A stretch of 64,000 bases of DNA, taken from assembly GCA_030920305.1 (NCBI GenBank), contig JARLUB010000002.1:62001-126000 (forward strand), given 5' to 3'. Position 1 is the stretch's first letter. Each line of letters begins with the position of its first letter. This document shows, in pieces, positions 1-64,000 of this stretch. The position numbers and the translations under genes were made by a program. The stretch is from Eubacteriales bacterium SKADARSKE-1. Lineage in GTDB: Bacteria; Bacillota; Clostridia; Oscillospirales; Acutalibacteraceae. The notes beneath the pieces are model-generated. The model did not search any database. It worked only from the letters and a program-made list of their open reading frames with translations, and was not told where the DNA came from.

Positions 1-9
1 ATGGGATGA
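1..9 (+). CDS. Possible last codons of upstream gene (glgC?)
   Basis: Frame 1 reads Met-Gly-stop, and the TGA at 7-9 overlaps the glgD ATG at 6-8 as an ATGA coupling. This is what one expects if glgC (ADP-glucose pyrophosphorylase, the catalytic partner of GlgD) lies immediately upstream. Only two codons are visible, so identity is inferred from usual gene order. Confidence 0.3.
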   Translation: MG

Positions 10-1121
10 GGGGAAATAGTGTTCTAGGGGTTATTTTTTCAAATGTTGGAGATGATTTAATAAGAGAATTTACAGATAAAAGGGCATTTGGGTCTGTTCC
101 TTTTGGTGGAAGGTATAGAATGATAGATTTTCCTCTTTCCAATATGGTCAACTCTGGTATAAATAAAGTTGCTGTTATTACAAAAAGAAATTATGGATCG
201 CTAATGGATCATTTAGGTTCAGGAAAGTCTTGGGATCTATCAAGGCGCAGAGATGGACTTTCTGTGTTTCCACCGTTTGGAAGCAATAAAGGTGATTTTA
301 ATAATAGAATGGAAATGATCTATTCTATAGCAAAGTTTATTAAAGATTCAAATAAAGAATATGTCCTTTTATCTGATTGTGATGTGGTTTGTAGCATTAA
401 TTACGCAGATGTATTAAATACGCATATACAAAATGAGGCTGATATAACTTTAGTGTACAAAAGAGGAGTTTTCCCCCAAAAAGCGACGAGAATGATGGTG
501 TTTTCCCTTGAGCATGATGGCAGGATACGACAAATTAGAATAGACCCAAAGTTGAAAGGAGAATGTAATTTTGGCATTAACATGACAATTATTAAAAAAC
601 AGCTTTTACTGGATTTAGTATATGGGTGCATTAGCAACAGTAAAATTGATTTTGATAAAGATATTCTTCAAAAAAATGTAACAAAATGTAGAGTTTATAG
701 CTACGAGTGCACGGGGTTTAATCAAGTAATAACTTCTATGGATTCTTATTTTGAAGCTAATATGAAAATAATAGATAAAGAATCAAGGAATGAGTTATTT
801 CATAGCAAAGCTCCTATATATACAAAAATTCGTGACGATATGCCAGCTCATTATGGACTTAGTGCAAATGTAAAAAATTCTTTAGTGGGAAATGGCTGCA
901 GAATTGATGGTGAAGTAGAAAGCAGTATTATCTTTAAGGGAGTTAAAATTGGACGAGGTTCTAAGGTTTCGAACTGTGTGATAATGCAGGACACAATTAT
1001 AGGGAGAAATTGCAATTTAAATTATATTATTACTGATAAAGATGTTACAGTAAAAGACGAACGAGTTTTAATGGGGTTTAGATCTTATCCTGTATACATA
1101 AGAAAGTCTAGCTTAGTATAA
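6..1121 (+). CDS. glgD: GlgD, ADP-glucose pyrophosphorylase regulatory subunit
   Basis: The 371-residue protein belongs to the GlgC/GlgD family and is the regulatory or non-catalytic partner of GlgC in glycogen synthesis (glucose-1-phosphate + ATP to ADP-glucose). The N-terminal half is a nucleotidyltransferase fold with the family motif VPFGGRYRMIDFPLSN at about 31-46. The Gly-rich ATP loop of true GlgC (GGxGxRL) is replaced by FSNVGDDLIREF, typical of GlgD. The C-terminal part (about 280-360) has the hexapeptide-like repeats of a left-handed beta helix. The ATG overlaps the stop of the preceding gene, so it is probably co-translated with it. glgA follows 140 bp downstream. Confidence 0.93.
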   Translation: MRGNSVLGVIFSNVGDDLIREFTDKRAFGSVPFGGRYRMIDFPLSNMVNSGINKVAVITKRNYGSLMDHLGSGKSWDLSRRRDGLSVFPPFGSNKGDFNNRMEMIYSIAKFIKDSNKEYVLLSDCDVVCSINYADVLNTHIQNEADITLVYKRGVFPQKATRMMVFSLEHDGRIRQIRIDPKLKGECNFGINMTIIKKQLLLDLVYGCISNSKIDFDKDILQKNVTKCRVYSYECTGFNQVITSMDSYFEANMKIIDKESRNELFHSKAPIYTKIRDDMPAHYGLSANVKNSLVGNGCRIDGEVESSIIFKGVKIGRGSKVSNCVIMQDTIIGRNCNLNYIITDKDVTVKDERVLMGFRSYPVYIRKSSLV

Positions 1122-1261
1122 TTTTAGAAAAAGAAGATTTAAATAATGGTCTAATTTCCACACAGGAAATTATTCGGTTACTTCTTTAGTACCACCAAAT
1201 ATTTTTAAAATAGGGTAAGCTATTATAAAAGTTAAAAGGTTTAAAGGAGAGTTTAAAAAGT

Positions 1262-2686
1262 TTGAAATGTTTATTTTGTGCGAGCGAGGCTTTTCCATTT
1301 ATGTCATCGGGGGGGTTAGCTGATGTAGCATACTCTTTGCCTTGTGCGCTTAGAAGTAAGGCCATAGATTGCCGCATAGTGATGCCTTTATATGAGGGTA
1401 TACCAGAAGAGTTTAAAAGCAAAATGAAATTAAGTACATATTTTTATGTACCTGTTTCATGGAGAAGTCAGTATTGCGGATTATTTGAAATTAACTACAA
1501 AGGAATTATATATTATTTTATTGATAATGAATATTATTTTAAAAGGCCAGAAATCTATGGGCATTTTGACGATGCTGAAAGGTTTGCTTTTTTTTCAAGG
1601 GCAATTCTTGAAATGCTTCCTAAAATAGATTTTAAACCAGATATTATACATGCAAATGATTGGCAGACAGCACTTGTTCCAGTTTATCAAAGGCTTATTT
1701 ATTCTCATTATGAATATTATTCTAAAATGAAAACAGTTTTTACAATCCATAATATACATTATCAGGGGAAATTTGATAAGTCAGTAATAAAAGATATTGT
1801 TGGGGTTGAAGAAAAAGATAGTTTCATTGTTCACTATGATGGTTGCACAAATTTTATGAAGGGAGCTGTAGAGACAGCTGACCAAATTATAACTGTTAGT
1901 CCAACATATGCTAAAGAAATATTAAACTCATGGTTTTCTTACGGCCTTCACCATGTGCTGCAAAAAAGTGAGTGGAAAATAGTTGGAATTTTAAATGGGA
2001 TAGATACATCCATTTATAACCCAGAAACAGATATTGACATATATGAAAATTATTCGGTTGAAGATTTACCTGGAAAAACTATTAACAAAAAGGAACTAAG
2101 ACTTAGATTAAATTTAGATGATGGCGGGGAAATCCCGCTTATAGGAATGGTTACAAGACTTGTTGAAGATAAGGGCCTTGAGCTTGTTAAAGAAGTGCTT
2201 GATAAAGTAATGAAGACTGAAAACATACAGTTTGTTGTACTGGGTTCAGGGCTTAAAGAATATGAGCACTTTTTTGATTATATGCAAGGAAAATACAAAG
2301 GTAGATTCAGTTTTTGTCACGGTTTTGTTCCGGAACTTTCACATAAGATTTATGCTGCATCGGACATTTTTTTAATGCCTTCAAAATTTGAACCATGCGG
2401 TATTTCCCAAATGATAGCCTTGAAATACGGTTCGATCCCCATAGTAAGAGAAACAGGGGGCCTTTTTGATACGATTAAAGACAGTGGGGATCAAAAAGGA
2501 AATGGGTTTACGTTTAAAACTTACGATTCTCTTGACATGATGAATGCTATAAAAAGAGCAGTTGCTGGGTATTGGCAACATAAAGGCTGGGAAATTCTTG
2601 TAAAAAGGGCCATGATGTGCGACAATAGCTGGAAAAATTCAGCAAATAAGTATATTGATATTTATAAAAATCTTGTTGATAAATAA
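1262..2686 (+). CDS. glgA: Glycogen synthase GlgA
   Basis: This 474-residue GT5 glycogen synthase extends alpha-1,4-glucan from ADP-glucose in the cytoplasm. It starts at TTG 1262 behind AAAGGAG at 1243-1249. The ADP-glucose loop near residues 15-20 reads SSGGLA rather than the textbook KTGGL, a substitution I believe also occurs in other clostridial GlgA. The C-terminal Rossmann half has the conserved PSKFEPCGISQM motif with the catalytic Glu, followed by the RETGGL nucleotide-binding stretch. Length matches the family (about 475). It follows glgD and probably shares its transcript. No terminator is obvious after it. Confidence 0.94.
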   Translation: MKCLFCASEAFPFMSSGGLADVAYSLPCALRSKAIDCRIVMPLYEGIPEEFKSKMKLSTYFYVPVSWRSQYCGLFEINYKGIIYYFIDNEYYFKRPEIYGHFDDAERFAFFSRAILEMLPKIDFKPDIIHANDWQTALVPVYQRLIYSHYEYYSKMKTVFTIHNIHYQGKFDKSVIKDIVGVEEKDSFIVHYDGCTNFMKGAVETADQIITVSPTYAKEILNSWFSYGLHHVLQKSEWKIVGILNGIDTSIYNPETDIDIYENYSVEDLPGKTINKKELRLRLNLDDGGEIPLIGMVTRLVEDKGLELVKEVLDKVMKTENIQFVVLGSGLKEYEHFFDYMQGKYKGRFSFCHGFVPELSHKIYAASDIFLMPSKFEPCGISQMIALKYGSIPIVRETGGLFDTIKDSGDQKGNGFTFKTYDSLDMMNAIKRAVAGYWQHKGWEILVKRAMMCDNSWKNSANKYIDIYKNLVDK

Positions 2687-2763
2687 TTTATATTAATTTT
2701 TGTGATATGGATGCATATTTTGTTGTATTTATAAGAAAAAGTTATTAATTTAGGAAAGTTGGT

Positions 2764-2791
2764 TTGTTTTTCAAAAATATTGTGATAAAAT
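2764..2791 (+). promoter_or_regulatory. Candidate sigma-A promoter, secreted Lys-rich protein
   Basis: A TTGTTT (2764-2769), 16 bp spacer and TAAAAT (2786-2791) lie 42 bp before the TTG start at 2834. The word TGTGATAAAATG also occurs upstream of the other secreted-protein gene at 12844. Confidence 0.4.
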
Positions 2792-2833
2792 GAATATAAT
2801 ATTTTTAGATTTTTATTAAAAGGAGCAATAATT

Positions 2834-3898
2834 TTGAAATCACGGAAAACGATCGCAATTTTTTTAATGCTAGCTATGATTCTTGTACAAACCTTACCAA
2901 TTTGTAGTTATGCAAAAACAAGTGTAGCATCGCCTAATAAAGCCACCACTGTAAAAACTGAAAATTTAAATAAAAGTGTAACATTGCCTAATAAAATAAC
3001 CACTATTAAAAATGGCCATTTGAATAAACGAGAAAAAACAAAAAAGGTAAATAAAAGGGTCATTACCAAGAAATCAAGCGGCTTTACACAAAAAGTTGCT
3101 GATAGGAAAGCAAAACAGCCTACCCGAAAGGCCACCGTTTTAAAAAAAGTAATTAAATCAAAGAAAAAATCAACATTAATTAATAAGATGACGGATTGTC
3201 TAACAAAAGTGTTCAAATGGAGTTTTAAAAATGCAATTTTTTATGGCCTATTAACACTGGGAATTGTGTCTTTTGCAGACAAAGTAGGGTTTGTAGATAA
3301 AAAAGTTATTTTTAAAGATATAAAAAGTACTAATTTAGAAGATATAGAAAAATACATTGGTAAAGGCATTGAAAATACTTGTAGCATACCTAAATGTATT
3401 TTAGAAATAAATGGCGCATTTAAAGGTCAAAATAGTAGTGATTTTTGTGTTAATAAGCCTAATAAAAGTGAAATTGAATCAGTAACTTGTAATTTTACTA
3501 ATTTTATTAATACTTTAAATCAACAGATGTCCTCGTCTGAGCAGAAAAGTTTCGTTAAAAAGATTTCTGAGGTGTTGCAACAAGCTAGTAATAGTGGAGG
3601 AGACAATTTACTAAAGCTTTGGGATGAGACAAGGCATCAACGCAATTTTATGGTTGCTGGTTCCTTTGCAGGGCAAGTTTTAGGAGGAATTGGTAGTCTT
3701 TTTGGGTTTACTAATTTTGGTTTTTTATATGGAGCATTAATGGGTTTAACTCTTTACAATTATAAGACTGATAAGGGTGCACTTGAAATAATCGCTAATA
3801 CTTTTGAGTTTGCGGACGAACAAATAGCTTATTTTAAGAGTTTAACTTCTTCAATAAGCAATCTAATGCCTTGCAATGACAATTTAACTGCAGCATGA
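2834..3898 (+). CDS. Secreted Lys-rich protein with two 18-residue repeats
   Basis: I do not recognise the family. The 354-residue product begins at TTG 2834 behind AAAAGGAG. Residues 1-27 form a Sec signal peptide ending in CSYA before KTS. Two imperfect 18-residue repeats (30-47 and 48-65, each starting SV and ending NLNK or HLNK) lead into a very Lys-rich region to about 125. Two hydrophobic stretches follow: one near 135-150 (around YGLLTLGIVSFAD) and a Gly-rich one near 275-305 (around GQVLGGIGSLFG). The middle holds scattered cysteines. The basic repeats suggest binding to the cell wall, nucleic acid or another acidic polymer, but this is inference. Confidence 0.75.
   Translation: MKSRKTIAIFLMLAMILVQTLPICSYAKTSVASPNKATTVKTENLNKSVTLPNKITTIKNGHLNKREKTKKVNKRVITKKSSGFTQKVADRKAKQPTRKATVLKKVIKSKKKSTLINKMTDCLTKVFKWSFKNAIFYGLLTLGIVSFADKVGFVDKKVIFKDIKSTNLEDIEKYIGKGIENTCSIPKCILEINGAFKGQNSSDFCVNKPNKSEIESVTCNFTNFINTLNQQMSSSEQKSFVKKISEVLQQASNSGGDNLLKLWDETRHQRNFMVAGSFAGQVLGGIGSLFGFTNFGFLYGALMGLTLYNYKTDKGALEIIANTFEFADEQIAYFKSLTSSISNLMPCNDNLTAA
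2921..3028 (+). repeat. Two 54-bp in-frame tandem repeats
   Basis: Units 2921-2974 and 2975-3028 encode 18-residue copies right after the signal peptide. They share SV-x-x-PNK-x-TT and end with LNK. Divergence at third and some first codon positions shows that the duplication is not recent. Confidence 0.7.
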
Positions 3899-3977
3899 AG
3901 CAATTAAAATTATTGTTGAAAAAAGAATTTAAATGTTTATGATTATAAATAAGCTTTCTTGAAAGTAGAGTGAATTT

Positions 3978-5267
3978 ATGATCAATAAAAAATTATTAAA
4001 AAAGTCACATAGGCAATTAATTTTTATCCTTTGTATAACATTGGTTCTATTATTTAGTGGAATATTACTGATAGTACATAGTTGTTCAAATAATAAGAAT
4101 GATATTTTGCAAGAAAATCAGCAAAATGAATCGAGTAAAATAAATAATAGTACACCAACAGCGACTGCTACAGTAGGAAGTGTTGGTGATATATTATTGC
4201 ATAATCCAGTTTTAAGGTCGTGTTATAACAGCACTAATCAAACTTATGACTTTGGGGAGATTTTTTCGTTTTTTTCTCCATATATAAAAAAGCTTGATTA
4301 TAGTGTCGCAAATCTCGAATGTAGCATTAGCTCATCCCAATGGGGTTATTCGGGGTATCCTCAATTTAAGTCACCGGAAAGCATAGTTGATGCCGTGCAA
4401 AAAGCAGGATTTAAAATGTTATTGACAGCCAATAATCATGCAAATGATGGGGGAGCTAGAGGGGTTTTTCATACTATAGACGTTATAAAACAAAAAAATG
4501 CTGACTTTATTGGTAGTAAAGATGACGTTAGTGTGCCACCATATTTAGTTAAAGAAGTAAACGGAATTAAATTTGGCATGATTAATTATACTTTCGGCCA
4601 ATTTATAAAAGATGGTTTATCATCTTTAAATGGGATTCCATTAGATAAAAAGGCGAGTTCTGTTGTGAATGTATTTGATTATAATAAATTAGATTTATTT
4701 TATTCGCAGATGGAAACGGCAATTAAGAATATGAAAAATGATGGTGCACAGGCAATAATATTATATATACATTGGGGAAATGAATATGAATTAAAGCCTA
4801 ATAAATATCAAACAGAAATTGCTAAAAAAATGTGTGATTTAGGTGTGGATGTGATAGTTGGAGGCCACCCACATGTGGTTCAGCCTGTAGATATGTTTAC
4901 ATCAAGTGATGGTTCACACAAGATGTTTTGTATTTATTCTGTTGGAAATATCGTGTCGAATCAGCGAATTGCTTTGATGAATTTAAAAACTGGAAATACT
5001 GAAGATGGCGTGCTGTTTACAACAACTTTTACTAAATTTGATGATGGTAAAGTTACACTGACGGATGTAAATGTTTTACCAACCTGGATGCAGCTTTGCA
5101 ATATTAGCAAAAAACAATATAAAATAATACCGCTTGATAAATCTGTTGACTGGAATAAAGATTTTAATCTTGGACAAGATATGCAAAATGCTCAAAAATC
5201 TTATAACCGTACAATGGCATTGGTAAGTGAAGGAATACAAAAGTTTAAAGAAAATAAAGTTGGATGA
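3978..5267 (+). CDS. CapA-family metallophosphatase-like protein, membrane anchored
   Basis: A 429-residue protein of the CapA / PGA_cap family (poly-gamma-glutamate synthesis protein; calcineurin-like phosphoesterase fold). A signal anchor spans about 13-34, with a Cys at 36 in a poor lipobox context, so the catalytic domain faces outside. Metal-site motifs are intact: GD at 70-71, NLE at 112-114, ANNHAND at 151-157, HWG at 265-267 and GGHPH at 295-299. CapA domains occur in poly-gamma-glutamate capsule systems and in many orphan surface proteins. capB and capC are not nearby, so the substrate is unknown. The gene ends stop-to-stop against rmuC on the opposite strand. Confidence 0.85.
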   Translation: MINKKLLKKSHRQLIFILCITLVLLFSGILLIVHSCSNNKNDILQENQQNESSKINNSTPTATATVGSVGDILLHNPVLRSCYNSTNQTYDFGEIFSFFSPYIKKLDYSVANLECSISSSQWGYSGYPQFKSPESIVDAVQKAGFKMLLTANNHANDGGARGVFHTIDVIKQKNADFIGSKDDVSVPPYLVKEVNGIKFGMINYTFGQFIKDGLSSLNGIPLDKKASSVVNVFDYNKLDLFYSQMETAIKNMKNDGAQAIILYIHWGNEYELKPNKYQTEIAKKMCDLGVDVIVGGHPHVVQPVDMFTSSDGSHKMFCIYSVGNIVSNQRIALMNLKTGNTEDGVLFTTTFTKFDDGKVTLTDVNVLPTWMQLCNISKKQYKIIPLDKSVDWNKDFNLGQDMQNAQKSYNRTMALVSEGIQKFKENKVG

Positions 5268-6536
5268 TTAGTCTTCGTTATTTAAGATGTCTTCGTTATC
5301 GGGTTCGGTCTCTAAATTTAAGATTGATTTTGCTTCAAGTTCTGGAAACTTAGTAACGTCTTTTAACCTTCTTTGAATTTGTCTAGTGCGAACACCAACC
5401 AACTTGTCTAATTCACCGCTTGCTTGATTTAATCTTTCCTGAGTCTTTGCTAACACTTCAGAAAACTTTTGAAACTCAGTTTTTACAGCTCCTAAAACAT
5501 TCCAAACCTCGCCACTCCTTTTTTGAATAGCAAACGTTCTAAATCCCATCTGAAGGCTATTTAAAAGTGCCGCCATTGTACTTGGTCCAGCAATATTAAC
5601 ATGAAAATCGCGTTGTAAAATTTCAACCATTCCTCGATTAACAACTTCCGCGTAAAGCCCTTCAAAAGGCAAAAACATTATTGCAAAATCGGTTGTATTC
5701 GGGACATCTATGTATTTTTCTTTAATATCCTTGGCTTCTCTTTTTATAGTATCTAAAAGTATTTTTAGTTGGCAGTTAATTTCATTTTGGCTACCATTAT
5801 TGTAGGCATCTCTAAGATGACCATATGTATCCCCTGGAAATTTTGAATCAATAGGCAAATAAATAAAATTACCATCTTCAACTGGCAACTTAACAGCATA
5901 TTCAACCGCGTTGCGGCTATTTTTCTTTGTGATTACGTTTTTGTCATATTGCTCAGGAGATAAAATTTCTTCTAAAATGGCCCCAAGCTGAACTTCACCA
6001 ATAATTCCACGTGATTTTACATTACTTAATATTTTCTTTAAATCACCGACACCTTTTGCAAGGCTTTGCATTTCTCCAAGTCCTTTATAAACGTCTTGAA
6101 GTCGGTCATTTACAAATTTAAAAGATTCAGTCATTCTTTTGTTAAGTGTTTCTTGAAGTTTATGGTCTACAACTTGCCGCATTTCATCAAGCTTTTTGTT
6201 GTTATCTTCTCTGATGTTTTGCAGTTTTTCTGACATTAAACGCCGAATGTTGTCAAGCCTTTGCTCAGTTTCTATAGAGAATGTTTTAAACCGCTCTTCA
6301 TTTTGTTTTGTGCTTTGAAAGACAATTTTCTGCGTGCTATCAAGCTTTTCTGTTATAAGATTTGTCTGGTTATCTATATTATTTTTTAGGTTTTCAGAAA
6401 TCATTTTTCCAAGTTTTTCAGTAGTGTCGCTGTTTGAATCTTGTTTTTGCTTATATTTTGAAAACATTATTAATGCATAGATAATAAGGCCGATTAATAT
6501 CAAATTTAAAGTAATTGATAACTCATTTATATTCAT
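5268..6536 (-). CDS. rmuC: RmuC-family protein
   Basis: RmuC-family proteins have a predicted nuclease fold and are linked to suppression of recombination at inverted repeats. The 422-residue product has an N-terminal membrane segment (about 5-25), a long coiled coil (about 40-150, rich in KLDEMRQ-type heptads) and the RmuC core. The core carries the family words RGIIGEVQLGAILEEIL, PIDSKFPGDTY, FLPFEGLYAEV and GPSTMAALLNSLQMGF. I chose the ATG at 6536 because GGAGGA sits at 6545-6550 in the right spacing. A longer GTG start at 6554 would place that ribosome binding site inside the gene. It is convergent with the CapA-like gene with zero bases between stops. Confidence 0.92.
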   Translation of the reverse strand: MNINELSITLNLILIGLIIYALIMFSKYKQKQDSNSDTTEKLGKMISENLKNNIDNQTNLITEKLDSTQKIVFQSTKQNEERFKTFSIETEQRLDNIRRLMSEKLQNIREDNNKKLDEMRQVVDHKLQETLNKRMTESFKFVNDRLQDVYKGLGEMQSLAKGVGDLKKILSNVKSRGIIGEVQLGAILEEILSPEQYDKNVITKKNSRNAVEYAVKLPVEDGNFIYLPIDSKFPGDTYGHLRDAYNNGSQNEINCQLKILLDTIKREAKDIKEKYIDVPNTTDFAIMFLPFEGLYAEVVNRGMVEILQRDFHVNIAGPSTMAALLNSLQMGFRTFAIQKRSGEVWNVLGAVKTEFQKFSEVLAKTQERLNQASGELDKLVGVRTRQIQRRLKDVTKFPELEAKSILNLETEPDNEDILNNED

Positions 6537-6642
6537 GAAAGTGTTCCTCCACAATGTTAATTATCCAGTATTTTTTATTATATCATGTAAGCGCTTAAAA
6601 GAAAAATAATTGGTATTGTTTTATAAAAAATCTAATTATTAG

Positions 6643-6671
6643 TTGACAACTAATTGTGGTTGTGGTATCTT
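6643..6671 (+). promoter_or_regulatory. Sigma-A promoter of the hrcA heat-shock operon
   Basis: A perfect -35 TTGACA (6643-6648), a 17 bp spacer and -10 TATCTT (6666-6671) sit just upstream of the CIRCE operator, the usual layout for HrcA-controlled class I heat-shock operons. Confidence 0.8.
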
Positions 6672-6682
6672 AATGTTTGTGG

Positions 6683-6709
6683 TTAGCACTCTGTGCAAAC
6701 GAGTGCTAA
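6683..6709 (+). promoter_or_regulatory. CIRCE operator (HrcA binding site)
   Basis: TTAGCACTC (6683-6691), nine spacer bases and GAGTGCTAA (6701-6709) match the CIRCE consensus without mismatch. It overlaps the expected transcription start of hrcA-grpE-dnaK-dnaJ. HrcA should bind it as a repressor at normal temperature. Confidence 0.97.
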
Positions 6710-6793
6710 TATTTTAAAGCGCTTATTAAGATTATTGGTTTACAAAAATTAGAAATGATATCTTTCTATCAACTACTTTGGGGGTGAATTATA

Positions 6794-7828
6794 ATAGAAC
6801 TTTCCGATAGGAAACTAAAAATATTGTCGGCTATAGTTAATAGCTATATTAAAAATGGGGAACCGGTAAGCTCAAAAAGTTTGTGCGATATTTTAGAATT
6901 TGAATTATCACCTGCAACACTTAGAAATGAAATGGCTGAACTTACTGAACTGGGGCTTTTAGAGCAACCACATACATCAGCAGGAAGAGTACCTTCTTAC
7001 AAAGGATACAGGTTATACATTAACAAACTTATGAACAAAAAAAATGTATCAAAGAAAACTCGAACACTAGTTGATAATTCACTAAGAGGGAAAATTGATA
7101 CGCCAGAAAATTTGTTAAACGAAGCATCAGAAATATTAGCTAATATCACAAACTTTGTAGTAGTATCAACAACACTTCCCCCAGGAAAAACCGTTATAGA
7201 GAAAATTCAGCTTGTTAAAACTGGTAAATGTACAGCAATGGTAGTGCTTACAACGTCATTAGGTATTGTTAAAAATCGGATATTTCGTTGTAATTTTGAA
7301 ATAACCCAAGAAATTTTAAATTTGTTTTATAGAGTTTTAAATCAGGTTTTTTCTGGAGTATTTGTTTTATCGGTTACTCCAGAATTTATCAAAAAAGTTT
7401 TAATATCTCTTGGAGAGATATCTTGGCTTATGGCAGATGCCTTATTGGCTGTTCTTGAAATTACAAAGTCAATTTCAAAGATGGATGTTCACCTTGGGGG
7501 TCAAACAAATCTTTTGTTTATTCCCGAATTTCAATCTCAACAGGCATTAAAAATTATAAAATTTTTAAAACATACAGGCTATATAGAAGACCTTTTAATG
7601 CAACTTGAAAATAATACAACAGTTATGATTGGAAGGGAAAATCCATATGAAGAGTTGATAGATTCAAGTTTTATAACAACTAGGTATTGTGTAAATGGAA
7701 AGGAATTCGGTTCTATCGGCATAATTGGCCCAACTCGGATGGACTATGGGTCTTTAATAGCAGATGTTGAGTATATTGCTGCAGTTGTTGGGAATTTATT
7801 GAGCAACATTTTAGGATTTGATGATTAA
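6794..7828 (+). CDS. hrcA: Heat-shock repressor HrcA, apparently starting at ATA
   Basis: HrcA represses the operon by binding CIRCE. The protein has an N-terminal winged helix (ending in HTSAGRVPSYKGYRLYI) followed by the GAF-like dimerisation domain. The family N-terminus, ELSDRKLKILSAIV, is encoded from 6797. The codon before it is ATA at 6794, and upstream the frame offers only ATA, ATT and then a TGA stop at 6785-6787. GGGGGTGA at 6780-6787 is an extended Shine-Dalgarno placed correctly for 6794. The first standard codon is TTG 6824, which has no ribosome binding site and would delete ten conserved residues. With ATA the protein is 344 residues, the normal length. A base error or a genuine AUA start are both possible. 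Confidence 0.9.
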   Translation: MELSDRKLKILSAIVNSYIKNGEPVSSKSLCDILEFELSPATLRNEMAELTELGLLEQPHTSAGRVPSYKGYRLYINKLMNKKNVSKKTRTLVDNSLRGKIDTPENLLNEASEILANITNFVVVSTTLPPGKTVIEKIQLVKTGKCTAMVVLTTSLGIVKNRIFRCNFEITQEILNLFYRVLNQVFSGVFVLSVTPEFIKKVLISLGEISWLMADALLAVLEITKSISKMDVHLGGQTNLLFIPEFQSQQALKIIKFLKHTGYIEDLLMQLENNTTVMIGRENPYEELIDSSFITTRYCVNGKEFGSIGIIGPTRMDYGSLIADVEYIAAVVGNLLSNILGFDD

Positions 7829-7863
7829 AAGGTTTTGAATAAAAACAAAAAGGAGATGTAATT

Positions 7864-8391
7864 TTGACAAAAGATCAAATGCAAAAAGAGGAAGAAAATC
7901 AAGGGATAGAAGAGATTAGAGGTGATTTAGAGGATATAAAACAAGATATAAGTGAAATTGAAAAACTTCAAAAAGAGTTGGTAAGCCAAAAGGACTTATT
8001 CTTAAGAGTAGCCGCAGAGTACGACAACTATAGAAAACGTACAGAGCGAGACAAAAGTTTAATATATGCTGATGCTACGGCTAATACGGTTTCAGTCATA
8101 TTGCCAATTGCCGACAATTTAGAATTAGCAGGAAAAGCTTTTTCTGATGCTCCTTCGGAATATCAAAAAGGATTAGAGCTTGTTATTAATCAATTGCAGG
8201 CTTCTTTTGAAAAATTAGGTATAGAAGCGTTTGGTTTTGTTGGCGACCATTTTAATCCAGATATTCATAATGCAATTGCGCATGTTGATGATGAAAATGC
8301 TGGAGAAAATACAGTAGTAGAGGTTTTTCAAAAAGGTTATAAATTAAATGATAAAATTATTCGCCATGCAATGGTAAAGGTAGCAAATTAA
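7864..8391 (+). CDS. grpE: Nucleotide exchange factor GrpE
   Basis: GrpE releases ADP from DnaK. The 175-residue protein has an acidic, Glu/Lys-rich coiled coil at about 5-45, then the core with RVAAEYDNYRKRTERDK and the C-terminal beta domain signature NPDIHNAIAHVDDE through VVEVFQKGYKLNDKIIRHAMVKVA. It starts at TTG 7864 behind AAAAGGAGATG, 35 bp after hrcA, and belongs to the CIRCE-controlled operon. Confidence 0.96.
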   Translation: MTKDQMQKEEENQGIEEIRGDLEDIKQDISEIEKLQKELVSQKDLFLRVAAEYDNYRKRTERDKSLIYADATANTVSVILPIADNLELAGKAFSDAPSEYQKGLELVINQLQASFEKLGIEAFGFVGDHFNPDIHNAIAHVDDENAGENTVVEVFQKGYKLNDKIIRHAMVKVAN

Positions 8392-8425
8392 ATTTATTAG
8401 AATTATATTTTGGAGGTAATTAATA

Positions 8426-10279
8426 ATGGCAAAAACAATAGGAATTGATTTAGGAACAACAAATTCATGTGTAGCAGTTATAGAAGGCGGAGAACCTGTA
8501 GTTATAGCAAATGCAGAAGGTGCAAGGACTACACCATCAATAGTTGCTTTTTCAAAAAATGGTGAAAGATTAGTGGGCCAGGTTGCAAAACGTCAGGCAA
8601 TAACAAACCCTGAACGCACTGTAACTTCTATTAAAAGAGAGATGGGTTCTAATTATAAAGTCAAAATTGATGATAAAAGTTTCTCACCAGAAGAAATTTC
8701 TGCTATGATTCTTCAAAAATTAAAATCTGATGCTGAAAGTTACTTAGGAGACACAGTAACAGAAGCTGTTATTACCGTGCCAGCTTATTTTACTGATGCA
8801 CAACGCCAAGCTACAAAAGATGCTGGAAAAATAGCAGGTCTTACAGTTAAGCGTATAATAAACGAACCAACAGCAGCTGCACTCTCTTATGGAATAGATA
8901 AAGAAAATGATCAAAAAGTAATGGTTTACGACTTGGGTGGAGGAACTTTTGATGTCTCTATAATTGAAATGGGAGACGGAGTACAAGAAGTTTTAGCAAC
9001 AGCTGGAAACAACAGGTTAGGTGGCGACGATTTTGACCAGAGAGTAATTGACTGGATGGCATCTTCATTTAAGGCAGATAACGGTATTGACTTAAAGAAT
9101 GATAAAATGGCAATGCAGAGATTAAAAGAAGCGGCAGAAAAAGCTAAGATTGAACTTTCTGGAGTTACTTCAACAGCTATTAACTTGCCCTTTATAACTG
9201 CAGATGCTACAGGCCCTAAACACCTTGACTTAACCCTAACTAGAGCAAAATTTAACGAACTTACAAAAGATTTGGTAGAAAAAACGATGGGACCAGTTCG
9301 CCAGGCTTTGGCTGACTCTAAACTTGGAATTAACCAAATAGATAAAGTATTAATGGTTGGTGGTTCATCTAGAATCCCAGCGGTTCAAGAAGCGGTTAAA
9401 AGCTTAACCGGTAAAGACCCATTTAAAGGGATTAACCCTGACGAATGTGTAGCTATGGGAGCAGCGCTTCAAGCTGGAGTTTTGGGTGGCGAAGTTCAAG
9501 GTTTGCTTCTTTTAGATGTTACACCCCTATCCCTTGGCGTTGAGACAATGGGCGGCGTTATGACTAAAATCATTGATAGAAATACAACTATACCAACCAA
9601 GAAAAGCCAAATTTTTTCAACTGCGGCTGACGGCCAAACTCAGGTTGAAATTAATGTTCTTCAAGGAGAAAGAGAATTTGCGCGTGACAATAAACAGCTC
9701 GGCTTATTTACCTTAGCAGGTATTGCTCCAGCTATGCGTGGTGTACCGCAAATTGAAGTGAGTTTTGATATAGATGCTAATGGAATTGTTAACGTTCATG
9801 CTAAAGATTTAGGAACAGGTAAAGAACAAAAAATCACTATAGCTTCCAGCACAAACATGTCAAAAGATGAGATTGAAAATGCTGTTAAAAATGCTGAAAA
9901 GTTTGCAGCTGAAGATAAAAAGCACCGTGAAGAAGTTGATACTAAAAACGAAGCGGAAAACTTATGCTATGCGGTTGAAAAGCTTATTACTGAAAATGGT
10001 GATAAAATTGATTCTGGCGATAAAGATAAATTAAATGAGAAAGTTACAAAATTAAAAGAGACCATTTCCAGTGGAAACATTGATAACATAAAATCGGGTA
10101 CAGAGGATCTTCAAAAAACCATGTATGAAGTTTCAACAAAGCTTTATCAAAATGCAGCTGCACAACAACAAGCAGCAGGTGCGGCAGCACCAGGGGCTGA
10201 ACCAAATGCCCAAGCTGATAGTACCTCAGATGGTGGAAATGTATATGATGCTGATTTTAAAGATGTAGATAATAAATAA
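8426..10279 (+). CDS. dnaK: Chaperone DnaK (Hsp70)
   Basis: ATP-driven Hsp70 chaperone, 617 residues. The N-terminal nucleotide-binding domain begins [14 protein letters not shown] and contains [13 protein letters not shown] and the [12 protein letters not shown] phosphate loop. The substrate-binding domain follows from about 360 ([14 protein letters not shown]). The lid ends in an Ala/Gln-rich linker and a [10 protein letters not shown] tail. It starts at ATG 8426 with GGAGG at 8412-8416. It lies between grpE and dnaJ, but a 264 bp gap with two GC-rich hairpins separates it from dnaJ, so dnaJ expression may be partly uncoupled. Confidence 0.98.
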
Positions 10280-10367
10280 GACTATTTAAGTTGTTTGTAA
10301 CAGGTTTTAATAAAGGGTATTAGGTTAAATAATTTATTAAAAGGTTTAGACCATGAAGAAAGTTATT

Positions 10368-10406
10368 CCCCCGGTGCATAGCATCGGGGGACCAGCGTGA
10401 CGCTGG
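10368..10406 (+). repeat. Two adjacent GC-rich hairpins between dnaK and dnaJ
   Basis: Hairpin 1 pairs 10368-10377 (CCCCCGGTGC) with 10381-10390 (GCATCGGGGG) around a 3-nt loop with one G-U pair. Hairpin 2 pairs CCAGCG (10392-10397) with CGCTGG (10401-10406). No T-run follows, so they are not a classic terminator. The GC content stands out sharply from the flanks. They may be an mRNA processing or stability element, or a dispersed palindromic repeat. Confidence 0.6.
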
Positions 10407-10508
10407 ACCCATTTTGCGCTTGGGGCTAGTTTGTGAGCAGAATTCTTAATGCTTGCAAATTTACTATGGCATAAGCTGGATCTAACGCCATGCTTTACTT
10501 TTAATTTA

Positions 10509-10517
10509 TGATATAAT
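10509..10517 (+). promoter_or_regulatory. Extended -10 upstream of dnaJ
   Basis: TGATATAAT (10509-10517) is an extended -10 element 27 bp before the dnaJ start. No convincing -35 accompanies it. It could supply HrcA-independent transcription of dnaJ-prmA. Confidence 0.45.
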
Positions 10518-10543
10518 TGAAACAAAAGGGTGTGTAGTACGGT

Positions 10544-11719
10544 TTGGCAAATAATAAAAGGGACTTTTATGAGGTACTAGGAGTTCCTAAAACTGCATCT
10601 GATGATGAGATAAAAAAAGCTTATAGAAAACAGGCAAAAAAGTACCATCCTGACTTAAATTCAGGAGACAAAGAATCTGAAAAAAACTTTAAAGAAGTTA
10701 ATGAAGCTTACGAGGTTCTTTCTGACAAAAGTAAACGTGCTAATTACGATCAATTTGGCCATGCGGGAGTTGACCCAAACTATGGTGGTGGAGCTGCCGG
10801 GGGATATAGTTGGGGTGGCAGCCCTTTTGGCCAAGATATTGATTTAGGAGATATATTTAGTAGCTTTTTCGGCGGTGATTTTGCGGGGGGATTTGGAGGC
10901 TCACAAAGAAGAGCTAATCCAAACGCACCAAGGCGAGGCACAGATATTCAAACAACCATTAATATATCGTTTGAAGAGGCAGCTAAAGGTTGCAAAAAGG
11001 ATGTATCTTATAAAGTTGTTGATAATTGTAAGGAATGCGGTGGCTCTGGAGCACAAAAAGGAACAAACCCGAAAACGTGCCCAGTTTGTAATGGGGCGGG
11101 GCAAACGGTTGTTTCCCATAGGACGGCTTTTGGAGTAATGCAAACCTCTCGAACTTGTGATCGTTGCCATGGCAAGGGAAAGGTTGTAGAATCACCTTGT
11201 AAGGCATGTTCTGGAGCAGGACAGGTACAAACAACGAAAAAAATAGAAGTTAATATACCGGCAGGAATTGACGATGGCCAAATTTTAAATGTTGGTGGGC
11301 GCGGAAATGCCGGGAAAAATGCAGGGCCAAGTGGTGATTTGCATGTATATATAGATGTAAGACCACACTCGATTTTTAAAAGGCGTGGATTTGATGTTTA
11401 CTGTGACTTGCCAATAACATTTGTCCAAGCAGCTTTAGGTTCGGAAGTTACCGTACCAACACTTGATGGACGAGTAAGCTACCAAATACATGAAGGGACA
11501 CAGCCGGGAGATATTTTTAAGCTTAAAGGAAAAGGTATTGAGAGATTGGGTGGTCGTGGTCGCGGTGATCAATTTGTAAAAGTTGTTATTGAGGTTCCAA
11601 GAAATTTATCAAAGGAGCAAAAAGAGATTTTAAAAGATTTGGAAGAGCATGCAGATGAAAATAATTATCAAACTCGAAAAGGCTTTTTTGAAAAACTAAA
11701 AAATATGTTTGGAGACTGA
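10544..11719 (+). CDS. dnaJ: Co-chaperone DnaJ (Hsp40)
   Basis: Type I DnaJ, 391 residues, which delivers clients to DnaK and stimulates its ATPase. The J domain (about 5-68) contains the HPD tripeptide in [11 protein letters not shown] Gly/Phe-rich linker (about 75-115) follows. The zinc domain has all four CxxCxGxG repeats ([32 protein letters not shown]). The two C-terminal substrate-binding domains are complete. It starts at TTG 10544 with AAAGGG upstream, a modest ribosome binding site. prmA follows after 5 bp. Confidence 0.97.
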
Positions 11720-11724
11720 TTTTA

Positions 11725-12645
11725 ATGGACTGGACTGAGATAAAGATAAAAGTAAAATCTGAAGACCTTGAAAAGGCAAGTAGTATATCCCATATGGTAG
11801 TACCATATGGGATATATATTGAGGACTATACAAAATTGGAAGAAGAGGTACAACAGATAGCACATATAAATTTAATAGATAAAGAACTGCTAAATAAGGA
11901 TAGGACACATGGCTTTGTTCATGTTTATATAAGTCCAGAAAAAAATCCAAATGAAGCAGTTTCTTTTATTAAGGAGAGATTTTCTGGTGAAAAAATAGAA
12001 AATGAAATTTTTATTTCTAGTTGTAAAATAGAGGACTGGATCAATAATTGGAAAAAGTATTTTAAACCTACAGCTATTGGCGAAAAACTTTTAATTTGTC
12101 CTGCTTGGGAAGAAAAATTTAATCCTGGAAATCGAAGGGTTTTAAAAATAGAACCAGGCCTAGCTTTTGGAACAGGTACGCATGAAACTACAAGACTTTG
12201 TTTAGAGCTTTTAGAAAGTTATGTTACAAAAGATTCTAAAGTTTTAGATATTGGTTGTGGTAGTGGTATACTTTCTATAGCAGCATTATTGTTAGGTGCA
12301 AAGTCTGCTGTTGGGGTGGACATAGACGCTGTGGCAGTAAAAACAGCAGTTGAGAATGCTAGCATTAATAAGTTAGAAAATAAATTTTTAGGTGTTTGCG
12401 GTAATTTAACTAATGAGATAAATGACAAATTTGATATAGTTGTTGCCAATATTGTTGCCGATGTTTTAATAAAATTAAATTGTGATATAAAAAAATTTAT
12501 GAAACCGAATGCGGTTTATATAATTAGCGGAATTATAGATATAAGAGAGACTGACCTGTTAGAAGTTTTGCCAAAAGACCTTGAAGTTATAAAAAGAAAA
12601 GTACAAAATAATTGGGTGGCTTTGGTTCTAAAATTAAAAAATTAA
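11725..12645 (+). CDS. prmA: Ribosomal protein L11 methyltransferase PrmA
   Basis: A SAM-dependent methyltransferase that trimethylates ribosomal protein L11, 306 residues. The N-terminal substrate-recognition domain has the clostridial-type MVVPYGIYIEDY segment. The catalytic domain carries FGTGTHETTRLCLELL, the SAM-binding DIGCGSGILSIAAL (motif I) and VVANIVADVL (the NPPY-equivalent region). It starts at ATG 11725, five bases after dnaJ, the usual dnaJ-prmA pair. A 33 bp perfect palindrome lies within its first 100 bp of coding sequence. Confidence 0.95.
   Translation: MDWTEIKIKVKSEDLEKASSISHMVVPYGIYIEDYTKLEEEVQQIAHINLIDKELLNKDRTHGFVHVYISPEKNPNEAVSFIKERFSGEKIENEIFISSCKIEDWINNWKKYFKPTAIGEKLLICPAWEEKFNPGNRRVLKIEPGLAFGTGTHETTRLCLELLESYVTKDSKVLDIGCGSGILSIAALLLGAKSAVGVDIDAVAVKTAVENASINKLENKFLGVCGNLTNEINDKFDIVVANIVADVLIKLNCDIKKFMKPNAVYIISGIIDIRETDLLEVLPKDLEVIKRKVQNNWVALVLKLKN
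11784..11816 (+). repeat. 33-bp perfect palindrome inside prmA
   Basis: Arms of 16 bp (11784-11799 and 11801-11816) flank a single central G. The left arm reads TATATCCCATATGGTA and the right arm is its exact reverse complement. The same bases encode a conserved family segment (HMVVPYGIYI), so coding constraint may account for part of the symmetry. Confidence 0.85.
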
Positions 12646-12843
12646 AATGATTTTTGAGTTTACTTTACTGAAAATAGTTAAAAAATATAAAAGTGTGAGA
12701 CTTGTTAGTTTTGAGCTATAATAATGTTTTTTTGATAGATATTCCATTTTGTCGATTAATGTGATAAAATGTTACTATATTATTTACGCAAAGGATATTT
12801 ATGTTACAAAAATCTTATAAAAAAGAAAGGTAGGTTTAAAACT

Positions 12844-14142
12844 ATGGCAGAGAAAAATTTAAAAAGCTTATTGTCAATTGGGGTAAGTCTATGTATGCTT
12901 TTGGGGATGTTTACGGTAGGTACAATGGCGATGGAACCGGGAGATAGTGAGGAGACTCCAATTTTCATTAAGTCAAAATTAGATTTTGAGACTTTTGCAC
13001 AGGAAGTTAATGAAGGTGAAAGTTTTGAGGGAAAATATGTAAAACTCTCCAATGATATTTACTTAAATGCCAATGATTCTTTAAATGGTAAACCTATAAC
13101 ATGGAATCCTGTAGGATTTTGTTTTCTTAATGAGAATAATGGAAAAATTTCAGATAATTCAAAATCTTTTAAAGGAACTTTTGATGGAAATGGATTTTCA
13201 ATAATTTGTAATATAGACGAATTTGTAAAAAATGATGGGACGGATAAAACCGGGGCAATTTTTGGATATGTTGGAAAACATGGTGTTTTAAAAAATTTGG
13301 GTATTAGGGGTATAATTTCTGGAGAAAAGATTCAAGCTAGCGTATCTGCTCTTTGTGATGTGAATTGTGGAACTTTAGAAAATTGTAAAGCAAGAGCCAC
13401 TGTTAAAGGAGTTTATGGAGCAAGCGGGTTAGCTTTTATTAACTGTGGAACAATAAGAAAATGTGAGGTTAATGGAAAGATTTTATCTAGGGACTTAAAT
13501 TGTGCCGGTATTTGTAGTACAAATTACGGGGAAGTAGATTCTTGTAAAGTTCATGCACTTTTAGCAAATTGTCAGAATGGTGGAATAGCTGGAGACAATA
13601 ATTATTTAACACCAGAGACAGGTGGAATAGCATCATTTAATTATGGTAAAATAACCAATTGCTTTGTAAATTCTTATATTTCAAATAAAAATATAGAAAC
13701 TCTTAAAAATTATGAGATTTATTTAAAACAAAAAAGCGATGGAAAGAACGCTTACATAGGCTGTGCGGGTGGTATCGTTTCTACAAATAATGGGCTTATA
13801 GAAAATTGTAAATTTACCGGTTCTGTAAATTCCTATGAAGTTGGAGGAATTGTTGGAATAAATTATGAAATTGTAAGGTCTTGTGAAACAGACTGTCATA
13901 TGATGGGTGCTATAATAGGTGGAATAGCCGCACAGAATATCTTGGGCGATAAGGATTATTCAGGTGAGCTGGTGTTAGATCATCAGGGAGGATATATAGC
14001 TAACTGCAATTCAAAGTCAGATATTAAATCCTTATTTTTGATGGGGGATATTGTTTGTACTGATTACTGGGAAGATAGCCATGCAACCGTAGAAAATTGT
14101 ACTGCTTCTTCAAAAGTTGTATATTTGCAAGAAACAAATTAA
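12844..14142 (+). CDS. Secreted GLUG-repeat surface protein
   Basis: A 432-residue exported protein with a signal peptide at about 1-30 (cleavage after GTMA). The body is made of beta-helix-like repeats of the GLUG type: a hydrophobic G-x-I/V-G-x-N/A element followed by G-x-I-x-N/S-C, for example NCGTLENCKA, NCGTIRKCEV, NYGKITNCFV and NNGLIENCKF. Such repeats occur in bacterial adhesins and IgA-protease-like surface proteins. Many repeats carry one Cys at the same place, so disulfide laddering is possible if the exterior is oxidising. I chose ATG 12844 because the signal peptide begins there. An upstream in-frame ATG at 12769 lies within the promoter region. No anchor motif is visible. Confidence 0.75.
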   Translation: MAEKNLKSLLSIGVSLCMLLGMFTVGTMAMEPGDSEETPIFIKSKLDFETFAQEVNEGESFEGKYVKLSNDIYLNANDSLNGKPITWNPVGFCFLNENNGKISDNSKSFKGTFDGNGFSIICNIDEFVKNDGTDKTGAIFGYVGKHGVLKNLGIRGIISGEKIQASVSALCDVNCGTLENCKARATVKGVYGASGLAFINCGTIRKCEVNGKILSRDLNCAGICSTNYGEVDSCKVHALLANCQNGGIAGDNNYLTPETGGIASFNYGKITNCFVNSYISNKNIETLKNYEIYLKQKSDGKNAYIGCAGGIVSTNNGLIENCKFTGSVNSYEVGGIVGINYEIVRSCETDCHMMGAIIGGIAAQNILGDKDYSGELVLDHQGGYIANCNSKSDIKSLFLMGDIVCTDYWEDSHATVENCTASSKVVYLQETN

Positions 14143-14170
14143 AATAAAGTTTTAAACTCGTGTTATGTCA

Positions 14171-14213
14171 AACGTGCAGCTTTATAATAATTTATTTAGC
14201 TGCGCGTTTTTTA
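14171..14213 (+). terminator. Rho-independent terminator after GLUG protein gene
   Basis: The 10 bp stem 14172-14181 / 14198-14207 (ACGTGCAGCT with AGCTGCGCGT, one G-U) is followed by a T-run at 14207-14212. Confidence 0.8.
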
Positions 14214-14363
14214 TTTTATCTTTTAGTTTATACAACTAAATTACTTGAAAATAAGCTAAAATAGAGTTGCCAAATAAGCTGCATGTAGAGGTTTTGTGCG
14301 TACCGACGGTTATGCTTAAATTTTATTAAAAACTTTTAAAAAGCTGTTTATAATTATTAACTT

Positions 14364-14409
14364 AAAACATAAAAATCAACACTTATTTCAGTGTTGATTT
14401 TTATGTTTT
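14364..14409 (-). terminator. Terminator of the AAA+ gene (bidirectional stem)
   Basis: A perfect 19 bp stem (14364-14382 with 14391-14409) around an 8-nt loop has A and T tracts at its ends. It lies 12 bp past the stop of the minus-strand AAA+ gene and can act in both directions. Confidence 0.85.
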
Positions 14410-14421
14410 GCAGGCGGTATA

Positions 14422-15936
14422 TTAGTTAATAGAAATCTTATCTAAATTTAAATAAAAACTAACAACGGCATCGTGTTTATTAGTATTTTTGTTTTTTAAC
14501 TTAAAATTAATTAACTCTGCACACAATTGTTCTAAATATTCATTTACACTACGAGCACCTTTTATTTTTGTGGTACATTGTTTTGCAATTTCTTCTATAG
14601 TAGCAGGGGTTATAGTTAGTTTTATTTTGTACTCATCATTGCAGTATTTAATAAATTCATTAAACTTAGTTGTGATTATTGTCCGATAATCTTCATCGGT
14701 TAATGGTGAAAATTCAATCAAAGTAAATCTGTTTAATAAAGATTGATCTCTTTTTACTAGTGTTCTTGCCGCAGATTTATCGGATAAGTCAACTTTGTTT
14801 TCTTGGCGACCGAGTGCGACTCCGTTTGTTAAGCTTTCTTTACTTTCGTTAGTTGTCATAATAATAACAGTGTTTGAAAAATCTAATTTTTGATCGTCAA
14901 TTATAGCGTAACCTCTGTCTAAAATTTGACGTAAAAATTCATCAATTGTAGCATGGGGGTCAAAATTTCTCATTTTATCAATTTCTTCTATTAAAAGAAC
15001 AGTGTTAGGGTTAGTCATTATTTGAGCTGCTAGTGGAGATGTTTTCGTAAGTTTTTCTCCTTTTGTGCCTACAGTTTCAATTTTTCCAAATATTTGTTCT
15101 ATAGGGGACTTATTATTATCAATTTTTATCATTGAAGGGTTTATGACAATAGGTTCGCTTGTCCCACATAATGATTTTGCAATTATGTTGGCAGATTCAG
15201 ATTTACCAACACCGGAGTCTCCATATAAACATAAAACACAGTTTGTAGCGGGTTTCTTTCCAGAGATTCTGGCTCGTTTCTTTTCTTCTTGAAATGAAGC
15301 GATCTTTTGTATCATAGCTTCTTTAGCCTCTTTTTGGCCCACTATAACTCTTAAGTTGTCATTAAGAATTTCTATTATTTTCTCAGGGTTGTTTTGCATT
15401 TTTCTAAAAGAAACATTAAAGTATGAGGACACTTTATTATAAAGCCTATTACCAAAATTGAAAATTGCTCCGAAAATGCCTATGCTTTTAGATGCTATAA
15501 GTAAAGAAAATAACGTTAAAAGTATAGTTGCCATTTTATTAGGATCAATTTTTTCAGCAAATTCTGACCATTTTAATCCTGCTGCTTGAGCAGTATGACT
15601 TAACACTTCATTAGTTAAACTAAGTAATGCCCTTGAAGACGCATTTGGAAAAATTTTAGGAAAAAGTTCATGTATATCTGAGTATGATAAGCCAAAACCT
15701 TTAAGTTTTTGCACCCATTTAAACCGCTCCTCGTTGCAAGTGTCTTCGTCATAATTTTGCTGGACGGCCCCATAGTAACTCTTTGAGGTATATGTTTTTG
15801 TAAAATCACAGCTGTCGTAAGCTTTTTCATCAAATACATATTCGGGTTTAAAATTAATTTCTGCGTTTACACTTATTCCTATGGTGCCTTGAAGTAACAA
15901 GATTAGTGCTATAAATAATGATAGAATTTTTTTCAT
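14422..15936 (-). CDS. AAA+ ATPase with N-terminal signal peptide and membrane segment
   Basis: A 504-residue Clp/torsin-like AAA+ ATPase. Residues 1-26 look like a Sec signal peptide (SVNA before EIN). A roughly 105-residue domain with two cysteines follows, then a hydrophobic segment at about 136-160. The AAA+ module starts near IVGQKEAKEAMI (198-209) and has Walker A GDSGVGKS (239-246), Walker B VLLIEEID (313-320), sensor-1 Asn in TTNES (363), an Arg finger in LLNRF (403) and sensor-2 GAR (460-462), so it looks active. If the 136-160 segment crosses the membrane, the ATPase faces the cytoplasm, as in FtsH. The basic residues after it favour this. If not, the whole ATPase is exported, as with torsins. 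GGAGGA at 15942-15947 supports the start. Confidence 0.82.
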   Translation of the reverse strand: MKKILSLFIALILLLQGTIGISVNAEINFKPEYVFDEKAYDSCDFTKTYTSKSYYGAVQQNYDEDTCNEERFKWVQKLKGFGLSYSDIHELFPKIFPNASSRALLSLTNEVLSHTAQAAGLKWSEFAEKIDPNKMATILLTLFSLLIASKSIGIFGAIFNFGNRLYNKVSSYFNVSFRKMQNNPEKIIEILNDNLRVIVGQKEAKEAMIQKIASFQEEKKRARISGKKPATNCVLCLYGDSGVGKSESANIIAKSLCGTSEPIVINPSMIKIDNNKSPIEQIFGKIETVGTKGEKLTKTSPLAAQIMTNPNTVLLIEEIDKMRNFDPHATIDEFLRQILDRGYAIIDDQKLDFSNTVIIMTTNESKESLTNGVALGRQENKVDLSDKSAARTLVKRDQSLLNRFTLIEFSPLTDEDYRTIITTKFNEFIKYCNDEYKIKLTITPATIEEIAKQCTTKIKGARSVNEYLEQLCAELINFKLKNKNTNKHDAVVSFYLNLDKISIN

Positions 15937-16453
15937 TAAAATCCTCCGTAAAAATTATAAGTCTATAATTATTTTAGCATAATAAACCTTTTTTGTAAAT
16001 ATTATTGTAACAATAAAACAAAAGTTTTGTGAATAAGAACATAATATTTTTTAAAAACAGTATTTTTTGTTGAATTTATAATACAAATTCTCTTTAGTAA
16101 AAATTTACCTTTGATTTGAAAAAAGTTAGAACAACTTCTGACCTATAATTACACACTTGTTCATTAGAACCCTTTCCAAACTAAGATAATAAATTAAAAT
16201 TATAAGCACAACAAATTACACCGAAGAGAAAAGTGCTTTTTAACTTTTTATATTTAAAATAAGGTTTGAGATCACATAACTTTATAGTATTAAAATACGT
16301 TTTGTATTCACATGAATATTGCAGTGTCAAAAAACATTTATTTAGCCAACAGTTTGTTTTTTCTTTTCTATAGCTATTTTCTTTGCTCAAAAATTTTAAA
16401 TGATATATAATTATGTAAGGTAAATTATATATGGCAAAAGGAGTTTTATAATA
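15937..16453. other. 517-bp AT-rich intergenic region
   Basis: Divergent spacer between the AAA+ gene and the M24 peptidase gene. It holds the promoter at 16383-16411. A 69-codon reading frame at 16181-16390 on the minus strand has no ribosome binding site and no recognisable features. I saw no RNA gene or repeat. Confidence 0.6.
16383..16411 (+). promoter_or_regulatory. Sigma-A promoter of M24 peptidase gene
   Basis: TTGCTC (16383-16388), a 17 bp spacer and TATAAT (16406-16411) lie 42 bp upstream of the start codon. Confidence 0.6.
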
Positions 16454-17545
16454 ATGCTACAAAGAATATCTAGATTTATTGATACGATGCCATTGGCGGA
16501 TAATGGTATAAAAATTGATGCAGCACTTATAAGTTCTCAAACGAATAGATTATATTTTTCAGGTTTTAAATCATCGGATGGCTTGGTTTTTATACTTAGA
16601 GGACAAGCTTATTTGTTGGTGGATTTTAGGTATTATGAATTAGCGCTTAAAACAGTATCTGGTTTAAAAGTGGTTTTAGTGGATACATTTTCAGAAACTT
16701 TAAAAAGTTTAATACGGCATCATAAAATAAATGGTATTTTACTTGAAAATGAATCTTTGACTTTGAAAAAAGCTGATCTTTTTCAAAAGATATTTGAATC
16801 GGTTGGAGCTACTGAAATAAGAAACGACACTTTAGATAATATTATTTTAGATATGCGAAAAATAAAAACTCCGGATGAAATAAAAAGAATAGGTAATGCA
16901 CAGAAAATATCTGAGCTTTCTTTTAATTATATTTTAACAAAAATAAAAAATGGGGCGCGAGAATGTGATTTAGCGCTAGATCTAGAGTTTTTTATGAGGA
17001 AAAACGGAGCTACTTGCGTAGCTTTTGATTTGATAGTTATAAGTGGGAAAAACACATCAATGCCACATGGAGTTCCTACCATGAAACAGATAGAAGATGG
17101 TGATTTTATAACAATTGATATGGGTGCTGTCTTTGAAGGGTACAATAGCGACATGACAAGAACTGTTGCGTTGGGGCATGTGAGTGATAAGCAAAAAAGT
17201 GTTTATAATACAGTACTTCAAGCACAAATGTTAACACTTTCTAATGTTAAGGCAGGGGTTAGCTGCTATGAATTAGATAAAATTGCAAGAGATGTTATTG
17301 ATAAAAGCCCTTATAAAGGAACTTTTGGTCATGCTTTGGGGCATGGAGTAGGGCTTGAAGTACATGAAATTCCAGTTATATCATTAAAAAATGAAGAACT
17401 TTTGGAAGATTCTATGGTTATTACAGTTGAACCTGGTATATACTTGAAAAATGAGTTTGGTGTTAGAATTGAGGACATGGTTGTTGTAGAGAAAAATGGG
17501 TGTCATAATTTAACTAATATTTCTAAAGATTTAATAATTCTTTAA
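16454..17545 (+). CDS. M24-family aminopeptidase P / Xaa-Pro peptidase
   Basis: A 363-residue metallopeptidase of the M24 (pita-bread) family, predicted to cleave Xaa-Pro peptides in the cytoplasm. The creatinase-like N-terminal domain covers about 1-130. The catalytic domain shows the five metal ligands in order: two Asp in ITIDMGAVFEGYNSDMTRT, His in LGHGVGLEVHE, Glu in VEPGIYL and Glu in VRIEDMV. It starts at ATG 16454 with AAAGGAG upstream. It precedes efp, a common arrangement in Firmicutes. Exact substrate preference (PepQ versus PepP/YpdF) cannot be read from sequence. Confidence 0.92.
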   Translation: MLQRISRFIDTMPLADNGIKIDAALISSQTNRLYFSGFKSSDGLVFILRGQAYLLVDFRYYELALKTVSGLKVVLVDTFSETLKSLIRHHKINGILLENESLTLKKADLFQKIFESVGATEIRNDTLDNIILDMRKIKTPDEIKRIGNAQKISELSFNYILTKIKNGARECDLALDLEFFMRKNGATCVAFDLIVISGKNTSMPHGVPTMKQIEDGDFITIDMGAVFEGYNSDMTRTVALGHVSDKQKSVYNTVLQAQMLTLSNVKAGVSCYELDKIARDVIDKSPYKGTFGHALGHGVGLEVHEIPVISLKNEELLEDSMVITVEPGIYLKNEFGVRIEDMVVVEKNGCHNLTNISKDLIIL

Positions 17546-17561
17546 CCCATAAATGTTTTAC

Positions 17562-17590
17562 TTGAAAAGTTTTTCTATTTAAGATAAAAT
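17562..17590 (+). promoter_or_regulatory. Sigma-A promoter of efp
   Basis: TTGAAA (17562-17567), a 17 bp spacer and TAAAAT (17585-17590) stand 36 bp before the efp start, so efp has its own promoter despite following the peptidase gene closely. Confidence 0.65.
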
Positions 17591-17625
17591 TGTCTAGTAG
17601 ATAATTTTATTTGGAGGAAAAATAT

Positions 17626-18183
17626 ATGATATCAGCGGGAGACTTTAGAAACGGTGTAACCTTTGAAATGGATGGCAATGTATATTGTATAGTGGAATTT
17701 CAACACGTTAAACCTGGAAAAGGCGCTGCTTTTGTTCGAGCAAAAATTAGAAATGTTATAACAGGATCTGTGGTTGAAAGAACTTTTAATCCAAATGATA
17801 AATATCCTCCGGCATTTATTGAACGCAGAGATATGCAATATTTGTACAGTGATGGAGATCTTTACTATTTTATGGATCTTGAAAACTATGAACAACTTCC
17901 TGTAAATGGCAATATTTTAGGGGATAATTTTAAGTTTGTAAAGGAAAATATGATTTGTAAGGTATTATCATACAAAGGAAATGTCTTTGGGGTTGAACCA
18001 CCGTTTTTTGTAGAACTTGAGGTAACTGAAACTGACCCAGGCTTTCGTGGAGATACAGCAACTAATGTGACCAAACCAGCAACGCTTGAAACAGGTGCTC
18101 AAATAAGAGTTCCTTTATTTATTGATCAGGGTGAAATAATAAAAATTGACACTAGAACTGGTGAATATATGGAGCGAGCGTAG
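17626..18183 (+). CDS. efp: Translation elongation factor P
   Basis: EF-P (185 residues) relieves ribosome stalling at polyproline motifs. The N-terminal KOW-like domain has the tip loop [12 protein letters not shown] with the modifiable Lys at position 32. Two OB domains follow, ending in the signature [21 protein letters not shown] place the start at ATG 17626 ([10 protein letters not shown]) because GGAGG is at 17613-17617. An in-frame TTG at 17611 overlaps that ribosome binding site. Confidence 0.97.
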
Positions 18184-18282
18184 TATTAAATTTAGCTTAG
18201 TACTAATTTTATCTGAAAATTTTCAGTCTTTAGGAAAATTAGTATGTATAATTAAAAAATATTTTTAAGGAGGAACAAATTT

Positions 18283-18717
18283 ATGACTATTACAGAAAAA
18301 GTATCTTACATCAAAGGACTTTTAGAGGGATTAAATCTTGACGAAAATAAACCAGAGGTTAAAGTTCTTACAGCTGTTGTTGATTTACTTGATGATATAT
18401 CGCTTGAGGTTACTGATATAGAAGAAGGTTTAGATGAATTTGTAGAACAAGTAGATGAGATTGACGAAGACCTTAGCGTATTGGAAGATGACTTTTATGG
18501 CAGTGAAGATGACGAAGAAGATGATGAAGATTTATTTTATGAAGTTACCTGCCCAACTTGCGGGGAGACAGTTTGTCTTTCTGAATCTGTTTTGTTAGAT
18601 GGAGAAGTAGATTGCCCTAAATGTGGCGAAAATTTAGAGTTTGATTTTGATGAATTATGTGATTGTGACAATGAAGGATGTTCATGCCAAAGCTGTAACT
18701 CTTTAGATAGTAAATAA
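18283..18717 (+). CDS. Acidic zinc-ribbon protein, CD1247 N-terminal-domain type
   Basis: A 144-residue clostridial protein. An N-terminal helical segment (KVSYIKGLLEGL) and a long acidic coil (about 45-85, with runs of Glu and Asp) are followed by a zinc ribbon with CPTC and CPKC pairs and a Cys-rich tail with five further Cys. It resembles the widespread clostridial family named after C. difficile CD1247, whose role is unknown. It follows efp with an AAGGAGG ribosome binding site. The terminal Cys cluster could bind an additional metal. Confidence 0.75.
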   Translation: MTITEKVSYIKGLLEGLNLDENKPEVKVLTAVVDLLDDISLEVTDIEEGLDEFVEQVDEIDEDLSVLEDDFYGSEDDEEDDEDLFYEVTCPTCGETVCLSESVLLDGEVDCPKCGENLEFDFDELCDCDNEGCSCQSCNSLDSK

Positions 18718-18747
18718 GAAACTCTTTTTGTTGTTTTCTAATGTTTG

Positions 18748-18779
18748 ACCGTCTATGTCATGTTGGCATAGGCGGTTTT
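18748..18779 (+). terminator. Probable terminator after zinc-ribbon gene
   Basis: The stem 18748-18757 (ACCGTCTATG) pairs with 18767-18776 (CATAGGCGGT, one G-U), followed by only four Ts, so it is of moderate strength. Confidence 0.5.
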
Positions 18780-18854
18780 GGCTAAGGGCGTTACTTTCAT
18801 GGCACTAGTGTAAAATTTTATTGCTAACTAATTTTGTTTAAAATGGGGAAAAGT

Positions 18855-19853
18855 ATGAAGAGATATTTAAAAAGAAGTTTATGCTTACTATCTGCAATAA
18901 CTTTATTATTTAATTTGTCAGCTTGTGTAAATACTTCAAGACCATCATCAGATACATCAAAAACTAAAGTTAACGTAGTAGCACTAAAAGGACCAACAGG
19001 AATTGGCATTGTAAACCTTATGAATGACTCAGAACAAGATTTAACTATTAACGATTACAATATATCAATTGTTGGAGATCCATCTGAAGCTGCTGCTAAA
19101 CTTGCTAGTCATGACGTAGATATTGCACTTTTGCCAACAAACATGTCTTCAATACTTTATAATAAAACTTCAGGTGCTGTAGATATTGCAGCGATCAATA
19201 CACTAGGGGTCCTTTATTTGCTTTCAAGCGATGGCAAAATAAATAGTATAAATGATTTAAAAGGTAAAACCGTTTATTTAACAGGACAGGGAGCAACACC
19301 GGAGTTTGCTTTTAGCTATATATTAAAGCAAAATGGGTTAGAACCCAGCAAAGATGTTAAATTAGAGTATAAAGCAGAACACTCAGAGCTTGCTACCTTA
19401 ATGATTTCAGGCAAGGTTGATATAGGAATTTTACCAGAACCTTTTGTAACACAGGTAATAAATAAAAATAATGATATAAAAACAGCTCTTGACTTGACCG
19501 AAGAGTGGATTAAAGTAACGGATAGTAATAGCGTTTTAACAATGGGCTGCATTGCTGTGAGAAAAGAGCTAGAAGAGCGGCAAAAATCAGCCTTAGATGC
19601 ATTCTTGAATGAATATAAAAAATCTGCAGAACGTGCAAATAGCGATGTAGCTAAAACAGCTGAGCTATGTGATCAGTATGGGATAATGCAAAAAGAAATT
19701 GCAGAAAAGGCTATACCAAAATGTAACGTTGTTTTTATTGATGGAAAAGAAATGAAAGATAAACTTTTTGGGTTTTTAAATATACTGTTTGAGTTTGAGC
19801 CAAAATCTGTTGGGGGGAAACTGCCAGATGAGGATTTTTATTATCAAAGATGA
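18855..19853 (+). CDS. ABC importer substrate-binding lipoprotein (SsuA/NMT1 type)
   Basis: A 332-residue lipoprotein. The signal peptide ends in the lipobox LSAC, so the mature N-terminus is a lipidated Cys near position 24. The body is the NMT1/SsuA-like periplasmic-binding fold, with GPTGIGIVNLM near the start and KGKTVYLTGQGATPEFAFSY in the hinge region. Relatives bind sulfonates, nitrate, taurine or thiamine precursors; nothing here fixes the ligand. I chose ATG 18855 because GGGGA lies six bases before it. The permease and ATPase genes follow directly. Confidence 0.88.
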   Translation: MKRYLKRSLCLLSAITLLFNLSACVNTSRPSSDTSKTKVNVVALKGPTGIGIVNLMNDSEQDLTINDYNISIVGDPSEAAAKLASHDVDIALLPTNMSSILYNKTSGAVDIAAINTLGVLYLLSSDGKINSINDLKGKTVYLTGQGATPEFAFSYILKQNGLEPSKDVKLEYKAEHSELATLMISGKVDIGILPEPFVTQVINKNNDIKTALDLTEEWIKVTDSNSVLTMGCIAVRKELEERQKSALDAFLNEYKKSAERANSDVAKTAELCDQYGIMQKEIAEKAIPKCNVVFIDGKEMKDKLFGFLNILFEFEPKSVGGKLPDEDFYYQR

Positions 19854-19905
19854 AACTTTTTTACCTCTAAGAAACTCAAACAAGCTTAAAGAAGGAAGCT
19901 GAATA

Positions 19906-20655
19906 ATGAAAAAAATACTAAAAATATTTGGTGTTTTAGTTTTCTGGCTGATTACTTGGCAACTTGTATATTTTTTAGTGAACCAAGAACTTTTAGTGGC
20001 GTCACCTAGTGAGGTTTTTTTTAGATTGCTTGAGTTATTTGGTACAACTAAATTTTGGACGAGTACATTTTTTTCTATTATTAGAATAATGCAAGGTTTT
20101 GTTTTGGCGATATTATTTGGTGTGATTTTTGCATGGCTCACAACTCAATATAAATTATTTTCAATTATTTTTAGCCCTGTTTTAACCGTAATAAAAACAA
20201 CACCGGTTGCATCATTTGTGGTCTTAGCACTGGTGTTTATAAAATCATTTTATGTTCCATCTTTTATTTCTTTTTTAATGGTAGTGCCAATTATTTGGGC
20301 TAACACAAAAGAAGGAATAAAGAAAACAGATGTAAAGCTTTTAGAAATGGCAAAAGTTTTTAATTTTAACAAGTTTACTGTTTTAAGAAAAATTTACATA
20401 CCATCAATTATGCCGCACTTTATGTCAGCTTTTACAGTAGGTTTAGGATTTGCTTGGAAAGCTGGGGTAGCAGCAGAAGTAATTGCTAACACGCAATTAT
20501 CAATTGGAAGCGAAATATACATCTCAAAAATATATATGGATACGGTTTCACTGTTTTCTTGGACTATAGTTGTAATAATAATAAGTTTACTTTTAGAAAA
20601 GGTAATAGTTAAGGTTACAAAGAAGCTGGTATTAAAATATAATTTAGAAAGGTAA
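19906..20655 (+). CDS. ABC importer permease (SsuC/ThiX type)
   Basis: A 249-residue integral membrane protein of the binding-protein-dependent permease family, with about six hydrophobic segments. The EAA cytoplasmic loop reads KLLEMAKVFNFNKFTVLRKIYIPSIMP, which contacts the ATPase. It lies 52 bp after the lipoprotein gene and 9 bp before the ATPase gene with GAAGGAAG as ribosome binding site. Confidence 0.9.
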   Translation: MKKILKIFGVLVFWLITWQLVYFLVNQELLVASPSEVFFRLLELFGTTKFWTSTFFSIIRIMQGFVLAILFGVIFAWLTTQYKLFSIIFSPVLTVIKTTPVASFVVLALVFIKSFYVPSFISFLMVVPIIWANTKEGIKKTDVKLLEMAKVFNFNKFTVLRKIYIPSIMPHFMSAFTVGLGFAWKAGVAAEVIANTQLSIGSEIYISKIYMDTVSLFSWTIVVIIISLLLEKVIVKVTKKLVLKYNLER

Positions 20656-20664
20656 AGTGTAATT

Positions 20665-21363
20665 ATGCTTTTATCTTTTAATAAAGTTTCTAAAAATTTT
20701 GGGGAAATAAAAGTTCTTGATAACTTTTCAATCAATTTTCCCAAAAAAGGAACAGTATGTCTTTTTGGAAAATCAGGAATTGGAAAGACAACTATTTTAA
20801 ATTTAATAGCAGGGTTGTTAAAGCCGGATTTTGGGTATATAGAAGGATTAGATACAAAGAAAATTTCCTTTGCATTTCAAGATGAAAGATTGCTTTTATG
20901 GAATACTGTAATTGAAAATGTTAGTGTAGTGGTTAACAAGAAAAGTAATATTGATAAAAAAGAAATAGCAAAAGGGTGGCTAAGCAAAGTAGGTCTTTTA
21001 GAATTTTGTGACAAAAAGCCGGATGAGCTTAGTGGAGGTATGAAGCAGAGATTAGTTTTAGCACGTGCGTTGGCATTTGATGGTGATATAATTTTACTAG
21101 ATGAACCATTTAAAGGATTGGATGATGCTTCAAAGAATACTTTAATAGATCTTATAAATGAAATTACAAAAGATAAACTAGTAGTTGTTGTAACCCATAG
21201 CACTTATGAAGCTTTAAGCCTCTCAGATACAATATATGTTCTAAAAGGAACTCCAATTGAAGTTGTAGATAAATTGGATATTGATTTGCCTTGCTGTGAA
21301 AGTTACAGGTATAATAGTGCGTTTTTAGAATATCAAAAGAAAATAGATGCTTTATATAAATAA
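20665..21363 (+). CDS. ABC importer ATP-binding protein (SsuB type)
   Basis: A 232-residue ABC ATPase. Walker A FGKSGIGKTTILN is at about 36-48, the Q-loop reads AFQDERLLLWNTV (the FQ-x-x-RLLPW word typical of the sulfonate/nitrate/taurine subfamily), the signature is LSGGMKQR, Walker B is IILLDEPFKGLD and the H-loop is VVTHSTYEAL. It completes a three-gene importer with the two upstream genes. A terminator follows immediately. Confidence 0.93.
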   Translation: MLLSFNKVSKNFGEIKVLDNFSINFPKKGTVCLFGKSGIGKTTILNLIAGLLKPDFGYIEGLDTKKISFAFQDERLLLWNTVIENVSVVVNKKSNIDKKEIAKGWLSKVGLLEFCDKKPDELSGGMKQRLVLARALAFDGDIILLDEPFKGLDDASKNTLIDLINEITKDKLVVVVTHSTYEALSLSDTIYVLKGTPIEVVDKLDIDLPCCESYRYNSAFLEYQKKIDALYK

Positions 21364-21394
21364 AAACCACCAGAATAATTAACTGGTGGTTTTA
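21363..21394 (+). terminator. Terminator of ABC importer operon
   Basis: A perfect 11 bp stem, AAAACCACCAG (21363-21373) with CTGGTGGTTTT (21383-21393), has A and T tracts on its ends, so it may work in both directions. Confidence 0.85.
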
Positions 21395-21462
21395 AAATTT
21401 ATTATGTACTATAAAGCATTTTTGAATGTTACATAAAGCGTAGCTTTTATTTTGTGATAGTA

Positions 21463-22017
21463 TCAACTACCAAATTGCTCCATAAAACCATGAGCCATAT
21501 AATCGGCCATTTTTAATGCTTCGTTTTCAATATCATCATATAATTTTATATCTTCTTTAAAATTTCTGTTTAGCCTTTCTTTTGCTTCATTTTCTGTCAT
21601 TTTCAAGTGGTCATACATAAAAGATTTCCATCTTTCCTCATTCCAGTAAGGATTTATAGTAGCCAGAAACTTTGAAATTTCGTCTGCATTCTTATACCAT
21701 TTTGTGCGTGAATCAGATGCTTTTTCTGAGTCGCCTTGTTTTGTAGCATTTACTAAATCAGCGCCGATCTGTAAATGTTTTGTTAGTAATTCCTTAAAAA
21801 TGTCAGCCTTTACATCACCGTAAAATTTCCTAAATACATTTGAAAAATCTATAGGGTTTTGAAGTAAACGATTTGTAACTAATTCTAAATCTCCTAAATT
21901 TGCTGCTGTACTGATTATAAAAGATCTAGTCCACATTATATGCTGTTCCCATAATTTTCTTAATTCATTTATTAACATTATTTGGCTTGGCGATTTTGAA
22001 CGATTTTGATTATACAT
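21463..22017 (-). CDS. Conserved clostridial helical protein of unknown function
   Basis: A 184-residue, mostly helical soluble protein with no signal peptide. It resembles a family in spore-forming Clostridia with the words LRKLWEQHIMWTRSFIISTAANLGDL and RLLQNPIDF; some members are misnamed acetylglutamate kinase in databases. Trp, His and Asp-rich stretches (NPYWNEERWKSFMYDHL) suggest a four-helix bundle. The start is supported by AGGAGGG ahead of the ATG. It is monocistronic and its role is unknown. Confidence 0.7.
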   Translation of the reverse strand: MYNQNRSKSPSQIMLINELRKLWEQHIMWTRSFIISTAANLGDLELVTNRLLQNPIDFSNVFRKFYGDVKADIFKELLTKHLQIGADLVNATKQGDSEKASDSRTKWYKNADEISKFLATINPYWNEERWKSFMYDHLKMTENEAKERLNRNFKEDIKLYDDIENEALKMADYMAHGFMEQFGS

Positions 22018-22180
22018 AGAAACACCCTCCTATAAGTAGTACCTACATTATAATGATATTTATAGAGAATCGTTATTATTACCTTCAATAAGCTGGTATT
22101 ATAAAATTAAAGAAGCTTTTGGCTTATTGCTTACACACTTTAAGCTTCTAACCTAGTTAGGTTCCTCTATATCAAATAAA

Positions 22181-22216
22181 AAGGAGGATGCATTATGCAT
22201 GTGCATCCTCTTTTTT
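22181..22216 (-). terminator. Terminator of pyk
   Basis: An inverted repeat, GAGGATGCA with TGCATCCTC, around an 8-9-nt loop is flanked by A and T runs. It lies 13 bp beyond the pyk stop. Confidence 0.8.
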
Positions 22217-22228
22217 AAAATTTTACTT

Positions 22229-23983
22229 TTAACGAAAACAACTAGTATCACTGAAAACAATTCCCTTTTCAGCATTTAAAGTAACAGTAGTGCCGCTGTG
22301 TAAAAATTTAGTTGCATTTTTGGCGCCAACGATTACTGGTTTATTTAAAGCTAGTCCAACACTTGCGGCATAAGAATCTCTTCCATCAATTTCAGTTATT
22401 ATTCCACTAGCTTCCTTTATTAACCCAAGACTTTTTTTAGAAACCGCAGGAATTACCAATATGTCTCCAGTTTTTAAATTTTTTCGGGCTTCTTTTTCAT
22501 CTGCACATACACAAAGGTTTGCACAAATTGATGACTTTGTAATACCAAGGCCAGAAACTAAAATGTTTCCAACAAGGTGAACTTTTAGAAGGTTTGTAGT
22601 ACCTGAATTTCCAAATGGTACACCGGCAGTTAAAACAACAAGATCTCCATGAGATATAAGACCTTCACTTTGTGCTGAGTTAACAATGTTTTCAATAAGT
22701 TCATCAGTATTGTTTTTTTCCTTCATTAATATAGGAGTAACTCCCCATAACAAGTTCATTTGCCTCATTACTGTTTTACTAGTTGTCCCAGCTATAATAG
22801 GGCAACTAGGTTTATATTTAGATATAGCTTCAGCAGTTGCCCCTGTTTTAGTAACTGTCAATATAGATGTGGCACCAAGATCATGAGCTGTTGAACATGT
22901 AGCGTGAGAAATAGCAGCTGTAACAGTGGTTATAGGTATTGCATCTTTTTTAGTAAACCTTTTTTTATAGTCAATATCACGTTCAGTTCTCTCAGCTATT
23001 TTGCTCATAGTTTTAAGTGCTAAGACTGGATATTTGCCAGCAGCGGTTTCAGCTGAAAGCATAATAGCACTAGCACCATCATAAATAGCATTTGCAACAT
23101 CGGTGGTTTCGGCTCTAGTTGGGCGAGGCTGTTTTACCATAGAATCTAGCATTTGAGTTGCAATAATTACATGTTTTCCAACATCGTATGCTTTTGATAT
23201 AAGTTTTTTTTGAATTATGGGAATTTCCTCCATGGGAATTTCAACGCCCAGGTCTCCTCTTGCTACCATTATTCCATCAGAATTTCTTAATATTTCATCA
23301 ATATTATTTAAGCCCTCAGAGTTTTCTATTTTCGAAATAATTTTTATATGATTTCCGTTATACTTTGAAAGTTCTTCTTTTAAAAGTTTAATATCCTCAT
23401 AAGATCTAGTAAATGAAGCAGCAATAAAATCAAAGCCTTCATCTACTGCAAACTTAATATCTTCTTTATCTTTTTTGTTTATAAAAGGAAGGGGTAAGTT
23501 AATTTCAGGAATATTTATCCCTTTATTTGCAGATAAAATGCCACCATTAACAACCACACAAGTTATAGTATTATCATCACATTCTACAACTTTTAGTTCT
23601 ATGAGGCCATCATCAATTAAAATTTTTATTCCCGGGTAAATATCTTTAGTAAGCTTTTTGTAACTTATGCTAACGCCATTTTCATCACCAATAATATCTT
23701 CAGTGTACAAAGTAAACTTTTTTTTGTTTTTAAGATGGATTTTTGGTGTAGAGAATGTACCTATTCGTATTTCTGGACCTTTAGTATCTAGTAAAAGGGC
23801 AACCGGTATGTGTAATTCTTTACGTAGCTTTTTTAAACTATTAATACGATTCTTTCTTAAAATTTCGGTTTGATGGGACATATTAAGTCGAGCAACGTTC
23901 ATTCCATTTAGTATAAGATTTCTTAAAGTGTCTTCATTATCTGTGGCAGGGCCTAAAGTGCAGACGATTTTTGTTTTTCTCAT
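22229..23983 (-). CDS. pyk: Pyruvate kinase with C-terminal PEP-utiliser domain
   Basis: Pyruvate kinase (phosphoenolpyruvate + ADP to pyruvate + ATP), 584 residues. The N-terminal part starts RKTKIVCTLGPATDNE. The catalytic barrel contains ISKIENSEGL and the signature MVARGDLGVEIP, then IIATQMLDSM and ADV-type TTDVANAIYDG. The allosteric domain ends near 475. The extra C-terminal domain of about 105 residues (LKTGDILVIPAVSKKSL and GVALNKP-like GLALNKPVIVGA) is the PEP-utiliser-like extension found in Bacillus-type enzymes. AAAGGGAGA supports the ATG. It is transcribed alone. Confidence 0.96.
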   Translation of the reverse strand: MRKTKIVCTLGPATDNEDTLRNLILNGMNVARLNMSHQTEILRKNRINSLKKLRKELHIPVALLLDTKGPEIRIGTFSTPKIHLKNKKKFTLYTEDIIGDENGVSISYKKLTKDIYPGIKILIDDGLIELKVVECDDNTITCVVVNGGILSANKGINIPEINLPLPFINKKDKEDIKFAVDEGFDFIAASFTRSYEDIKLLKEELSKYNGNHIKIISKIENSEGLNNIDEILRNSDGIMVARGDLGVEIPMEEIPIIQKKLISKAYDVGKHVIIATQMLDSMVKQPRPTRAETTDVANAIYDGASAIMLSAETAAGKYPVLALKTMSKIAERTERDIDYKKRFTKKDAIPITTVTAAISHATCSTAHDLGATSILTVTKTGATAEAISKYKPSCPIIAGTTSKTVMRQMNLLWGVTPILMKEKNNTDELIENIVNSAQSEGLISHGDLVVLTAGVPFGNSGTTNLLKVHLVGNILVSGLGITKSSICANLCVCADEKEARKNLKTGDILVIPAVSKKSLGLIKEASGIITEIDGRDSYAASVGLALNKPVIVGAKNATKFLHSGTTVTLNAEKGIVFSDTSCFR

Positions 23984-24075
23984 ACTATTTCTCTCCCTTT
24001 AATATTAGATATCTCACCTCTATTTCACATGTTTTAATTATAGCATAATAAGCTGATTTTGTAAAAGCACATAGC

Positions 24076-24104
24076 TTGAAATTTTAGTCAAATAGAGTTA
24101 CACT
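24076..24104 (+). promoter_or_regulatory. Sigma-A promoter of VanY-like gene
   Basis: TTGAAA (24076-24081), a 17 bp spacer and TACACT (24099-24104) sit 34 bp before the start codon. Confidence 0.6.
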
Positions 24105-24138
24105 TGGATTATAGATTTATATTTGGAGTTAAAGGTAT

Positions 24139-25026
24139 ATGAAATTTTTATCAGGCATTTTTAAAAATAATAATTTAATAGTTGTAAAAAAATATAGTGA
24201 TATATCACCGGAACCATTGTTTTTATGCGAAAAGAAAGAAAATTTTTTCAAAAGGTTTTTAGGACGCGAGAATTTTGTTTTTTTAAGGTTTGGAGAAAGA
24301 AATAAGAAAAAAAAGAAAAAAATAATAACGTTAATCTTAGTTCCAGTTGTGATAATTGCAATTTTAACCGGCGGGATTTGTGTATCGGTAAATAAAACCG
24401 AGAACAAAAATAAAACCTTATTTTCACCAAAGTCTGATATAATTGAATCAAAAGAATCTATTGAGGAAACAAAAAAATTTCTTGTTTTAAATAATTCTCA
24501 AAGTAATAATGAAGACCTTAAAGTAGATTTAACGACATTTGGTAAAATAAAATGTGATAAAAAGATGGTTGCTAGCTTAAAAAACTTAATAAGTTCTGCA
24601 AGGAAAATAGGATATAATTTAGAAGTTACAGAAGGGTATACCGACTCATCAGTAAGAAAAAAAGTTTATGAAGATGAAATTTTACGCCTTAGAAATGAAG
24701 AGAACTATACATTGGCCAGAGCAGAGGCTGCAGCTTTAAAGACGATATCACCATATTATGAACATGAAACAGGTCTTTGTGTTAATATTACAGCACAAGA
24801 CTTATTGTCATCTGATTTTATAAATACAGATGAGTATGGTTGGCTAATACGAAATTGTATAGATTATGGTTTTGTGATAAGAACACCTCAAAGCAAGGAA
24901 AACAAAACAGGGCTTTGCTTTGATTCTACATTATACAGGTATGTTGGAGTCGAAAATGCTAGAAAGATGAGAACACTTAATATGTGCATTGAAGAATATA
25001 GAAAATATTTAAAAATTAAAAACTAA
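24139..25026 (+). CDS. Membrane-anchored, degenerate VanY-like domain protein
   Basis: A 295-residue type II membrane protein: a basic cytoplasmic N-terminus ending in a run of Lys (56-61), one membrane helix at about 62-83, then an external VanY / D-Ala-D-Ala carboxypeptidase-like domain from about 125. The fold words EGYTDSSVRKK, YEHETGLCVNI and TGLCFDSTLYRYVG align with the VanY words SGYRS, SEHQTGLAVDI and TGI-x-FEPWHFRYVG. The first zinc His (209) remains. The zinc Asp is Asn (216), and the catalytic Glu and final His of EPWH are Asp and Leu (262, 265). Hydrolysis is therefore unlikely and peptidoglycan binding or a regulatory role is more plausible. GGAG at 24125-24128 supports the start. 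Confidence 0.72.
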   Translation: MKFLSGIFKNNNLIVVKKYSDISPEPLFLCEKKENFFKRFLGRENFVFLRFGERNKKKKKKIITLILVPVVIIAILTGGICVSVNKTENKNKTLFSPKSDIIESKESIEETKKFLVLNNSQSNNEDLKVDLTTFGKIKCDKKMVASLKNLISSARKIGYNLEVTEGYTDSSVRKKVYEDEILRLRNEENYTLARAEAAALKTISPYYEHETGLCVNITAQDLLSSDFINTDEYGWLIRNCIDYGFVIRTPQSKENKTGLCFDSTLYRYVGVENARKMRTLNMCIEEYRKYLKIKN

Positions 25027-25092
25027 GTTTTAATGTGTATTTTAAGGAGAAAAAAGCATATCAAGAAAGATAAAAAATATATGAAAAAAGGA

Positions 25093-25137
25093 GAATTTTA
25101 TTATTCTAAATTAATTACAGAATAATAAAATTCTTTT
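25093..25137 (+). terminator. Terminator upstream of the gcv operon
   Basis: A perfect 15 bp stem, 25093-25107 (GAATTTTATTATTCT) with 25119-25133, is followed by TTTT. It separates the VanY-like gene from gcvT. Confidence 0.8.
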
Positions 25138-25203
25138 AATTACACTAAATGTTTAGTTAATTATATAGTTATAATTTCAGTGTTTTGTTTGTGCTTTTAT
25201 CAA

Positions 25204-25233
25204 TTGACATCATAGAAATTTTTAATCTATACT
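25204..25233 (+). promoter_or_regulatory. Sigma-A promoter of the gcv operon
   Basis: TTGACA (25204-25209), an 18 bp spacer and TATACT (25228-25233) stand 46 bp ahead of gcvT. The leader is too short for a glycine riboswitch downstream of it. Confidence 0.7.
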
Positions 25234-25279
25234 TAAAGCTACCAAAACCAATTTGGAAGTTGATTAAAGGAGAAATTGT

Positions 25280-26353
25280 ATGGAACAAAAAACAGCTTTT
25301 TATGATTGTCATGTTAATCATGGCGGGAAAATAGTTCCGTTTGCAGGTTATTTACTACCTGTACAGTATAGTGGTGTTATAGAAGAACACATGGCTGTAC
25401 GCACTGCCGCTGGACTTTTTGATGTATCACACATGGGAGAAGTGATTTTTAGCGGAAAAGATGCGCTTAAAAACTTAAACTACATATTGACAAATGACTT
25501 TACTAATATGCCAAACGGTAAAGTTCGTTATTCAGTTATGTGTGATGAAAATGGTGGAGTAATTGATGATTTGCTTGTCTATAAAATTAATAATGAAAAA
25601 TATTTGGTTGTCGTCAATGCAAGTAACCGCCATAAAGACGTAAAGTGGATGAAAGAACATATTTTTGGAGAAGTGGAATTTAAAGATATATCTGATGAAA
25701 TTTCACAACTTGCGCTACAAGGGCCGAATGCTGAGAAAATATTATTAGAAATTACTGATAAAAATAACATTCCAAAAGGATACTATACTTTTATAGAGAA
25801 TGCTAAAATTGAAGATATTCCATGTATAATTTCTCGCACAGGCTATACTGGCGAAGATGGTTTTGAATTGTATTTTGAAAACAAGCATGCAAATAAATTG
25901 TGGGATTTAATAACAAGTGCAGGCAAAAAACATGACTTAATGTTGTGTGGCTTAGGTTCTAGAGATACTCTTCGCCTAGAAGCGGCTATGCCTCTTTATG
26001 GGCATGAGATGGATAATACAATTACTCCTCTTGAAACTGGCCTTGATTTTGGTGTAAAGATGAGTAAAGATGATTTTATCGGGAAAAAAGCACTCGTTTT
26101 AGCAGGTGAACCTAAAAGAACAAGAGTTGGGCTTAAGGCTATTGGCAGAGGCATCGTTAGAGAACACCAAGATGTTTTCGTTGATGGGGCTAAAATTGGG
26201 TTTACAACATCAGGTACATTTTGTCCATTTGTGAAGTCGGCTATAGCTATGGCAATTTTAGATTTGCCTTATGCAAAAATTGGTACTCAAGTTGTGGTGA
26301 ATGTAAGGGGAAGAGATGTTTTAACACAAGTTGTGCCACTTCCATTTTTATAA
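25280..26353 (+). CDS. gcvT: Glycine cleavage system T protein (aminomethyltransferase)
   Basis: T protein transfers the methylene carbon from aminomethyl-lipoyl-GcvH to tetrahydrofolate and releases ammonia. The 357-residue protein shows [17 protein letters not shown] at the start, the folate-site Asp region [25 protein letters not shown], and the C-terminal barrel with [16 protein letters not shown]. First gene of the operon, with AAAGGAGA as ribosome binding site. Confidence 0.97.
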
Positions 26354-26445
26354 GCATAGCTAAAACTGATTTTCTTGTAAAACTTAGTGAGTTTAATAAC
26401 TTTGATAATATTAAAAAATATTAAATAATTCGGAGGATAAATTAT

Positions 26446-26826
26446 ATGAAAATTTTAAAAGATCTAATGTATACCAAAACACACGAGTGGATTAAAATGA
26501 CTGGAGATAAAAAGGCTAAAATTGGTCTTACTGATTTTGCGCAGGATTCTTTAGGTAGCCTTGTGTTTGTTAATTTGCCAGAAGTCGGAGACGAAGTTTC
26601 AAAAGATGATTCGTTTGGCGATGTTGAATCGGTAAAGGCTGTTTCTGATGTGTTTAGCCCAGTAAACGGCAAGGTTTCAGCTATTAATGAAGAGCTGCTA
26701 GATAGCCCTGAAAAAATCAATGAATCTGCTTATGATGCCTGGCTGATTGAAGTCGAAGACATTGAAGAAAATAAAGATTTATTAACACCAGAACAGTATG
26801 AAAAAGTTTGCAATGAGGAGGCTTAA
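26446..26826 (+). CDS. gcvH: Glycine cleavage system H protein (lipoyl carrier)
   Basis: A 126-residue lipoylated shuttle protein that carries the aminomethyl group from P to T protein. The lipoyl-Lys lies in the hairpin GDVESVKAVSDVFSPVNG. The N-terminal YTKTHEWIK word and the C-terminal AYDAWLIEVE are standard. CGGAGG precedes the ATG. The end of this gene contains the ribosome binding site GAGGAGG (26814-26820) of gcvPA. Confidence 0.97.
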   Translation: MKILKDLMYTKTHEWIKMTGDKKAKIGLTDFAQDSLGSLVFVNLPEVGDEVSKDDSFGDVESVKAVSDVFSPVNGKVSAINEELLDSPEKINESAYDAWLIEVEDIEENKDLLTPEQYEKVCNEEA

Positions 26827-26828
26827 TA

Positions 26829-28148
26829 TTGGGAAGTTATGTTCCGTCAACTATTGACGAAAGAAATGATATGCTAAAGGCAGTTGGACTTGACAATATT
26901 GACCAATTATTTTCGTCTATACCCGATGAAGTAAAAGTAAAAAAGTTAAATCTTCCTTTGGGGCAATCTGAATTAGAAGTCCGCCGTTCTATGGAGAATA
27001 TTGCAGATAAAAACGTTGTATTTAAAAAGATTTTTAGAGGTGCTGGAGCCTATAACCATTACATACCAGCAATAGTTAAAAGTGTTACTTCAAAAGAAGA
27101 TTTTTTAACTGCCTATACACCATATCAAGCTGAAATAAGTCAAGGTCTTTTACAAGCAATATTTGAATATCAAACCATGATCTGTGAACTTACAGGTATG
27201 GATGTTAGCAACGCGTCCGTTTATGACGGTGCAACTGCAGCGGCAGAATCTGTTGCAATGGTAACAGACAAAAAACGAAACAAAATTATTGTATCATCTA
27301 CAATACATATGCATGTTTTAAAAACAATAAAAACATACTGTGAAGGTTCAGGCGTAGAAGTTATTGTTGCACCAGAAAAAGATGGTGTAACGGACACTGA
27401 AGCTTTAAAGACTCTTTTAGATGAAACAGTTGCCGGTGTTTATATGCAGCAACCAAATTTCTATGGAATAATAGAAGATGCAGAAAACCTTTCTGAGCTA
27501 ACTCATGCAGCAGGTGCTAAATTTATTATGGGCTGTAATCCAATATCTTTGGCAATTTTAAAAACTCCATTTGAATGTGGAGCAGACATAGCTGTAGGCG
27601 AAGGCCAACCTTTGGGTATGCCACTATCTTTTGGTGGACCATATTTAGGCTTTATGGCTTGCCGCGAAGCTTTAATGAGAAAACTCCCAGGAAGAATTGT
27701 TGGAGAAACGGTTGATCTTGAAGGGAAAAAAGCTTTTGTTTTAACACTTCAGGCAAGAGAGCAACATATAAGACGAGAAAAAGCTTCTTCTAACATTTGT
27801 TCAAATCAAGCACTTTGTGCACTTACAGCATCTGTTTATTTATCAGCTATGGGTCACGACGGTTTAATTGATGTGGCAAATCAGTGTATTTCTAAAACTA
27901 GATATTTAGCAAATGAACTTTGCAAAATAGAAGGCATTCGTTTAAAATATGCGGATAAAGAATTCTTTAATGAATTTGTAACTACATGTTCAATAAAGCC
28001 AAATGAACTTTTACAAAAATTAGAACAAAAAGGCATTTTGGGCGGATATCCCATAGATGATGGGATTTTGTGGTGTGCAACTGAAATGAATTCTAAAGAT
28101 CAAATAGATGAATTAGTAGCTAGCGTTAAGGAGGCGGTAAAAAGATGA
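26829..28148 (+). CDS. gcvPA: Glycine dehydrogenase (decarboxylating) subunit 1
   Basis: N-terminal half of the split P protein, 439 residues. With GcvPB it forms the PLP-dependent glycine decarboxylase. Landmarks are FRGAGAYNHYIPAIVK, TPYQAEISQGLLQAIFEYQTMICELTGMD and SNICSNQALCAL (given here in short pieces). The start is TTG 26829, two bases after gcvH, using a ribosome binding site inside gcvH. Its TGA overlaps the gcvPB ATG as ATGA, so the two subunits are translationally coupled in the equal amounts the complex needs. Confidence 0.96.
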   Translation: MGSYVPSTIDERNDMLKAVGLDNIDQLFSSIPDEVKVKKLNLPLGQSELEVRRSMENIADKNVVFKKIFRGAGAYNHYIPAIVKSVTSKEDFLTAYTPYQAEISQGLLQAIFEYQTMICELTGMDVSNASVYDGATAAAESVAMVTDKKRNKIIVSSTIHMHVLKTIKTYCEGSGVEVIVAPEKDGVTDTEALKTLLDETVAGVYMQQPNFYGIIEDAENLSELTHAAGAKFIMGCNPISLAILKTPFECGADIAVGEGQPLGMPLSFGGPYLGFMACREALMRKLPGRIVGETVDLEGKKAFVLTLQAREQHIRREKASSNICSNQALCALTASVYLSAMGHDGLIDVANQCISKTRYLANELCKIEGIRLKYADKEFFNEFVTTCSIKPNELLQKLEQKGILGGYPIDDGILWCATEMNSKDQIDELVASVKEAVKR

Positions 28149-29587
28149 GCTTAATATTTGACAAAAGTAGGGAAGGCATTGGTTGTTCAATATTGTCAGA
28201 ACTTGATGTTGAACCAGTATTATTTCCTGAGAAATTAAAGAGAACTAAAAGCTTAAATCTACCGCAGTTAGCTGAGGTAGACATTAGCCGACATTACACT
28301 GAGCTTTCTAAAAAAGTTCATGGTGTTAATGATGGATTTTATCCGCTTGGTTCTTGCACAATGAAATATAATCCTAAAATAAACGAAGAAATTGCAGCCC
28401 TTGCAGGTTTTACAAAAATACATCCATTGCAACCAGAAAATACAATTCAGGGTTGCTTAGAGGTTTTGTCAAAAGCTGAAAAATACCTTTGCGAAATTAC
28501 CGGCATGGACAATATGAGCTTTCAACCAGCAGCTGGCGCGCACGGTGAATTTGCAGGCTTACTTATTATAAAGGCCTATCATAAATCTAAGGGCGATTTA
28601 AAACGCACGAAAATAATAGTTCCTGATTCAGCGCACGGAACCAACCCAGCTAGTGCAACCATGGCAGGGTTTGAAGTGGTTAATATTCCTTCTGGAGATG
28701 ATGGCTGTGTAGATATTGAAAAGCTAGAAGCTGCAGTAGGAGACGACACTGCTGGGTTTATGCTTACTAATCCAAACACGGTCGGCCTTTTTGAAAAAAA
28801 TATTTTAAAAATTACTGAAATAGTTCACAATGCCGGTGGCCTCGTTTATTATGACGGTGCTAACTTAAATGCTATCATGGGGATAGCCCGTCCTGGAGAT
28901 ATGGGATTTGATGTGATGCATTTAAATCTTCATAAAACTTTTTCAGCACCACATGGTGGAGGGGGCCCTGGAAGTGGGCCAGTTGGATGCAAAAGCTTTT
29001 TATCTAAATTTTTACCTAATCCACAAGTTAAAGAATATAGTGACAAATATGAGTTTAGTAATAGCCCTGATTCAATTGGTATGGTAAAATCCTTTTATGG
29101 TAACTTTTTAGTTGTTGTCAAGGCTTTAACTTATATTTTAACTTTAGGCAAAGAAGGAATAAAACAAGCTAGCGAAAATGCAGTTTTAAATGCCAATTAT
29201 ATGAAATGTGAACTATCAAAAATATATGATATGGCTTTTGATGACATTTGTATGCATGAATTTGTGATGACACTTGAAAACTTAAAGAAAGAAAAAGGTG
29301 TTAGTGCAATGGATGTTGCAAAAATGCTTCTTGATAACGGTATTCATCCGCCAACTATGTATTTTCCAATGATTGTGCATGAAGCTTTGATGGTTGAGCC
29401 GACAGAAACAGAGTCTAAAGCGACCTTAGATAAAGCGATAGAAGTCTTTAGCGACATATACAAAAAGGCTATGGCTGCTTCAGAACTCTTACATGAGGCT
29501 CCAGTTAAAACTCCAGTTAGACGTCTTGATGAGGTGCTAGCTGCCAGAAATCCAGTTTTGAAATCAGGGGATAGACATACAGACTGA
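28145..29587 (+). CDS. gcvPB: Glycine dehydrogenase (decarboxylating) subunit 2
   Basis: The C-terminal half of P protein, 480 residues, carries the PLP Lys in MHLNLHKTFSAPHGGGGPG. Other family words are GFYPLGSCTMKYNPKINE, QPAAGAHGEFAGL and PDSAHGTNPASA. The start ATG 28145 overlaps the gcvPA stop. AAGGAGGCGG lies just upstream within gcvPA. A GC-rich hairpin island separates it from lplA. Confidence 0.97.
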   Translation: MSLIFDKSREGIGCSILSELDVEPVLFPEKLKRTKSLNLPQLAEVDISRHYTELSKKVHGVNDGFYPLGSCTMKYNPKINEEIAALAGFTKIHPLQPENTIQGCLEVLSKAEKYLCEITGMDNMSFQPAAGAHGEFAGLLIIKAYHKSKGDLKRTKIIVPDSAHGTNPASATMAGFEVVNIPSGDDGCVDIEKLEAAVGDDTAGFMLTNPNTVGLFEKNILKITEIVHNAGGLVYYDGANLNAIMGIARPGDMGFDVMHLNLHKTFSAPHGGGGPGSGPVGCKSFLSKFLPNPQVKEYSDKYEFSNSPDSIGMVKSFYGNFLVVVKALTYILTLGKEGIKQASENAVLNANYMKCELSKIYDMAFDDICMHEFVMTLENLKKEKGVSAMDVAKMLLDNGIHPPTMYFPMIVHEALMVEPTETESKATLDKAIEVFSDIYKKAMAASELLHEAPVKTPVRRLDEVLAARNPVLKSGDRHTD

Positions 29588-29607
29588 GAAATAATTATAG
29601 ATTTGTG

Positions 29608-29782
29608 TTGTGCGGCGAGCGGCGAAGCGCCGCTGCTAATTCGCACACTAAGCTTAGTTAGAAAATAATATTTATCGCCTGTGAAGCGAGTTAAAGTTTT
29701 TTGAAGTGCAGGAACTTTTTTTCAAAAAAGTTCCTGCCGGGGTTTGGGGCAGAGCACCAAGCGGGTTTGGGCGGCAGCCCAA
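29608..29782 (+). repeat. GC-rich palindromic island between gcvPB and lplA
   Basis: At least three hairpins lie in about 175 bp. First, AGCGGCG / CGCCGCT (29618-29624, 29628-29634) is enclosed by an outer TGTGCG / CGCACA pair. Second, GCAGGAACTTTTTT and its exact complement form a 30 bp element at 29708-29737. Third, TTGGGC / GCCCAA is at 29767-29772 and 29777-29782. The stretch 29736-29782 also repeats the word GGGTTTGGG. Composition is strongly GC-rich against an AT-rich background, as in dispersed intergenic palindromic elements. Confidence 0.7.
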
Positions 29783-29798
29783 CATTAGGAGGATTTTC

Positions 29799-30803
29799 TT
29801 GATTAGATCTTTGAAATATATAATAAGCAAAAATACAGTACCTTACTATAATTTGGCGCTTGAAGAATATTTGCTTTTTAGCACAGAACCTGACGAAATG
29901 GTATTTTATTTGTGGCAAAATAAAAATACAGTTGTAATAGGAAGAAATCAAAATCCTTATAGAGAGTGTAAAATATCCGATATTAAAAAAGATGGAAGTC
30001 ATATTGTTCGCAGGCTTTCCGGTGGAGGAGCGGTTTATCATGACTCAGGCAATTTAAACTTTACTTTTCTTGTAAGGCATGAAAATAATGATGTCAATAA
30101 ACAATTGAGTGTTATTTTAAAAGCTCTTCAGTTACTTGGAATAAACGCACAAGCATCGGGACGCAATGATATAACTGTTGATGGGAAAAAGTTTTCAGGT
30201 AATGCGTTTTATCGGTCGAAAGACTATTGTTATCATCATGGCACTTTGCTGATTGATGTCGATATAGAAAATCTTTCTAAATATTTGAATGTTTCAGCGT
30301 CTAAATTAAAATCTAAGGGTGTGAGCTCTGTAAAAAGCAGAGTTGCAAACTTAAAGGATTATAAAAAAGACTTAACAATTGAAACAGTAAAAGATGCTTT
30401 GCTTTCTGCTGTGAGCGAGGTCTATGATCTTGCCCCTCAAAGAATATTAGATGAAGAGTTGGATAAAAATAAAATAAGAGAATTAGAGAATAAATTTTCG
30501 TCAAATTATTTTATATATCCCAATAAATTTAATTATCAAATAGAAATGCAAGAACGATTTCCATGGGGAGAAATTCAATTATTATTTAATTTAAAGGATA
30601 ATATTATTGAATCTGTAAGAGCTTATTCTGATGCTTTGGATGAGCAATTTATTTTATATATACCTGAGGTAATGAAAGACTGTTTGTTTTCTGAAACAAG
30701 TTTAATTGATGCAATTGATAAAATACCATTAAAAAATGAATTAAGCCATCAAATTGCTACAGATATAAAAGAATTAATAATAAAGAACCTAAATGAAAGC
30801 TAA
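29799..30803 (+). CDS. lplA: Lipoate-protein ligase LplA
   Basis: Attaches lipoate to GcvH through lipoyl-AMP. The 334-residue protein has the LplA landmarks LWQNKNTVVIGRNQNPYREC, VRRLSGGGAVYHDSGNLNFTF (RRxSGGGxVxHD) and GRNDITVDGKKFSGNAFY, plus the C-terminal accessory domain. I use TTG 29799 because AGGAGG at 29787-29792 precedes it. Reading further upstream in frame only translates the GC-rich repeat. Its place between gcvPB and lpd fits lipoylation of GcvH. Confidence 0.93.
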   Translation: MIRSLKYIISKNTVPYYNLALEEYLLFSTEPDEMVFYLWQNKNTVVIGRNQNPYRECKISDIKKDGSHIVRRLSGGGAVYHDSGNLNFTFLVRHENNDVNKQLSVILKALQLLGINAQASGRNDITVDGKKFSGNAFYRSKDYCYHHGTLLIDVDIENLSKYLNVSASKLKSKGVSSVKSRVANLKDYKKDLTIETVKDALLSAVSEVYDLAPQRILDEELDKNKIRELENKFSSNYFIYPNKFNYQIEMQERFPWGEIQLLFNLKDNIIESVRAYSDALDEQFILYIPEVMKDCLFSETSLIDAIDKIPLKNELSHQIATDIKELIIKNLNES

Positions 30804-30828
30804 AAAGCATAATAAAGGGGATAGCAGA

Positions 30829-32220
30829 ATGAATAAAAGGTATGATCTCGTTGTCATAGGCTCAGGGCCTGGCGGATACATTGCAGCAGTTAAAGCAGCA
30901 CAATGTGGAATGAGTGTTGCGCTAGCAGAAAAGGCAGATCTTGGTGGAGTTTGCCTTAATAGAGGATGTATTCCAACAAAAACTTTAATCCATTCTACTG
31001 AGCTTTTAGATGAGTTAAAAACTTGTGAATCAATTGGTATTGTAGCAAATAATATTTCATATAATATTAAACAAATTCATGAGCGAAAAGAAAATGTTAT
31101 GGAAACTCTAAGAAGTGGCTTAGAAGCACTTTTAAAGAAAAATAAAGTTGAAATATTTAAAAAGTGTGCAACAATTTTATCTGATTCAAAAGTGCTACTT
31201 AAAGATGAATTTAATAAAGAGGAAGAGGTAATCCTTGAAACAGATAAAGTTTTAGTTGCGACAGGTTCCAAACCTGTTAAGCCAAAAATTTCCGGAATAG
31301 ACCTTCCTGGAGTCATAACAAGTGACGATCTATTAATGATGAATTATAAAGTACCGTCAAAGTTAGTCATAATTGGCGGTGGCGTTATTGCGGTTGAATT
31401 TGCTTCAATATATAGATCTCTCGGATCAGAAATTACTATAATTGAAGCAGTTGATAGAATCTTGCCAGGCATGGATATTGATATTTCAAAAAACCTTTCT
31501 ATGTTATTTAAAAAAAGAGGAGTTAATATCTATACTTCCTCTAAAGTTAATGAAATAAAGTCTGAAAATGGCTTGAAAGTGTGTTTTGAACAAAAAGGGG
31601 AGACGCACGAAGAATTAGCTGAAACAGTTTTAGTTGCTGTTGGAAGAAAAGCAACTACAGAAGGACTTTTTGGCTCCGATTTAAAACCTGAAATATTAAA
31701 TAGCGCAATTAAAGTAAATGAAAATTTTGAAACGAGTATTCCAAACATATATGCTATTGGGGATGTAATTTATGGAGGAATACAGTTAGCCCACATGGCT
31801 TCAGCACAAGGAACAAATGCAGTTTTATTAATGAATAACAAGAAACCACAATATAATTTGGATAATGTCCCATCATGCGTGTATACAAAACCAGAAATAG
31901 CTAGTGTTGGTATTACAAAAGAGATGGCTGAGACACAAGGAATTTCTGCAAATGTTGGAAAATATATTATGAATTCTAATGCTAAATCATTGATTTCAAT
32001 GGAAGACAGAGGCTTTATAAAAATAGTATTTGATGAAAAGACAAGAGTTATTTTAGGCGCCCATATGATGTGTGCTAACGCCACCGACATGATAAGTGAA
32101 ATGACAGCAGCTGTTTGTTTTGGAAAAACTATAGAAGAAATGGCTAGCATTATAAGACCACATCCGACTTATAACGAAGCTGCTAGCGAGGTTTTTTCAG
32201 AACTATTTAAAATAGACTAA
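30829..32220 (+). CDS. lpd: Dihydrolipoyl dehydrogenase (L protein)
   Basis: A FAD-dependent L protein that reoxidises dihydrolipoyl-GcvH with NAD. The 463-residue protein begins YDLVVIGSGPGGYIAAVKAA (FAD loop). The redox disulfide is in GGVCLNRGCIPTK. NAD binding is at VIIGGGVIAVEFASIY, and the dimerisation domain ends with the His-Glu pair in RPHPTYNEAASEVF. ATG 30829 follows AAAGGGGA. An in-frame ATG 36 bp upstream overlaps lplA and is less likely. It closes the glycine cleavage operon. Confidence 0.96.
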   Translation: MNKRYDLVVIGSGPGGYIAAVKAAQCGMSVALAEKADLGGVCLNRGCIPTKTLIHSTELLDELKTCESIGIVANNISYNIKQIHERKENVMETLRSGLEALLKKNKVEIFKKCATILSDSKVLLKDEFNKEEEVILETDKVLVATGSKPVKPKISGIDLPGVITSDDLLMMNYKVPSKLVIIGGGVIAVEFASIYRSLGSEITIIEAVDRILPGMDIDISKNLSMLFKKRGVNIYTSSKVNEIKSENGLKVCFEQKGETHEELAETVLVAVGRKATTEGLFGSDLKPEILNSAIKVNENFETSIPNIYAIGDVIYGGIQLAHMASAQGTNAVLLMNNKKPQYNLDNVPSCVYTKPEIASVGITKEMAETQGISANVGKYIMNSNAKSLISMEDRGFIKIVFDEKTRVILGAHMMCANATDMISEMTAAVCFGKTIEEMASIIRPHPTYNEAASEVFSELFKID

Positions 32221-32274
32221 TAAATTTGCACTAAAAATAAAAATACCATTTAAAAGTGGAAGGGAACGATTTTC

Positions 32275-32649
32275 ATGATTATTAACGCTGATAAAGCCCC
32301 AAAGGCAGTTGGACCATATTCTCAAGGTGTTATGTGGCAAAGTTTAATCTATACTTCTGGGCAACTTCCAATAGATCCTAAAACTGGAAATCTAGTTGAG
32401 GGTGGAATAGAAGAACAAACAAAGCAAGCACTAACAAATTTGATGGAAATAATAAAAAAAGCAGGATCAGATAGTGAAAAGGTATTGAAAACAACCGTGT
32501 TTTTAAGTGATATTAGTAACTTTTCTAAAATGAATGAAGTGTATAAAGATTTTTTTAAAAAGGAAAGTTATCCAGCTCGCTCAGCAATACAGGTAGCCGC
32601 TTTACCAATGAATGCTTTAATTGAAATTGAAGCTGTAGCAATGTACTAA
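32275..32649 (+). CDS. ridA: RidA-family enamine/imine deaminase
   Basis: A 124-residue RidA/YjgF protein that hydrolyses reactive 2-aminoacrylate-type intermediates from PLP enzymes. The family signature KAPKAVGPYSQGV is at the start. The substrate Arg is in PARSAIQVAALP near 106, and the C-terminal Glu lies in LIEIEAVA. It follows the glycine cleavage genes by 54 bp, a sensible place for a PLP-side-product scavenger. GGAAGGGAA serves as ribosome binding site. Confidence 0.93.
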   Translation: MIINADKAPKAVGPYSQGVMWQSLIYTSGQLPIDPKTGNLVEGGIEEQTKQALTNLMEIIKKAGSDSEKVLKTTVFLSDISNFSKMNEVYKDFFKKESYPARSAIQVAALPMNALIEIEAVAMY

Positions 32650-32670
32650 TTATTGTTTTTGCTTTTAATT

Positions 32671-32709
32671 AAAGATAGCCAGGCGCTTTAAAATGCCTGG
32701 CTATCTTTT
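32671..32709 (+). terminator. Bidirectional terminator between ridA and ispH
   Basis: A perfect 14 bp stem, AAAGATAGCCAGGC (32671-32684) with GCCTGGCTATCTTT (32695-32708), has a T-run on both strands and lies between convergent genes. Confidence 0.9.
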
Positions 32710-32735
32710 GATTATTATAAATAAATATTACGATC

Positions 32736-34679
32736 TTAGTTTTCCTCTTCTTGTGGTTCAAGTAAGGCTTTCATAGAAAGACCTACTCGATGATTTTCAA
32801 GGTCAATATCTATAATTTTAGCCTTTACAATATCACCAATCTTTAAAACATCTTTGGGAGTTTTTATCCTATCATTTGAAATTTGAGATACATGGATTAA
32901 GCCATCAATTCCTGGGATAATTTTAGCAAATGCGCCAAAATCAGTTATACCAACAATAGTAACTTCAACAACAGAACCTACAGGATAATCTCTTTCTAAA
33001 ATGCTCCAAGGATTTTCACCTTTTTCTTTATAGCCAAGAGAAATTCGGCCATTTTCCTTATCTAAGTCTTTTATCACAACAGAAATTTCATCACCTATAG
33101 ATAAAATTTCTGATGGGTGCCGAGTTTTATTCCAAGAAAGCTCAGAGACGTGAATCATTCCATCGATTCCACCTAAATCTACAAAAGCCCCATAAGATGT
33201 AAGAGACCGAACTACACCTTTTATTTCGTCACCAATTTTAATATTTTCCCAAATTTTTTCTCTTTGTTGTTTGCGCTGTACATTCAAAACAGAGCGCCTA
33301 GAACCCACAACTCTTTTGCGAGGCTTATTTTTTACTTCTATTATGTTAAACTCTATTTCTTTATTTTTTAAGTCTTCTAAAGTTTCACTTTTTGAAGCTG
33401 TAGCAAGCGATGCTGGAATAAATACCTTTACACCATTATAGACAACAATTATTCCGCCTTTTACTATATCTGTTACAATTCCAGATAAAACAGTCTCATC
33501 TTTTTCTGCAGCAGTAATTTCATTCCATCCCTTTATGGCATCAATACGCTTTTTTGATAACATAATAGTGCCATCTTGGTCATTTGTACGCATAATTAGT
33601 AGATCTAAAGTATCTCCAACTTTTACTAGGTCTTCAACTTTTGCATGAGGATCTGTAGAAAGTTCAGATACAGGAATAAATCCAGCTTGCTTTCGTCCAA
33701 TGTCTACATATATTTCATTTGGTGTAATTTTAACAACTACCCCTTTAACCTTGTTATCTGTATTCATGTTTTTTAGAGATTCCTCTAACATTTCTTCAAA
33801 ACTTGAGCCGCCCTCTACTGAAGACTCCCTTTCTAAGATATCTGACATTTTTTGTTTGACCTCCTCAATAATATTAGCAGGTGTAGATGCACCCGCAGTA
33901 ATTCCAATAAATTTTGCATGTTTTATTTCATCAATCGGCAAATCTTCTGCTGTTTCGATAAGATAAGTTTTACAATTGTTTTCACAAACAGCTTTTAGTT
34001 TTAAGGTATTTGAGCTTTTTTTGCCGCCAACCACTATCATTAAGTCAGATTTTTTCGATAGTGTTTCAGCTTCAGTTTGGCGATTTTGTGTTGTACTACA
34101 TATAGTATCAAATATTTCAATGTGTTGAAAAGTGTTTTTTAATAGTTGTAAACATTTTTCCCAAGTAGATACGCTAAAGGTGGTTTGTACTACAACAGAA
34201 ATTTTGTGATTTGTAAAATCATTGTTATTTATTATATTTAGTAATTCATGTGAATTATTAAAGACAAAATATGGTCCAGAACAATTTCCAACAATACCTT
34301 CAACCTCTGGATGGGTTTTATCACCCGCAACAAATATAATTTTGCCTTGATTAGAGCAAATATTTACTATATTATGTATTTTTTTTACGAATGGGCAAGT
34401 TAAGTCTATGTAATCTATGTTCAAACTCAATATTTCTTTCATTTTTTGAGCAGAAATACCATGAGAACGAATAATAAGGACACTTTTTGGATCTACATCC
34501 ATAGGCTTGGCAACAATAACTACTCCTCTTTTTTTAAAAGAATTAATTATTTGAGGGTTATGAATAATAGAGCCTAAAGTACAGACTTTTTTACCGTCAT
34601 TTAAGAGCTTATTTATTGTATCTACTGCCCGATTTACTCCAAAACAAAAACCTGCATTTTGCGCAACATTTATTGGCAC
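32736..34679 (-). CDS. ispH: IspH (LytB) fused to ribosomal protein S1 domains
   Basis: A 647-residue fusion. Residues 1 to about 285 are 4-hydroxy-3-methylbut-2-enyl diphosphate reductase, the last MEP-pathway step to IPP and DMAPP. The three Fe-S cysteines are in AGFCFGVNRAV, DLTCPFVKK and DTICSTTQNRQ. From about 300 there are four S1 RNA-binding domains (for example GFIPVSEL, GMIHVSELSW, GLIHVSQIS), equivalent to S1/RpsA. This fusion is characteristic of Clostridia. I place the start at GTG 34679 because GGGAGA lies just before it; an in-frame TTG at 34694 would include that site. It ends in an acidic tail. Confidence 0.94.
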   Translation of the reverse strand: MPINVAQNAGFCFGVNRAVDTINKLLNDGKKVCTLGSIIHNPQIINSFKKRGVVIVAKPMDVDPKSVLIIRSHGISAQKMKEILSLNIDYIDLTCPFVKKIHNIVNICSNQGKIIFVAGDKTHPEVEGIVGNCSGPYFVFNNSHELLNIINNNDFTNHKISVVVQTTFSVSTWEKCLQLLKNTFQHIEIFDTICSTTQNRQTEAETLSKKSDLMIVVGGKKSSNTLKLKAVCENNCKTYLIETAEDLPIDEIKHAKFIGITAGASTPANIIEEVKQKMSDILERESSVEGGSSFEEMLEESLKNMNTDNKVKGVVVKITPNEIYVDIGRKQAGFIPVSELSTDPHAKVEDLVKVGDTLDLLIMRTNDQDGTIMLSKKRIDAIKGWNEITAAEKDETVLSGIVTDIVKGGIIVVYNGVKVFIPASLATASKSETLEDLKNKEIEFNIIEVKNKPRKRVVGSRRSVLNVQRKQQREKIWENIKIGDEIKGVVRSLTSYGAFVDLGGIDGMIHVSELSWNKTRHPSEILSIGDEISVVIKDLDKENGRISLGYKEKGENPWSILERDYPVGSVVEVTIVGITDFGAFAKIIPGIDGLIHVSQISNDRIKTPKDVLKIGDIVKAKIIDIDLENHRVGLSMKALLEPQEEEN

Positions 34680-34765
34680 AAAAATTTCTCCCAACTAAGA
34701 ATTCTACTTAACCATATAATTATAAAGCCTTTTTTGCCAAAAATCAACTAACTTTTTATTAATAT

Positions 34766-34800
34766 AAAAAAGGAAGATACAATTGCTGCTCTTCCTTTTT
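34766..34800 (-). terminator. Terminator between GG-peptide gene and ispH
   Basis: A perfect 11-12 bp stem, AAAAAGGAAGA with TCTTCCTTTTT, ends in T on either strand. On the minus strand it stops transcripts from the peptide gene before ispH. Confidence 0.8.
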
Positions 34801-34832
34801 AGGGTGTTTGCTATGCTATAATGATTTTTTGA

Positions 34833-35063
34833 TTAAATGCTGGTGTGCCGTATGTCATTTTCTATTTTCCAATTTTCCCATGAAGTATGAAGTTTAGCGC
34901 ATCTTTCGGCCTCTTTTAATGTGTCAAAAGTTTGATAAAGATGATACTGATTATTATCCCAAACTTCATAAATTGTTTCATACCTTTTTCTTACTATAAC
35001 TACAATCGCACCCCCTGAAATACCTTCTAGTTCTTCCATGCTAAGTTTTTTAATTTTAGTCAT
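34833..35063 (-). CDS. Double-glycine-leader peptide A (bacteriocin/RiPP-like)
   Basis: A 76-residue precursor. Leader residues 1-18 read MTKIKKLSMEELEGISGG, a classic double-Gly leader (LSxEELxxIxGG) recognised by peptidase-containing ABC exporters. The mature part would be 58 residues beginning AIVVIVRK, with a YEVWDNN motif and an A-x-x-CAK segment shared with the neighbouring copies. The start at 35063 is set by AAGGAGTG upstream and by homology of the leader; an earlier in-frame Met would add 20 residues from the promoter region. No exporter, immunity or modification gene is adjacent. Function (bacteriocin, signal or other exported peptide) is not determined. Confidence 0.82.
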   Translation of the reverse strand: MTKIKKLSMEELEGISGGAIVVIVRKRYETIYEVWDNNQYHLYQTFDTLKEAERCAKLHTSWENWKIENDIRHTSI

Positions 35064-35153
35064 TAGAACACTCCTTGAAAAACATATTGAGCACTTATCA
35101 AGACTCAATATATATTTTAACATATTTTATTGTATTTTGTCAATAAAATACAA
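35061..35153 (-). repeat. Promoter/leader duplication, copy 1 (peptide A)
   Basis: This stretch, from the ATG of peptide A upstream past its -35, is nearly identical to 35624-35714 in front of peptide C. Shared features include the ribosome binding site, the CATATTGAGCA word, a CTCAATATATATTTTAACAT block and the TGTCAA (-35). It marks a tandem duplication of an entire expression unit. Confidence 0.8.
35114..35143 (-). promoter_or_regulatory. Sigma-A promoter of peptide A
   Basis: On the minus strand, -35 TTGACA (35143-35138), an 18 bp spacer and -10 TAAAAT (35119-35114) precede the peptide A ribosome binding site. Confidence 0.7.
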
Positions 35154-35191
35154 AAACGCGTATTTATAAAAAAAGGGGGTTGCTTTATAAG

Positions 35192-35419
35192 CTATCTAAT
35201 AAGTAGAGGAAATAAAGACCTGAAATCAGGACCCAGTTGTTCTTCCCATCTGGAAAAAAGTGAAGCACATAGTTTAGCTCTTTTTTTTGAAACAAAAGTA
35301 AAATATAAATAATCTTTCTCATTTGACCAAACTTCGTACCCATGTTCAGAGCGCACTACCTTTGCACCTCCAGAAATATTTTTTATCTCCTCCATACTAA
35401 GTTTTTTTATTTTAGCCAT
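35192..35419 (-). CDS. Double-glycine-leader peptide B
   Basis: A 75-residue precursor with leader MAKIKKLSMEEIKNISGG followed by a 57-residue core beginning AKVVRSEHGYEVWSNE. The core aligns with peptides A and the broken copy D over the YEVW-S/D-N motif, an aromatic FTF/YF stretch and a CA-x-x-x-S/T segment. GGAGGG precedes the ATG. Unlike A and C, its upstream region is not the duplicated promoter, and it is AT-rich without a clear -35. Same family and same uncertainty as A. Confidence 0.8.
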   Translation of the reverse strand: MAKIKKLSMEEIKNISGGAKVVRSEHGYEVWSNEKDYLYFTFVSKKRAKLCASLFSRWEEQLGPDFRSLFPLLIR

Positions 35420-35518
35420 TAGTACTTTCCCTCCTTTAAAAATGTTATTTCTTATTTATCTAACCGTTTATAGGCAGTGAAAAATAGGAAGCACAGTTCA
35501 TTTTTTCATTGGAGTCTA

Positions 35519-35626
35519 TCATTTATCCAGTTTCGTTAGGTTGTTATTTGTATGAGACTTAGTTGTAACCGTGCTTCCAAAGATAATTTCTATTTCTTCC
35601 ATGCTAAGTTTTTTAATTTTAGTCAT
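35519..35626 (-). CDS. Short GS-leader peptide C (divergent copy)
   Basis: A 35-codon frame with leader MTKIKKLSMEEIEIIFGS and a short tail, STVTTKSHTNNNLTKLDK if cleaved after Gly, unrelated to the A/B/D cores. It has the strong ribosome binding site AAGGAGGA and the duplicated promoter seen for peptide A. GS can replace GG in some leaders, so this may be a functional short peptide. It may equally be a copy whose core was lost by deletion or frameshift. Confidence 0.6.
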   Translation of the reverse strand: MTKIKKLSMEEIEIIFGSTVTTKSHTNNNLTKLDK

Positions 35627-35714
35627 TAGATTCCTCCTTGAAAAACATATTGAGCATTTATAAATACTCAATATATATTTTAACATATTTTATTATATTT
35701 TGTCAATAGAGCAC
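35624..35714 (-). repeat. Promoter/leader duplication, copy 2 (peptide C)
   Basis: Near-identical partner of 35061-35153, differing by a few substitutions and small indels (for example TATAAATACTCA versus TATCAAGACTCA). Confidence 0.8.
35677..35706 (-). promoter_or_regulatory. Sigma-A promoter of peptide C
   Basis: The minus-strand TTGACA (35706-35701), 18 bp spacer and TAAAAT (35682-35677) are the same as for peptide A. Confidence 0.7.
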
Positions 35715-35799
35715 AAACAGAGAGAAGGTTTGGTAATATGCAGGAAGGGCTTTTTGTGGCAGCAAGGCTTAATTTATTTAATGATTTTTTAGAAAAGGT

Positions 35800-35997
35800 C
35801 TATACTACCATACCTTTTTCGTATGAAGTATAAATTTTAGCGCATTGTTCAGCAGCTTCCCTTGAATAAAAACAAAAATAAAAAGAGTTTCTATCATTTG
35901 ACCAAACATCATAAATTACTCTATAATTTTTTCTAACCTCAACCACAATCGCGCCTCCAGAAATGCCCTACATTTCTTCCATACTAAGCTTTTTCAA
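35800..35997 (-). pseudogene. Broken double-glycine-leader peptide D
   Basis: From 35997 the frame reads LKKLSMEEM, a TAG stop (35970-35968), then GISGGAIVVEVRK and a core with YDVWSND, FYFCFYS and EQCAKIYTSYE up to a stop at 35800. It is clearly the same family as A and B. The leader stop, and the loss of the usual ATG-ACT/GCT-AAA-ATT start (GGAGG at 36014-36018 has no start codon at proper distance), indicate a decayed gene. Core codons are otherwise intact, so inactivation looks recent. Readthrough of TAG cannot be excluded. Confidence 0.75.
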
Positions 35998-36070
35998 GTT
36001 ATTATAAATCCAACCTCCAAAACGCATAAATATGTTTTTGTAAATAAGGTACAATTTTTATTGTAATTTC

Positions 36071-36105
36071 AAAAAGAGCCTCCTTTTCAGGAGGCTCTTT
36101 TTTTT
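36071..36105 (-). terminator. Terminator after tsf (bidirectional)
   Basis: A perfect 13 bp stem, AAAAAGAGCCTCC (36071-36083) with GGAGGCTCTTTTT (36090-36102), around TTTTCA lies 13 bp past the tsf stop. Confidence 0.9.
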
Positions 36106-36117
36106 ATAATAAATAGC

Positions 36118-37032
36118 TTATTTAATCATACTTGCGACTTCATTTGCAAAGTTGTCTTCCTTTTTCTCTAATCCTTCACCTTTTTCAAAGCGAACAAAAT
36201 CAAGAATTTCAATGTCGCCACCAAGTTTGTTAGCTGTTTGTTTTATATATTCGCTTACAGAGATATTATTGTCTTTTACGAAAATTTGATCAATAAGACA
36301 ATTTTCTTTATAAAATTTGCTAATTCTTCCCATAACAATTTTTTCTGCAATATTAGCAGGTTTTCCATCATTCATTACTTGCTCAGTTAAAATTTTCTTT
36401 TCATGTTCTAAAACTTCGGTTGGAACAGTTTTGCTGTTTAAATAGCCTGGATTTGCAGCAGCTATTTGCATAGCAATATCTTTAGCAAAAAGCTTAAATT
36501 CTTCTTTTTCAGCAATTTCTGGTGAAGTTTCAAATTTAACTAAAACACCTATTCTACCAGAGGCATGAATATATGTTGCAACGACTCCCTCAAAGCGAGC
36601 AAAACGCCTAATTTTAATATTTTCTCCAATTGTTAAGATTTTTTCTCTTACCAACTCTTCAACGGTTAATTCACTACCAGAAGCTTTGCATGCCATAAGG
36701 TCTTCAATGGTTTTTGGATTGTTTTTAATAACAGTGTCAGCACAAATTTGTACAAAGTTATTAAATTCAGCGTTTTTAGCAACAAAATCGGTTTCAGCAT
36801 TAACTTCAATGACAACGCCAATATTTCCTTTTTCATTGACACATGCAAAGGCAACTCCCTCAGCTGCGATTCTACTAGACTTTTTGGTAGCTGCAGCAAG
36901 CCCTTTTTCTCTTAAAAAGTCGATAGCTGTGTTCATGTCACCATTTGATTCAGATAGGGCTTTTTTGCAGTCCATCATTCCACAACCAGTTTTTTCTCTT
37001 AAATTTTTTACATCCATAGCTGAAAAGGCCAT
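36118..37032 (-). CDS. tsf: Elongation factor Ts
   Basis: EF-Ts exchanges GDP for GTP on EF-Tu. The 304-residue protein has the N-terminal UBA-like domain with VKNLREKTGCGMMDCKKAL. The core follows with EVNAETDFVAKN and VLVKFETSPEIA, and the C-terminal subdomain is complete. GGAGGA precedes the ATG. It lies downstream of rpsB with a strong hairpin in between. Confidence 0.97.
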   Translation of the reverse strand: MAFSAMDVKNLREKTGCGMMDCKKALSESNGDMNTAIDFLREKGLAAATKKSSRIAAEGVAFACVNEKGNIGVVIEVNAETDFVAKNAEFNNFVQICADTVIKNNPKTIEDLMACKASGSELTVEELVREKILTIGENIKIRRFARFEGVVATYIHASGRIGVLVKFETSPEIAEKEEFKLFAKDIAMQIAAANPGYLNSKTVPTEVLEHEKKILTEQVMNDGKPANIAEKIVMGRISKFYKENCLIDQIFVKDNNISVSEYIKQTANKLGGDIEILDFVRFEKGEGLEKKEDNFANEVASMIK

Positions 37033-37064
37033 AATTATTCCTCCGATTAATTAAATATTTTTTC

Positions 37065-37098
37065 AAAAAAATACCCGTGCAACAAGCCGGGTATTTTG
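37065..37098 (-). terminator. Intergenic terminator-like hairpin between rpsB and tsf
   Basis: On the minus strand AAAATACCCG (37097-37088) pairs exactly with CGGGTATTTT (37077-37068), and the T-run continues. It should reduce tsf transcription relative to rpsB. Confidence 0.8.
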
Positions 37099-37121
37099 AA
37101 CCTCTTTTTAAAAGTGACTAT

Positions 37122-37856
37122 TTATTCTTCACTTTCACCCGATGTTTCAGCAGTTTCAGCTGCAGCGCCCATACGGCCTTCGCGGCCTTCAATTATAGCA
37201 TTAGCCATAACTTGAGAAATAAGTTTGACTGCACGAATAGCATCATCGTTTCCCGGTATTACATAGTCAACATCATCAGGGTCACAGTTGGTATCAACTA
37301 TAGCAACAACCGGAATGCCTAACTTTTTAGCTTCTAAAACTGCAATTCTTTCTTTTCTAGGGTCAACTACAAAAAGCGCTCCAGGCAGTTCAGTCATATC
37401 TTTAATGCCGCCAAGAAATTTTTCAAGTTTTTCAATTTCAAGATTTAATTTTATAACTTCTTTTTTAGGCAACAAATCAAAAGTTCCATTTTCATACATC
37501 TCTTTTAATTGGTGCAAACGGCTAACTCTATGACGAATGGTTTTAAAATTAGTCATCATGCCGCCAAGCCAACGTGCATTCACATAATAAGAATCAGAAC
37601 GAATAGCTTCATCTTTAACAGATTCTTGAGCTTGCTTTTTTGTACCAACAAAAAGAACAGATTTACCTTCGGTGGTAAGATCGCGAATGAAATTGTACGC
37701 TTCTTCAAGTTTTTTTACAGTTTTTTGCAAATCAATGATATATATACCATTGCGTTCAGTGAAGATGTATTCCGCCATTTTAGGATTCCATCTTCTTGTT
37801 TGGTGACCAAAATGGACACCGGCTTCTAATAATTGTTTCATAGATATTACTGACAT
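37122..37856 (-). CDS. rpsB: 30S ribosomal protein S2
   Basis: A 244-residue S2 protein starting [27 protein letters not shown]. The two S2 signatures, around [12 protein letters not shown] and [19 protein letters not shown], are present, and the tail is acidic. GGAGGA precedes the ATG. First gene of the rpsB-tsf unit. A promoter lies about 70 bp upstream. Confidence 0.97.
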
Positions 37857-37921
37857 ATAATTTTCCTCCTTGGTTTATACCTCCGCTAGACTAAAAATCT
37901 GAAAAACCAAATTTGGCACCA

Positions 37922-37950
37922 AGAATAAAAGTCATAGCGTGTGTTATCAA
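37922..37950 (-). promoter_or_regulatory. Sigma-A promoter of rpsB
   Basis: On the minus strand, TTGATA (37950-37945), a 17 bp spacer and TATTCT (37927-37922) stand ahead of rpsB. The roughly 60-nt leader contains the palindrome CCAAATTTGG, a possible autoregulatory site. Confidence 0.6.
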
Positions 37951-38182
37951 TATGATATTGTATCATATCTAATTTTATTTTTCAAGATAATTTTAAAAGA
38001 GGCTTATTAATTAAATATTTTGCCAATTTAAAGCAAGTAAAAAAATATCGCCCTCCAATATAAAATTAGAGAGACGATACAGAACCACATAAAACAGCAA
38101 ACGCAAAATTTAATTATGGTTCTTATCTTATTATAATAAATTTAAAGTCTTATATTCACTAAAAAAATTGGTAAATGCATTT

Positions 38183-38494
38183 TTATGAAGCATCTCCTGC
38201 AGTTAAGGCTTTTTCTAACCAAGCTTCTGCAATATCAAGTGCTAGGTAAAGACCATCCTTTTCACTTGACTTAATGATTCTTTTTCTAGGACCCAGTTCT
38301 GGGTCAGTGCTAATTAGCTGTACAGATACTTTATTTGCAATATCCATGTCAAAAGTTGGTACAGTCTTTTTTATGTGCAATTTTACAACATAATCATCAG
38401 ACATATCTCCATAATAAAGTGTATCTTTGCAGCGAACAAGCGGCTTATTTTTATAAGAAAAAAAAGTATTTTTACTAGATATTTCTTTTTTCAA
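38183..38494 (-). CDS. Conserved clostridial hypothetical protein next to ireB
   Basis: A 103-residue soluble protein with the words NKPLVRCKDTLYYGDMSDDYVV, VQLISTDPELGPRKRI and EKDGLYLALDIAEAWLEKAL. I recall similar small proteins in Ruminococcaceae-type Clostridia, with no known role. It starts at TTG 38494 behind AGGGGAAA and is 21 bp after ireB, so it is likely co-transcribed. Confidence 0.7.
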   Translation of the reverse strand: MKKEISSKNTFFSYKNKPLVRCKDTLYYGDMSDDYVVKLHIKKTVPTFDMDIANKVSVQLISTDPELGPRKRIIKSSEKDGLYLALDIAEAWLEKALTAGDAS

Positions 38495-38515
38495 AAAAAT
38501 TTCCCCTATCGTTAA

Positions 38516-38764
38516 TTAATGTACATCTAGATATGATTTTACAAGAACTCGCAATAGCTCATCACGGTCAATTCTACTAATAAGAGCTCTTGCATTGTTT
38601 TGATTGGTAATATATGTTGGGTCCTCGGATAAAATATAGCCTACAATTTGATTAATTGGGTTATATCCTTTTTTATTGAGTTCATCATAAACTACTGTAA
38701 GTATCTGCCTAATTTCTTCTTCTTTATTGCTTGTTACAGAAAAAGTCATGGTTTCGTCCAACAT
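38516..38764 (-). CDS. ireB: IreB-family regulatory phosphoprotein
   Basis: An 82-residue IreB (UPF0297/DUF965) protein, a substrate of PASTA-type Ser/Thr kinases that affects cephalosporin resistance in enterococci. It carries the family words [29 protein letters not shown] and [18 protein letters not shown]. The start at ATG 38764 is set by AGAGGAGG and by the conserved N-terminus; a longer in-frame version would include the ribosome binding site. In most Firmicutes ireB lies with alaS and ruvX; here those partners are absent. Confidence 0.92.
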
Positions 38765-38921
38765 AAAAATACCTCCTCTACACCTTAAATACGATGTAAA
38801 CAAATTTAATCAAATAAAACAATTATCTTGTAAATTAAACTTCATAATAACGATTATATAGTATATTAAATCGGATTGCAATATAAATTAAAACTATGAT
38901 TATTTAATATAACCATAACTA

Positions 38922-41318
38922 TTAAACTATAGTGTTAGCTCCATCTCTAATGGTGATCCCTTGCTTTTCTAACGAACTAACAATCTTTTTGATTATGGAA
39001 TTTACCTGTTCTTCTGTTAAAGTAGCAGAAGATGACCTCAGCGTAAGGTTAAACGCCACACTCTTTTTGCTTTCTGGGATTTGTTCACCCTTATAAATAT
39101 CAAAAATTGAGATATCTTCTAAAAGCTCGGCTGCGTTTAGCTTTATAATCTTTTGCAAAGCTAAAACCGGAACATCGTCATCACAAATTAAAGCAAGATC
39201 TCGTTTAACTGACGGAAATTTAGGAATCGCTTTATATTCTATGTCAAACTTAGCATTTTCAAATAGCATGTCAATATCAAGTTCAATTGCATAAACTTTT
39301 TTCTTAATATCATAGTTTTCACATACACTTGGGTGTATTTCTCCTACTATACCAACAATATCTTCATTTAAAGTAAACTTTGCACATCTTCCTGGGTGAT
39401 AGTAAGGCAGCTCAGCATATGCACTCACATCATAATCAAAAACAAAAATATTTGATAGCAATTCTTCAACTATACCTTTAGCGTATAAAAAATCTATGTT
39501 TTCACCATAAAATCCAACAATTAGCTTCGTTTTTTCATTCGGCAAACTTGCTCCTTTTTGAGGAATATATTCTTTAGCAATTTCAAAAAGTCTAACGTTC
39601 TCATTTTTATTGTTAAAATTTTTAGATAGTAAGTCCAGCATAGATATAACTGCAACAGTTCTCATAACGCTAGTATCTTCGCCGAGTGGGTTTGCGATTT
39701 TTACACAGTTTCTAAGGTTATGCTCTTTTGGTAACATGATTTTATCAAAATGACGTGGGCTAATAAACGGATAAGTTATAGCTTCACTCACACCTAAAGC
39801 TAACATTGTTTCAGCAACTTTTTTCTCAAATTTTTGTCTTGGTGATAAAATTCCAAAACTACTACCACTTAAGTTAGTTGAAGGAATATTGTTATACCCA
39901 TAAAACCTTGCAATTTCTTCAGCTATATCATATTTATTTTTAAGATCGCTTCTAAACGTTGGAACTATTATATAATCTTTTTCAAACTCACAGCCAAGCG
40001 GTCTTAGAATATCTTGCATTTTATCTTTAGATAAATTTATATTTAAAAATCTATTTGTAAATTCACAGTCAAAGAAAACTTTAGTTCTATCTGAATTTAA
40101 ATTACCGCAGGAAAAAGTTTTACTTCCTACATCACCAATGTTCAATAATTCAATCAACTCACAAGCTCTATCCAGAGCTAACGGACAATTGTGTTCATCC
40201 AATCCTTTTTCATATAAAGAAGAAGACTCTGTTCTCATATTGTGCTCTTTCGCTGTCAATCTAACAGATGAGCCGTTAAAGTTTGCCGATTCAAAAACTA
40301 TATCTATAGTGTCATTCATGATTCCACTATATTCTCCGCCCATAACCCCGGCTATTGCTATTGGCTTTTTGCTGTCTGCTATAACTAAATTATTATTTGT
40401 CAATTCCCTTTCAATTCCGTCAAGAGTTGTAATTTTTTCACCAGGTTTTGCACGTCTTACATTTATTTTGTTATCTTCAATAAGCCTTAAATCAAACGCA
40501 TGCAGTGGCTGGCCGTATTCAAGCATAACATAATTTGTTATATCAACAATATTATTTATTGGACGAACACCCATAGCTCTAAGTCTTTCGCGTATCCACC
40601 TAGGTGATGGCGCAATCTTTACATTTTTTACAATTTTGGCACTATAATATGGACAAAGTTTTGCGTCCTCAACCGTTACATCTAGCTTTTCAGAAAAATT
40701 CCCATTTTGCGCTTTAATTCCTGGAACATGAAGGTTTAAATTTTTATTGAAAGTTGCAGCAGCTTCACGCGCTAAACCAATTATTGATAAGCAATCCGGT
40801 CTATTAGGTGTAATTTCAAAATCGACTTTAGTATCGTTAAAACCTATAATGTCCTTTATATTTTCGCCCAAATCACATGGTTCATCTAAAACAAAAATTC
40901 CGTCTTCACAAGCGTTTGGAAAATCATTTATGCTAAGCCCAAGTTCTGAAAGTGAGCAGAGCATTCCTTCGCTCTTAACTCCACGAAGCTTTCCTTTTTT
41001 GATTTTAGTTCCATCAAAAAGTGTTGAACCATCAAGCGCTACCGGAACAATATCGCCTACTTTTAAGTTTTTAGCACCTGTAACTATTTGAAGCGGATTT
41101 TCACTACCTACATCTATAATGCCTACTAAAAGCTTATCAGCATCTGGGTGTTTTTCAATTGACAAAGCTTTTCCAGTAACTACTTTATTTATCTTTTCTG
41201 CTTCCATTTCAAACTCTTCTACTTTTGAACCCGTCATGGTCATTTTATCACAAAATTCTTTTATATCTTTATCATTTATATCTACAAATTCGTTTAACCA
41301 ACGAATAGAAAGATTCAT
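38922..41318 (-). CDS. pheT: Phenylalanine-tRNA ligase beta subunit
   Basis: A 798-residue beta subunit of the heterotetrameric enzyme that charges tRNA-Phe. Domains in order: N-terminal EMAP-like tRNA-binding domain (about 40-150), B3/B4 editing domain (words FEITPNRPDCLSI, RPINNIVDITNYVMLEYGQP and MRTESSSLYEKGLD), B5, the catalytic-like core (AITYPFISP), and the C-terminal anticodon-binding FDX domain (KFPSVKRDLAL). The ATG follows GAAGGTGG. It lies 45 bp after pheS, under the same T-box. Confidence 0.97.
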   Translation of the reverse strand: MNLSIRWLNEFVDINDKDIKEFCDKMTMTGSKVEEFEMEAEKINKVVTGKALSIEKHPDADKLLVGIIDVGSENPLQIVTGAKNLKVGDIVPVALDGSTLFDGTKIKKGKLRGVKSEGMLCSLSELGLSINDFPNACEDGIFVLDEPCDLGENIKDIIGFNDTKVDFEITPNRPDCLSIIGLAREAAATFNKNLNLHVPGIKAQNGNFSEKLDVTVEDAKLCPYYSAKIVKNVKIAPSPRWIRERLRAMGVRPINNIVDITNYVMLEYGQPLHAFDLRLIEDNKINVRRAKPGEKITTLDGIERELTNNNLVIADSKKPIAIAGVMGGEYSGIMNDTIDIVFESANFNGSSVRLTAKEHNMRTESSSLYEKGLDEHNCPLALDRACELIELLNIGDVGSKTFSCGNLNSDRTKVFFDCEFTNRFLNINLSKDKMQDILRPLGCEFEKDYIIVPTFRSDLKNKYDIAEEIARFYGYNNIPSTNLSGSSFGILSPRQKFEKKVAETMLALGVSEAITYPFISPRHFDKIMLPKEHNLRNCVKIANPLGEDTSVMRTVAVISMLDLLSKNFNNKNENVRLFEIAKEYIPQKGASLPNEKTKLIVGFYGENIDFLYAKGIVEELLSNIFVFDYDVSAYAELPYYHPGRCAKFTLNEDIVGIVGEIHPSVCENYDIKKKVYAIELDIDMLFENAKFDIEYKAIPKFPSVKRDLALICDDDVPVLALQKIIKLNAAELLEDISIFDIYKGEQIPESKKSVAFNLTLRSSSATLTEEQVNSIIKKIVSSLEKQGITIRDGANTIV

Positions 41319-41363
41319 AAATATACCACCTTCTTACTAATTTTTAACTTAACACATTGCAAA

Positions 41364-42383
41364 TTAAAATTGCTTTAAAAATCTCATATCGTTTTCATAT
41401 AATAAACGCATATCGTCAATTTTATAGCGTCTCATAGCAATTCTTTCAAGACCTACGCCAAAAGCAAAGCCACTATAAATTTCGGGATCTATATTACAGT
41501 TTTCTAAAACTTTAGGGTGAACCATACCGCAACCCAAAAGTTCTATCCAACCTTCGCCCTTGCAAATTCTGCAACCTTTGCCGTGGCAAGAAAAGCATTG
41601 AATATCAAGTTCAGCTGAAGGTTCAGTATATGGGAAATGGTGTGGTCTAAATCTAACAACAGCTTCTTTGCCATAAAGCGCTGCAATAAACGACTCTAAT
41701 GTCCCTTTAAGATCAGAAAAAGTAATTCCCTTATCCACTACCAACCCTTCAACCTGGTTAAATACCGGTGAATGTGTTGCATCAACTTCGTCCATTCTAT
41801 AAACTTTTCCTGGAGAAATTATGCGAATTGGCGGTGCTTCTTTTTCCATTGTTCGAATTTGAACCGATGAAGTTTGTGTTCTAAGAAGCGTATTTTCATC
41901 AATATAAAATGTGTCTTGAGTATCTCTTGCAGGATGCTCTTTTGGCATATTTAAAGCTTCAAAATTGTAGTAGTCCGTTTCAACTTCAGGGCCGTTAACC
42001 ACTTTAAAACCTTGCCCAATAAAAATATCTATCACTTCATCAAGAATTTTTGAAAGTGGATGTTTATGGCCTAAATGATGTCTCTTTCCGGGAATTGTAA
42101 CGTCAATTTTTTCGCTCCCTAGTTTTTGTTGTAGCTCTTCTTTTTTTAGTTCAGTTATTCTTTTTTCAATTGTTCCCGATATAAGATCTCGAACTTCATT
42201 TGCCAATTGGCCAAACTTTGGTCTCTCTTCGGCTGATAAAGATCCCATCTGTTTTAATATTGCCGTTAAAGCACCCTTTTTCCCAAGATACTTAATTCTT
42301 AAAGTTTCAACATCTTGTTGTGTCTTAGCATTTAAAAAATCGCCAATAGCTAATTCTTTTATGTTTTCTAATTGTTCTTTCAC
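41364..42383 (-). CDS. pheS: Phenylalanine-tRNA ligase alpha subunit
   Basis: A catalytic class II alpha subunit, 339 residues: N-terminal coiled coil, then motif 2 with [21 protein letters not shown] and motif 3 [14 protein letters not shown] Cys-rich insertion ([17 protein letters not shown]) of the type seen in many bacterial PheS follows PSAELDIQ. The start is GTG 42383, which follows GAGGTGA. A longer in-frame ATG would lie within the T-box leader. Confidence 0.95.
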
Positions 42384-42410
42384 AAAATTCACCTCAGATA
42401 AATATAAAAA

Positions 42411-42660
42411 TAAAAAAACGCTATCATCCCCACACAAGGGACGAAAGCGTAACTTCCGCGGTACCACCCTAATTTTTGCTAACAGCAAACACTTCTATTG
42501 GAATATAACGGTTCCAACCGGCACACCCTACTTTGATTTTCAAGTGCACAGCTCGAAAGTGAACTTCATCTTTTTGTCTTGCTGGTATGCTCTCAGCCAC
42601 GGCACGCCTCTCTCATAACAAGACACTTAAAAAGACTACTCTCTTTGTCATCGCTTTTAT
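42411..42660 (-). ncRNA. T-box riboswitch, tRNA-Phe type, upstream of pheST
   Basis: The minus-strand leader contains the canonical T-box word TGGTACCGCG (42466-42457). The terminator follows: stem ACGCT / AGCGT with CCC / GGG, then a run of seven Ts at 42417-42411. Upstream it has stem I elements: an AGAGAG-type distal loop region near 42610 and a likely UUC (Phe) specifier complementary to forward GAA at 42561-42563. Uncharged tRNA-Phe should stabilise the antiterminator and switch pheST on. Confidence 0.93.
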
Positions 42661-42666
42661 AGATAA

Positions 42667-42695
42667 AATATATCACTTTTTTTATAAACTTGCAA
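42667..42695 (-). promoter_or_regulatory. Sigma-A promoter of the pheST T-box transcript
   Basis: On the minus strand, TTGCAA (42695-42690), a 17 bp spacer and TATATT (42672-42667) put the transcript start near 42660, right at the beginning of the T-box. Confidence 0.7.
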
Positions 42696-42976
42696 GGCTT
42701 TTATGTTTTGAGGGAACACAAAAAGTTAAAAGAAGTCTTTAAGATTAAATTGTTAAAAGCACTTATTAAAAGATGGTTAACATATCTTAATTTGTTTTTA
42801 TAATTCAAATTATTGACTAAAACATTTATTTTTATATTTTAATAACTTTTTGTTTAATTGCATATGAAAAATTATCTAACAGCGTTATTTTTGGAAATTA
42901 GATAAATTTGAGTTAAATATAGAACGTAATAATAAAACACAAGTAAAATTATTTACCTTTTATGTTAATATACACT
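42696..42976. other. 281-bp AT-rich spacer
   Basis: Between the pheST promoter and the end of the TupA-like gene I see no coding frame with a ribosome binding site, no RNA gene and no strong terminator. Confidence 0.5.
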
Positions 42977-43975
42977 TTATTTGTTTTCAAAAAGTTTGTG
43001 GTAGTCATATTTTTCTTTAGGTAATTCAATTAAATCACCAAGAATTTTATTGTATTCGGGCGGATCGAATTTACAGCTTCCAGAAGCACTTGTAAAGGTA
43101 ATTTCTCCAAATTTCAACGTACCATCATTTAGCCGATAAAAATCAACTCTTGCATGAGCAAACCCTTCTGAAAGTTTTGTGGCAAGGTCTAAAATTTTAT
43201 TCAAATTAGCAGGTTTAGGAAGTAGGTTTTCATGTTGTGGGTAAGTATATGTAAACGGCATTAAGTTCCATTTTGTGTCGTAAAATGACATTTTGAGGCC
43301 ATTTTTTCTATTGGATAGGTACATTATAAAATCAGCTCTGCCATTGTTACACCAAACTTTATAGTCATACAAATCGCCACCGTCATTTTCCATGTATTCT
43401 TCAGCAATGATTTTTGGTTTCATGTTTTTATATTGAAGTTCTAAACCGGCACGAAAAGCATAGTTTGTGTTTATCCATGTATCAAATTTTTTCTTAGCTT
43501 CGGCTTTATTAAAGTTACTTTTATCAGTAACAACAATATTCCACCCTGAACCGTGGTTACATTTCAAGACAAACTTATCTGGCAACTTGTCAAAATTTAT
43601 ATCATCAAACTTATCCCACACACCTAAAAGTGGTACCAAGTATTCTTCACCAATTTTTTCTTTCACCCAATCTCGAACTAAATATTTATCAGCGAGTTTA
43701 GTTTTTATAGGGGTGCTATCATAAAGTTTAAGCCATTGAATTTTTTCATTATACGTTGTCGGGTTTTCTAAGTTTAGTTCAGATTTTGTTAACCTTTTAT
43801 ACCAAGCTTTTAATTCTTCTGAGTATTTATCTGGAGGTAAATTTTTATAGTATTCATATCGGGTTTGATTAATATCTTTAGCTTGAACTTTTAAATTTGA
43901 AAATGTACCGTTTTGAAATAAAACAAATATAAAAAGGAAACAAATGACTTTTTTAGCCAAACATCTAAAATTCAT
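42977..43975 (-). CDS. TupA-like ATP-grasp protein with signal peptide
   Basis: A 332-residue protein of the TupA-like ATP-grasp family found in polysaccharide and teichuronopeptide gene clusters, where it would join an amino acid or sugar acid by an amide bond using ATP. Family words include NPTTYNEKIQWLKLYD, KLADKYLVRDWV, LPDKFVLKCNHGSGWNI, KIIAEEYMEND (ATP-grasp) and ARVDFYRL and FGEITFTSASG (metal-binding Asp/Glu). Residues 1-32 are a Sec signal peptide (VQA before KDI), which the family normally lacks, so the ATP-dependent domain appears exported. Last gene of a three-gene minus-strand operon, 7 bp after the preceding gene. Confidence 0.82.
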   Translation of the reverse strand: MNFRCLAKKVICFLFIFVLFQNGTFSNLKVQAKDINQTRYEYYKNLPPDKYSEELKAWYKRLTKSELNLENPTTYNEKIQWLKLYDSTPIKTKLADKYLVRDWVKEKIGEEYLVPLLGVWDKFDDINFDKLPDKFVLKCNHGSGWNIVVTDKSNFNKAEAKKKFDTWINTNYAFRAGLELQYKNMKPKIIAEEYMENDGGDLYDYKVWCNNGRADFIMYLSNRKNGLKMSFYDTKWNLMPFTYTYPQHENLLPKPANLNKILDLATKLSEGFAHARVDFYRLNDGTLKFGEITFTSASGSCKFDPPEYNKILGDLIELPKEKYDYHKLFENK

Positions 43976-43982
43976 TTTTATA

Positions 43983-44912
43983 TCATTCCTTTAACATATT
44001 ATCCGTAAGATAAATTTTTTCTATTCCCATTCCTTTTAAAATATTTTTAACTTTTATTAAATTAAGGTGATCTTTACCTAATGCCCGTTTACCTTTTGTA
44101 TTAGTATTTATGCTAGTTAATGTTGGAATATCAGAGAACCCATACTTTTGCATGCTATTTTCATAAATAAAATTGTACCTGTCCTTTATATCACAAGTCT
44201 TTACTATTTTTGTTCCATTAATTATTGCACAAAATGTGAGCCAAATATCATCAGTTGTCGTGAATTCGGACATAAATAAATCTTTATCAAACACTTTATT
44301 ATTAAAACTATGCGGTGGATATAAAACTCCACCAACTCCGTATAATACTACGCTTTGAGTTGGCGTATGTTTTTTTATCGCTTCATCACGCCACCCGCCC
44401 CAAGATAAATAACAGTCATTTCTAAGGGGTGAACATAAATTGCTGATTATGTAGTTGGGAAATTGTTGATTTTCTTTAAGCAAATTTTCAACAAAGTTTG
44501 GCAAATATTCCATATCATCATCTATTGTAATAATTGTACTTTCAGGAAAAAGTTTTAAAGCTGGGATTAGTTTTCCGTATGGACCTATTTTTTCGTTGAT
44601 CCAATTTATTTTTACCTTGTCCTGTAAATTATTATGAATTAATATTTGATTTATAACATTTTTATCTTCATCTGTATTTTCTTGGTTGCAAAGATTCAAT
44701 AAAATAATATCAGGAGCAACTGTTTGTTTAGAAAGAGATTTTAAGGTATAGGTTAAAATTTCATATCTTTTAGGATATGAAGTAAGTGAAACTATAGTGT
44801 GTGGTGTACCAAAATCTTTATCTTTTTCGTCTGAAAAGACAAGAGGTTCTTGGATACAAAGCATAAACATTAAACTTGCCAATAAAGTCAATAATATCTT
44901 ATTTTTCCTCAT
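43983..44912 (-). CDS. Glycosyltransferase (GT-A type) with signal peptide
   Basis: A 309-residue glycosyltransferase-like protein. After a signal peptide (1-27, VFS before DEK) comes HTIVSLTSYPKRYEILTYTL, a beta-alpha-beta nucleotide-sugar fold. A DDD metal motif lies in IITIDDDMEYLP (131-133), GPYGKLIPAL precedes it and YGVGGVLYPPHSF follows. This is a family of putative glycosyltransferases in capsule and LPS clusters; donor and acceptor are unknown. AAAGGAGA precedes the ATG. The gene starts 15 bp after the GT2 gene and precedes the TupA-like gene. Confidence 0.8.
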   Translation of the reverse strand: MRKNKILLTLLASLMFMLCIQEPLVFSDEKDKDFGTPHTIVSLTSYPKRYEILTYTLKSLSKQTVAPDIILLNLCNQENTDEDKNVINQILIHNNLQDKVKINWINEKIGPYGKLIPALKLFPESTIITIDDDMEYLPNFVENLLKENQQFPNYIISNLCSPLRNDCYLSWGGWRDEAIKKHTPTQSVVLYGVGGVLYPPHSFNNKVFDKDLFMSEFTTTDDIWLTFCAIINGTKIVKTCDIKDRYNFIYENSMQKYGFSDIPTLTSINTNTKGKRALGKDHLNLIKVKNILKGMGIEKIYLTDNMLKE

Positions 44913-44927
44913 AAAATACTTTCTCCT

Positions 44928-45947
44928 TTAAACTACAGTATAATTTTGAATAGCCTGTACTTTTTTTTGTAAGTAATTTGGTAATTGTTTTAGCGTTTTT
45001 TCACTATAAACATCATTACCTAAAATGTCAAAAAATCTTTTACAATAAGAACATTTAAGATCTGGATCTAATTTATTTACAAGCAGGTCATATAATCTCC
45101 ATGTGGCCCACCTGAGTAAATCAACTTCGTTATCTTTTATGAATCCAGAACTTCTCCAATCGTCCAAAAAATATTGAAGTTGATCTAGTTTTTTTTGAGT
45201 ATGCGTGTTTATATTGCTCCATGTTGTAGAGCTAGCACTGTTTCCCACTTGTTTTCTCCAGTGATATAATTTATTTGATAAAAAGGAAATGTTTTTTGCA
45301 AATGGAAAAACTTTAAAACAAAAAACGGTATCCATTCCATAACGTTCTTCTCTAAACCAAATGTTATTATCTAAAAGCATATCCCTTTTATAAATTTTAT
45401 TCCAAATAACAAGTAGTGCTTTGGAATATTCTTTAAAGCACTTTTGATTTTTAAAGCTTGCATCTATTGAATCTATTGGTTTAACAAAATTGTCTGAGAA
45501 CGATTCTCCACCAAAAACAACAATGTCTGCATTATCCTTTTTTGCTCTTACATAACTCATTTCATATGTATTTGGTTCAATGTAGTCATCTGGATCGACA
45601 AACCCTATGTACTCTCCAGTTGCTATTTTTAATCCCAAGTTTCTCGCAACGTATGCACCTTGATTTTTTGTTTGTTTTATTAACTTGATACGGTTATCAC
45701 TTTTTGCGTATTCATTTAAAATATTAAATGAATTATCTGTAGAACAGTCGTCAATGCAAATGATTTCAATATCTTTTAAAGTTTGATTTACTATACTGTC
45801 CATGCATTCCTGAAGATATGGTTCTACATTGTATACCGGTATAATTATTGAAACTTTAGGCTGATTTGAATCTGCTAAAACGTTTATACCCAAAGAAAAA
45901 AGAAAGATCATAAACAATAAAAAAATTGAAGTAATTCTTTTTGTCAT
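44928..45947 (-). CDS. Family 2 glycosyltransferase with signal peptide
   Basis: A 339-residue GT2 enzyme. Residues 1-25 are a signal peptide (cleavage after NVLA). The catalytic domain starts immediately with PKVSIIIPVYNVEPYLQECM. It has ICIDDCSTDNS (first Asp pair), a DPDD metal motif (118-121) and NQGAYVARNLGL. No further membrane helix is present, so the catalytic domain should face outward. I chose ATG 45947: AAAGGAG is seven bases before it, whereas an in-frame GTG at 45956 touches that site. Paralogue of the GT2 at 47468. Confidence 0.87.
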   Translation of the reverse strand: MTKRITSIFLLFMIFLFSLGINVLADSNQPKVSIIIPVYNVEPYLQECMDSIVNQTLKDIEIICIDDCSTDNSFNILNEYAKSDNRIKLIKQTKNQGAYVARNLGLKIATGEYIGFVDPDDYIEPNTYEMSYVRAKKDNADIVVFGGESFSDNFVKPIDSIDASFKNQKCFKEYSKALLVIWNKIYKRDMLLDNNIWFREERYGMDTVFCFKVFPFAKNISFLSNKLYHWRKQVGNSASSTTWSNINTHTQKKLDQLQYFLDDWRSSGFIKDNEVDLLRWATWRLYDLLVNKLDPDLKCSYCKRFFDILGNDVYSEKTLKQLPNYLQKKVQAIQNYTVV

Positions 45948-46393
45948 TATTGTCACTCCTTTTTTTAATTACCCTTATGACATCGTTGAGTAATATTCTT
46001 ACAAGTCACTTTAAAACAAGGCTGAGAGACGCTGAGAACGTCAAACAGGTTTTTGTAAAAACCCCTTTCTTATTGTCTTTTTAAATTAAAAGTTAAAACA
46101 TATTCAAACAATTAAAATTTAGATAAATAATATATTTGTCATCAATGCTTTTTCAACAAAGTATAAAAAATTAATAAATATAATATCACAAATCACAATA
46201 TTTTACAATATATTTTCTAAAGATGTTTAATTCAAGTTAATTTACACGATAAAATGATAAATTTTAAACTTAATGTTGAAAAATTTATTTTTTGTTTGGC
46301 GAATATTACAATTTTTTGTTTTTTTAAAAAAAAAACTTTAAGTTTTTTAAAAAATATGTTATACTAAATTTATTTTGTTGGAGGTGAAGATGT
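45948..46393. other. 446-bp divergent intergenic region with leader hairpins
   Basis: It separates the two arms of the saccharide cluster. In the minus-strand leader are GGTTTTT / AAAAACC (around 46048-46064) and GACG / CGTC (around 46031-46046), followed by TCTCAG words that occur twice. The arrangement does not match a riboswitch class I can name. The forward promoter lies at 46360-46365. The remainder is AT-rich with homopolymer runs. Confidence 0.5.
46337..46365 (+). promoter_or_regulatory. Extended -10 promoter of the forward saccharide arm
   Basis: TGTTATACT (46357-46365) is an extended -10 with TATACT at 46360-46365. The -35 region (46337-46342) is only weakly matched. It is 29 bp ahead of the GTG start at 46394. 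Confidence 0.5.
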
Positions 46394-47362
46394 GTGAAAA
46401 TAAAAAAGTTTTTGTTAAAATGCGCAGCGATGATTTTCTCTTTAGCAATGTTGCTGGGTTTATTTTCTAACAATATTGCTTTGGCAGACAACTCACAAGG
46501 TTTATCTACAAAGGAAATGGCTGAAAAAGAAAATGCTTTAGCTGGGTTTATGGGTTTTGAACAATGGATAGATGTTAATTTAAATGGAAAATTGATCAAA
46601 GTTGGTATTTGTTCACTTGATAGAATAATTGAAGATGGTTCTAAGTTACATGGAAACTTTCTTGACAAAGGCACACGAGAATATAATAAGCTGTATAGAA
46701 AGCTTGATGCTCAGGATAAAATTGAAGATGTACAATTTTTAAATTTAGAGGTTCTTAAACCTGATGGAAAAACAAAGTATGGTAATTTGAAAGGTCATTT
46801 TACTTTTTTTGTAGAAATTCCTGATGACTGGGATCAAGAAAAACTTGAAATTAGACACGTTTCTTCTTGTATAGACGAAAAATTTAAGAAAAGTTTTATT
46901 ACTATTGATGGTAGGCGGTATTTATATTGGGAAACAAGAAATTTTAATACGTATGCTATTATTAATAAATCGAATGTATCTGATATAGAGAGAATAGAAG
47001 TTCCTACTACTTTTAGCTTGACACGCTGGCTTATTCTGTCTTCGGCAAAAGCTAGTTCAGCCATTTTTGGAAAAAATGTTACCACTGGGCTAAAATTTTC
47101 ATACAAGTTTCCAATTATAGAAAAGGTAGAAATTAATAGTGATGAGGCTACATTTTACCTTAAAAAAGTTCCTAAGTTATGGAAAGGTAAGTTAGCTTTA
47201 TGTACTATTGGGCAGAAAGATATTATGGAAACTATATCTAATTATGATCCTTTAACTGGATTTACTGTTTCAGGTTTGCAATTTGATACTGATTATGCTG
47301 CGATACTTTTTGATAGTGCAGGAATATGCTCTGTTTATACTTTTGTATCTGATACATATTAA
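46394..47362 (+). CDS. Secreted surface-type protein opening the saccharide arm
   Basis: A 322-residue exported protein starting at GTG 46394 behind GGAGGTGA. The signal peptide covers 1-31 (ALA before DNS). A middle domain (about 105-190) ending in YLYWETRNFNTYAII resembles the small beta domain found in surface proteins of gut Firmicutes that ends FTTDHFSTYVI. The C-terminal part has an Fn3/Ig-like pattern ending in GLQFDTDYAAILFDSAG. No anchor or catalytic motif was recognised. A terminator follows, so it may be expressed more strongly than the two genes after it. Confidence 0.7.
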   Translation: MKIKKFLLKCAAMIFSLAMLLGLFSNNIALADNSQGLSTKEMAEKENALAGFMGFEQWIDVNLNGKLIKVGICSLDRIIEDGSKLHGNFLDKGTREYNKLYRKLDAQDKIEDVQFLNLEVLKPDGKTKYGNLKGHFTFFVEIPDDWDQEKLEIRHVSSCIDEKFKKSFITIDGRRYLYWETRNFNTYAIINKSNVSDIERIEVPTTFSLTRWLILSSAKASSAIFGKNVTTGLKFSYKFPIIEKVEINSDEATFYLKKVPKLWKGKLALCTIGQKDIMETISNYDPLTGFTVSGLQFDTDYAAILFDSAGICSVYTFVSDTY

Positions 47363-47380
47363 CTTTTACCAATATATTTT

Positions 47381-47418
47381 ACACTTCGTTGTACTAGGGA
47401 TACAATGAAGTGTTTTTT
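47381..47418 (+). terminator. Terminator between surface protein and GT2 gene
   Basis: The 13 bp stem ACACTTCGTTGTA (47381-47393) pairs with TACAATGAAGTGT (47401-47413, one G-U) and is followed by six Ts. Confidence 0.85.
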
Positions 47419-47467
47419 CTGTATTAATAATAAGTGTTACGCAAAATTTTATTTTTTGGGGTTAATC

Positions 47468-48451
47468 ATGAACGGTAAAATTAAAGCAATTATATTTTTA
47501 TGCATAATAATTTGTACAAGCTTAATTAAGCTGCCTACAGTTGCAAACAGCAATGAACCCAAAGTTTCTGTTATAATTCCAATATATAATACAGCGTCTT
47601 ATCTTAGAGAATGCCTGGATAGTGTCACAAATCAGACTTTAAAGGATATAGAAATAATTTGTGTTAACGACGGGTCAACTGATGATTCTTTGAGGATCAT
47701 ATTAGAATATGCCCAAAAGGACGCTAGAATAAAAGTTTTAAATACGAAGAACAAAGGTGCCTCTGCTGCTCGAAACAGTGGGCTAAAAATTTCAAGCGGT
47801 GAGTATATAGCATTTATTGATTCTGATGATTGGCTAGATTTAAATACGTATGAAGTAAGTTATGAAAAGGCCAAACAAAAAGATGCTGATATTTTAATTT
47901 TTGGGGAAGACAAATTTTCGGTTGTAGATAAGTCTTATAAAAATCCATTTTATGCATTGGAATCTTCAGGCTCTATGCTGATTTGGAATAAACTGTATAA
48001 GCGTTCATTTTTAGTGCGAAATAACCTTTTCTTTTATGAAAAAGCAAAGTGTTATAATGACGAATGTTTTAACAGCGTGGTATTCCCTAAAGCCTTTAAT
48101 ATAGAGAGTATTTCAAATAAATTTTATCATTATAGAAGAGGAAGAAAAGGGTCACTACAGACTTTGACCAGCTCAAAAGGAAAAATTGAAAATGCTATAA
48201 TTTATGCAGAATATGTGTGCAATAATTGGCGGGAAAACAATTATATAGATAAATATGGAGTGTATTTGTTAAAAAAAGTTAGTTTCATGATTAATAGAAG
48301 CATTAAAAAATTAGAAAACTACAATGAAAAAGTTTTTTACACAACTAAATTAATAAAAATTTTAGGGAGTGATATATATAATCAGAAAAATATAAATAAA
48401 TTGGACGAATTTACACAATCACTATTGGAAAATTGGATTCAATATGTATAA
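47468..48451 (+). CDS. Family 2 glycosyltransferase with signal peptide (second copy)
   Basis: A 327-residue GT2 paralogous to the one at 44928-45947: same layout, shared [11 protein letters not shown] word, and DSDD metal motif at 118-121. The signal peptide runs to TVA (24-26), after which [12 protein letters not shown] begins directly. I chose ATG 47468 with GGGG at 47459-47462, because an upstream in-frame ATG at 47405 lies inside the terminator hairpin. The gene overlaps the region just before the dehydrogenase gene, which starts 20 bp after its stop. No second membrane segment. Confidence 0.85.
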
Positions 48452-48470
48452 AAGAGGAGAGGATATTTTT

Positions 48471-49769
48471 ATGAACAATAGAACAAAATTGTTAAGTTTT
48501 TTGGTGATGATTTTTCTTATAATTTCATCATTAACGGTACCATCTTTAAATGTCTTGGCAGAAACGGATGATACAAAACATCCAACAAAAATAGCAGTTG
48601 CGGGTATGGGTTATGTGGGTATTTCAAATGCTGTACTGTTGGCTCAAAATAACGATGTTTATGCTGTAGATATAGTTAAAGATAAAGTAGATATGATTAA
48701 TAATAAAAAGTCACCTATTGCTGACAAAGAAATTGAGGAATATCTTTTTAATAAGGATTTAAAGCTTACAGCAACAACAGATGCAGAACTTGCATATAAA
48801 GATGCTGATTATGTTATTATTGCAACACCAACTGACTATGATACAGAACGAAATTATTTTAATACGGCTTCGGTTGATGCTGTGATAAAATCTGTTATGA
48901 AAGTTAATCCGAAAGCTATTATAGTTATAAAGTCAACCGTACCGGTTGGTTTTACTGAATCTGTAAGAAAAAAATATAATTGTGATAATATAATATTTTC
49001 CCCAGAATTTTTAAGAGAGGGTAGAGCCTTATTTGACAATTTGTATCCATCACGTATAATTGTTGGAACAATAATTGATAATCCGCGATTAACAAAAGCA
49101 GCAGAAGGGTTTGCAAAACTTTTAGCACAAGGGGCGAAAAAAGAAAATATTCCTATTCTTTTGACTAATTTAACGGAAGCTGAAGCAATAAAACTTTTTT
49201 CAAATGCATATCTTGCATGCCGGGTTGCTTTTTTTAATGAACTTGATACATATGCCCAAGTAAATAACTTGGATGCAAAACAAATTATAGATGGGGTAGG
49301 GCTTGATCAAAGAATTGGTAGTCATTACAATAATCCTTCATTTGGGTATGGTGGTTATTGTTTTCCAAAAGATACAAAACAATTGCTTGCTAATTTTAAA
49401 GGTATACCCAATAATATTATTGAAGCTATTGTGAAATCCAATGATACACGAAAAGATTTCATTAGCAACCGTATTGCAAACAAAAGTCCTCAAGCAGTCG
49501 GAATTTATAGGTTAATAATGAAGTCAAACTCTGATAATTTTCGTCAGAGTGCTATTCAAGGTATAATGGAGAGGCTGAAAAGCAAGGGGATAGAACTTGT
49601 AATTTATGAACCGACATTAAATACAGATACTTTTTTAGGGTATAAGGTTATAAACAAATTAGATGAGTTTAAAAAGTTATCGGATGTTATTCTTGCAAAT
49701 AGGTATAATGATGACCTTATCGATGTAATTGATAAAGTATATACAAGGGATTTATATTTTAGAGATTAA
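48471..49769 (+). CDS. UDP-glucose/UDP-ManNAc dehydrogenase with signal peptide
   Basis: A 432-residue nucleotide-sugar 6-dehydrogenase family protein (NAD-dependent two-step oxidation of UDP-sugar to UDP-uronic acid). Active-site elements are intact: GMGYVG Rossmann loop (45-50), [31 protein letters not shown], the Lys in [12 protein letters not shown] (241) and the catalytic Cys in [10 protein letters not shown] (297). Unlike normal cytosolic members it has a 30-residue Sec signal peptide ending NVLA before ETD. ATG 48471 is preceded by GAGGAGAGG; an in-frame ATG at 48444 overlaps the GT2 gene. UDP-glucose is a likely substrate, but ManNAc cannot be excluded. Confidence 0.9.
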
Positions 49770-49854
49770 CAAGTTTGAACTGCAATGTGAATGTGCCTAA
49801 TAAAAATCTTAATTGTAAGGGAACCGCTTTCTTTTAACTTAAGTGTGTGAAAAA

Positions 49855-50469
49855 TTAGCTATCAGGGCCTAGACTTACAATTATTTTAACTTCAGAACCA
49901 TAGTCTAGAGTTTCTCCAGCAGAGTGATCTTCATAACCAATTACAATATCTTTAGAAACAGTATTGCTATGTTGCTGAGTTTTTATTGGTATAAATCCTT
50001 CAATATTGAGGTTAAGGCAAGCTTCAGATAGGTTTAAACCGCTAACAACTGGTTGAGATCTACTTTTTGGGCCTAAGCTTACAGTGGAAGCGATGATTAC
50101 TCCTCTTTGTACCAAAGAGCCTTTTTCTGGTTTATGTGAGAGTATATAACCTTTTTCTACTGTATCACTAAACTGTTTGTCTAGTAACAAAAGCTTGAAC
50201 TCTCCTGTTTCGTTAAAAGTTTGTTTCATCTTTTCAAAATTTAAGTTTATCAAGTTTGGCACGATAATTTCTGCTGGGCTTTTTTCAGATTCACTTTTGA
50301 GATGGGGATCTAATGTGTTAGTAAAATTACCAAATGAAGTAAGAGTAAAGTATGAGAAACAGATCAAAATTAAAGTAACTACTGCAGGTGTTACTAACCA
50401 AAAAGAATTTTTATAACTAAGCTTAATATCTTTTTTATACTTTTGACATGATTTTTTTTGATTTTTCAT
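49855..50469 (-). CDS. Standalone PASTA-domain membrane protein
   Basis: A 204-residue protein: basic cytoplasmic N-terminus, one membrane helix (about 24-46), then two PASTA domains (about 67-133 and 138-202), each ending VSLGP. PASTA domains bind muropeptides or beta-lactams in PrkC-type kinases and penicillin-binding proteins. No kinase or transpeptidase domain is attached. The domains could sense wall fragments or compete with a PASTA kinase elsewhere. GGAGG precedes the ATG. Single gene, transcribed toward the saccharide cluster. Confidence 0.85.
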   Translation of the reverse strand: MKNQKKSCQKYKKDIKLSYKNSFWLVTPAVVTLILICFSYFTLTSFGNFTNTLDPHLKSESEKSPAEIIVPNLINLNFEKMKQTFNETGEFKLLLLDKQFSDTVEKGYILSHKPEKGSLVQRGVIIASTVSLGPKSRSQPVVSGLNLSEACLNLNIEGFIPIKTQQHSNTVSKDIVIGYEDHSAGETLDYGSEVKIIVSLGPDS

Positions 50470-50540
50470 TTTAGTTTAACCTCCATAAAAAGCCAATGGA
50501 AATATTATTTATTTAAAAATTTTTAAATATTCATTTACAA

Positions 50541-50577
50541 AAAAAAAACAACCCGTTAATAGGGGTTGTTTTTTTTG
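50541..50577 (-). terminator. Terminator overlapping the 3' end of the unknown gene
   Basis: AACAACCC with GGGTTGTT and long A/T tracts on both sides. On the minus strand its first arm encodes the last codons (NNPY) of the gene ending at 50556. Confidence 0.8.
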
Positions 50578-51365
50578 TTTTGTACTTTTTTTGACAAGAT
50601 ATTTAAACAAATACAGTTTAAACATATTTTAATTTTATCTTTTTCTGAAACACCTTTAATTTTTGGATTATATAAGTTTATTGAGAGGGTAACAATTGAA
50701 TTTTCAAATGAATCGTCATCATTGCAACTTGTAACATTAATTATAGTTGGGGGTTCTTCTTTTGACAGACCTGAAGCATTTGTTAATAAAATTTTATTAT
50801 GGTTTGTATTAATAAAAATAGAAATGGAATCGGGCGAAGGGTTGATTTTAAAAATTTTTTGAGTTTGATCAAAGCAAAATATAGATGCGCAAACCCCAAA
50901 ATTTAAAAGATATTTAAAAAACTCATTAGAAGCTTCAAGTAATTCTTTTGAAGAATAAACATTTATATATTTGGCGTTTAGGATGAAATTAGACGCTTTG
51001 CTTATAAAGCGAGAATGTAAACAGCTAATAGCATCATATATTGCTTGTTTATTGCATTTAGTAGGCATTGAACTATACGTTGGAAATTGATCAATACAAA
51101 TGGTGTATTGATCATGTAAGGACTGGTGATGTAGTTTTTTTATCTGTGATGAATCAAAATTTATATTTTTATTAATAATTTTATTCAGTGGTGCTTTTAC
51201 GGCATTATTTTCAATGGTTTGTTTTTTAAAATCATCTTTATTAGAAGTTTTTTTTTCAGTACTTGGGACTTGTTTGAAAGGTTGGCAGGAAACTTTTTTG
51301 ACGTCCAGCTTTGTCACATTACATTTATTTTTAAGAGTTTTTAACATTGACGGTGTTTCCCTCAT
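50556..51365 (-). CDS. Unrecognised 269-residue protein
   Basis: I do not recognise the family. The first 85 residues are Lys/Asn-rich and probably disordered. From about 90 to 255 the pattern of alternating helices and hydrophobic strands (AKYINVYSSKELLEASNEFF, SISIFINTNHNKILLTNAS, TIINVTS) faintly recalls a SIS domain of the RpiR type, but the Gly/Ser phosphosugar loops are missing. The C-terminus has three closely spaced Cys (CLNCICLN). AGGGGGAC precedes the ATG at 51365. No signal peptide. The stop lies inside its own terminator. Confidence 0.6.
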   Translation of the reverse strand: MRETPSMLKTLKNKCNVTKLDVKKVSCQPFKQVPSTEKKTSNKDDFKKQTIENNAVKAPLNKIINKNINFDSSQIKKLHHQSLHDQYTICIDQFPTYSSMPTKCNKQAIYDAISCLHSRFISKASNFILNAKYINVYSSKELLEASNEFFKYLLNFGVCASIFCFDQTQKIFKINPSPDSISIFINTNHNKILLTNASGLSKEEPPTIINVTSCNDDDSFENSIVTLSINLYNPKIKGVSEKDKIKICLNCICLNILSKKVQNKKNNPY

Positions 51366-51844
51366 AACGTCCCCCTGCTTAGCTTAAAAATTTTAACGAC
51401 ATGTTATTTTTACATTAAAATTATATCTTGATTAAGAATAAAATGTCAAGGAGATAAACTATTTGGAATTGCTCAAAAATAAAACCCATTTAAGATAACA
51501 AGGGGATAAACTTCAAGGAAATGACATTGTAGCACAATATATTTATATCTTTCTACGAATTAAAGTGTAAATTTCGTTTATCCCAATAACCTCTTTTTTG
51601 TTTTATCATGGTAGGCTATTCTTTTTTTTTAACTTTGTTGGCTTACTTACTATGAATTTTATTTTGAGCAATTCCAGTATTTTAATAAAATTTTAAAGGT
51701 TAAAAGGTCGAATTCAATATTATTTTTATTATTTCGAAAAAATTCGTTTATTTTATGTTGAAAAATGTTCACATAAATTTTATAATAAAAAATGACAAAG
51801 ATTGTCGTAATATGATCTTTCAATAATTTAGGAGGTATTTAAAG
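51366..51844. other. 479-bp divergent intergenic region
   Basis: An AT-rich spacer between the unknown gene and the DUF6514-type gene. It holds the promoter at 51758-51786. The first half shows no ORF with a ribosome binding site and no strong hairpin. I could not identify a 0A box with confidence. Confidence 0.5.
51758..51786 (+). promoter_or_regulatory. Sigma-A promoter of DUF6514-spo0A
   Basis: TTGAAA (51758-51763), exactly 17 bp and TATAAT (51781-51786), 58 bp before the TTG start. Confidence 0.75.
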
Positions 51845-52135
51845 TTGACTGATATAACTAATATTTATAAAAAAGGGTTTTCTAAAATAGAAAATATTCA
51901 GTCTCAAGAAGTTGTATTTTATAATTTAAGTGGGATGAAGTGTGATGATATTGTTGTCTATGGCATTGAACTTGCTTCCCAAAGGGATGGTAAACTGACA
52001 AAATTAAGCATAGATAATATATCTGATTCAAAGATGTGGGTAATAGATATTATTACATATTTATATGAAAACGCAATAAAACCAGAAATATCTCTTGGTG
52101 TAATAGATGATATAATAAATTCTACTTTTTTATAA
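51845..52135 (+). CDS. DUF6514-type small protein upstream of spo0A
   Basis: A 96-residue protein starting at TTG 51845 behind GGAGG. The core DDIVVYGIELASQ, then a short hairpin and the helix pair ending EISLGVIDDIINSTFL, resemble the DUF6514 family of Clostridia (YGI at the first strand, HL-x-DVVEDFL at the end). Function is unknown. Its position directly before spo0A with a shared promoter suggests a sporulation or regulatory link. Confidence 0.65.
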   Translation: MTDITNIYKKGFSKIENIQSQEVVFYNLSGMKCDDIVVYGIELASQRDGKLTKLSIDNISDSKMWVIDIITYLYENAIKPEISLGVIDDIINSTFL

Positions 52136-52208
52136 TTTTAATTTTGCAAGTGAGATCTTCGAAATGCTAATTTTTTGTTGTGTATAAAGAAGGTGAAAAT
52201 GTTAGAAA

Positions 52209-52958
52209 ATGGAACTGCAATCTATGAAAGTTCTTATTGCTGATGATAATTTAGATGTATGTAATTCTTTATTGGGATTTTTTGAAAGTATAAAAGATAT
52301 TGATGTTTGTGCAGTAGCTAATAATGGTATAGATGCAATCAAAGAAATATATAAATCAAAACCCAATATAGTACTTTTAGATGTAGCTATGCCAAAATCT
52401 GATGGTATCGAAGTTCTAAAAGAGCTTAAAAAAAATAAAGATAAATTCATGCCTCAAATTATAATGATGTCTGCTATAGGGCAAGAAAGTATATTGAAAG
52501 AAGCTTTTTCTTTGGGTGCTAGTTATTATATGGTTAAACCATTTAAGTTAAGTGCATTAGAAGATAGAATAAGACTTATTTCTAATAATAAAATTAAAAC
52601 CAAAGAAGGAAATGTTATTGAGGGTTTTGATTCTAAAATAGCAAAGAATGTAATGAATATCGGTGTTCCCACGAACATTTTGGGATATAAATACATTGTT
52701 GATGTATTAAAAATTATGCTAAATAACACGAAACATTGTTTATTGTCAAATATTTATTGTACGGTTGCTGATAAAAATTTTACTACCGTACAATGTGTAG
52801 AAAGTGCAATTAGAAATGCTATTTTTCAAGCCTTTAAACAAAACAATGCAAATTACAATTTATTATTTTCCCAGGAAGCATTAAATGGGGATAAAAAACC
52901 GACTAATTCTCAATTTTTGACTAAATTATCTGAACACATAAAGGTAAACTTTTTTTAA
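52209..52958 (+). CDS. spo0A: Spo0A response regulator with divergent DNA-binding domain
   Basis: A 249-residue master regulator of the sporulation phosphorelay. Receiver domain: acidic pair in LIADDN (12-13), phosphoacceptor Asp58 in VLLDVAMPKSDG, Ser in MMSA (88) and Lys in MVKPF (110). The C-terminal Spo0A domain keeps the frame of the family (NIGVPTNILGYKYI, ESAIRNAI, GDKKPTNSQFLTKLSEHI). Its recognition helix reads TTVQCVESAIRNAI where the usual sequence is TTASRVERAIRHAI. The two arginines that contact the 0A box are thus Cys196 and Ser199. AAGGTG lies upstream of the ATG at slightly long spacing. Confidence 0.9.
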   Translation: MELQSMKVLIADDNLDVCNSLLGFFESIKDIDVCAVANNGIDAIKEIYKSKPNIVLLDVAMPKSDGIEVLKELKKNKDKFMPQIIMMSAIGQESILKEAFSLGASYYMVKPFKLSALEDRIRLISNNKIKTKEGNVIEGFDSKIAKNVMNIGVPTNILGYKYIVDVLKIMLNNTKHCLLSNIYCTVADKNFTTVQCVESAIRNAIFQAFKQNNANYNLLFSQEALNGDKKPTNSQFLTKLSEHIKVNFF

Positions 52959-53021
52959 AAGTGAAGCCTTTGTGTTTATTTGTAACCTGATTTGTGTTCT
53001 TAAGGTTTGGATTTATGATTA

Positions 53022-53588
53022 TTAAATATCTAGCATTTTATTTTGTTTTAGTGCTCGTTTTAAAGTTATCGAAAGGGGAACAGCAATAATAACTGCCATT
53101 AGAGAGTTTAAAAAAAATACTATAAGGCTTTTCCCAATAAATAAAGTTGTAGCCTCTAAAGTCATACCAATTAAAAATTTGTTTACTATAAATGTTTTTA
53201 TAATATAAAGGGTAGTATATACAAAAAGGCCAACTGTTGAAGCTATTCTATAAAGCCATACTGTATTGATTTTATATTTATTTTGACGAGATATAGTTCC
53301 ACAAATAAAAACCATTATAAACTTAAAGATTAGTGTAGTTGGAGCTGACATGATAAACATAGGATTAAGCAAGTCAAAAAGCAAAGATCCTATTCCTGCA
53401 GCAAGCCCCCCATAAACAGGACCTAAAAGCAACCCTGATAAAATGCAAAAAGCATTACCAAGATGTATCATGGTATGTGAGCTTCCAAGTGGGATTTGAA
53501 TTTTTATAAAAGTTGAAGTCATTACAAGTGCTGCCATTAATGCTGTAATAACCATTTTATTTGTTGTTTTTATATGATTTGGTTTCAC
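53022..53588 (-). CDS. ECF transporter S component
   Basis: A 188-residue integral membrane substrate-binding subunit of an energy-coupling-factor vitamin/micronutrient importer, about six membrane segments. It has the family words LMAALVMTSTFIKIQIPLGSS, MIHLGNAFCILSGLLLGP and GGLAAGIGSLLFDLL. The start GTG 53588 follows AAGGGA and gives a normal-length protein. Longer in-frame Met codons (to 53708) lie over the promoter. The ligand is unknown, and no EcfA or EcfT gene is nearby, so it probably uses a shared ECF module. Confidence 0.82.
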   Translation of the reverse strand: MKPNHIKTTNKMVITALMAALVMTSTFIKIQIPLGSSHTMIHLGNAFCILSGLLLGPVYGGLAAGIGSLLFDLLNPMFIMSAPTTLIFKFIMVFICGTISRQNKYKINTVWLYRIASTVGLFVYTTLYIIKTFIVNKFLIGMTLEATTLFIGKSLIVFFLNSLMAVIIAVPLSITLKRALKQNKMLDI

Positions 53589-53640
53589 GGTTGTAGAAAA
53601 TCCCTTCAATATAATATTTTTAAAATTTATTAACAATACT

Positions 53641-53669
53641 ATTATACATATATGTTTATTATTTTTAAA
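53641..53669 (-). promoter_or_regulatory. Candidate promoter of ECF S component gene
   Basis: On the minus strand, TTTAAA (53669-53664), a 17 bp spacer and TATAAT (53646-53641) support the shorter start at 53588. Confidence 0.5.
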
Positions 53670-53768
53670 GTTTAATTTGTAAGTTAATTTTTTCATGTGT
53701 ATTAACAACTAGAAATAAAAATTATTTATTTGATTTTTAAAGTTTATTTTGAAAAAGTTATGTCAGGA

Positions 53769-53797
53769 TTGAAATCTATATTACATGGTTATATAAT
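53769..53797 (+). promoter_or_regulatory. Sigma-A promoter of zinc-ribbon membrane protein
   Basis: TTGAAA (53769-53774), a 17 bp spacer and TATAAT (53792-53797), 31 bp before the ATG. Confidence 0.75.
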
Positions 53798-53827
53798 TGT
53801 TTTATAAAAACTTTAGGAGGATAAATT

Positions 53828-54364
53828 ATGTTCTGTACAAACTGTGGAAAAAAAGTGCCATTTAAAACAAAGACTTGTCCTTTTTGTGATTCAGAAATAA
53901 TTATTGAGAACGAAAGTGAACAAGATGATGAAGAAAATCAAGCCTTAGAATCTAATAATGTAGAAACAGATGAAGAAAAAGAAAATGATGACAAAAGTCT
54001 TAATGATCAAGAGCAGGCTGTAATTGAAGAGACTGACGATAATTTATCAAAAGAAAATGTAAAAACTTTTTTCCCTCATTACAGTAAATATGATGTGCCC
54101 TTATCAACGGCATCGTTTTTTTTCATGCAGTTAGTTTTTTTTATTCCAGTCATAAATATATTTCTGCTTTTAATTTGGTCATTTAAAAAGAATACAAACA
54201 GAAACCGAAAAGCTTATTCAAGATCAATATTGATATGGTTTCTTTCAATATCAGTAATTCTATCATTTTTGCTTATAATTATGATAATTATGAGATATCC
54301 AATAGGTTTAGGTTTTTGGTTCCAGGAATTTAAAAAGTTTATAAATACTATACCTGAATTTTAA
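53828..54364 (+). CDS. Zinc-ribbon membrane protein
   Basis: A 178-residue protein. Residues 1-22 form a zinc ribbon (MFCTNCGKKV and CPFC), followed by a very acidic, probably disordered linker (about 25-85). Two membrane helices lie at about 103-123 and 138-160, with a basic loop between them. This architecture is common among uncharacterised Firmicutes membrane proteins. AGGAGG precedes the ATG. No partner gene. Confidence 0.75.
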   Translation: MFCTNCGKKVPFKTKTCPFCDSEIIIENESEQDDEENQALESNNVETDEEKENDDKSLNDQEQAVIEETDDNLSKENVKTFFPHYSKYDVPLSTASFFFMQLVFFIPVINIFLLLIWSFKKNTNRNRKAYSRSILIWFLSISVILSFLLIIMIIMRYPIGLGFWFQEFKKFINTIPEF

Positions 54365-54437
54365 AATATTTAGTAAATAAAAAATTAGAGCAGCTGTAAT
54401 GGCCTTTTGGCTTCTGCATTTTGTAATAAAGATTTGA

Positions 54438-54466
54438 TTGAAATAAATTAGGTGTTTTGCTATAAT
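54438..54466 (+). promoter_or_regulatory. Sigma-A promoter of the thyX operon
   Basis: TTGAAA (54438-54443), exactly 17 bp and TATAAT (54461-54466), 36 bp before thyX. Confidence 0.75.
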
Positions 54467-54502
54467 GAAATTTGATTTGTCTTTATTTTAGGAGCTGATA
54501 AA

Positions 54503-55273
54503 ATGTCAAAAGTTGCATTGATTTCATATACTAAAGAGCCAGAGTTTTTAGTAGCAGCAGCTGCGAAACTTTGCTATTCGGATGTTTCAATCGAACAAAT
54601 TCAAGATAATCTCACAAAGGAAAACACAAAAAAGTTTATAGATATGTTAATGGATTTAGGACACGAAAGTCCTATTGAACATATAAGTTTTACATTTGGA
54701 ATAGAAGGCGTATCACGGTCTTTATTGGCACAACTTACGCGACATAGAATAGCATCATACAGCGTGCAGAGTCAACGTTATGTTAAAGAAAATAAGTTTG
54801 AATTTGTTATACCGCCACAAATTGAATCAAACCAGAAAGCTAAAGAAGAATTTTTAAAGGCAATGGATGAAGATATAAAACACTATGAAAAAATAACAAA
54901 TATTTTAAAAACACAATATAAAGAGGAACTTAAAAATTCCGGTATAGAAGAAAAAAGGGCTGATAGCATTTCTGAAAAAAAAGCTATTGAAGATGCAAGG
55001 TTTGTGCTTCCAAATGCTTGTGCTACACAGATTATATGTACATTTAATGCCAGAAGTTTGCTTAACTTTTTTAGTCACAGGTGCTGCAGCCGAGCTCAAT
55101 GGGAAATTCGGGAGGTTGCAACCGAAATGTTATCTCAAGTTTTAAAAGTTGCCCCGGAAATATTTAGAAAAGCTGGTCCTCCATGTGTTAGAGGAGATTG
55201 CCCCGAAGGCAAAATGTCTTGCGGTAAAACTATAGAAATTCGAGAAAAATTTTTAAATCTGAGAGGAAATTAA
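54503..55273 (+). CDS. thyX: Flavin-dependent thymidylate synthase ThyX
   Basis: Makes dTMP from dUMP using FAD, NADPH and methylene-THF. The 256-residue protein has the ThyX signature [15 protein letters not shown] (RHRxxSxxxxSxRY), an upstream [12 protein letters not shown] and a C-terminal [23 protein letters not shown] Cys-rich C-terminal tail ([15 protein letters not shown]) follows. tmk starts one base after its stop, so dTMP formation and phosphorylation are coupled. GGAGCTG is the ribosome binding site. Confidence 0.96.
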
Positions 55274-55274
55274 A

Positions 55275-55946
55275 ATGAGTATTGGAAAACTTATTGTAAT
55301 GGAAGGCCTTGATGGTAGCGGGAAAGCAACCCAAACAGGTATACTTTGCAGCAAACTTAGGCAATATAACAAAAGGCTTTGCAGAATTAGTTTTCCAAAT
55401 TACGAGGAGCCTTCGTCAGCTTTAGTCAAAATGTATTTAAATTCAGAGTTTGGAAAATCTCCTGAATCCATAAATGCATATGCCGCATCCTCTTTTTATG
55501 CAGTTGATAGATATGCTAGCTATATTAAATTTTGGAAAGAACGATATGAAAGAGGTCAGGTTGTTATTGCAGATAGGTATACAACGTCAAACGCTGTATA
55601 TCAATTGCCTAGGCTAAAAAAAGATGAGTGGGATTTATATCTTAATTGGCTTGAAGATTATGAATATGCTAAATTAAGTCTCCCTAGACCAAGTCTTGTA
55701 ATTTACCTTGACATGCCGGTTGAAATTTCTCAAAAATTTATGACTCAACGCTACAAAGGAGAAGAAACCAAAAAAGACCTTTTTGAGAAAAATGTTGAAT
55801 ATTTAAACAAGTGCCGGAAATCGGCTTTATATACTGCCAAAAAACTTAATTGGAAAATTGTAACGTGTAATGAAGGAGATAATCCAAAAACTGTAGATGA
55901 GATACATAACAAGGTGTTTAATTTAGTTAAGGAAGTGGTTTTTTAG
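55275..55946 (+). CDS. tmk: Thymidylate kinase
   Basis: Phosphorylates dTMP to dTDP. The 223-residue P-loop kinase has Walker A MEGLDGSGKATQT near 9-21, the DR motif in VIADRYTTSNAVYQ, a PxLVIYLD strand and the LID region around FMTQRYKGEETKKD. The second helix region carries ISFPNYEEPSS, the FP word usual for TMP kinases. It follows thyX by one base and precedes the DUF2156 gene by two. Confidence 0.94.
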   Translation: MSIGKLIVMEGLDGSGKATQTGILCSKLRQYNKRLCRISFPNYEEPSSALVKMYLNSEFGKSPESINAYAASSFYAVDRYASYIKFWKERYERGQVVIADRYTTSNAVYQLPRLKKDEWDLYLNWLEDYEYAKLSLPRPSLVIYLDMPVEISQKFMTQRYKGEETKKDLFEKNVEYLNKCRKSALYTAKKLNWKIVTCNEGDNPKTVDEIHNKVFNLVKEVVF

Positions 55947-55948
55947 TC

Positions 55949-56839
55949 ATGTTAGATTTTAAATCACCGAGTTTGAATGATAGTGAATGGGTAAAGCAGA
56001 TACTTTCTTTATGTGGAGGGCCAGGAAGTGAGGACACTTTTAGTTCCATTTTTGTTTGGCAAGATGCTTTTAATACTAAAATTTTAAAGTATGGTGATTT
56101 TTTATTAAAATTTTATGAGGATTTTGAAGAAAAAATCTATGGATTCCCAGTTGGTAGAGGAGATTTAGCCGAAATTGTAAACATTTTAATAAAAGATGCA
56201 GGAGAGAGAAATATTCCTTTTGTTTTTGGCGGAATAACTGAAAACAAAGTGAAGTTTTTAAATGAAATAATGCCTGACAAATTTAATTTTATTGAAGAAA
56301 GAGATAGGGAAGACTATATTTATAATTCAGAAAATTTAATTAATTTAAAAGGGAAAAAGTATCACAGCAAAAGAAATCATATTTCTAAGTTTAATCGTCT
56401 TTATAAATGGTCTTATGAAGATATATCAGATAATAACACTAGTGCTTGTAAAGAATTTATAGAAAAGTGGTTTTCTGAAAACTTAGCTTTGAAGAGATCT
56501 GATATGTCCTTGGAAAAAAAAGCTCTTGAGAGGGCATTTTCTAATTATAATGAGTTGGAGCTCGTTGGCGGTGTAATTTATATTGATGGACAAATAGTAG
56601 CACTTACTATGGGTGAAAAAATAAATGATGAAATTTTTGATGTTCATTTTGAAAAGGCTTTGCTTGAATACAATGGGCTCTATGCCGCTATAAATAATGA
56701 ATTTGCCAAAAGGCGACTTTATTCTTATCATTACATTAATCGCGAGGAAGATATGGGAATACCAGGGCTTAGAAAGGTAAAAAGTTCGTATCATCCAGTT
56801 GTATTATTAAAAAGATATAGAGCAGAATATAAAAATTAA
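55949..56839 (+). CDS. DUF2156 (LPG synthetase C-terminal-like) GNAT-fold protein
   Basis: A 296-residue cytosolic protein of the DUF2156 family, which shares the double GNAT fold with lysylphosphatidylglycerol synthases and FemABX. Typical words are SIFVWQDAFNTKI near the start, KKYHSKRNHISKFNRLY in the centre and YSYHYINREEDMGIPGLRKVKSSYHP at the end (shown as parts of one block). Related proteins use aminoacyl-tRNA or acyl donors; the substrate is unknown. It is in operon with tmk and the GNAT gene. Confidence 0.85.
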   Translation: MLDFKSPSLNDSEWVKQILSLCGGPGSEDTFSSIFVWQDAFNTKILKYGDFLLKFYEDFEEKIYGFPVGRGDLAEIVNILIKDAGERNIPFVFGGITENKVKFLNEIMPDKFNFIEERDREDYIYNSENLINLKGKKYHSKRNHISKFNRLYKWSYEDISDNNTSACKEFIEKWFSENLALKRSDMSLEKKALERAFSNYNELELVGGVIYIDGQIVALTMGEKINDEIFDVHFEKALLEYNGLYAAINNEFAKRRLYSYHYINREEDMGIPGLRKVKSSYHPVVLLKRYRAEYKN

Positions 56840-56869
56840 TTGGTTTGAACCATTTTAAGGGGAATAATT

Positions 56870-57739
56870 TTGGAGTTTAAATTAGCTAATATAAATATGG
56901 AAAAGGATTTAAAAGAACTTTGTAGAATAAGCTTTTTTATGCAACAAGAGGAAGTTAATTTTCTTTTTGCAAATAAAATTCATATAGATAATTGTGCTGT
57001 TTGTTTAGTAGGTGGACAAGTAGTATCGGCACTTTACATGTTTGACACCTATATTTTAAAAAATGGACAAGTTGTTCCTATTTATTATTTGTATGGAGCG
57101 TCTACTTTCCCAGAGTTTAGAAACAGGGGTTATATGAGTTCTCTTATAAATTTTGCAAATGAAGTCGCTCAAAAAAAAGGACAATTATATTCAGTTTTAC
57201 TTCCAGCTACAGATAAATTACATATTTTTTATAAGAAATTAGGGTATGAAAATTTTTTCAAAACTAGATTTGTAAGACTTAATTGGGAAGAGTTAAAAAA
57301 TTTTTTTCATAGTGGTGAAAGTTTTAACAAAAAACTTTCATTTGAACAAATGAGTGAGATTAGAAAAAGAATTTACTGTCGTGATGGAGATGTTTTTAGA
57401 GACAGCAATGCAATTAGATTTGCAGTAAAACAAAATGATTTTTGTGGTGGGAAAACCATTTTTAGCAAAAATGGTTACGCTATTTGCAAACTGCAGGAAG
57501 ATAACGTTTTGGTAAGTGAATTTGCAGTAGACGAAATAGATTTTAAAAATCTCATTTTTAATATTTATAAAGAATTTGGCAATATTAAGTATATTTTTAG
57601 GTTAGCAGATGATGAAATGTATTTTAAGGGGCTTGGCAAGTCTATACCTTTTGGGGTGATAAAAGGTTTAGGTGAAAATTTTTCAAAACATCATTTTAAT
57701 TGTTCACGTGCACCTTATTTAGGGCTAACTCTTGATTAA
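56870..57739 (+). CDS. GNAT N-acetyltransferase (Eis-like)
   Basis: A 289-residue acetyltransferase. The GNAT core (about 20-130) contains the acetyl-CoA loop region PEFRNRGYMSSLINFANEVA (R-x-x-G-x-G/A-like, here RNRGYM). The C-terminal half resembles the sterol-carrier-like domain of Eis proteins. It starts at TTG 56870 behind AAGGGGA. Substrate unknown. It overlaps no neighbour but is tightly spaced between DUF2156 and PfpI-type genes. Confidence 0.82.
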   Translation: MEFKLANINMEKDLKELCRISFFMQQEEVNFLFANKIHIDNCAVCLVGGQVVSALYMFDTYILKNGQVVPIYYLYGASTFPEFRNRGYMSSLINFANEVAQKKGQLYSVLLPATDKLHIFYKKLGYENFFKTRFVRLNWEELKNFFHSGESFNKKLSFEQMSEIRKRIYCRDGDVFRDSNAIRFAVKQNDFCGGKTIFSKNGYAICKLQEDNVLVSEFAVDEIDFKNLIFNIYKEFGNIKYIFRLADDEMYFKGLGKSIPFGVIKGLGENFSKHHFNCSRAPYLGLTLD

Positions 57740-57767
57740 TAGACATTTAAAACAGGAGGAAAAGTTA

Positions 57768-58307
57768 ATGATTTATGTTTTTTTAGCAAACGGCTTTGAA
57801 GAGATTGAAGCCGTAACAACTATTGATGTTTTAAGAAGAGCCGGTTATGATGTGAGAACAGTTGGAATAGATAATAAATTTATTGTTGGGGCTAATAAAA
57901 TAAAATTAGAAGCAGATGCTCGAGAAGAAGAAATAAACTTATCACAGACACAAGCAATAGTTTTACCCGGTGGCATGCCAGGAGCTTTAAATTTAAAAAA
58001 TTCAGCAACCGTTTTAAATGCAATAAATTATTGTGTGAAAAATCAAAAAATTATAGCTGCTATTTGTGCTGCGCCCTTAGTGCTAGGGGAAGTTGGTATT
58101 CTAAATGGGAAAAATGCTGTTTGCTATCCGGGTTTTGAAAATAAATTAACCGGTGCTAATATTTTAAATCAGTCTGTTTGTGTAGACAAAAATATAATTA
58201 CAGCTAAAGGACCAGGTGTAGCGCTTTCGTTTGCACTTAGACTAGTTGAAATGCTAAGCGATAAAACAAAATCGGATAAAATAAAAGATGTAATGCAATG
58301 TTTATAA
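57768..58307 (+). CDS. DJ-1/PfpI family protein
   Basis: A 179-residue DJ-1/PfpI (ThiJ-like) protein. The conserved Glu lies in FLANGFEEIEA and the nucleophile Cys in the elbow AAICAAPLVLG at about 100. Members act as deglycases, glyoxalases or stress chaperones; the exact role is unknown. ATG 57768 follows AGGAGG. An in-frame ATG 36 bp upstream overlaps the preceding gene and lacks a ribosome binding site. Confidence 0.9.
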   Translation: MIYVFLANGFEEIEAVTTIDVLRRAGYDVRTVGIDNKFIVGANKIKLEADAREEEINLSQTQAIVLPGGMPGALNLKNSATVLNAINYCVKNQKIIAAICAAPLVLGEVGILNGKNAVCYPGFENKLTGANILNQSVCVDKNIITAKGPGVALSFALRLVEMLSDKTKSDKIKDVMQCL

Positions 58308-58347
58308 GAATAAAAAATAGCTTTTAATATTTATGGGAGGAAAAGTA

Positions 58348-59727
58348 GTGAAGGATGACTTGAAAAAAGATGAGGAACTTGAAGATGAAGTTCATGAAAA
58401 TTTATTTCCCTCAAAAGGAAAACAAACAAGGCGTGAAAAGGTTGATAATTTTAAGCTAGAAATTCAAAAGCTTGACTCTGATATTGAAAATGATGTTAAT
58501 GTCGAAGATCGTGAAATTAAAAGCTTTAGCAATTTAAAAACACCTTCAGACAGAGATGAAACCTTAAATAAAAATATAGAGACTAAAAAGTTTATTCCCA
58601 AAAAATCAGCGGATAGAAAAAAGCTATTTAAATTGGTTTGGATTTTTATGGTGGTTTCTATATCGTTAATGCTTGGTCAATATTTTGTTTTTGGGTTTTG
58701 TGACATGTTAGCTATGAACAGGGATGAGCAAGTTGTTGTAGTTGAAATACCTAAAAATTCAAGTAAAAGTGATATTGCTGATTTGCTTTATGAAAAGGGT
58801 GTAATAAAAAACAAAAGCTTTTTTAAAGCATATATTACATTAACAAAGTCCTCTAGTAAGTTCATTCCAGGAACATTTGAAATAAAAACTAATATGGACT
58901 ATGAAGGCATTGTAAGTTACTTGAAAACTAATTCTAACCGACTTGAAACTGATATTGTTAACGTAACAGTACCAGAAGGCAAGAATGTTATGGAAGTAGC
59001 TGCTATTCTTGAAAAAAATGAAATTTGTTCTCAAGATGAATTTTTAAAGGCGTGTAAATCTAAAGAATTTGAAACGGATTATAATTTTTTAGCTTCATTA
59101 AAAAATGCAGATAAATTGTGTTATAAAGTAGAAGGCTACTTGTTTCCTGACACCTATAAGTTTTATAAAAATGTAGATCCGACAACTGTTGTGAAAAAAA
59201 TGTTAGGAAATTACAAGAAGCGAATAACTACAACGGACGGAACAGATGGTGCAGGTAATTCAGTAAATATAGCAACTCGAGCTCAAAAAGCTGGCATTTC
59301 TATGGAAGATTTAATAAATCTTGCTTCATTAATACAAGCAGAAGCTGCCAATGAGGCAGATATGTATATTATTTCATCGGTGATTTATAACCGTTTAGCA
59401 ACAGCTTCTAAAAACGGAGTAAGCCAATTTGGTGAACCAGGGCTAGATTACCTCGGAATAGATTCAACAGTGTGGTATCCTTATAGATCACGAGATAAGG
59501 TTCCATCTGAGCTGTTGGGTTCTTACGAAAGACCCTACGACACATATAAAAACAAAGGTTTAACCATAGGACCAATTTGTAATCCGGGAATTGCGGCTAT
59601 TGATGCAGCACTTAGCCCGAAAAACACTCAATATTATTATTTCTGTCATAGTAAAGATGGTAAGGCTTTTTATTCAAAAACAATGGGTGAGCATCAAAAC
59701 AACCTAAAAAAAGCAGGGTTATCTTAG
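58348..59727 (+). CDS. mltG: Endolytic murein transglycosylase MltG
   Basis: MltG cleaves nascent glycan strands at the membrane. The 459-residue protein has an acidic cytoplasmic N-terminus (about 1-90), one membrane helix (about 92-112), a LysM-like subdomain (VVVEIPKNSSKSDIADLLYEKGVI) and the YceG catalytic domain. The catalytic Glu lies in ASLIQAEAANEADM. Downstream are SVIYNRL, DSTVWYPY and YDTYKNKGLTIGPICNPG. The start is GTG 58348, seven bases after GGAGG; the ATG at 58333 is part of that ribosome binding site. It closes the thyX-to-mltG run of genes. Confidence 0.95.
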   Translation: MKDDLKKDEELEDEVHENLFPSKGKQTRREKVDNFKLEIQKLDSDIENDVNVEDREIKSFSNLKTPSDRDETLNKNIETKKFIPKKSADRKKLFKLVWIFMVVSISLMLGQYFVFGFCDMLAMNRDEQVVVVEIPKNSSKSDIADLLYEKGVIKNKSFFKAYITLTKSSSKFIPGTFEIKTNMDYEGIVSYLKTNSNRLETDIVNVTVPEGKNVMEVAAILEKNEICSQDEFLKACKSKEFETDYNFLASLKNADKLCYKVEGYLFPDTYKFYKNVDPTTVVKKMLGNYKKRITTTDGTDGAGNSVNIATRAQKAGISMEDLINLASLIQAEAANEADMYIISSVIYNRLATASKNGVSQFGEPGLDYLGIDSTVWYPYRSRDKVPSELLGSYERPYDTYKNKGLTIGPICNPGIAAIDAALSPKNTQYYYFCHSKDGKAFYSKTMGEHQNNLKKAGLS

Positions 59728-59788
59728 GTGAGCTTTCAGTATTTTGAAAATTATATTATGAGAATTTTTTATTTTTAGATAAAACTAC

Positions 59789-59818
59789 TTGAAAAGTAGA
59801 GTGTTAATGTAATATAAT
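59789..59818 (+). promoter_or_regulatory. Sigma-A promoter of divIC
   Basis: TTGAAA (59789-59794), an 18 bp spacer and TATAAT (59813-59818), 35 bp before the divIC ATG. Confidence 0.7.
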
Positions 59819-59853
59819 AATGAGGAGGCTGTAAACTTTTAGAAGGAAGGTTT

Positions 59854-60165
59854 ATGGGTGTGTATGTTTTAAAAAAGAAAAAAATAAAGTTTATCCCGTT
59901 GATATTAAAAGCTGCTGTGGTTTTGTTTGTTTTTTATATAATTTTTATGTTAGTTAATCAGCAAGCGCAAATTAATAGTAAGAAAAGAGATTTAGAGGAA
60001 TTAACTGCAAAATTACAATTGCAGACAATGAAAAATGAAGAGCTAAAAGAGTTTTCAAAATCAACTGAAGACAAAAATGAGGAATATATAGAGCGAATAG
60101 CAAGAGAAAGCCTTGATTTGTCTAAAAAAGGCGAAAGAGTCTTTATTAATATATCGGGTAATTAG
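59854..60165 (+). CDS. divIC: Septum formation initiator, FtsB/DivIC family
   Basis: A 103-residue bitopic cell-division protein: basic N-terminus, one membrane helix (about 15-33), a coiled coil (about 38-75) and a short C-terminal segment with YIERIARESLDLSKKGERVF, the family's conserved end. Partner of FtsL/DivIB in the divisome. It precedes an S1-domain gene, the divIC-yabR arrangement known from Bacilli and Clostridia. Confidence 0.88.
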   Translation: MGVYVLKKKKIKFIPLILKAAVVLFVFYIIFMLVNQQAQINSKKRDLEELTAKLQLQTMKNEELKEFSKSTEDKNEEYIERIARESLDLSKKGERVFINISGN

Positions 60166-60189
60166 TTTTAAGGAGGAAAATATTTTTAT

Positions 60190-60639
60190 ATGCAACTTAA
60201 AGTTGGAGAAATAGTAGAGGGAAAAGTTACAAAAATAACAAACTTTGGAGCATTTGTTGAGATTATGCCGGGAAAATCCGGCATGATTTATATTTCTGAA
60301 ATTTCTACAAATTTTGTTAAAAATATAAATGATTATTTAAAAGAAGGCCAAATTGTTAAAACCAAGATTATAAACATTTCCGAAAAAGGGGAAGTAGCAC
60401 TTTCAATTCGTAGGCTTGAAAATAATAACAAACAAAGGCCTGATTTTAAGGGAGCGCCCAGGGCAAACAATAGACATGGTTGGCAAAACACTAAAAAAGA
60501 ACCAACAAAATCTAGTTTTGAAGATATGTTATCTATGTTTAAAACTCGTAGTGAAGAAAAAATGTCGGATTTAAAACGAGTAACAGAATCTAAACGTGGG
60601 GGATATTCAAGAAGAGGGTCGCAAAATAAAGCTAAATAA
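60190..60639 (+). CDS. S1 RNA-binding domain protein (YabR-like)
   Basis: A 149-residue protein with one S1 domain at about 1-75 (VGEIVEGKVTKITNFGAFVEI, GMIYISEIS, VKTKIINISEKGEVALSIRR). A basic, low-complexity tail rich in Arg, Lys and Gly follows, which likely helps RNA binding. It lies 24 bp after divIC with AAGGAGG. A single S1 domain plus basic tail matches YabR/general stress protein 13-type proteins. Confidence 0.88.
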   Translation: MQLKVGEIVEGKVTKITNFGAFVEIMPGKSGMIYISEISTNFVKNINDYLKEGQIVKTKIINISEKGEVALSIRRLENNNKQRPDFKGAPRANNRHGWQNTKKEPTKSSFEDMLSMFKTRSEEKMSDLKRVTESKRGGYSRRGSQNKAK

Positions 60640-60650
60640 AAAACAAAAAT

Positions 60651-60679
60651 AAAAGTCTGAATTTTTCAGGCCTTTTTTG
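60651..60679 (+). terminator. Terminator after S1-domain gene
   Basis: An imperfect stem (AAAAGTCTGA with TCAGGCCTTTT) ends in six Ts. Confidence 0.65.
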
Positions 60680-60722
60680 TTATACGTAGTTTTTAATATT
60701 TTAATTAAGAGGTGCAATAGTT

Positions 60723-61883
60723 GTGTTAATAAAAAACGCAAAAATATATACAATGGAAGGATACATAATAGAGAATGGTTATGTATTAGTAAAAGAAGGA
60801 AAAATAATTTCAATTGGTGAGATGAAAAATATAAATTGCTTTGATGATGAAGTTATTAATTTAGAGGGAAAAAGTTTGTATCCGGGCTTTATTGATGCGC
60901 ACACTCACCTTGGTATGATTGAAAATGCTTTAACTTTTGAAGGTGATGATGGAAACGAAGAAAATGATCCAATAATGCCTAATTTAAGGGCAATTGACGC
61001 TGTAAACACTTTTGATAAAGGTTTTTTAGAAGCCTTGGAATTTGGAATCACTACAGTTGTAACAGGGCCTGGAAGTGCAAACCCAATTGGAGGACAATTG
61101 ATAGCTTTAAAAACATATGGGACTAGAATTGATGATATGGTAATCAAGAGTCCGGTTGCGATAAAGTTTGCATTGGGGGAAAACCCAAAGGCTGTATATA
61201 GTGATAAGAACCAACTACCAATGACAAGAATGGCAACAACGGCATTAATAAGAGAGCATCTGTATAAAGCGAAACAATATCTTGAAAACAAGAGGAGGTC
61301 AGAAAAGAAGGAAGATACTGATTTCCCTGATTATGACGCTAAATGTGAAGCATTAATTCCAGTATTAGAAAAAAAGATAAAAGTGCATTTTCATGCTCAT
61401 AGGGCAGATGATATATTTACTGCTATTAGAATAGCTAAGGAATTTAATCTAGATTACGTAATAGTTCACGGTACTGAAGGGCATTTAATAAAAGAACATT
61501 TAAAAAAAGAAAATTCAGTGATTTTATCAGGGCCAATATTGTGCCATAGATCAAAACCGGAACTTATCAACTTAACAACTATGGCACCAGGCATTTTATC
61601 AAAAGAAGGAATTTTAACAACACTTATAACTGACCACCCTGAAGTACCAATACAATATTTAACACTGTGTGGCGCACTTGCAATTAGAGACGGAATGGAC
61701 AAAGAGAAAGCATTAGAAGCAATTACGATTAATCCTGCTAAAATTTGCGCAATAGATAATAGGGTAGGGTCAATTGCTGTAGGTAAAGATGCTGATTTTG
61801 TGGTTTATGATGGTGATCCGTTTGATATTTATATAAAACCGGCATTAGTTATAGCGGGTGGAGTACCAATTTCATTAAAATAA
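60723..61883 (+). CDS. Amidohydrolase family protein
   Basis: A 386-residue metal-dependent amidohydrolase of the imidazolonepropionase-like group. Metal ligands: GFIDAHTHLG (HxH), His in VHFHAHRADD, His in VIVHGTEGH and Asp in LITDHPEVP. The C-terminal composite beta domain ends NPAKICAIDNRVGSIAVGKDADFVVYDGDPF, a signature of this group (quoted as one stretch of two halves). Substrate unknown; hut genes are absent. It starts at GTG 60723 behind GAGGTG. A nested terminator hairpin follows. Confidence 0.88.
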   Translation: MLIKNAKIYTMEGYIIENGYVLVKEGKIISIGEMKNINCFDDEVINLEGKSLYPGFIDAHTHLGMIENALTFEGDDGNEENDPIMPNLRAIDAVNTFDKGFLEALEFGITTVVTGPGSANPIGGQLIALKTYGTRIDDMVIKSPVAIKFALGENPKAVYSDKNQLPMTRMATTALIREHLYKAKQYLENKRRSEKKEDTDFPDYDAKCEALIPVLEKKIKVHFHAHRADDIFTAIRIAKEFNLDYVIVHGTEGHLIKEHLKKENSVILSGPILCHRSKPELINLTTMAPGILSKEGILTTLITDHPEVPIQYLTLCGALAIRDGMDKEKALEAITINPAKICAIDNRVGSIAVGKDADFVVYDGDPFDIYIKPALVIAGGVPISLK

Positions 61884-61905
61884 GTGAGGAAGAGATTTAA
61901 AAAAT

Positions 61906-61955
61906 TAAGACGCCACTTTTGCGCTAACTTTTGTTAGCACTTTTGCGGCGTCTTA
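61906..61955 (+). terminator. Nested hairpin terminator after amidohydrolase
   Basis: The outer stem TAAGACGCC / GGCGTCTTA (61906-61914, 61947-61955) encloses GCTAAC / GTTAGC, then a short spacer and TTTATTTTT follow. A CACTTTTGCG word is repeated on both sides of the inner hairpin. Confidence 0.7.
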
Positions 61956-62015
61956 GAGTTTATTTTTAAGCGATTATCTTATAAAAAATATATGGAGTGG
62001 AATTTAGATAATTTT

Positions 62016-62885
62016 TTAAAGAGGAAAATTTAATAAAGAACTATCTACGATCTGTACAGCCTCTGTAATAGAACTTTCATATATATCAAAAAAGCTATCT
62101 GTACGAATTTTGTTAGAGTCAATGGGCCAAGCCCATTGACTTTTTTGAAAATTTGCATAGTCATAATCATCATTTTCCGTAATATCTCTGATGACACCAG
62201 AAATGCTATTATCTTTTTTAAAATATGCTTCTAATTTTTTTATAAATTTTTTTTTCAAACCTGTTCTATCTATCATAAGGGATACAAATAATTTAAAATC
62301 TTTTAAAGCTTCAGCTATTTCCCTGCTTGTTATAGTTTTATCGTAATTTTCTATTAAAATGTTTAAGTAAAAATCTTTAATAAAATTTTCTAAATTACGG
62401 TCATTTGGGATAAGCTTTTTTAAATTTATTTCAGTTGGTAATTTTTGTTCTTCATATCTTAACAGAATAATATCAAGTGCCGATTTCTGTTCATTTCTTG
62501 AACCTTTTGTGCTGCTACGAGGAATTATTTCACTTAATTTTTTAGCATTAAAGCTCACAAAATCATATGCGTTTTTATCAAGGATAAGATGACTTAAAAA
62601 GCTAATAATATAAGAAAGTTCAAGAGAATTAATAGTTTTATCTTTAAAATAATTTTTTATCATATTGATGATATCTTCTATAGACCCTTTTTGCAAAAAT
62701 GCCCCACTTCTTTTAATACTTCTGTGATTTTTTTGCCATGGTAAAAATTTATGGGAGAAAAGAAAATCAGGTCCTTGTGCACCCCACAAATATGCATTAT
62801 CATTTATTGAAAATTTTGGATAAGCTTGAGAAATTTTTGTAAGAACCCTTTTAGAAAAAAGGTAGTGGCTTATCATAGCAGGCAT
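62016..62885 (-). CDS. Zinc-dependent phospholipase C-like protein
   Basis: A 289-residue all-helical protein of the Zn_dep_PLPC family. The family words MISHYLFSKRVL, NAYLWGAQGPDFLFSH and the metal His-Asp pair in ISFLSHLILDKNAYDF are present. There is no signal peptide, unlike the secreted clostridial phospholipases, which fits the large group of intracellular relatives of unknown role in Clostridia. GAGGAGA precedes the ATG at 62885. Confidence 0.82.
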   Translation of the reverse strand: MPAMISHYLFSKRVLTKISQAYPKFSINDNAYLWGAQGPDFLFSHKFLPWQKNHRSIKRSGAFLQKGSIEDIINMIKNYFKDKTINSLELSYIISFLSHLILDKNAYDFVSFNAKKLSEIIPRSSTKGSRNEQKSALDIILLRYEEQKLPTEINLKKLIPNDRNLENFIKDFYLNILIENYDKTITSREIAEALKDFKLFVSLMIDRTGLKKKFIKKLEAYFKKDNSISGVIRDITENDDYDYANFQKSQWAWPIDSNKIRTDSFFDIYESSITEAVQIVDSSLLNFPL

Positions 62886-63074
62886 AGTTTAAATTCTCCT
62901 CTATAGAAAATTTTTTAATTAAAAATTACGAAGGCAAAAAAATCAAATTGTTTTTAATCAGAATAAAAATAATGATATAGTAAATAATATTATTGCAAGC
63001 CTTTTAAGCAAGGTGAGCCGGGCACTTTAGTGCTCTGATTATTTTAATATTGAGCAAATGAGGGGGTGGATCTG
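62886..63074. other. Intergenic region with 5' hairpin of the small ORF
   Basis: Divergent spacer. A -10-like TATAGT lies at 62976-62981. GGGCACT with AGTGCTC (around 63020-63035, one G-U) forms a hairpin in the likely leader of the 40-codon gene at 63075. Together with the following small gene and its terminator, it fills the 396 bp between the two larger genes. Confidence 0.5.
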
Positions 63075-63197
63075 ATGGCAAACGACCAAAACAGACAAAA
63101 CGATCAGAATAAACAAAACAATCAGAACAAACAGAACAACCAAAATAAAAAACCTTCAACTAATAAACCAGAAGAAAGAGAACAGAACTGCAGATAA
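63075..63197 (+). CDS. Small Asn/Gln-rich protein, 40 residues
   Basis: A short frame with a strong ribosome binding site (GAGGGGG at 63059-63065) and ATG at 63075, ending at TAA 63195-63197 just before a strong terminator. The product begins MANDQNRQNDQNKQNNQNKQ and contains irregular QN-x-x repeats. It ends with a polar tail containing the only Cys. A promoter-like -10, ribosome binding site and terminator make it a credible gene. Similar N/Q-rich small proteins occur in spore-forming Clostridia, but I cannot assign a role. Confidence 0.7.
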   Translation: MANDQNRQNDQNKQNNQNKQNNQNKKPSTNKPEEREQNCR

Positions 63198-63210
63198 CTA
63201 AATCTTCTCA

Positions 63211-63251
63211 TAAAATACCATCTTCTATTATATATAGAAGGTGGTATTTTA
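63211..63251 (+). terminator. Terminator between small ORF and mrnC (bidirectional)
   Basis: An 18 bp stem, 63211-63228 (TAAAATACCATCTTCTAT) with 63234-63251, contains one G-U pair and a 5-nt loop. Confidence 0.85.
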
Positions 63252-63281
63252 AAGATGAAAGTACTTACAAACAGGTTTTAG

Positions 63282-63668
63282 CTAACTTATAATAGAAAAT
63301 AATTCTCGCAACCTCTTTATGTCGGTTTTTAAATAAAGATAACCCAATAGGGCCTCAAATCCTGTCGCATTATGATAATCTGATTCAGATGCATTTTTTG
63401 GTGTGTTTTTTGTATGTGCGTTTCGGCCTCTTTTGTAAATAGCTAATTCTTCTTCAGATAAAACAGGTAAAAGTTTTTCTATAAATAACGACTGAGACGT
63501 ACAACAGACTTTTTCAACACTTTTTTTGTGAAGCTTATTCACAGGGCAATTTCCTATACATAATAATTGCTCTCTGACAAAAAGTTCAAAAACACAGTCA
63601 CCCACAAATGCAAGAGATAACGGACTTAAATTTTTATAGTCGCAATTTTCATTATATAATCTTTCCAA
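63282..63668 (-). CDS. mrnC: Mini-ribonuclease 3 (Mini-III)
   Basis: A 128-residue RNase III catalytic domain without a dsRNA-binding domain; it matures 23S rRNA ends. Family words: SPLSLAFVGDCVFELFVRE with the catalytic Asp near 24, RGRNAHTKNTPKNASESDYHNATGFEALLGYLYL with the conserved Glu. The start is TTG 63668, with TAGGAG overlapping the stop region of the obg gene upstream, so the two are coupled. Confidence 0.93.
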   Translation of the reverse strand: MERLYNENCDYKNLSPLSLAFVGDCVFELFVREQLLCIGNCPVNKLHKKSVEKVCCTSQSLFIEKLLPVLSEEELAIYKRGRNAHTKNTPKNASESDYHNATGFEALLGYLYLKTDIKRLRELFSIIS

Positions 63669-63678
63669 ATTTTTACTC

Positions 63679-64000
63679 CTACTCTATAAAATCAAATTCA
63701 AAGCCGTGGATTTTGACAGTGTCTCCGTTTTTTATCCCAGAATCAAGAAGGGCTTGATTTATACCAGATGAGATTAATATTTTTTGGAAATATTGTAAAG
63801 ACTCATAGTCATCAAAGTTAATAGAATTTATAAGGCGAATTAACCATTTCCCTTCAACTGTGTAGATGCCATTTTCTTTTATAATTTTAAAAGACTGATC
63901 ACTATCATTTTCTAAAGTGCTAATAGAAGGTTTTTCAGCTTCATATATTTTAATAGGAGGAAGTTTAGACAGGGACTCCTCAATAGCATTTAAAAGAGGT
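63679..64000 (-). CDS. obg: GTPase Obg, C-terminal end (gene runs off window)
   Basis: The last 106 or so codons of a gene whose start lies beyond the window. The translated end reads LLDSGIKNGDTVKIHGFEFDFIE, quoted in pieces as GIKNGDTVKI and GFEFDFIE. Before it comes FDDYESLQYFQKILISSGI. This is the Obg C-terminal (OCT/DUF1967) domain. Obg is a ribosome-associated GTPase. The stop is at 63681-63679, 10 bp before mrnC. Confidence 0.85.
   Translation of the reverse strand, partial: PLLNAIEESLSKLPPIKIYEAEKPSISTLENDSDQSFKIIKENGIYTVEGKWLIRLINSINFDDYESLQYFQKILISSGINQALLDSGIKNGDTVKIHGFEFDFIE

Follow-up and report, generated by a model that had tools for sequence, protein, structure and literature searches.

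In Eubacteriales bacterium SKADARSKE-1, a putative intracellular parasite, six adjacent genes probably make up a glycan assembly set that faces outward and would work on ATP, NAD and nucleotide sugars of the host. The genes lie in two divergent arms between positions 42977 and 49769 of the window, the 64,000-nucleotide stretch of contig JARLUB010000002.1 analysed here, and every product carries a Sec-type leader. The leaders, their start codons, the intact motifs, the conserved cluster and the spread over small-genome relatives are supported by sequence; export, location, host, substrates, product and purpose are what we infer.

The earlier note had described this row of leader-bearing proteins, and all its coordinates and leaders were confirmed: the six open reading frames (ORFs) are found where it placed them (Table 1), and by heuristic score 6/6 products have a basic, hydrophobic, A-x-A-like N-terminal segment. 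The leader caller is an in-house heuristic, not SignalP, and errs on N-terminal Rossmann segments (e.g. L018:1683). By its rule, 13 of 56 non-overlapping window ORFs have a leader and no more than one hydrophobic stretch. The cluster's six and a single-anchor ORF at 49855 form an uninterrupted run of seven, and outside the cluster 7 of 50 ORFs are positive. A chance run of leaders is disfavoured, as a seven-ORF run was equalled in just 63 of 200,000 order shuffles. Wrongly chosen upstream starts, which the earlier note had named as fatal to its reading, are ruled out as the source of the leaders, because the five enzymes have no ATG, GTG or TTG in the stretch that separates leader from catalytic domain and a Shine-Dalgarno match of 4–5 bases is present at 5/6 likely starts, that of GT2a at 45947 among them. 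The likely starts of GT2a, GT2b and Ugd are internal to the listed ORFs, and no Shine-Dalgarno match was found for that of GT2b. The surface protein has two start codons between leader and domain, both without a match; among later starts within the leaders, the one with a 4-base match is a TTG at residue 8 of the GT-A enzyme.

Table 1. Features of the six-gene cluster, in window coordinates
Feature	Coordinates	Strand	Basis
TupA-like ATP-grasp ligase with N-terminal leader (about 43880-43975)	42977..43975	-	PF14305 E 7e-57; leader score
GT-A-type glycosyltransferase-like enzyme with leader (about 44832-44912)	43983..44912	-	weak GT2-type profile matches
GT2a, GT2 glycosyltransferase with leader	44928..45956	-	PF00535 E 1e-38; likely start ATG at 45947
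Intergenic region separating the divergent arms	45957..46393	.	gene layout
Exported surface-type protein (predicted)	46394..47362	+	leader; domain common to other small-genome relatives
GT2b, GT2 glycosyltransferase with leader	47405..48451	+	PF00535 E 1.5e-37; likely start ATG at 47468
Ugd, UDP-glucose 6-dehydrogenase with leader	48444..49769	+	PRK15057 profile; likely start ATG at 48471

The catalytic motifs are intact, as the earlier note had it, and its view that no second membrane segment is present also holds: no hydrophobic 19-mer occurs past the leader in the six proteins. Ugd, the sole match in a search of its own genome, matches the PRK15057 profile with E 1e-169, under that model's curated cut-off, and comprises three Pfam domains (NAD-binding, central and UDP-binding). 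It matches solved UDP-glucose dehydrogenases with E 5e-160 and is aligned from residue 48 to its end, cysteine segment included (residues 48-441 with 3phl). GT2a and GT2b each retain a DxDD-type motif as well as [DN]D[GC]S. The DDD of the GT-A enzyme is invariant across four aligned sequences, its own included; the low-confidence AlphaFold model of this enzyme (mean pLDDT 53, pTM 0.55) alternates strands and helices, and a PDB sequence search returned repeat-protein noise only. For the TupA-like ligase, the only PF14305 match in the genome, the same search gave no credible match; many positions are invariant among three sequences. A viral origin of TupA is not backed, as no relative turned up among the viral contigs scanned. 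Among 151 genomes of the family, six, counting the source genome, match the surface-protein domain, and each of them measures 1.0–1.4 Mb.

A homologous cluster, headed by a homologue of the surface protein, exists in a relative with a genome of 1.4 Mb (G425), where leaders are found on a GT2, on Ugd and on a GT8–TupA fusion. The window's TupA-like ligase is 63% identical to the TupA part of that fusion, GT2b 56% to the leader GT2 and Ugd 61% to the leader Ugd. The leaders themselves share merely 5–8 identical residues in 30–32, against 56–63% identity for the matched enzyme parts, and it is therefore the property that has been kept, not the letters. A phage-like gene, recognized by eye, adjoins the G425 cluster. 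The question raised in the earlier note, whether relatives share the leader while distant homologues lack it, is thus answered yes in part: sharing is borne out by the cluster of one genome, G425, and the other readable Ugd and TupA proteins are leaderless. All six close relatives of Ugd with a readable N-terminus lack a leader, as do 74 of the 75 Ugd loci assessed by script or eye (80 fetched, 5 unviewed), G425 being the exception. Among the TupA loci read, leaders are confined to the window's own genome (G000) and G425. They occur in none of the 20 other loci read in the order, where 5 further loci were not read by the script, and in none of 26 loci from a search of the family, which obtained loci for 30 of 61 matches, 2 of the 30 returning a neighbouring ORF. 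L407 and L408 show a hydrophobic stretch at the first possible start and no leader call. An uncultured member of the Clostridia (L176, CALWKG010000004.1) encodes a fusion of GT2, GT-A-like and TupA parts beside Ugd, and the GT-A enzyme has its homologous segment within this protein. The enzyme types of this locus are thus those found adjacent in the window cluster; unlike there, the fusion has neither leader nor hydrophobic stretch and Ugd starts directly at the Rossmann fold.

Leaders on glycosyltransferases extend to further small genomes. Across 12 small genomes the strict rule detects them on 18 of 96 GT2 domains, and across 12 larger relatives on none of 133 (Fisher p 6e-8). Because the window itself supplies three of these 18, and because G425 was picked for its leader Ugd, the count was repeated with G000 and G425 left out (14/71, p 2e-7). 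The 96 derive from 98 matches (13 + 85) less a G000 fragment (C19:31436) and G330 C22:13685, which contains stops, and the 133 from 134 less the fragment G034:C17:14249. The strict count was lowered from 19 by removing G000:C19:32015, whose hydrophobic stretches do not resemble a leader and which is most closely related to leaderless controls; G425:C19:20274, whose leader seems to begin at an ATT behind AGGAGG, was left out of the 18. A looser rule gives 20/96 versus 2/133, both control cases resembling late true starts. For GT8 the figures are 21/24 in small and 0/4 in larger genomes (p 0.0017), the coded rule giving 20 and G381:C7, a GT8 domain behind a leader GT2 in one protein, being added. 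AT-rich noise is an unlikely source of the leaders, because most GT2 domains of these 12 small genomes (77 of 96) do not pass the strict rule. On a tree of 16 leader GT2s, G425:C19:20274 and the 44 nearest leaderless sequences, leader GT2s group together (3 changes versus a shuffled mean of 15.1); G425_C6_72001 is placed among them, yet is leaderless. Strict leader GT2s are absent from five of the 12 small genomes (G005, G335, G370, G380 and G396), and G005 and G380 lack leader GT8s too; the GT8 at C21 of the window's own genome contains an in-frame stop as well as a further hydrophobic stretch. In relatives, leaders are also carried by UDP-galactopyranose mutase, Stealth, GT92 and ricin-lectin-fused transferases.

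On orientation, for which the earlier note made no prediction, the charge distribution favours outward-facing catalytic domains: of the 18 leader GT2s, 14 have a higher charge ahead of the hydrophobic segment than behind it, and 4 have the same charge on both sides. It also speaks against a tether on the inner membrane face (N-out, C-in) that would keep the chemistry in the bacterial cytosol, as do the A-x-A-like ends followed by acidic residues in several leader proteins, those of the window cluster included, and the lipobox-like ends, seen by eye, of the GT8s of G370. Such an inner tether, for which the long, uncleaved-looking segments with positive charge on either side in some relatives might be adduced, appears improbable. 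More doubtful still is the idea that the proteins are exported and non-catalytic in place, serving as lectin-like or antigenic surface proteins with a glycosyltransferase fold. It can draw on two short leader GT2 copies of 157 aa (G405) and 167 aa (G352), and on the fact that metabolites in the host compartment are an assumption; against it, a simple pattern finds the DxDD-type motif in 15 of 18 leader GT2s (the three others include a GT92-like protein and the GT-A enzyme of the window), Ugd has its full length and TupA positions are conserved as described above.

The source organism is probably an intracellular parasite, as its genome of 1,383,341 bases (98.3% complete) encodes an ATP/ADP translocase, the hallmark of a clade with intracellular members; the check for a symbiont proposed in the earlier note thus comes out as likely. 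Of the 151 family genomes, 10 have a translocase match (PF03219 E 2.5e-132 in G000, 2e-136 in G425), the source genome among them, and these 10 measure 1.0–1.8 Mb; for most control genomes, the lack of a translocase means that they are missing from this list of matches. In G405 leader GT2s occur without a translocase match, assuming the same 151-genome sample, and the match of G352 is weak. According to the text of PMC10579323, this translocase (TlcC) marks a clade of small Acutalibacteraceae genomes that includes Candidatus Improbicoccus, Paraimprobicoccus and human-gut genomes, the microscopically studied members living inside termite-gut protists. Its genomes span 0.86–1.4 Mb, a range that includes the present one, with a GC content of 30–39% (27–38% per 2 kb block in the window alone) and no net ATP-generating pathway. 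The window encodes pyruvate kinase (22229-23983) and glycogen enzymes, named by reading, and the genome therefore seems less reduced than those of the published endosymbionts. A PheT tree joins G000, G425, G396, G335 and G330 with an SH-aLRT of 100; other small genomes lie elsewhere on long branches.

In the proposed scheme, Sec would export the enzymes across the cell membrane into the surroundings of the bacterium, a vacuole or the cytoplasm of the host, where they would be released or stay attached as N-in/C-out anchors. This compartment should hold ATP, because the translocase would draw it from there; NAD and UDP-glucose are assumed. Outside, Ugd would convert UDP-glucose to UDP-glucuronate, the GT2 and GT-A enzymes would transfer sugars and the TupA-like ligase would couple the product to an amino acid or a comparable group. 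The likeliest acceptor would be the co-encoded surface protein or the bacterial wall, with host glycoproteins as an alternative, and the result a glucuronate-rich coat at the expense of the host. A ricin-type lectin fused to a transferase is the architecture of eukaryotic GalNAc-transferases, and in relatives such lectins are fused to leader GT2, GT8 and Stealth domains. This, together with the Sec-leader eukaryotic-like proteins of published clade members, thought to act on the host (PMC10579323), would suit effectors that remodel host glycoproteins or glycolipids with no bacterial coat. We regard this as rather unlikely: Ugd, the GT2s and TupA look like a coat-type gene set, a surface protein is co-encoded in both clusters and Pfam finds no lectin domain in the window enzymes. 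The earlier suggestion of exported effectors is backed in part, by the G425 leaders and the likely intracellular genome, export, host and substrates being deduced. Export to the space between forespore membranes for spore formation, finally, is scarcely credible: a Spo0A-like regulator is encoded in the window (match under the model's curated cut-off) and endospores are reported for two published clade members, but the 12 larger relatives of the same family have no strict leader GT2, which counts against it if they form spores, and the mother-cell cytosol is the ordinary site of spore glycan synthesis.

If outward-facing assembly is correct, an organism that imports host ATP also runs biosynthesis outside itself, and one could test which of the compartments that surround intracellular bacteria contain NAD, ATP and UDP-sugars; the leader would be a readable marker for further such systems in uncultured lineages. 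More tentatively, and with somewhat less than even confidence, the lineage may have moved whole nucleotide-sugar and glycan routes outside its membrane, as a Golgi-like assembly line in host space made from ordinary bacterial capsule enzymes. Such a line, comprising dehydrogenase, mutase, GT2, GT8, GT92, Stealth, lectin-fused forms and ATP-grasp ligase, would build a coat or host glycans on host ATP, NAD and UDP-sugars.

Glycosyltransferases that are secreted and draw on host sugars are already known, as are Sec-leader eukaryotic-like proteins in the small-genome clade. The organism resembles the clade in its small AT-rich genome, ATP/ADP translocase and Sec leaders. It differs in that the window set consists of glycan enzymes, the published eukaryotic-like proteins being regulators (GTPases, kinases and others) in a main text where the word glycosyltransferase does not appear (PMC10579323), and in that more metabolism seems to be kept. 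In Bacillus halodurans a TupA-type protein occurs together with glucuronate chemistry (Ugd) in the teichuronopeptide system (PMC8153356), whose product is a polyglutamate-polyglucuronate. The window likewise combines a TupA-like ATP-grasp domain (PF14305) with Ugd, and the TupA chemistry proposed here follows the family name and this polymer; its TupA bears a leader, unlike the other TupA relatives read, a set outside which the B. halodurans protein falls. Eukaryotic Golgi-type glycosyltransferases have a short N-terminal anchor, a lumenal catalytic domain and, in some, a ricin-type lectin. The leader enzymes are similar in their N-terminal segment, predicted outward domain and, in some relatives, ricin-type lectin; they differ in being bacterial GT2/GT8 proteins with predicted Sec export, and no homology as a system is claimed.

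A literature search found no description of a co-exported set of dehydrogenase, transferases and ATP-grasp ligase, and we know of no set in which a donor-making dehydrogenase, several transferases and such a ligase are exported together. The secreted effectors NleB/SseK, Legionella Lgt and the large clostridial glucosylating toxins use host nucleotide sugars, and are single transferases with dedicated delivery systems or self-entry. The window set shares with them glycosyltransferases, predicted export and the presumed use of host sugars, its exported-transferase features being leaders and intact active-site motifs read from the DNA; unlike them, it brings together several transferases, a dehydrogenase that makes the donor and an ATP-grasp ligase, all behind plain Sec leaders.

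The six genes of the cluster lie, according to the layout of open reading frames in the window, in two divergent arms. A Sec-type leader, which is an N-terminal basic, hydrophobic segment with an A-x-A-like motif, had been claimed for all six products and was indeed found at the N-terminus of each by a heuristic rule of our own; the leaders are thus predictions by this rule rather than calls of a standard predictor. The same rule called neither of the neighbouring PheS and PheT reading frames, and when the order of the genes in the window was shuffled, a leader-positive run of such length arose in 63 of 200,000 trials. A Shine–Dalgarno match accompanies five of the six likely starts, and wrongly chosen starts are argued against by the absence of any start codon between leader and catalytic domain in the five enzymes. 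The enzymes look intact, as judged from their sequences. For the UDP-glucose 6-dehydrogenase (Ugd), the alignment with UDP-glucose dehydrogenases of solved structure begins at residue 48 and runs through to the end of the protein, so that the leader precedes a complete enzyme. Both GT2 transferases (GT2a on the minus strand, GT2b on the plus strand) retain nucleotide-binding and DxDD-type motifs, in agreement with the intact catalytic motifs reported earlier, and the DDD and other residues of the GT-A enzyme are invariant among four aligned sequences. A genome search returned one match each for TupA and Ugd in the organism's own genome.

This genome is 1.38 Mb in size and 98% complete and, like the 1.4 Mb genome G425, encodes an ATP/ADP translocase, whose gene is on our reading the key to viewing the organism as an energy parasite. 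In one draw of the family the translocase was present in 10 of 151 genomes, all of 1.0–1.8 Mb, the match being weak in G352 and absent from G405. The earlier note had asked whether the source is an intracellular symbiont: small size and translocase fit the small genome clade of Acutalibacteraceae, but the pyruvate kinase and glycogen enzymes also encoded in the window (identified by reading) suggest that the organism is less reduced than published members. In the clade's published description, the three named members are cytoplasmic inhabitants of termite-gut protists, an enclosing host membrane having been observed for two, and of 42 eukaryotic-like proteins at least 20 are predicted to carry signal peptides (PMC10579323). 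A PheT tree places the organism with G425, G396, G335 and G330 (support 100), the remaining small genomes being scattered elsewhere on long branches; it does not, therefore, show a single clade for all.

Coordinates and locations of features
Feature	Location	Position (strand)	Remarks
TupA-like ATP-grasp (PF14305), GT-A-like transferase, GT2	window cluster	within 42977-49769 (-)	profile matches
Surface-type protein, second GT2, Ugd	window cluster	within 42977-49769 (+)	profile matches for GT2 and Ugd
T-box leader	window	42434-42660 (-)	upstream of phenylalanyl-tRNA synthetase genes; outside cluster
ClpB-like AAA+ ATPase	window	14422-15936 (-)	Sec-type leader; second hydrophobic stretch near residue 134
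Its two tandem, leader-bearing relatives	G425, L223	3572-4927; 5158-6474	27-32% identical
Leader-bearing protein	window	12769-14142 (+)	weak GLUG motif
Its relative	G425, L221	3461-4657	35% identical
ATP/ADP translocase gene	own genome, G000:C12	50177-51643	~10 kb before window; profile match
GT8	own genome, G000:C21 (L439)	43951-44718	leader, second hydrophobic segment, in-frame stop
LCAT-like protein with leader	own genome, L016	6160-7416	
Class 3 lipase with leader	G352, L226	957-2423	
Surface protein, GT2, Ugd, further GT2, GT8-TupA fusion	G425, L120		second cluster
Leader of further GT2	G425, L120	7215-7330	apparent start ATT directly after AGGAGG; start of ORF lister too late
Phage-tail-like protein (eye-read)	G425, L120	10186-11478	adjoins cluster; hint of mobility
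Leader UDP-galactopyranose mutase, adjoining leader GT2-lectin-GT8 fusion	G381		fetched stretches
Leader Stealth + ricin lectin	G352		fetched stretches
Leader GT2 + ricin lectin; GT92 with leader at another locus	G405		fetched stretches
Leader GT8 + ricin lectin	G330, G405		fetched stretches

Homologues in related genomes had been proposed as a test of the leader, and among the loci read sharing was confined to one genome, G425; the other readable Ugd and TupA relatives are leaderless. The G425 locus turns up again under the label G482 (genus of G396) at the same coordinates, with an identical 400-base test piece. Matched parts of GT2b, Ugd and TupA are 56–63% identical to their G425 counterparts, whereas the leaders share only 5–8 identical residues of 30–32; the further GT2 is 39% identical to GT2a. 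All six close relatives of Ugd whose N-terminus could be read are leaderless, and among 75 Ugd loci examined (61 script-tested, 14 eye-read) of 80 fetched from named genomes, that of G425 is the only leader-bearing one. TupA leaders are likewise confined, among the loci read, to the organism's own genome and G425: none was seen at 20 other loci across the order, nor at 26 further ones from 399 family genomes, where the search gave 61 matches and loci for 30 of them. In L176 a single protein joins a GT2 domain, a GT-A-like middle part and a TupA domain; neither it nor the adjoining Ugd has a leader, and this arrangement likely represents an earlier evolutionary state.

Leader-bearing transferases extend further. 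Twelve small genomes (ten chosen by translocase match, the organism's own included, G405 by a shared surface domain and G425 by its leader Ugd) were compared with 12 larger family members, none on the translocase match list. Under a strict rule, requiring a leader ahead of the GT2 domain without a later hydrophobic 19-mer, 18 of 96 GT2s qualified in the small genomes versus 0 of 133 in the larger ones. The two sets, both of draft genomes, are unlike in genome size and probably also in base composition; most GT2s in those small genomes are leaderless, providing an internal control. Without the organism's own genome and G425 the count is 14 of 71, and 7 of the 12 small genomes hold at least one such GT2. 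For GT8 the figures are 21 of 24 versus 0 of 4, the three misses being one leaderless protein, one fragment and one broken, perhaps decaying copy in the organism's own genome. A leader GT2 or GT8 occurs in 10 of the 12, with neither in G005 and G380. In a tree the leader GT2s fall close together, requiring 3 changes where shuffling gave a mean of 15.1, and they may have a single origin. As an ATP-driven machine with a predicted export signal, the ClpB-like ATPase fits the theme of exported enzymes, and the LCAT-like protein and class 3 lipase are possible exported lipid enzymes.

In the proposed mechanism, Sec would take the cluster enzymes outward. In 14 of the 18 leader GT2s the charge is higher ahead of the hydrophobic segment than behind it, and in 4 the two sides are equal, a bias favouring an N-in/C-out orientation whether the leader is cut or uncut. 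The translocase would imply ATP immediately outside the membrane, where NAD and UDP-glucose are assumed as well; Ugd would there make UDP-glucuronate, the exported transferases would consume sugar donors and TupA would perform the ligation. From gene content, the favoured product is a host-paid coat on the bacterium, ranked as the most likely mechanism above the main rival, in which the exported enzymes would remodel host glycans. Literature searches, largely of openly accessible journal papers, found none whose title or abstract describes an exported Ugd or leader-bearing glycan enzymes in this clade. TupA itself is tied to a polyglutamate–polyglucuronate wall polymer, a link that suits the neighbourhood of Ugd and TupA (PMC8153356).
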